A stretch of DNA of 21,115 bases from a bacterium (lineage in GTDB: Bacteria > B130-G9). Positions within the stretch are counted from its first letter, which is position 1; every line of letters starts with the position of its first letter. Both the position numbers and the translations under genes were made by a program. Shown here one piece after another: positions 1 through 21,115 of the stretch. The notes under the pieces are model-generated. The model saw only the letters and a list, made by a program, of their open reading frames with translations, did no database searches and was not told the DNA's origin. The stretch spans positions 1 to 21,115 of the forward strand of contig JAGHCW010000081.1 of NCBI GenBank assembly GCA_021160245.1, read 5' to 3'.

Positions 1-1
1 C

Positions 2-451
2 TCGAATATCCCCTGCGGCCTATTACTCCAGCCATACGTTGAGTTCGATTACGGTATCGGCATCGGTGCCTCAGTTGGCCCGGCGATGTTCATCTGGGGC
101 GTGACGGAGTTCTCCGATATTCCAGTCGGTTTAGATGTTCGATATACACCATTCTACGATGCCAGCTTCACTCCATACATCCGAGCCGGCGGGAGATACC
201 ACATTGCGTGGGGAGAGTTTGTTGAAAACTCCAGACCCGGAATCTCTGGCGGTTTGGGGCTTGAGATCGGCCGTGGTGAGACTGTGGGAATGGCTCTGGA
301 ATTATCGTACGACAATGCGTGGGTTGAAATAGAAAAATACAGGAAGGGCTGGAGTTACGACAACAACGGCGTATATGGGAAACACCCGTATCGCAAGATA
401 GAGGAAATCAAGCCCAGTGAGGCCATTCTGAGCTTCATGGTTTTCTTCTAG
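2..451 (+). CDS. Probable outer-membrane beta-barrel protein, C-terminal part
   Basis: The reading frame is already open at the first full codon of the window (position 2) and stops at 449-451, so the N-terminus lies outside; the ATG at 86 is internal. About 149 residues are visible. They alternate polar and hydrophobic residues in short glycine- and tyrosine-rich strands (for example YGIGIGASVG, LDVRYTPF and GGLGLEIG) separated by turns. The protein ends in FMVFF. A terminal aromatic residue on a final amphipathic strand is the usual C-terminal signal recognised by the BamA insertion machinery, so an outer-membrane barrel of the OmpA/OmpW-like or porin-like type is likely. The exact family cannot be named. 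The gene converges with the maf-like gene across a 77-base gap with no clear terminator hairpin. Confidence 0.6.
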   Translation, partial: SNIPCGLLLQPYVEFDYGIGIGASVGPAMFIWGVTEFSDIPVGLDVRYTPFYDASFTPYIRAGGRYHIAWGEFVENSRPGISGGLGLEIGRGETVGMALELSYDNAWVEIEKYRKGWSYDNNGVYGKHPYRKIEEIKPSEAILSFMVFF

Positions 452-528
452 AACGCACTCTCATCCTCGCGATGGGTGGCTGCGCCGCGTCTTCGGTGAG
501 TTATGATCGCAAACGCTGCGCTCTGCTG

Positions 529-2475
529 CTAGCTATCCAGCAGGGCCTCCGATGCGAGGATATGCTTGATCGCAAACTCGCATGCCCAGGCCATAGCCTC
601 TGCCTCAAGGTGGACACCATTCGTTCTGGGTTCGTTCTTGTATCGCTGCTTATACCAATCGATGACCGCTGAAATCGGCTCGCAGACCTGGCCCGCGACT
701 CGTTCCTTGAGCAGCAATTGAACTTGAGTCTGCGTATCCCTATCGTTATCTGAAACAGCCTTTGCACGTGCGAGAACACTCGAGAGCTCGCGCCTTATCG
801 ATGCAAGCCTGCTGGCGGCCTTCTTAAGCGCTTTCGCCCCACTCCCCGCTCGCTCGGAAAGCGCAAGACGGCCAACGTTCACAGGCCCAGTGCAATAGGT
901 CTGAATTGCCTCCTGAAGCGGCATAATCTCAACGCCCTCAGTCAATATCCCAGCCTCCGAGGCGTTTATGCACTTGGCCTTTGTTCTCTTGATCTCAAGA
1001 ATAAACCAAGTAAGCCAGCCCTGCATTCCATCGGACATCTCAGTTGGCCGGCCGTGAATGTCAAGGAGTGGTTCTCTTTTGCTAAGATCGCTCGTCCTGA
1101 TCATCTGTTCACCCGCTTGTCTCAGCGCGGTCAGAGTGTCCATTGTTGTGTAGGTGTTGAGCTGGGACAGCATGTCATTGCTTGTCATCGTCCCATCGGC
1201 GTATGCCCGTCCGTACGAATAGGAGAAATCTTGCCCGACAAAGATAATCGGATCACAGGCCATCTCCCTCGCGAGGTCGAAGCCCAAAACCGCGACCGTT
1301 GAGCCGGAACCCATCAGGCCCAGCTTCTCAAAATAGGGCTCAAGCTGCTCCCAGACGATGTTGTTCATATCGGATGCAAGAAATACTCGATCGCCAAATA
1401 GCGCTATCAACTCGGGAGGCAGTCGCGTAACACCGATCAAGTTGATGCCAGAGACATCGAGTCCCGCGAAATGACGGTAGGTAATCGGCTGTGCGTCAAT
1501 CGCAAGGACAAAATCAGGTTTGATGCCGCGTGACAGAAGCGGGCGAAGGCTAGTATCCGCACAGAGCAACACCGCCTTTCCCTTCGCGCGCTTAAGCTCG
1601 TCGATGTTATTGTCAAGCGACGGTCCCGCCGACACGAGTATCGCAGGCTTATTGGGAAATCGCCCAAAGAGACTCTTGACGCCGGGGCTCTTCACTATCG
1701 CCGGCAAGTTCCTAAGGTTGTTCTTGAGCCAAATCCTCGAAAAGAATCGAAGAGTGTTGACGTTGATCTGGACTATCTTCAACACTCGATAGAGATTGTC
1801 CATTACCTCTCTGTAGCGGGGAAAGAGCGCCGCCGATGGAGGGTGTATTACGATCTTGATGTTGTGATATTTGAACTTTTTGAAGTCCTCCTGAAGCGCC
1901 GGCATTATCTCATGGAGGTCCGTGCCGACAAATATCTTCACCTCCGGCTTCGCGAGTATCGGCGTGAAATCATGCACGTGGATCGCGGCCTTGAAGATGT
2001 CAGGACTCTGCTCGATTATGAAGACGGGGCAGCCGCGCGGGATGCGATTCACGGCTTCCACCACGTGATAGCCCAGGCCAAAGCCGAGGACAATTAAGTA
2101 ATCCGCCTCTTCCAGTTTGACGGTCGAGACGTGCTCTCTGGCCTCTTTGAGAGGGTCCTTGTCAGAATGCATAAGCTTGTGCTCTCCCGACTCGGTCTTC
2201 ACCGACATCGTGGGCAACTTACTCGGAGTCGCATGGACCACAAGCTCGAGCACTTTGGGCGAATCTAAGAGGCGGTCATAGAGCCATGCGCGGCCGCGCC
2301 TTATCTCCTCGATATTCTTCGCAAAAATATCGCCCGTTGTCCTCTTGGGGGCCTCCGGTGAGATAGGTGCGACGGCGATTTGGTCTTTACCGGCCAAAAT
2401 CCGCTGCGCTTTTTCCTGAGCCGTTCGCCCTGGCTTAGCCTTCCTCGGCTCTCCCTTGCCTTTCTTACGGCTCAT
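529..2475 (-). CDS. Maf/DUF115 family (MptE-like) motility-associated glycosyltransferase-like protein
   Basis: The 648-residue protein begins with a lysine/arginine-rich tail (residues 1-30). A Rossmann-like segment follows around residues 126-160 ([13 protein letters not shown], then FIIEQSP). The DUF115/MptE-like core begins near residue 272 with [18 protein letters not shown], followed by [12 protein letters not shown] and a [14 protein letters not shown] motif. Proteins with this architecture, called Maf or motility accessory factor, transfer nonulosonic acids or similar sugars to flagellin or other surface proteins; related archaeal MptE is a pterin pyrophosphokinase. The ATG overlaps the TGA of the response-regulator gene (ATGA), so the two are translationally coupled. 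It is the last gene of the minus-strand run. I infer glycosylation of a flagellar or other surface protein; no flagellin gene is in the window. Confidence 0.82.
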
Positions 2476-3878
2476 TCTGTGATTTCCTCTGACCCATTCT
2501 CTGAGCGATATAGGTTCAGTTTATTGCGAAGCGTCCGGACCGTTATGCCCAGTAATTCCGCGGCCTTTGTCCGATTGCTATCTGTCTTAACAAGTGTGGC
2601 GAAGATCAACTTTCGCTCCATCTCTGCAAGCGAGGTCCCGACCTCAACCTCCAGCGTTCGGTCGTCGGCATGAGAGGGCGCCGTCCGCGCGGAATGTGGT
2701 CTGTGTCTCTTATGGCGGTCGAAGATCAAATCCGAAATCTCAATCCGTTTCCCCTGTGACAGCATGACACCGCGCTGAATAGCATTTTCAAGCTCCCTTA
2801 CGTTTCCAGGCCAGTCATGTTCCTGTATGAATGCCATCGTCTCTTTCGAAAGCAATTTAGGCTGCGCATCGCCATCCGGCGAGTGCTTCTTACAGAAGTA
2901 GCCGGCTAGAGGAAGAATGTCCTCCCGACGTTCACGAAGAGGGGGCAAAGTCAGCGGAACCACGTTGATTCTGTAAAATAAGTCCTCGCGGAACTGGTTG
3001 TCCTCGACCATCTTCGCCAGATCGGAGTTCGTCGTCGCGATCACTCTCGTGTCAATCGGTATCGGGAAGCTTCCACCCACACGGTCAACCTCGCGCTCCT
3101 GCAAGACCCTCAATAGCTTCGCCTGAAGCGACATCGGCATCTCACCTATCTCATCAAGCAAAATCGTCCCGCCGGATGCAATCTCGAATTTCCCCTGTCT
3201 GGTTGCATTCGCTCCGGTAAATGCGCCCTTCTCGTAACCAAAGAGCTCGCTCTCAAGTAAATTACCAGGCACAGCAGCGCAATTCACGGCAATAAAAGGA
3301 TTATTAGCTCTCCGACTCTTAAGATGAATCAGCCTCGCAACGAGCTCCTTTCCTGTCCCGCTCTCCCCCGTAACCAGAACTGTCAGATCGCTCAGGGCGA
3401 CTCTCCTCGCCAAGTAGAGCGACTCCTTGAGGACAGGAGAACAAGTAATGATCTCCCGAGTCGCCTCATTTCTTGATGAAAAAACGTCAAGGGCCTCGAC
3501 ATTGCCATCCGCAAATGGCTCGCCGAAAGCACGCTCCAGCACCGTTGTGAGGTCTGAGATCGAAAAGGGCTTTCTCAAAAAATCGAGGGCGCCCAATTTC
3601 ATGGCTAGTACTGCGGCGTCAATTGTGCCGTAAGCGGTTATCAGGACGACGAATTGGGCCAGATTCTCTTGCCGGACAACCTCAAGCAGCTCCATTCCAG
3701 AAAGCCCCGGCATTTTCATATCCGTGATAATCATGTCGAACCTGTCCTTGCGGGCCTCGTCAAGGGCTTTCTGACCGTCAGAAACAAGCACGGTCTCATA
3801 TCCCGAGTCCTTAAGCGCAACGCGAAGCGCGCTTCTCATCTGGGACTCATCATCCGCAACTAGAATCCGTGGCGCCAT
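2472..3878 (-). CDS. Sigma-54-dependent response regulator, NtrC family
   Basis: The 468-residue protein has three domains. Receiver (1-120): acidic pocket D9-D10, phospho-acceptor D53 in TDMKMPG, T81 and K103 in LRKPF. AAA+ activator (about 140-375): Walker A GESGTGKE at 171-178, the sigma-54 contact loop GAFTGA at 218-223, Walker [14 protein letters not shown] around 236-248, and arginine fingers in [12 protein letters not shown]-terminal Fis-type helix-turn-helix (about 425-457): [20 protein letters not shown]. All catalytic and switch residues are present, so it should activate sigma-54 promoters when phosphorylated. The cognate kinase is almost certainly the gene directly upstream, 27 bases away. 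FlrC/FleR/AtoC/ZraR-type regulators share this layout; the adjoining maf-like gene favours a motility or surface role, but target promoters are not evident in the window. Confidence 0.93.
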
Positions 3879-3905
3879 TGTTATCTCACTAAGAAAGCGT
3901 TAGTG

Positions 3906-5171
3906 CTAAAGCGGCAAAGCAATGATGAACTCCAATCCCCCATTATGAGGCTCTCTAACAAGCAAAAAGGCGTCATGCCTCAGAACGATTCTCTTAACAA
4001 TGGACAGGCCCAATCCCGTTCCCATTGTCTTAGTGCTGAAGAAAGGCTCAAATATCCTCGGAATCTCGCTCTTCTCGACACCTTGACCGCTGTCTGCAAC
4101 CGCGACCTCCACATAGCTCTGCGCCGCCTTCTTAGGAGACAAGATCGTATGACCCGCATCTTGAAGCTCATCCCATCCCGCAATTCGAGTCGAGACCCTC
4201 AGATTACCGCCGTCCGGCATGGCCTGGACACCGTTGATCATTATGTTGGAGAATGCCTGCCGCAAGAACCGCGGATCGCCATTCACCGTCACACGCCCAT
4301 CATCGAAGCTGCGGTGAACTGTCACGTTACCCTGATTGATGGCGGACGATGCGGTATCAAGCGACTCCTCAAGAACCGTCTGGATTGCCACCTTGCCAAA
4401 ATCCGGTTCAGGCGAGCGGGCATAGATCAGCATATTTGTTATCGACCCATCAAGGGAATCCACGGACTCCATTATGTGCGTCGCCAGCTTCTGACTCTCG
4501 GCATCGTCTTTAAGATTCCGCTCCAGTATTGAGGCGAAGAGCTTGATACTCCCAAGGGGATTCCTAATTTCATGAGCCAGATTCGCGGACATCTCACCCA
4601 TAGCGGCTAGTCTTGCGCTTCTCCGTAGTTGCTCCTCAAGCTCCGTCAGGCGAGTTATATCCGAAAAGCAGACAACATGGCCCATCTCTTTGCCATCAAT
4701 ATCAAGAAGCGGTGAGATATTGAAAGAAAGCATGACTTTTGCGCCCGATTGCGAATGAATCTCAACCACCTTGCCATCCGCGCTTTTCAGGTCAAAATCA
4801 TCCCCAAAGACCTGCCAATATCGAACGTGTTTGGTGTTGCTGTCCGAAATCCCGAGTATGGCCATTGCCGCACTATTAATCGTCGTCATTCCCCCCCGAA
4901 GATCAAGCGACACTACTCCATTCTGAATACTCTGAAGAACGTTGCCTAAATAATTCTTCAAGGAGAGCAGTTCATTGACCTTTTGCTCAAGCTCAAGATT
5001 CTTGCGCTTAACCTCCAGATTAAGCGTCTTCACCTGTTGCTGCAACGACTCATACGTTCGCTTAAGGGCGTCCGAGGCAACGTTGAATGAATCAAACGCC
5101 TGGGCTAGGAGGTCTGCATCCTTGCTGCCCAGTGGTTGGTTCTTGGGCAAATCACTATCATCCTGATTCAA
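3906..5171 (-). CDS. Cytosolic PAS-domain sensor histidine kinase, NtrB/AtoS/FlrB type
   Basis: The 421-residue protein has a helical coiled-coil N-terminus (about 30-75), one PAS domain (about 75-180; LQSIQNGVVSLD, then CFSDITRLTELE), and a HisKA dimerisation helix with the H-box LAHEIRNPLGS (phospho-accepting H200). The HATPase_c domain has the N-box SNIMINGVQAMP (N309, N313), G1 DSGQGV (360-365), F-box FEPFFSTK and G2 GTGLGLS (384-390). There is no signal peptide or membrane segment, so it senses something in the cytoplasm; partners made by the neighbouring chaperone genes are one possibility (inference). The start is TTG at 5171, preceded by AGGAGAG, which overlaps the stop of the upstream zinc-ribbon gene. 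It should phosphorylate D53 of the regulator encoded immediately downstream. Confidence 0.92.
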   Translation of the reverse strand: MNQDDSDLPKNQPLGSKDADLLAQAFDSFNVASDALKRTYESLQQQVKTLNLEVKRKNLELEQKVNELLSLKNYLGNVLQSIQNGVVSLDLRGGMTTINSAAMAILGISDSNTKHVRYWQVFGDDFDLKSADGKVVEIHSQSGAKVMLSFNISPLLDIDGKEMGHVVCFSDITRLTELEEQLRRSARLAAMGEMSANLAHEIRNPLGSIKLFASILERNLKDDAESQKLATHIMESVDSLDGSITNMLIYARSPEPDFGKVAIQTVLEESLDTASSAINQGNVTVHRSFDDGRVTVNGDPRFLRQAFSNIMINGVQAMPDGGNLRVSTRIAGWDELQDAGHTILSPKKAAQSYVEVAVADSGQGVEKSEIPRIFEPFFSTKTMGTGLGLSIVKRIVLRHDAFLLVREPHNGGLEFIIALPL

Positions 5172-5175
5172 AAGA

Positions 5176-5182
5176 CTCTCCT
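5176..5182 (-). promoter_or_regulatory. Shine-Dalgarno fixing a TTG start (histidine kinase)
   Basis: On the minus strand AGGAGAG lies just upstream of TTG at 5171 and overlaps the TAG stop of the zinc-ribbon gene. No ATG lies nearby in frame, so TTG with this site is the best start. Confidence 0.7.
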
Positions 5183-5729
5183 AATAAGCCAAGCGACCCG
5201 AGCCGCCCAGTCTCGATCTGAGACAATCATCTAACGGTTGCTGAGCCTCGATCTTCCTCATATCTAGCTCCGTTCGCAAATGAGAATGAGAGCAACTCCC
5301 TTTCTCTCCCCACATCTCTCTAACTCTCTCGCCCATGCGCTTCGCATCGTCATCATCAGGCAATAGCAGAGCCACTCTGAGCTCCGCAAGGGTCTTCGCC
5401 CTAAGCGCAAGCTCCCGCGCCTCGTCCGATAGTGGATGGCCATCAGGAATCGTGCCCAAATGACGCAGCGCCTCCTCACAAGAACCACATCCAAAACAAG
5501 CAATAGCAAGAAAGAAATGCGACTCTGTAAGATTGCCTATCAGCCTGATCGCCTCGTCAAGGTCCCGTCTTGCTGATGAATAGTCGAGGCGCATGAGATG
5601 CTCAATTCCGCGCGAAAGCGAAGCTGAGTAATCGCTGATTATCTGGGCAGCCAATCCCAAATCGATTCCACAGTGGGGACACGTTCTCGCGCTTTGCTCA
5701 ATCTTACGTTGACAATTGGGACAGACCAT
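5181..5729 (-). CDS. Zinc-ribbon protein with TPR-like helices
   Basis: The 182-residue protein opens with a zinc ribbon, C3-x2-C6 and C17-x2-C20 (VCPNC, then CPHCG). A helical part follows in which residues about 40-110 look like one to two TPR-type repeats (SSARRDLDEAIRL, then CEEALRHL). The C-terminal third is charged and shows no recognisable domain. The ATG has only a weak Shine-Dalgarno (GGGTGG, far upstream). A 79-base gap separates it from dnaK, the widest gap in the run, and 9 bases separate it from the kinase gene. Sitting between the Hsp70 gene and the kinase gene, it could act as an adaptor between them; that is inference from position. DnaJ also carries zinc ribbons, but with four CxxC motifs, so this is not a DnaJ fragment. 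Confidence 0.75.
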   Translation of the reverse strand: MVCPNCQRKIEQSARTCPHCGIDLGLAAQIISDYSASLSRGIEHLMRLDYSSARRDLDEAIRLIGNLTESHFFLAIACFGCGSCEEALRHLGTIPDGHPLSDEARELALRAKTLAELRVALLLPDDDDAKRMGERVREMWGEKGSCSHSHLRTELDMRKIEAQQPLDDCLRSRLGGSGRLAY

Positions 5730-5808
5730 CTTGCGTTGTTGCCACCCACTGCTATTCTGCTTAATCAGAGTCTCTATAGGATAAATTGGAATCTAAACTG
5801 ATGTGGAC

Positions 5809-7581
5809 CTACTCGTCTTCCTCGAGGCTATCTTGGCCCTCTTCACTCTCAACCTGACCGTACGCGTCCTCCAAGTCGAACAAGAACTCTGACAGCTCGT
5901 CGCTTTTCGCGACCACCGTATCCGAATCGTTTGTGCCTATTGCAATGTCAAGCTCATGTATCAGGGTCCGGAGCCTGTTGACCTCAACGTCAGTTACCCT
6001 AAACTCCATCCCCTCAGCGCGGGTGATCAATGCCATTGCCTCGCGATAGCTATCGGGAGTTGCTTGCTGAGGCTTGCTCTTGCTCTCCGCAAGCTCCTCA
6101 AGACTATCTTTCGCTACCTCGATGTCCTCATCCGAGAGCCTAGTCTTCGACGCCTCAATCGTTATCTGATTCGTTCTGCTGGTCTCAAGGTCCGTTGCGA
6201 CAACGGTGAGTATGCCGTTGTTGTCAACGTCGAACTTCACGCGGATAGTCTGAGAGCCGGGCGGCCCCGGCGGGATGTCATCGAGAATGAAGGTACCCAA
6301 CTTGACGTTCTCTGAGGCCCGATTACTCTCGCCCTCAAGCACGTTGATCCTAACCCTCGACTGGCCGTCAACAACCGTTGTATAGTCTTGTCCTACGCTC
6401 GTTGGAATGAACGAATGGCGCGGGATCAGACTGTCAAAGGAATCGCCAACTGTCTCCGTACCCAAGGAGTGAGATAGAATGTCCGAAAGAACAAGCTCTT
6501 TCACCTGACCGGTTATCAGACCCGCTTGAACGGCCGCCCCAAGCGCAACACATTCATCCGGATTAATGTCCTTACTCGGCTTCTGTTTTGTCCGATTCTC
6601 GACCATGCGCGCGACCATCGGTATCTTGGTTGAGCCGCCCACAAGTAAGACTTTGCCTATCTCCTGAGGCGTTAGTTCCGCGTCCTCAAGCGCTTGATTT
6701 GTAAAATCGATCGTCCGTTCCAAAAGGTCCGAGATCAGATGCTCGAACTCACGACGCTTGATCTCCTTTTTGAGATTGATGACCTTGCCATCTTTCTCCG
6801 CAATCGCTGGCACCTCGATTATCGCCTTCTGACGAGTGGATAGCTCGATCTTCGCCGCCTCGGCAGCCAACTTCAGATGCTGCATTGCCGCCAAGTCCCT
6901 GGTGAGATCAATGCCATATTCATTGGCGAACCACGACAGCACCCATTTGACTATCCTGTGGTCGAAATCAACTCCGCCGAGGTGAGAATCTCCAGTTGTG
7001 GCGATCACCTCCATTATCCCAGGATTCACCTCAATGATCGACACATCGAATGTACCACCACCGAGATCGTAAACCATCAGCATCTGATCGGATCTACGGT
7101 CGATGTCGTATGCCAGTGCCGCCGCCGTTGGCTCATTGATTATGCGCCGAACGTTTAAGCCCGCGATCTTGCCCGCGTCCTTGGTTGCTTGACGCTGGAC
7201 ATCCTGAAAATAGGCCGGAACTGTTATCACAGCGTCAGTAACAGGTTCATCAAGGAACAGCTCGACCTCTTCCTTTAGGTTCTTAAGAATCGCCGCTGAT
7301 AGCTCCTGAGGTGTAAACTCCCGACCCAGAAGATCGATACGATAGTCCGTTCCCATCTCTCGCTTGATCTCGGTTACTGTTTGCTTGGGACGAAGAACCA
7401 ACTGCCGCTTCGCCTCCTCGCCAACCAGGATCATCTGCTTTCCATCTTCCTCAATTATTCCTATTACGGATGGCGTGGTTGGCGAACCATGTCTGTTCGG
7501 GATGATCCGCGGACGCTTGTCGTCGATAATGGCCACTGCAGAATTGGTTGTCCCGAGGTCAATTCCAACTATGAAACCCAT
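5809..7581 (-). CDS. DnaK-family Hsp70 chaperone, divergent paralogue
   Basis: The 590-residue protein is a full Hsp70. The ATPase domain has phosphate-1 loop IDLGTTNS (7-14), catalytic K73 in EIKREMG, VITVPAYF, INEPTAAALAY, phosphate-2 loop DLGGGTFDVSI with T177, and adenosine motif LLVGGSTKIPMV. The substrate-binding domain begins after residue 362, and a helical lid ends in an acidic tail (EEDE). It lacks the insertion of about 20 residues that proteobacterial DnaK carries near residue 85, and the lid is shorter than E. coli DnaK (638 residues). The interdomain linker reads VLSDILSHSLG instead of the usual LLLDVTPLSLG. It follows the GrpE-domain gene by 18 bases, with GGGAG before ATG. It is probably a specialised Hsp70, comparable in kind to Myxococcus SglK, a DnaK homologue affecting fibrils and motility. 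No CIRCE element precedes it. Confidence 0.93.
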   Translation of the reverse strand: MGFIVGIDLGTTNSAVAIIDDKRPRIIPNRHGSPTTPSVIGIIEEDGKQMILVGEEAKRQLVLRPKQTVTEIKREMGTDYRIDLLGREFTPQELSAAILKNLKEEVELFLDEPVTDAVITVPAYFQDVQRQATKDAGKIAGLNVRRIINEPTAAALAYDIDRRSDQMLMVYDLGGGTFDVSIIEVNPGIMEVIATTGDSHLGGVDFDHRIVKWVLSWFANEYGIDLTRDLAAMQHLKLAAEAAKIELSTRQKAIIEVPAIAEKDGKVINLKKEIKRREFEHLISDLLERTIDFTNQALEDAELTPQEIGKVLLVGGSTKIPMVARMVENRTKQKPSKDINPDECVALGAAVQAGLITGQVKELVLSDILSHSLGTETVGDSFDSLIPRHSFIPTSVGQDYTTVVDGQSRVRINVLEGESNRASENVKLGTFILDDIPPGPPGSQTIRVKFDVDNNGILTVVATDLETSRTNQITIEASKTRLSDEDIEVAKDSLEELAESKSKPQQATPDSYREAMALITRAEGMEFRVTDVEVNRLRTLIHELDIAIGTNDSDTVVAKSDELSEFLFDLEDAYGQVESEEGQDSLEEDE

Positions 7582-7599
7582 ACAACACTCCCTATATGA

Positions 7600-9312
7600 C
7601 TAGCCACAGACAATGACTTTCGATGGCCGCAGAACTCTGTCCCCAATAAAATAACCAATCGATACCTCCTGTAAGATGAGGCCTTTCTCACAGTTCTCTA
7701 CACTCTTCGTCCCCACACAGTCATGGCGTGTCGGATTGAATATCTCTCCGACAGCAGCGATTCGATGAACATCGTGCCGCATGAGAATACCATCCAGCCT
7801 AGAAATTACCATCTCCAACGCCTCCTTCAGCCCAGAGGTCGCTCCTCCCCTTTCAATTTCCATAATACGCGAAAGATCGTCCACAACAACCAAAAATTCT
7901 CGCACGATGTCTGCCGTCAAAGCAGAAGATAACTCATCACCAGAGGTCTTGACAACTTGCGAAAAATCGCGACGCATAGATGCTATCGTGCTCCTCAAAT
8001 CAGAAAAATCCGACGGAGACGACGCAATAGAGCCGACCTCGCCAACCATCTTCGAGATATGCTCGCGCTCACGACCGAATGCCGCATCAATAAATGAGCG
8101 GAGCTTTACGATCTCTCTTGCCGTCCGACGGCTAATATCCAAACTTGCTCGAACGTCCTTGACCTCGCGGCTTACATCCGGCAAAGCCTCAATATCCCAA
8201 GCCTGATAGCGAGGCCCAAGCACGCCAATCGTCCTCTCGATGTGGTCGGAGAAACTGGCCCTTTCAAAATCGTAGAGCCGGTAACGGTCAAGATTGCCAC
8301 CAGAAAACCGTCCATGCAGGCCGCTTAGTACATTCTCCTCCAAAGCAAGATCATATTCAGATGACAAATCAGTAGCCGTTGCCTTTGAACTGCCAATACG
8401 CTCTGGCAGGGCGTCGAAATCCAATGAAGTAACCAGTGGGTTTTGCAGAACATCCCTCAGGGCAATGGCCTCCTCCGTCCATTTCGAGGGTGCGGCCTCC
8501 AGAATATCAGACTCGGACCTGTTCTCATCAAAAAGAAGTCGAACTAGTGCCTTCCTCAGAGGCAATCGGGCCTTGGCGAAAAGGGAATTGACCTTCCTGA
8601 GATTAGCCAAGTCAAGCGCGGCTACCTCCGAAAGCCGTGCGAGAGCGTCGCTAAGGTCTGACTCGCCTGAGACCAAGGCCGCAGTCGTATCCGATCCAGC
8701 CTGCTCATCAGACTCCTCAGAGGTACCCTCCATGACCTCCAAGAGGCCTTTCAACTGCTCTGCCCAATAGCGCGCCTCGCTCTTATCTCTGCTGCATTTC
8801 TTCAGCATTTCCCGCGACGATGAGCGCTTGCCAAAAGCCCAGAGCGACGCCAATTTCATTGCCTCAACCGGGTCATCAACCTTAACCGCGCTATTGAGCG
8901 CGAACTCAAATTGCCTAACAAACTCAATCTTGATGGGCTGTGCATTGAAAGCCTCGCTCAAGTCGCTCTCGGCAATCTCCCCTGAGATCAGTTCGGCCTT
9001 CTGCAGTTGAGCCCAAACTAGAGAGATACGCTTCAATTCATCGGTGTCATTCGAGATGCTTTTTCGCACATCGTTTATTTCGCTCTGAGCATCGGACAAC
9101 TGCGAGGCGAGCCGTCTGCATTCAGCCATTCTGGAATGACGATCTTTGTCTAGGAACAGATGTGTCAGACAAAAATCGACAAGAGACCTCGCATCATCAA
9201 ATGCGGCCTCACTGAAAGACTCGCTCCCCGTCGTGCCATTAGAGCCAAGAGAATCCCAGAATTCCTGTCTGCCAAGCGCCTTCGACGCCGCCTTTATTCT
9301 GCTCTTGTTCAT
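7600..9312 (-). CDS. Long helical protein with C-terminal GrpE domain (Hsp70 nucleotide-exchange factor fusion)
   Basis: The 570-residue protein is far longer than GrpE (about 170-220). Residues 473-570 match the GrpE core: FLVVVDDLSRIM, then LDGILMRHDVHRI, then the signature FNPTRHDCV and GYFIGDRVLRPSKVIV. This is the beta-domain that inserts into the Hsp70 nucleotide cleft. The first ~470 residues are new: charged, alanine/leucine/serine-rich helices with coiled-coil potential (about 60-100 and 380-470), an acidic linker near 195-215 and no membrane segment. Canonical GrpE dimerises through an N-terminal helix pair; the extended body may replace it or act as a scaffold (inference). ATG at 9312 is 5 bases after the J-like gene, whose 3' end carries a GGGGAG that may serve as Shine-Dalgarno. 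Partner: the dnaK-type gene directly downstream. GrpE-domain assignment is confident; the function of the N-terminal part is unknown. Confidence 0.85.
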   Translation of the reverse strand: MNKSRIKAASKALGRQEFWDSLGSNGTTGSESFSEAAFDDARSLVDFCLTHLFLDKDRHSRMAECRRLASQLSDAQSEINDVRKSISNDTDELKRISLVWAQLQKAELISGEIAESDLSEAFNAQPIKIEFVRQFEFALNSAVKVDDPVEAMKLASLWAFGKRSSSREMLKKCSRDKSEARYWAEQLKGLLEVMEGTSEESDEQAGSDTTAALVSGESDLSDALARLSEVAALDLANLRKVNSLFAKARLPLRKALVRLLFDENRSESDILEAAPSKWTEEAIALRDVLQNPLVTSLDFDALPERIGSSKATATDLSSEYDLALEENVLSGLHGRFSGGNLDRYRLYDFERASFSDHIERTIGVLGPRYQAWDIEALPDVSREVKDVRASLDISRRTAREIVKLRSFIDAAFGREREHISKMVGEVGSIASSPSDFSDLRSTIASMRRDFSQVVKTSGDELSSALTADIVREFLVVVDDLSRIMEIERGGATSGLKEALEMVISRLDGILMRHDVHRIAAVGEIFNPTRHDCVGTKSVENCEKGLILQEVSIGYFIGDRVLRPSKVIVCG

Positions 9313-9317
9313 CTCAA

Positions 9318-9701
9318 CTATTCAGCTCCCCTAGTTAGCGAAAGTAACGACTTAATTAGACTCTGCCGGCCTACTTCCACAGGAGATTCCGGCTTGAAAA
9401 GCTCAAAGACCTTCGACCTGTCCGGATACTCCAAAAGACTCTTGCGAATCTCATCCGAAAGAAACGCGCTCTGAACCTTGAGCACACAACCGGCCTTAGA
9501 ATTGAGAAATCCGTCAACCTGGCGACGTTTCGTTCGGTTTGATAGGAGCTGGTATGCCTCGTTTATTTCCTGTGCTCGCTTGGGGAACATCTCGTTCGGA
9601 TACTTCAGCACGAGCTTCCTTCTTGCCCGGCGAATATCGAGCTCGCTAGCTCTCTCAGAGACGCCCAAAATCTCATAAGGATTGAAATCTAGAGAAAACA
9701 A
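9318..9701 (-). CDS. J-domain-like protein lacking the HPD motif
   Basis: The 127-residue protein's first ~65 residues follow the J-domain: FNPYEILGVSERASELDIRR (helix I and start of II), ARRKLVLKY, then AQEINEAYQLLSNRTKRRQ (helix III and IV). Where a functional J-domain has HPD after 'KY', this one reads PNE (residues 35-37), and the II-III loop is shortened. HPD is required for stimulation of Hsp70 ATPase in all well-studied J-proteins, so this should be a J-like or regulatory version (compare type IV J-like proteins and Pam16). The remaining ~60 residues are helical without a recognised domain. The start is TTG at 9701 with AGGGGG overlapping the stop of the TPR gene. The GrpE-domain gene begins 5 bases downstream. 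Confidence 0.82.
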   Translation of the reverse strand: MFSLDFNPYEILGVSERASELDIRRARRKLVLKYPNEMFPKRAQEINEAYQLLSNRTKRRQVDGFLNSKAGCVLKVQSAFLSDEIRKSLLEYPDRSKVFELFKPESPVEVGRQSLIKSLLSLTRGAE

Positions 9702-9710
9702 GACAACCCC

Positions 9711-10547
9711 CTAATCTGTAAATGAAGCTAGAATCTCTTTCGCGAGACTATTCTCAGGCTCGAGTTCAATTATGGAGGCCAGCTCACTCTTTGCCAACGT
9801 CCAACTGCCAGCCCTCAAAAATTGCGTCGCGAAATACTTGTGCTTGGACAGAATCTTCTCGCCATATCCATCTTCCGGAAAGGCTTTATGAAGCGCTCTC
9901 AGGATGTCAACAGTCCGAGCCCAGCTTCGCTCCATCTCCAGCAGCGAGGCAGATGTGCCCTCGGTCGTCCGCAGTATAGCAAGCGATTGCAAAGCCTCGA
10001 GATTCGTCCCGTCAACTTTTACTGCCTCAGAAAGGACAGTAAGCGCCTCGGAGTATCGCCGCTTGGCAATGTGGGAATACGCGGACCTAAGATAGGTCTT
10101 CATAAGCAGGTCGCGCACCCAGAGATCGCCAGTGGAACGATAAACTGAGCTGAACGCCTTCAGTGCATCTTGGCTCTTCCCTTGATTGAAAAACTCCATT
10201 CCTCGCCAAACCTGGAAAATCGCGGGAAATCCCCCCGACCCCTTTGGGAAGCGCTCAAAAAGCCTCTGGACATTGACCTCCACTCGAGGCGACTTCACAT
10301 CGCAAAGCGCAATGCAAAGATCAAGAAGATAGTCGCCGATAGACCCGGCGCGGAACTTCGATAGAGCCCTACCAAGCCGCGTCAGCAAATCGGAATCATC
10401 GCAAACCGCGAGAATAAGAAGCGCCGACCGACAAATCGATGATGCGCCGTCCGCTACCCCGGACTCCACCAACTCCACCGCCTTGGTGGCGGCTTCCGGC
10501 CCATTGCCCTTCAAGGTCTCTTCTATTTTGCCCGTAAATGAAGTCAT
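9711..10547 (-). CDS. TPR-repeat protein, first gene of the chaperone operon
   Basis: The 278-residue all-helical protein has no signal peptide. A clear TPR-type pair is visible near 155-195 (AYSHIAKRRYSEALTVLSEAV, then LEALQSLAILR), and weaker helical hairpins lie near 110-140 (GMEFFNQGKSQDALKAFSSVY) and 238-275 (FLRAGSWTLAKSELASIIEL). The N-terminal ~100 residues look like diverged repeats. TPR proteins are docking platforms and several bind Hsp70s or Hsp90s by a terminal EEVD; the Hsp70 here ends in acidic residues but not EEVD, so binding is only a possibility. It is the promoter-proximal gene of the minus-strand run, with a sigma-70-like promoter about 75 bases upstream and a weak Shine-Dalgarno (GGGGG, rather distant). 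The J-like gene follows after 9 bases. Confidence 0.78.
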   Translation of the reverse strand: MTSFTGKIEETLKGNGPEAATKAVELVESGVADGASSICRSALLILAVCDDSDLLTRLGRALSKFRAGSIGDYLLDLCIALCDVKSPRVEVNVQRLFERFPKGSGGFPAIFQVWRGMEFFNQGKSQDALKAFSSVYRSTGDLWVRDLLMKTYLRSAYSHIAKRRYSEALTVLSEAVKVDGTNLEALQSLAILRTTEGTSASLLEMERSWARTVDILRALHKAFPEDGYGEKILSKHKYFATQFLRAGSWTLAKSELASIIELEPENSLAKEILASFTD

Positions 10548-10621
10548 TGTTAAACCGATTCAACCCCCACAAAGAGCAGTTGCGACTCGATACTAATCCA
10601 GGCTCTTCCGGAACAGCAGTG

Positions 10622-10650
10622 AACATACTAAATCTCAGCGGCAACGTCAA
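10622..10650 (-). promoter_or_regulatory. Sigma-70-like promoter for the chaperone operon
   Basis: Reading the minus strand: -35 TTGACG (10645-10650), 17-base spacer, -10 TATGTT (10622-10627), about 75 bases before the TPR gene start. The -35 matches 5 of 6 consensus bases and the -10 four of 6. No CIRCE or sigma-32 type element is seen. Confidence 0.55.
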
Positions 10651-10685
10651 GTTCTGCAACAGCTTTAATTCAATTGGAGGTCATC

Positions 10686-10742
10686 ATGGGAATTGAGCGA
10701 AACAAACGGGCATTGCCCACAACAGGCGAATGCGTCAACTAA
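10686..10742 (+). CDS. Possible 18-codon leader peptide ORF
   Basis: GGAGG (10676-10680) stands 5 bases before ATG at 10686, the best Shine-Dalgarno in the intergenic region. The frame encodes 18 residues (MGIERNKRALPTTGECVN) and stops with TAA at 10740-10742. Inverted arms containing CAATTG (10671-10676 and 10747-10752) with outer TTAA blocks flank it closely, so the whole ORF would lie in the loop of a long-range RNA hairpin. The plus-strand promoter identified downstream (10750-10779) would not include it, so a further upstream start of transcription would be needed; none is obvious. It could be a leader peptide or chance. Confidence 0.3.
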   Translation: MGIERNKRALPTTGECVN

Positions 10743-10749
10743 GAGGCAA

Positions 10750-10779
10750 TTGACGTTAAATATGAGCTCGTGATATTCT
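10750..10779 (+). promoter_or_regulatory. Sigma-70-like promoter for the GDD-repeat gene / xseA / pyrD
   Basis: -35 TTGACG (10750-10755), 18-base spacer, -10 TATTCT (10774-10779), about 45 bases before the ATG at 10825. An imperfect palindrome AATAT...ATATT (10759-10777) lies across the spacer and -10 and could be an operator. The -35 octamer TTGACGTT (10750-10757) is the exact inverted copy of the octamer at the divergent promoter's -35. Confidence 0.5.
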
Positions 10780-10824
10780 CACCCGCAATGAGGATTTATG
10801 TGATGAATTGCCGCGGGGAAGGGC

Positions 10825-13800
10825 ATGTCTAACGTCCGTTTTAGCCGTATTCCGATGATTCTTGCTCTGCTTATTTTGAGCCATCAACTCGGCGCAGGAC
10901 GCCTCTTAAGAGCAGATGAGCCGGACTACAAATCGCTTTACGAAGCCGATGGATTCGTCAGCTCAACCCCACTTCTGCTCCAGAATGGCAACATGCTCTT
11001 CGGCTGCCATGATGGAACGGTCCGGGCAATCGATGCTGAGGGCAACCTCATCGGATTGTTCGCAACCGGCGATGTCATCTGCGCCTCACCCACATTGCTC
11101 GATAGCGGGCGAATAGCGGTAGGCTCCGTTGATGGCGCCCTCTACCTTCTCTCGGACGAGGCAGAGCTCTTGTGGTCATACAACACAGATGGACCGATAT
11201 ACGGCTCAGCGGCGGCCATCGGAATCGAGTCGCTGGTCTTCGGCTCCAAAGACGGGAAACTCTATCGCCTCTCCGCAGAAGACGCATTGCTCTGGACATT
11301 CCAGACCGGCAGCTGGATTACAGCATCTCCTGCAGTTACTCAAGATCACCTGATCATGTTCGGCTCATGGGATGAGCGATTCTATTGCATCAACGCGAAT
11401 GGGGAGCTTGAGTGGAGCCTCGATGCAGGCGCGCCGATAGCCGCCTCGGCCACAACCGGCCCAGATGGCGAAGTCTATTTCGGCACACTCTCGGGGAAAT
11501 TCTTGTGCATCAATAGCGAGGGCGAGATGTTGTTCGACTACGACGTCGGAGACGCGATTCTCTCAACGCCGACGCTGCTTGAATCGGGCGATGTTGTCTT
11601 TGGCGCAAATGACGGTCGGATATACTGCATTGAGTCTGAGGGCGCTCTTAAGTGGCGAAAGTCCACCAATGAAAACGTGGTCGCAAAGGTCGCCGTGTCC
11701 CCCGATGGCAATCTATACGTCGGCTCTCTCAACAAGTATCTATACATCTTGCGACAGAACGGCTCAACGATGCAAAAAGAGAAATTCCCAAATGGCCTAA
11801 TGGCCTCCGTCGTCTTCTCGCCGGACCAACCCCCCATCGTGGCCTGTCTAGACGGGAACATCTATGAATTACAGACCGCTCGCGGTCTCCCGGCGATGCC
11901 CGCAATGAGCGACACCGTGCCCCGTCCACAAATGACTGAAACCGAACCCGTTCAAAGGCCTCTCCCGCTCCAAGCGCCCTTCAGACCGACTGAGCTGGAC
12001 GAGGCGCTCTTCATAATCGGCTGCTCAAGAGGCGATCTTGACCAGAAGCACGAGCTCTATTATCAGGACGATTGCAGGCTCTCGCTGATCACTCAGCTCC
12101 TTGACGACCCGCTACAGATACCGCCCTTTGCATATCATATTGTCGAGCCGCTCTCGCCCAAGGCGCCGGACATCCAGGACATTCTCATTCATCAATATCA
12201 GCGGATTGACATTGCGGGACTTGAGCGCAGAACCTTCGCGCCTCATCAGGATGAATCGCCGCTGCTTTCGGCATTGATCAACCTCCATGAGACAATAAAC
12301 GACCCGCTCTCGCCCGCCGAGATCGACCAGATAGCCGCTGATACAACAGCTTTGAGCTCACACCTCCAGAAAGCAATCGCGGTGATTGTCTATGGGATTG
12401 CCGAGGCGCAGGAGATTCGGGAGCAGGCCCTTTCGGAGCTCGACTCGCAAGATCGATCGTTCATCTTCGACACTCCGATCATGCCATTCGCCTCGCGCTA
12501 CGCCGACCTGGATCAGCTGGATGAGTACTTGATACTCGCAGATAGTATCGATCATGCCGCAATGGCCGAAGCCGCCCTGATTCTATCGGCTGCTGTCGAT
12601 TCATCACTAGCGTATCTCTTTAGCGAACCACTACTAACATCCGCTGAAAATGGAATAATGTTCGACCACAATACTGCAATTGGCCGCATAACCATTGGAG
12701 GAGACGGCCCAGACATTTACGGCAGCGGCGACATCTCCGGGCCTTTCCTGCTCATTCTCGACACAGCCGGCGCAGACACCTATATCGGCCGGAGCGCCGG
12801 AAGTACTGCCTCGCCGGCCAACGGTATCTCGCTTCTTCTAGACCTCTCCGGGGACGATCTCTACTTCTCTGCAAATCGCTTCTCGCAGGGCTGTGGCAAT
12901 TTGGGCATCGGCTTTCTGCTAGACTTTTCTGGTGATGATTCATACGAAGGCGCAGATTACAGCCAAGGCGTCTCTTGCTGTGGCGTCGGCCTTCTCCTTG
13001 ATCTTCAAGGATCGGATAGCTACCTCTGTAGTTTTGCTGGACAAGGCGCGGGGAGTTACGGAGCCGGGCTACTCCTGGATGAGTTTGGCGCCGACGAGTT
13101 CCGCTGCACGGCAACCGCGCAAGGCTTCGGCTTCATAAGAGGAATTGGACTTCTGGATGGCGGTCTGGGCGACGATTTCTACTTCTCCGGCAGCGGTAGC
13201 GTTGATTTCCGGGAGAACAAACCCGGCGCAGAGCGCTACGATAGTATGGCTCAGGGCTTTGGCTGGGGTTACAGGAATGACGACGACCGCTATTTTCGCT
13301 CTGGTGGAATAGGCCTTCTCAATGACGGAGGAGGCGATGACATCTATGTTGCGGACTATTTCGCACAGGGCGGCGCTTATTGGTTTGCGGCCGGGGTCCT
13401 CTATGATCACTCGGGCGATGATCTGTACCTCGCCAGGAACTATGTACAAGGCGCCGGCACTCACGTCGCGCTCGGCATCCTCGTTGACGACGGCGGCGAC
13501 GATGAATACTACTCGTGGGCGCACGCCCAGGGAGCGGGACTCGACCTATCAGCGGGGATTCTAATTGATGAGATGGGAGATGACTACTACTCATCTGGAA
13601 GCACGTGCCAAGGCGCGGGGGTGAAGAATGCGTTTGGCCTTCTGTGCGACAGCGACGGCAATGACGTCTATGTATCTCGGGGCGAGAATCAGGGCATGGG
13701 CAGGATCAACGAAACGCTACGGAAGTATGGCAACGTCGGCTTGCTGCTCGATTTCTCCGGCATTGACCATTACTCAAAACACTCTGGACAGAACAGGTGC

Positions 13801-13920
13801 TTTACTGACGGCTATCTCGGTCTTACAATGGACTCGAATTTGGGCAGCGTGCCCTGGAAGATTCAGATCAGCAAAGAGAGCGTTCGCATGGATAATACTC
13901 GGGAGTCTGATTCACGATGA
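10825..13920 (+). CDS. Secreted PQQ-type beta-propeller protein with C-terminal GDDxY/QG tandem repeats
   Basis: The 1031-residue protein begins with a signal peptide (SRIPMILALLILSHQLGAG; cleavage perhaps before DEP near residue 32). Residues ~35-350 are a beta-propeller of PQQ-like blades, each with a 'DGxLYxLSxEDxLLWTFxTG' type pattern (KLYRLSAED, RFYCINANGELEWSLDAG, RIYCIESEGALKWR). A proline-rich linker (~350-385) and a helical region (~385-615) follow. Residues ~639-991 hold about twelve units of 25-30 residues built from GxGxLLD, GDDxY and QGxG. The aspartate/glycine turns recall calcium-binding beta-roll repeats, but the spacing is different. No C-terminal anchor or sorting motif is seen. 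It is probably periplasmic or extracellular; the propeller may act as a scaffold or ligand sensor. The stop overlaps the xseA start (ATGA). No PQQ-enzyme catalytic residues could be identified, so a dehydrogenase role is not claimed. Confidence 0.85.
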   Translation: MSNVRFSRIPMILALLILSHQLGAGRLLRADEPDYKSLYEADGFVSSTPLLLQNGNMLFGCHDGTVRAIDAEGNLIGLFATGDVICASPTLLDSGRIAVGSVDGALYLLSDEAELLWSYNTDGPIYGSAAAIGIESLVFGSKDGKLYRLSAEDALLWTFQTGSWITASPAVTQDHLIMFGSWDERFYCINANGELEWSLDAGAPIAASATTGPDGEVYFGTLSGKFLCINSEGEMLFDYDVGDAILSTPTLLESGDVVFGANDGRIYCIESEGALKWRKSTNENVVAKVAVSPDGNLYVGSLNKYLYILRQNGSTMQKEKFPNGLMASVVFSPDQPPIVACLDGNIYELQTARGLPAMPAMSDTVPRPQMTETEPVQRPLPLQAPFRPTELDEALFIIGCSRGDLDQKHELYYQDDCRLSLITQLLDDPLQIPPFAYHIVEPLSPKAPDIQDILIHQYQRIDIAGLERRTFAPHQDESPLLSALINLHETINDPLSPAEIDQIAADTTALSSHLQKAIAVIVYGIAEAQEIREQALSELDSQDRSFIFDTPIMPFASRYADLDQLDEYLILADSIDHAAMAEAALILSAAVDSSLAYLFSEPLLTSAENGIMFDHNTAIGRITIGGDGPDIYGSGDISGPFLLILDTAGADTYIGRSAGSTASPANGISLLLDLSGDDLYFSANRFSQGCGNLGIGFLLDFSGDDSYEGADYSQGVSCCGVGLLLDLQGSDSYLCSFAGQGAGSYGAGLLLDEFGADEFRCTATAQGFGFIRGIGLLDGGLGDDFYFSGSGSVDFRENKPGAERYDSMAQGFGWGYRNDDDRYFRSGGIGLLNDGGGDDIYVADYFAQGGAYWFAAGVLYDHSGDDLYLARNYVQGAGTHVALGILVDDGGDDEYYSWAHAQGAGLDLSAGILIDEMGDDYYSSGSTCQGAGVKNAFGLLCDSDGNDVYVSRGENQGMGRINETLRKYGNVGLLLDFSGIDHYSKHSGQNRCFTDGYLGLTMDSNLGSVPWKIQISKESVRMDNTRESDSR
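12739..13797 (+). repeat. About twelve degenerate protein-level tandem repeats (GxGxLLD / GDDxY / QGxG)
   Basis: Twelve units in residues ~639-991 of the propeller protein. Examples of the central block are SGDDLYF, SGDDSYE, QGSDSYL, FGADEFR, LGDDFYF, GGDDIYV, SGDDLYL, GGDDEYY, MGDDYYS, DGNDVYV and SGIDHYS, each preceded by a G-I/V-G-x-L-L-D strand and usually followed by Q-G-x-G. The DNA copies have diverged, so repeats are old or kept by selection at protein level. One unit (about 13140-13300) carries an insertion of ~28 residues. Confidence 0.85.
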
Positions 13921-15314
13921 GCGAGCTTGAGCTCAACTTCAAGTCCGGCCAACAGGAAGACCGAAAAGTCTATAAAGTCTCCGAACTGGCCAATGAGATC
14001 AAGGCTATCCTCCAGAAGCGCTACTTTGACGTCTGGCTTGAGGGCGAAATAACTGATTTCAAACGCTCATCCGCCGGACACCTTTACATGCGGCTCAAGG
14101 ACGAGAAGGCCCAGATAAAAGCGGTGATGTTCCGCGGCAAGACGGTCTTTCTGCGCTTCAAGCCCCAAAATGGGCTCGCCGTAGTCGCAAGAGGCTCGGT
14201 CAGCACGTATGCGCCCTCCAGCGAGTATGAGGTGATCTTGGACTATCTCGAGCCAAAGGGGCTCGGCGAGCTTCAGATGGCGTTTGAGCGGCTGAAGGCA
14301 AAGCTCCAGGCGGAGGGCTTATTTGACCTCGAGATGAAGAAAAAGGTACCGAGATTCCCCAAAACCATCGGTGTCGTCACCTCGCCCACAGGAGCCGCCA
14401 TCCGCGACATACTCAACGTAACAAAGCGCCGCTTCTGTTCAGCGCACGTTATCCTCTATCCCGTTCAGGTTCAGGGCACAAGAGCTCCTGGGGAGATAGC
14501 ATTCGCAATTGATGAGATGAATCGACTGGGCTTGGGGGACGTCCTTATCGTAGGACGCGGAGGAGGCTCAACCCAGGACCTTTGGGCATTTAATGACGAG
14601 AGCGTAGCGCGGGCAATCGCTGGCTCTAAGATACCCATAATCTCGGCCGTAGGGCACGAGGTGGACTTCACAATCGCAGACTACGTGGCCGATCTGCGAG
14701 CTGCGACTCCGTCTTCTGCCGCGGAGCTGGTTGTTCAGAGCAAGGCGGAACTCCTAGAGAAGCATGAACTAACGCTCTCGAGGCTAAAAAGAGGGATGCG
14801 TCAGGCGTTGGCTCTCCGTGAACAGAGACTCAACGCGACCGAGACAGCACTCCGCCTCAACAGCCCTGAGCGACCAATTCAGACCTTTATACAGCGGCTG
14901 GACGACATAGATTCGAGGCTTAGACGCGCCGTTGCGGCTTCTTGTGAGCGCAAAAAGCGCGACATTTCACACCTTAGGCTGCGCATCCTCGCCGCAGTCC
15001 CAACAAACAGGATCGCCTCATCCGAAACTCAGGTGCAAGGCCTGCAGAGCCGCCTGATCGCCGCAATGCAGGTCAACCTCAAGTTGGCGGAATCACGACA
15101 CAAATCCACCTTGGGCAGCTTGAACTCGCTCATGCCTCAGAACGTGATCAAAAGGGGCTACGCCATCTGTCAGGACGCGGCAACTGGAAAACTAGTCTCA
15201 CGCACCGTTGACGCCAGGCTCGGCGCCAACATACTTGTGAAACTTCACGATGGCAGTCTAGGCTGCAGGATTGATGACATATCGAGGTCCCAGTCAGACA
15301 ATGGCATCAAATAA
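13917..15314 (+). CDS. xseA: Exodeoxyribonuclease VII large subunit
   Basis: The 465-residue protein is close to the usual ~450. It has an N-terminal OB-fold for single-stranded DNA (residues ~18-115; VWLEGEITDFKRSSAGHLYM, then IKAVMFRG), then the catalytic domain with PKTIGVVTSPTGAAIRDI, the conserved GRGGGSTQDLWAFN, and GHEVDFTIADYVADLRAATPS. A long coiled-coil (about 270-400) for small-subunit binding follows, then a C-terminal strand region (NVIKRGYAICQ). With XseB it degrades single-stranded DNA from both ends into oligonucleotides, in repair. ATG overlaps the stop of the propeller gene (ATGA). No xseB gene is present in the window; it must lie elsewhere. The pyrD start lies inside its 3' end. 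Confidence 0.95.
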   Translation: MSELELNFKSGQQEDRKVYKVSELANEIKAILQKRYFDVWLEGEITDFKRSSAGHLYMRLKDEKAQIKAVMFRGKTVFLRFKPQNGLAVVARGSVSTYAPSSEYEVILDYLEPKGLGELQMAFERLKAKLQAEGLFDLEMKKKVPRFPKTIGVVTSPTGAAIRDILNVTKRRFCSAHVILYPVQVQGTRAPGEIAFAIDEMNRLGLGDVLIVGRGGGSTQDLWAFNDESVARAIAGSKIPIISAVGHEVDFTIADYVADLRAATPSSAAELVVQSKAELLEKHELTLSRLKRGMRQALALREQRLNATETALRLNSPERPIQTFIQRLDDIDSRLRRAVAASCERKKRDISHLRLRILAAVPTNRIASSETQVQGLQSRLIAAMQVNLKLAESRHKSTLGSLNSLMPQNVIKRGYAICQDAATGKLVSRTVDARLGANILVKLHDGSLGCRIDDISRSQSDNGIK

Positions 15315-16296
15315 TCCACAGAATGTCGATTTCGATGATCGAGCCGAGGCGCTCTCGCTTCTTAAAACCTCGCTAGGCTCGATGGAGCTCAAGACCCCAA
15401 TCATGATCGCGTCCGGCACATTTGGATACGGCAACGAATACGACCGGATAGAGGGATTCTGCATGGATGCTGTCGCAGCGATTGCGCTCAAGGGCATCAC
15501 GTCAAAGCCGCGTCAGGGCAATCCAACGCCTCGCATATTCGAAACTCCATGCGGAATGCTCAACTCCATCGGCCTATCCAACGTCGGCGTCGAGGTCCTA
15601 ATCAACGAAAAACTCCCAGCCCTGGCCGATAAAAAGGCCCATGTCATAGTCAACGTTGGTGGAGAGACACCCGATGACATAATCGACGCTGCAAGGGCGC
15701 TCTCCTATCACAAGAGGCTCTTCTCGGCCATCGAGATAAATATATCTTGCCCGAATCTGCAGGGAACGCCAATCGGTCAGGACTTTCACGCGACAAGGAG
15801 AGTTGTAACCGTCATCAGGCAGATGTATCGCCGCAACACTGTCATTGTGAAGCTCGTGCCCAATCTATCCCTTATCTCGGAAATGGCCGTCGTATGCGAG
15901 GAAGCTGGCGCAGACGCTCTGACTGTGGCCAATTCGTTCCCCGGCATGGCCATCGACGTCTTTGAAAGAAAGCCAATCCTCGGCGCCAACTTCGGCGGAT
16001 TGTCAGGACCGGCGATAAAGCCGCTCTCGCTCCTGCTTGTCCACCGCGTCCGACGCGCAGTCTCCCTGCCCATTATCGCGTCCGGCGGAATATCTTGCGC
16101 GAGAGACGCTGTGGAGTTCATCATAGCCGGCGCCTCGGCCATATCGGTCGGCACAGCGCTATTTTATGACGCGCGCGTATGTTCGCGCATCAACGAGGGG
16201 ATCGTCGATTTCCTCTTTGAGGACGCCAAGCGCCGTGGCTTGACCTGTCCCCTGCCGCTCAGAGATTATATCGGGACATTAACCCTCAACGGGTAG
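15301..16296 (+). CDS. pyrD: Dihydroorotate dehydrogenase, class 1 (PyrD)
   Basis: The 331-residue FMN-dependent TIM barrel oxidises dihydroorotate to orotate in pyrimidine synthesis. Visible class-1 marks are TPIMIASGTFGYGNEY, KGITSKPRQGNPTPR, NSIGLSN, NISCPN with the catalytic-base cysteine C150, VANSFPGMAID, NFGGLSGPAIKP and IIASGGIS. Sequence resembles the 1B type that pairs with PyrK and uses NAD; no pyrK gene is in the window. I choose ATG 15301, preceded at 12 bases by GAGGTC, giving a 14-base overlap with xseA. TTG 15271 or ATG 15274 would add 9-10 residues that do not belong to the family. An N-terminal tail of ~20 residues precedes the conserved core. Transcription with xseA is expected. 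Confidence 0.95.
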   Translation: MASNNPQNVDFDDRAEALSLLKTSLGSMELKTPIMIASGTFGYGNEYDRIEGFCMDAVAAIALKGITSKPRQGNPTPRIFETPCGMLNSIGLSNVGVEVLINEKLPALADKKAHVIVNVGGETPDDIIDAARALSYHKRLFSAIEINISCPNLQGTPIGQDFHATRRVVTVIRQMYRRNTVIVKLVPNLSLISEMAVVCEEAGADALTVANSFPGMAIDVFERKPILGANFGGLSGPAIKPLSLLLVHRVRRAVSLPIIASGGISCARDAVEFIIAGASAISVGTALFYDARVCSRINEGIVDFLFEDAKRRGLTCPLPLRDYIGTLTLNG

Positions 16297-16397
16297 GGGC
16301 GTTCTGCGTAGGCCCTTGAATCCCACACGGTGATTAGTAGATTGTGACCCTACCAGCCACCGCAACGACTCATCATACTGGACCTTATTGATGCAAT

Positions 16398-16610
16398 TCA
16401 GTAGCCCATTGTCGAGAAGACCGCGACCTCCATGCTCTCCCCAACTGGAAGCGCCGCCCGCAACTGGGTTCCAAAAGAAAGTGGATTACGAGGCGCAAGA
16501 TGCTCTCGCCGATAGGGGCAGGCGCCATCAATGAACCTGGGCAGCCTCTCGTCTCTTCCTCTTTGAAGGACCGCCATTCGTCTCACTCTTCGCTCATGCT
16601 CAGTTATCAT
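16398..16610 (-). CDS. Small 70-residue protein of unknown function
   Basis: The 70-residue protein is arginine-rich at its N-terminus (about residues 6-30) and has no recognised domain. A consensus Shine-Dalgarno, AGGAGG, stands 5 bases before ATG, which is why I count it as real. It is the last gene of the minus-strand virion-like module, 60 bases downstream of the 116-residue gene, and converges with pyrD across 101 bases. Possible roles are a small structural or chaperone protein of the module; nothing in the sequence decides. Confidence 0.5.
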   Translation of the reverse strand: MITEHERRVRRMAVLQRGRDERLPRFIDGACPYRREHLAPRNPLSFGTQLRAALPVGESMEVAVFSTMGY

Positions 16611-16615
16611 GGTTT

Positions 16616-16621
16616 CCTCCT
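16616..16621 (-). promoter_or_regulatory. Consensus Shine-Dalgarno of the 70-residue gene
   Basis: Minus-strand AGGAGG five bases before ATG at 16610; it is the main support that this small ORF is translated. Confidence 0.6.
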
Positions 16622-16670
16622 GCTTACATAGGACTTATTTACTCCAAATCTCCTCAGCGTGGATAGGCCT

Positions 16671-17021
16671 CTAGGAACTGCGGCCATCTGCCCTATCCTT
16701 CAATCTCGAAATCTCAATTGCGAGCTCGGCCTTTCGATGCTCCAAATCGGAGCGAATCCCATTGCCTGAGGCGCAGAGATTGTAAAATTCGAACATCTCC
16801 GACACTTGCTGATATGAGAGCCCCGTTGATCCCCACAGATCCTGAAACTCATCTTCTGACGGCGGCGCCTTGGATTCCGGCAGGCTCTCGAGCCTCTTAT
16901 CGACCTCGTCTATCTGCTTCTGCATGGCAGCCAGATCGTTGTAGTCAATCTGGGTGCGCTTGACGGTCTCACGCGAAGGGTCTTCGTGGGCATACTGGGT
17001 GAATGATTGATATTCTGACAT
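16671..17021 (-). CDS. Small 116-residue helical protein of the virion-like module
   Basis: The frame is open from 17081, but I start at ATG 17021 (a second ATG at 17024 is adjacent), because AAAGGAG lies just ahead and this removes an overlap with the preceding gene's coding end. The resulting product is 116 residues. It is charged and largely helical (IDYNDLAAMQKQIDEVDKRL near 25-45, RSDLEHRKAELAIEISRLKD near the C-terminus), with coiled-coil potential. No catalytic motif or known family is recognised. The upstream 930-residue gene ends 10 bases before it. Similar short coiled-coil proteins often accompany fibre or tail genes in phages; that comparison is by context only. Confidence 0.6.
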   Translation of the reverse strand: MSEYQSFTQYAHEDPSRETVKRTQIDYNDLAAMQKQIDEVDKRLESLPESKAPPSEDEFQDLWGSTGLSYQQVSEMFEFYNLCASGNGIRSDLEHRKAELAIEISRLKDRADGRSS

Positions 17022-17026
17022 CATCT

Positions 17027-17033
17027 CTCCTTT
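17027..17033 (-). promoter_or_regulatory. Shine-Dalgarno that decides the start of the 116-residue gene
   Basis: Minus-strand AAAGGAG followed by AG and ATGATG; spacing favours the second ATG (17021). It overlaps the TAA of the 930-residue gene. Confidence 0.6.
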
Positions 17034-19824
17034 ATGACGACGGGCTGACGAGGTATTTGTTTGCGACAACGACCACTCCATAAGGATCGGTCGTAAAGAT
17101 GCCCTTTCGCTCGTATTTCCAATAGAGGGTCTGTCCCGGATTGAGAGGCATCAGACCCTTGGTGACGACCGCCCTTGTGTGCCCGCTGGAGTTTGCCGAG
17201 CTCGGTATCGTGTCGCCTCTGGCCTCGCTATCTGTTACTAATCTTGCCTTTGACGTTAGAATACTGGTTCCCGAGCCGGTGCAGAGATCACATTCCAGAT
17301 ACGCGCCGGCGCCGTCCCCTGTGCTCTCAACTGAGAAGTCCACTGTGTCAATTACAGTCGGGGCCTCCAACAACCATTCATTGGCCGTGAAGTCCGAATC
17401 AGCCTTGCTGGACGAACTCGTTCCATCATGGCCGCGCATCTTCTCAAAGGCCTTTGGGTAGGGCTTATATCCAGAGACCGTGTTGTCAAAAGCCTCGACC
17501 GGCACCGGGTCGCCGAGATCGACCAGAACAACTCCCAGATTGACTGGGCTGACGTCTATCTGATTTGTGCCTGCAGCCCAGACTTGTCCGATGCTTTTCA
17601 GCTCTTTGCCGAACGAGATGATCGGTTGATAGTCCCCTGCTGTGCCTGACACATAATAAGCCCCCCCTGCCGTGAATGTCCTGCTTGGGTGTTTGTAAAG
17701 CCCCTTCATCACAACTTCGGCTATGAATGGGCCGTTTTCGCCTTCTTCGTAATTCGGATTCTCTACACACGACTTGCAGATGCCACGAAGAAGCGTGTGC
17801 TGCTCCCAAGAAGCCGGACAGACCCAGTCGGAAGTGACATCCATGTCCACCGCGACCCCCTCCGATATCATGGTCTCGGACCAGAATATCCCATGAACCT
17901 GGCCGATCTCATTTCCGTCGTCATCGCCGCCACCGCCCTGCTTGCCGTAATTGTGAATGTCCACAAGTACACCGCCCGGATCACCGCCTCTACCCCAGCC
18001 GACACGGACCTTCCATTGGCCAGGCCCAAAAATGACGCCCTTTGCCCAAGAACCCGGACTGCCCCAAGGGTTGAGGAAATACTCGCCATCCACATAGCTG
18101 CTGTCCGCGTCATAGACATTTGGCGGCCTCACAAGAGAACATCGCGTGTTCGTGGCATTCACCGCGGCAATGATGCCAATCACGTCCTTCTTATCATCGT
18201 CAGTCGCAACCGTTCGGTGTCCAATGGAGCTGCCATCAAGGTATATGGCGTCCCCAACCGAGACCTCAGAGTCGCAATCAACATCGAACCACTGCTCCGG
18301 GTCATCTCCGCCACCACCAATTATGGTCGCGGGCCCGCAGATGATCCTGTACTCTGCGCCAGCGTCATCAAGCTGAATACAGGCCTCCTGAACAAGATGC
18401 CCAGCAGTTATCGACCGCGTTGGAACCGCCTCACCCTCAATTGTCGTTGAGATATAGAAAATCGTGCCCTTGCTGCTCGGCGTCAATCCACCAGGACACA
18501 AGCCATCATGATCGTCCACAATCCATACGTAGTCAGGCATCCCAACCTGGCAATACGAGGCGCCGGGGGCAGCAATAACAATGCCAATCGCGGCCATTGT
18601 GGCGGCGGCGTTGGCTTTAGCCTCGTCCACCGTGTCCGGCTCATCTATGCACCTGCGCACGAATTCCCCGTGGGCCACTCCGGCCTTGAACTTGTAGTTG
18701 CCTGGTTCCGGGTCATCGCCCTTAACGTTCTTTCTCGCATCACCGATTTGTATCTTGATCTTCGTGGAACTGAGCGCTATGCCCATGCACTGGTCCCACT
18801 CTCCGGGCGTCTTGTTCCGCGTTTGAGTAATACGTCCTGTGGCGGTGCTCAAATAAGCCTGTTGCCCGTATATCAGGCTGTCATAGGACGTGGTCTTGTT
18901 ATCAAAATCAAAGACGCCTGAACTTCTCACCGTGCAAAATGCCTCGTCCAGAATCTCCTCGACGAAACCGACGCCGGGGACTGCGCTGTCATCATCGGCA
19001 TCCGCCCGGCCAACCATACTCGGCCCACAGATGCAGACTGCGTCGCCGGATAAAACCCCAGACCCGTATTGGTATTTGCTCACGTCCCCTGTCCCGTGGC
19101 CGCTGGGGTCGCCTGTGTCATACGGCGCCTCGATAAACGTATTGACTATATTCTCATCAGATACATTAACGCTATCTTGCAGAAAAACGATGGCAAGCGT
19201 CTTGCTTTCCGGCACGGCCGGGGGATTGCCGCAAACCGAACGGGATGCCGCCTCATAACCTTCCGAGAAACCGACGGCGCCAGAGACCTCCAACACGACC
19301 CGAAGCGGCTTTGTCCAGCCCGGATTCTCAAATGTCACGGAGGAGAAGCTCAGTGTTCCCCCGTTGTACTCAACGAGCTGACCAGCAATCTGGCAGTTGG
19401 CCTTCGATATGTTCACGCTGGACGACGCCGGGGATGTTGCCGAGACCCATAGCTGCCCAGCGACCCTGTGAACGTCAATTATCGGCTCACGATACTGCTC
19501 GAGCATACGCTTGTTATTCGCCGTGCCTCGCCCCCAATATGACCAAGTCAGGTCATCTGGAGCATCAGTTGCACAGTGAAGCACGTTGCCATTCAATGGG
19601 TTCACATAGACGCTGCCTGGACCCGGCGCGGTGTCCGTGAACGAGACGGTGAACGTCCCATTCACGTCTCCTGTGCAAGAGATCGAGTACTCGGTGTCCG
19701 GCACTTCGCAAAGCGAGTACTTGTAGGCGCCAGCAGAAATCGAATGCTCCTCATTCTCGATCTCTGCCGGCTCAGAACGCTCATCTACAAAATCAATGAA
19801 CTCAGGATTGTCTGGATATGCCAT
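17032..19824 (-). CDS. 930-residue beta-rich protein resembling phage tail-fibre or capsid-decoration proteins
   Basis: There is no signal peptide or membrane segment. Residues ~45-112 show GTFTVSFTDTAPGPGSVYVNP and DLTWSYWGRGTANNKRMLEQ, a pattern seen at the N-terminal end of many tail-fibre/tip proteins, where a strand-turn 'Y-x-G-x-G-T' precedes a trimer helix. At least six degenerate modules follow, near residues 260-304, 320-360, 455-497, 523-565, 575-612 and 719-760, each with a G-D/G-A-x-Y-x strand, a GSS/GTA-type turn and an I/V-G-x strand, reminiscent of DUF2190-like decoration domains. Four to six glycine/aspartate-rich linkers separate them, and the C-terminal ~120 residues are beta-rich. 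GGAGG stands 10 bases before ATG. It probably forms part of a particle appendage; family membership is inferred, and no homolog has been checked. Confidence 0.65.
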   Translation of the reverse strand: MAYPDNPEFIDFVDERSEPAEIENEEHSISAGAYKYSLCEVPDTEYSISCTGDVNGTFTVSFTDTAPGPGSVYVNPLNGNVLHCATDAPDDLTWSYWGRGTANNKRMLEQYREPIIDVHRVAGQLWVSATSPASSSVNISKANCQIAGQLVEYNGGTLSFSSVTFENPGWTKPLRVVLEVSGAVGFSEGYEAASRSVCGNPPAVPESKTLAIVFLQDSVNVSDENIVNTFIEAPYDTGDPSGHGTGDVSKYQYGSGVLSGDAVCICGPSMVGRADADDDSAVPGVGFVEEILDEAFCTVRSSGVFDFDNKTTSYDSLIYGQQAYLSTATGRITQTRNKTPGEWDQCMGIALSSTKIKIQIGDARKNVKGDDPEPGNYKFKAGVAHGEFVRRCIDEPDTVDEAKANAAATMAAIGIVIAAPGASYCQVGMPDYVWIVDDHDGLCPGGLTPSSKGTIFYISTTIEGEAVPTRSITAGHLVQEACIQLDDAGAEYRIICGPATIIGGGGDDPEQWFDVDCDSEVSVGDAIYLDGSSIGHRTVATDDDKKDVIGIIAAVNATNTRCSLVRPPNVYDADSSYVDGEYFLNPWGSPGSWAKGVIFGPGQWKVRVGWGRGGDPGGVLVDIHNYGKQGGGGDDDGNEIGQVHGIFWSETMISEGVAVDMDVTSDWVCPASWEQHTLLRGICKSCVENPNYEEGENGPFIAEVVMKGLYKHPSRTFTAGGAYYVSGTAGDYQPIISFGKELKSIGQVWAAGTNQIDVSPVNLGVVLVDLGDPVPVEAFDNTVSGYKPYPKAFEKMRGHDGTSSSSKADSDFTANEWLLEAPTVIDTVDFSVESTGDGAGAYLECDLCTGSGTSILTSKARLVTDSEARGDTIPSSANSSGHTRAVVTKGLMPLNPGQTLYWKYERKGIFTTDPYGVVVVANKYLVSPSS

Positions 19825-19833
19825 GTTGAATAA

Positions 19834-19839
19834 TCCTCC
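19834..19839 (-). promoter_or_regulatory. Shine-Dalgarno of the 930-residue gene
   Basis: Minus-strand GGAGGA nine bases before ATG at 19824; it supports this start. Confidence 0.55.
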
Positions 19840-19880
19840 ATCTTCGGTTGCTCATCGCAATTGAGCCGGGCCTTGGGTTC

Positions 19881-20900
19881 CTAGTCATTCAGCGTTTCGA
19901 TGAAATGGTTTTCGAGATAATTCTTTGTTATGGAAGCCATGATTGACGCATAGACGGCGAGTCCACAACTCAGCCCGGACGAATGCGAAAGAACGCATTC
20001 CGAAGCTCCCGTCAGCTCTTGCCCGGTGAGCCGAAATCCCGTCAAACAAGCCCTGATTGGCCGCAGATTGAGCCGAAACATCACCGGCTCAAGCGTGCTT
20101 GCGCCTTCCGGCACAGCCAGCTTTATCCCGAGGCTTATGGATGTGTTTGTGGAAATCGGGCCAAGATGAAACGCGAAATCTGCGCTCAGGTCTTGCCAGT
20201 CACCATCCTCACCCACCCGCAACTTGCAGTAACCGTTCTCAACTAATTCGCACCCCTCACCATCTGTCGGCCCATACAAAACCTCCAAAATAGCGTCATC
20301 AAGGTCCAGACCGATAGAGCAGTCCTTGCCCCACCAGGTTTGAACGGAATGCTCATTGGCCTCGCCCTTCGCATAGAAGAAGAATGGAACGACGCTCAAG
20401 GGACCGGAGTCGCTCTCAGAGTGATACGAAAAGGTCGGCCAGAGCACTCGACTCCAACTATTCATGGTAAAATAATAGGTCTCGTCTAACTGATAGCCAT
20501 AGATGTCCTCGGACTGCACGCGAACGCCGATACGCTCCCCATCTGCAAAAAAGTCGCGCGGCGCATAGAATACAGACGACCTCGCCCGCCATCGCCCGGT
20601 CAATAACCCACCCGTGAGCGAACTCCCGGTAAGAGCAATGCGAGGCACAATCTGCGCGGAATGTGGCCGCCCGGACCTATCATTAAGAATGAGGCCGTTT
20701 TCGATGATCTTCTGGAACACATCCCCGCCAAAACTTACGGAGAGGGACAATCTCTGGCCATTTAGCGCGCCGAAGTGAAGGTCGCCGACAAAATCTGCAT
20801 CAACAATGTCGAACCCTATATTGCTGCCGGACACATTGGCCGCGCCCTGTGCAGGTCGGCAGCCATCAAGATGTGGACGGAACTCGCTCTCTTCTGTCAT
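19881..20900 (-). CDS. 339-residue beta-rich protein with LTG-triplet motifs, virion-like module
   Basis: The open frame reaches to 21035, but I start at ATG 20900 (protein beginning MTEESEFRP), since CAGGA lies 6 bases before it and an upstream gene ends at 20939 in another frame. The 339-residue product has no signal peptide and is mostly predicted beta-strand (SVSFGGDVFQKI, YYFTMNSWSRV, SADFAFHLG). Two LTG-triplet segments (near residues 88-101 and 288-302) mark internal duplication. Cysteines are scattered (eight in total). It lies upstream of the 930-residue gene by 56 bases. I do not recognise its family; a baseplate, connector or capsid-associated role is possible by context. Confidence 0.55.
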   Translation of the reverse strand: MTEESEFRPHLDGCRPAQGAANVSGSNIGFDIVDADFVGDLHFGALNGQRLSLSVSFGGDVFQKIIENGLILNDRSGRPHSAQIVPRIALTGSSLTGGLLTGRWRARSSVFYAPRDFFADGERIGVRVQSEDIYGYQLDETYYFTMNSWSRVLWPTFSYHSESDSGPLSVVPFFFYAKGEANEHSVQTWWGKDCSIGLDLDDAILEVLYGPTDGEGCELVENGYCKLRVGEDGDWQDLSADFAFHLGPISTNTSISLGIKLAVPEGASTLEPVMFRLNLRPIRACLTGFRLTGQELTGASECVLSHSSGLSCGLAVYASIMASITKNYLENHFIETLND

Positions 20901-20906
20901 ATTATT

Positions 20907-20911
20907 TCCTG
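20907..20911 (-). promoter_or_regulatory. Shine-Dalgarno selecting ATG 20900
   Basis: Minus-strand CAGGA at 6 bases from ATG; the alternative start at 21035 has no such site and would overlap another gene. Confidence 0.45.
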
Positions 20912-20938
20912 TTCCTAAGGCATAGAAGGTGGTTTGGT

Positions 20939-21115
20939 TTACAATGAATCCTGGTGGAGACGCCATCTCCGAATCCCTGTCACGCCCCAAATCGGTCTCG
21001 GCGCAAATCCCGGACAATCGACCCTCGCGCACCATTGGCCTTCGTACTGGGATTTCTTGAGCTTGCAGGCAAAGCGGCCTTTCTGGTAACAGCCGGCCAA
21101 TGCAAACTCCGGACC
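20939..21115 (-). CDS. Small cysteine-containing protein, C-terminal part
   Basis: The frame is open from the window edge (minus strand, first codon at 21115) to TAA at 20939-20941, giving 58 residues; the start is outside. It has four cysteines in a basic segment (GCYQKGRFACKLK, then GQWCARVDCPGFAPRP) and a tryptophan-rich end, as in small zinc- or disulfide-stabilised proteins. Its stop lies 38 bases upstream of ATG 20900, a spacing that fits an operon and argues against the longer start of the 339-residue gene. The identity is unknown. Confidence 0.4.
   Translation of the reverse strand, partial: GPEFALAGCYQKGRFACKLKKSQYEGQWCARVDCPGFAPRPIWGVTGIRRWRLHQDSL

Follow-up and report, generated by a model that had tools for sequence, protein, structure and literature searches.

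An unusual second Hsp70 with an HPD-less J-like helper in a flagellar operon of Candidatus Coatesbacteria suggests a chaperone dedicated to flagellum building

The window analyzed here is a stretch of 21,115 nucleotides (contig JAGHCW010000081.1, positions 1 to 21,115) from a Ca. Coatesbacteria-family genome (G000). Eight open reading frames, all on the minus strand, span positions 529-10547 and encode, from the upstream end, a TPR protein, a J-like protein, a GrpE fusion, a DnaK, a zinc-ribbon protein, a histidine kinase, an NtrC-type regulator and a Maf glycosyltransferase. Pfam backs the label of each, and the single-strand, eight-gene unit of the original prediction is borne out in its order by the ORF positions and Pfam. 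Counted upward from the Maf end, the intergenic distances are -4, 27, 9, 79, 18, 5 and 9 bases; the gaps first described (5-27 bases, 79 once) are correct for six junctions, and the remaining one, between the Maf and NtrC-type genes, is a 4-base overlap.

The gene order is not unique to one genome. It is conserved in all four family genomes (G000, G001, G002 and G003), lying complete on a single contig (L035) in G003 and spread across two contigs, with the break within grpE or dnaK, in G001 and G002; the combined operon sample is therefore four genomes from a single family, two of them with contig-end splits. Protein identity to the window orthologues is 30-80%, across three genera, and the genes flanking the operon vary between family genomes while the order itself is kept. 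The expectation of a gene order conserved beyond one genome was thereby confirmed, and this synteny (4/4) also supports the view that the Hsp70 module is a dedicated one, separate from the housekeeping machine, and shares an operon with the kinase/NtrC pair and Maf. Upstream sequence comparison revealed a putative sigma-70-type promoter, TTGACG-N17-TATGTT (10622-10650, minus strand), which reads TTGACG-N17-TATAAC in G001 and G003; no sigma-54 site was found in the operon's own upstream region. Judged from sequence, the locus is one conserved eight-gene unit with a sigma-70-like promoter upstream. Heat-shock control of the operon was considered and rejected: by-eye inspection of the upstream region gave no obvious sigma-32-type or CIRCE element, and the sigma-70-like promoter is conserved.

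The first gene encodes a 278-residue TPR protein (9711-10547, minus strand) with orthologues in G001, G002 and G003; it gives a weak collinear match to the TPRs that immediately precede the J-like domain in a TPR-J fusion of other lineages. The second (9318-9701, minus strand) encodes a 127-residue protein for which the label "J-like" proved right, as it matches Pfam DnaJ with YPN replacing HPD; the position is (Y/F)PN in all four family orthologues. Its AlphaFold model contains helices at residues 8-12, 20-33, 40-54 and 56-66, with YPN within the II-III loop, and Foldseek matched the model to J domains (best E 2.4e-3, probability 1.00). An orthologue is present in 4/4 family genomes, with scores of 235 bits or more, and in none of 382 other genomes, where no score exceeds 47 bits.

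The third gene (7600-9312, minus strand) encodes a 570-residue GrpE with a unique helical N-terminal extension of about 440 residues. The GrpE domain (residues 450-569) scores 80 bits in Pfam, in keeping with a nucleotide exchange domain, and the structure model of the fusion is weak (mean pLDDT 58). The protein is whole in G002 and G003 and in two halves in G001; a by-name search matched two Ca. Coatesbacteria MAGs only, and we found no homology between its N-terminal part and the TPR-J protein of other lineages. The DnaK that follows (5809-7581, minus strand; 590 residues) is a second Hsp70 with full nucleotide- and substrate-binding domains (a Pfam HSP70 match of 585 bits spanning the entire protein) that scores under the NCBIfam DnaK equivalog cut-offs, lacks the subdomain-IB loop, has the linker ELVLSDILSHSLG and is without an EEVD-type tail. 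We rejected a recent duplication of the housekeeping protein as its origin, because the housekeeping DnaKs of Coatesbacteria fall, at 100/100 support, within a group of other housekeeping DnaKs. The fifth gene (5181-5729, minus strand) encodes a zinc-ribbon (CPNC...CPHC) and TPR-like protein whose four cysteines are invariant in 4/4 family genomes. The set thus resembles the canonical DnaK-DnaJ-GrpE machine in its full-domain Hsp70 and GrpE and its J fold, but departs from it in the loss of HPD, the GrpE extension, the altered linker, the missing tail and the added TPR and zinc-ribbon/TPR partners.

Five genomes from other lineages carry the same core, its TPR and J parts joined in a single protein; HPD is changed there to NPE (G019, G305), DPE (G166) or HPP (G268, G131), and the zinc-ribbon protein belongs to the same family as the gene following dnaK in G019, G305 and G166 (hhalign probability 97.4). 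A branch with support of 98/95 sets the module-type DnaKs apart from 21 other, mostly single-copy DnaKs. Kinase, NtrC and Maf genes are all missing alongside these five modules, and such neighbors (HK/NtrC or Maf) are likewise absent from the canonical grpE-dnaK-dnaJ clusters of G023, G017, G027, G044, G048 and G054 and from the grpE-dnaK pair of G036. FliG was not detectable in G268, in G131 and probably in G166, that is, in two or three of the five module genomes, and at least two of them appear to lack flagella, indicating that the module's ancestral job is not flagellar. On sequence grounds the chaperone genes form a module in their own right, found elsewhere without flagellar genes.

The remaining three genes point to the flagellum. 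The predicted kinase (3906-5171, minus strand; Pfam HisKA and HATPase_c, weak PAS) is of the flagellum-associated FlrB/FleS/FlgS kind and is probably cytosolic, because no long hydrophobic stretch was seen. Adjacent to this HisKA/HATPase kinase in the window is a receiver-AAA+-Fis regulator, an FlgR/FlbD-like, NtrC-type sigma-54 activator (2472-3878, minus strand; Pfam Sigma54_activat, Response_reg and HTH_8). When five sigma-54 activators of G000 were scored, this regulator alone matched the FlgR model at E < 1e-100 and ranked first for FlbD, at values (380 and 425 bits versus 750) that lie under the curated FlgR and FlbD equivalog cut-offs. Of the kinase's nearest outside relatives, those in G057, G027, G094 and G137 precede an NtrC-type regulator, which flgB/fliE/fliF/fliG follow; the one in G089 precedes an NtrC-type regulator and fliF/fliG; and that in G082 is divergent from flgBC-fliEF. 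Pfam confirmed these flagellar neighbors as FliF in four cases and as FliG in one. The best-scoring outside relative is in G034, a genome (86% complete) with no FliG match. By sequence comparison we assign kinase and regulator to the flagellum-associated sigma-54 pairs, FlrBC (Vibrio), FleSR (Pseudomonas) and FlgSR (Campylobacter/Helicobacter), with which they share a HisKA kinase without evident membrane spans, an NtrC-type regulator, relatives beside flgB-fliG and sigma-54 sites at rod and flagellin genes. Unlike those systems, the Coatesbacteria pair shares its operon with Maf and an Hsp70 module and does not sit beside basal-body genes.

Sigma-54 sites were sought in upstream windows, in the observed form TGGCAC-N6-TGCT. 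This motif, a near-perfect sigma-54 site, precedes flagellin-2 in 4/4 family genomes, flgF in 3/3 examined and flgB in the 3/3 for which the region was available. There are 14 such sites in 357,521 bases versus about 0.7 expected from simple base frequencies, and 10 of the 14 precede flagellin-2, flgF or flgB. Genome-wide counts of the exact consensus TGGCAC-N5-TTGCW were close to a reversed control, and this form was set aside. An rpoN gene is present in three of the four family genomes, with none found in the G001 assembly.

The last gene (529-2475, minus strand) encodes a Maf-type, MptE-like glycosyltransferase with flagellin as its putative substrate (Pfam Maf_flag10_N, 34.2 bits; MptE-like, 136.4 bits) that does not reach the PseD model cut-off. 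There is one Maf gene per genome, with no second copy in any family genome, and flagellins, FliS, FlgL and FliG are present in all four, each with three flagellin-type genes (FlgL counted). By sequence, Maf is the only flagellin-type glycosyltransferase of these flagellated genomes, and it presumably attaches sugars to the flagellar filament. It resembles known motility-associated factor (Maf) glycosyltransferases in its domains, its single copy and the flagellins in its genome, but lies in a regulator/chaperone operon rather than adjoining flagellins. Because the pair is flagellum-type and sigma-54 sites lie at flgB, flgF and flagellin-2, the clients and targets are most likely flagellar. The original prediction had drawn a link to surface motility; motility stands, with the flagellum as the organelle. 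Of the proposed sigma-54 output and surface-protein glycosylation, the sigma-54 pair and a co-transcribed Maf are retained, with flagellar rather than generic surface proteins as the likely targets. Maf is regarded here as co-transcribed with the pair rather than as an established sigma-54 target.

Taken together, these results lead us to give roughly even odds (about 0.5) to a Coatesbacteria flagellar-biogenesis operon that recruited a non-canonical Hsp70 module. Here, the TPR/J-like and zinc-ribbon/TPR proteins would bring clients to the second DnaK, and GrpE would reset it. The HPD-less J-like domain, with its fold and proline kept, may serve for docking or as a brake, not as the ATPase trigger; by analogy only, Pam16/Pam18 of the mitochondrial import motor likewise place an HPD-less J-like subunit at a transport-serving Hsp70, although the Coatesbacteria operon lacks a membrane anchor or a J partner. 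The clients in Coatesbacteria would be flagellar subunits (flagellins, rod and hook proteins) kept soluble for Maf glycosylation and export, and the chaperone probably keeps them competent for both. It has been reported that DnaK of P. aeruginosa binds FliC and that FliC export needs DnaK (PMC11816700). The activity of FlgS/FlrB/FleS requires the MS ring, rotor and export core (PMC7064773); by analogy, the kinase may read basal-body assembly and switch on sigma-54 flagellar genes. More tentatively, the module may represent a widely scattered, separate bacterial Hsp70 lineage that cycles its ATPase without HPD stimulation and that in Coatesbacteria became a dedicated flagellar assembly chaperone, operon-wired to a sigma-54 checkpoint and flagellin glycosylation.

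A somewhat doubtful alternative is that the Hsp70 module serves general or envelope-related proteostasis and is no more than co-transcribed with the flagellar pair and Maf. This would fit the other-lineage modules that lack a two-component system, Maf and in some cases FliG, the sigma-70-like rather than flagellar operon promoter, and the 79-base gap that follows dnaK and precedes the zinc-ribbon gene (5730-5808, minus strand; 66-74 bases in relatives, 66-79 overall). However, the core module's own zinc-ribbon gene lies on the kinase side of that gap, with 9-base or overlapping junctions; no terminator-like site was detected within the gap, terminator-like sites across the operon region are not above chance in number, and the order has been maintained across divergent genera despite differing surroundings. 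The original prediction that folding state or client load feeds into the kinase gained no direct support. Wiring of this type, with the Hsp70 or the zinc-ribbon protein binding the kinase or regulator so that sigma-54 output responds to the load on the chaperone or to a flagellar intermediate that it holds, is unlikely: the zinc-ribbon/TPR gene immediately precedes that of the probably cytosolic kinase in 4/4 genomes, but the closest other-lineage kinases sit beside flgB/fliF with an Hsp70 gene absent from the stretches examined, and the five modules without kinase pair and Maf indicate that such wiring is not intrinsic to the module. That housekeeping DnaJ drives the second DnaK, leaving the J-like protein without an Hsp70 function, is very improbable. 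The window DnaK does keep the Arg preceding IINEPT (R167 equivalent), the window genome encodes two canonical DnaJ proteins, G305 has a canonical dnaJ just upstream of its module, and stimulation is abolished by HPN and QPD changes (PMC13254874). Yet all modules found contain a J fold with an altered HPD; these folds come in three sequence variants, keep a constant place in the operon and go with changed DnaK linkers, which argues for selection rather than decay.

The recruited-module reading touches two open questions: can a single organelle have an Hsp70 of its own for its assembly, and do J domains that lack HPD serve a genuine function? Myxococcus SglK, compared by description only, is likewise a second DnaK-type Hsp70 that a motility trait needs and that is not heat-induced (PMC8265645), but it serves social motility and fibrils, not flagella. 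We found no study of Coatesbacteria flagella in the literature, and the operon offers a genetic link between a chaperone, a flagellar sigma-54 checkpoint and flagellin glycosylation in this uncultured group. A 2026 review describes J proteins with an altered HPD as "enigmatic" (PMC13254874). E. coli HscC with DjlB/DjlC (HPE), also compared by description only, similarly combines a specialised Hsp70 with altered-HPD J proteins (PMC13254874); the Coatesbacteria J protein differs in having lost His and changed Asp to Asn (YPN, not HPE), and its module has its own GrpE and zinc-ribbon/TPR genes. Across several bacterial lineages, J domains devoid of HPD turn up in this gene module, each time next to a DnaK and GrpE of their own, and the J-domain question is therefore directly testable with purified proteins.

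ORF calling of the window (the whole of contig C177, 21,115 bases, from a draft genome of 3.43 Mb) bore out the original prediction of eight genes on a single strand in the order TPR, J-like, GrpE fusion, DnaK-type, zinc ribbon, kinase, NtrC-type regulator and Maf: the eight ORFs lie on the minus strand at 529-10547. From the first gene onward, the junctions are 9, 5, 18, 79, 9, 27 and -4 bases, so that the predicted gaps of 5-27 bases, with 79 once, hold for six junctions, the seventh being a 4-base overlap. All eight labels were backed by Pfam, and NCBIfam assigned no equivalog name to any operon protein of the window. When sought in other genomes, the same gene order was found on a single contig in G003 and over two contigs each in G001 (broken inside grpE) and G002 (inside dnaK). 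As these three relatives also carry all eight genes, with protein identities of 30-80%, the operon is conserved across three genera; the comparison covers four draft genomes of one family (these and the window genome, G000), whose next kin share the domain only. Two of the three relatives match Candidatus Coatesbacteria MAGs (JAFGIT010000043.1 and QMNL01000024.1), and we therefore take the window as Ca. Coatesbacteria. Among open-licence papers, the only one found to name Coatesbacteria together with flagella was a taxonomy review that mentions each once.

The operon Hsp70 module is non-canonical. Its DnaK lacks a subdomain-IB loop of ~24 residues, has the linker ELVLSDILSHSLG rather than DVLLLDVTPLSLG, and is without an EEVD-type tail. 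The J-like protein, with an orthologue in all four family genomes versus 0 of 382 others, keeps the four J helices in a structure model (pLDDT ~73-90 over residues 1-70) and finds J domains in Foldseek; (Y/F)PN replaces HPD in all four orthologues. In DnaJ, H33 is reported to make contact with the DnaK linker and D35 with R167, and an HPN change is reported to abolish stimulation (PMC13012618, PMC13254874). The J-DnaK interface of the operon is altered. The housekeeping dnaK-dnaJ pair of G000 lies on contig C116 (L040:23-3432), and after it comes a MerR-like gene (FSIGVVAQMLDVHPQTLRHYERKG) that resembles HspR, the heat-shock repressor; grpE stands apart from the pair, adjoining another dnaJ on C45 (L039).

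We scored 386 genomes with a DnaK-subfamily profile: Coatesbacteria and genomes G019, G305 and G166 of other lineages reached at least 736 bits (Coatesbacteria and G019 being the profile's own members), and all others at most 723 bits. These three genomes encode a TPR-J-like fusion, GrpE, DnaK and zinc-ribbon/TPR in that order, and G268 and G131 do so with a J-like-TPR gene first; the HPD position reads NPE in G019 and G305, DPE in G166, and HPP in G268 and G131. The zinc-ribbon proteins of the modules are homologous (hhalign probability 97.4), and the end of the TPR-J fusion shows weak collinearity with the separate TPR and J-like genes of Coatesbacteria. In the DnaK tree, a 98/95 branch sets module-type DnaKs, together with G248_b and G112, apart from the 21 other DnaKs; the inner order is unsure owing to long branches. 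FliG is present in G019 and G305, and was sought and not found in G166 (91% complete), G268 (97%) and G131 (100%). The core module, which occurs elsewhere without the flagellar genes of the operon, is therefore not of flagellar origin. In G305 (L263:10434-16708), an HrcA-like gene and a canonical dnaJ lie directly upstream of the module, and this dnaJ could possibly supply it with a working J protein.

Judged by sequence, the kinase/regulator pair is of a flagellar kind. A profile of the four family kinases was run against 145 genomes, and eleven of the best outside-family matches were read in context. In five genomes (G089, G057, G027, G094 and G137), the kinase gene leads into an NtrC-type regulator and then into genes of the flagellar basal body, and the kinase is divergent from flgBC-fliEF in G082. 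Pfam confirmed FliF for four of these genomes and FliG for one; FlgB and FlgC, both small, were called by reading sequences. Among five scored sigma-54 activators of G000, the window regulator was the sole FlgR-model match at E <1e-100 and had the best FlbD score; because it fell below both curated cut-offs, we file it under the flagellum-associated kind without naming it FlgR or FlbD. The kinases FlgS, FlrB and FleS depend on the MS ring, rotor and export core, and in Vibrio and Pseudomonas this dependence may pass through an unknown factor (PMC7064773). In several other lineages (L183-L189), a small FlgN-like gene and a gene for a large TPR-like protein stand before the flagellar kinase, the position that the zinc-ribbon/TPR gene occupies in Coatesbacteria. 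A separate ~1,800-aa protein with a Ser/Thr protein kinase-like start and a sigma-54 activator end (L118:2178-7640, contig C86 of G000) has equivalents in G001-G003, and so occurs in all four genomes.

Flagellins, FlgL, FliS and FliG are present in all four genomes. Three of them also have the sigma-54 gene, which a search of the G001 assembly did not find. The sigma-54-type element TGGCAC-N6-TGCT lies upstream of flagellin-2 in all four, 63-69 bases upstream of flgF in G000, G001 and G003, and <200 bases upstream of flgB in G000, G002 and G003. Across the 357,521 bases read from Coatesbacteria it occurs 14 times, versus ~0.7 expected by simple base frequency, and ten of the 14 sites precede one of these three genes. 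The operon promoter, TTGACG-N17-TATAAC (TTGACG-N17-TATGTT in the window), is of sigma-70 type, as one would expect of regulatory genes that act early. Flagellin-1, unlike flagellin-2, carries TAAA-N15-(T)CCGATAA, a sigma-28-like element, in all four genomes. Its 5' leader, conserved in the same four (L056:10241-10541; also L059, L061 and L062), runs from this promoter through two hairpins, the first being GGGCA-(A/C)GGA-TGCCC with loop GGA, to CACGGAGGA and the start, and looks like a putative site of CsrA-type control of flagellin translation. Two flagellin-FliS pairs are neighbours in L056 (G000 contig C67) and L061 (G001 contig C155), one with a sigma-28-like and the other with a sigma-54-type promoter, which suggests early versus late filament proteins.

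MptE/Maf is a single-copy gene in all four genomes, always the last of the operon. Given flagellins in all four, its presumed and natural role is flagellin glycosylation. The second Hsp70 would serve flagellar clients ahead of glycosylation and export, and the HPD-less J-like domain could, by analogy with Pam16, act as a docking or restraining subunit. A precedent comes from P. aeruginosa, in which DnaK binds FliC, and repression of DnaK blocks the export of FliC (PMC11816700).

At the contig end (16671-21113), three successive minus-strand ORFs of 136, 930 and 384+ aa had no Pfam match and no convincing PHROG match (best E 0.008), and are possibly a prophage or surface-structure remnant. Divergent from the operon, a 1031-aa protein (10825-13920) has a PQQ/BamB-like beta-propeller and, after it, many GDD-rich repeats (GLLLDFSGDD and similar).
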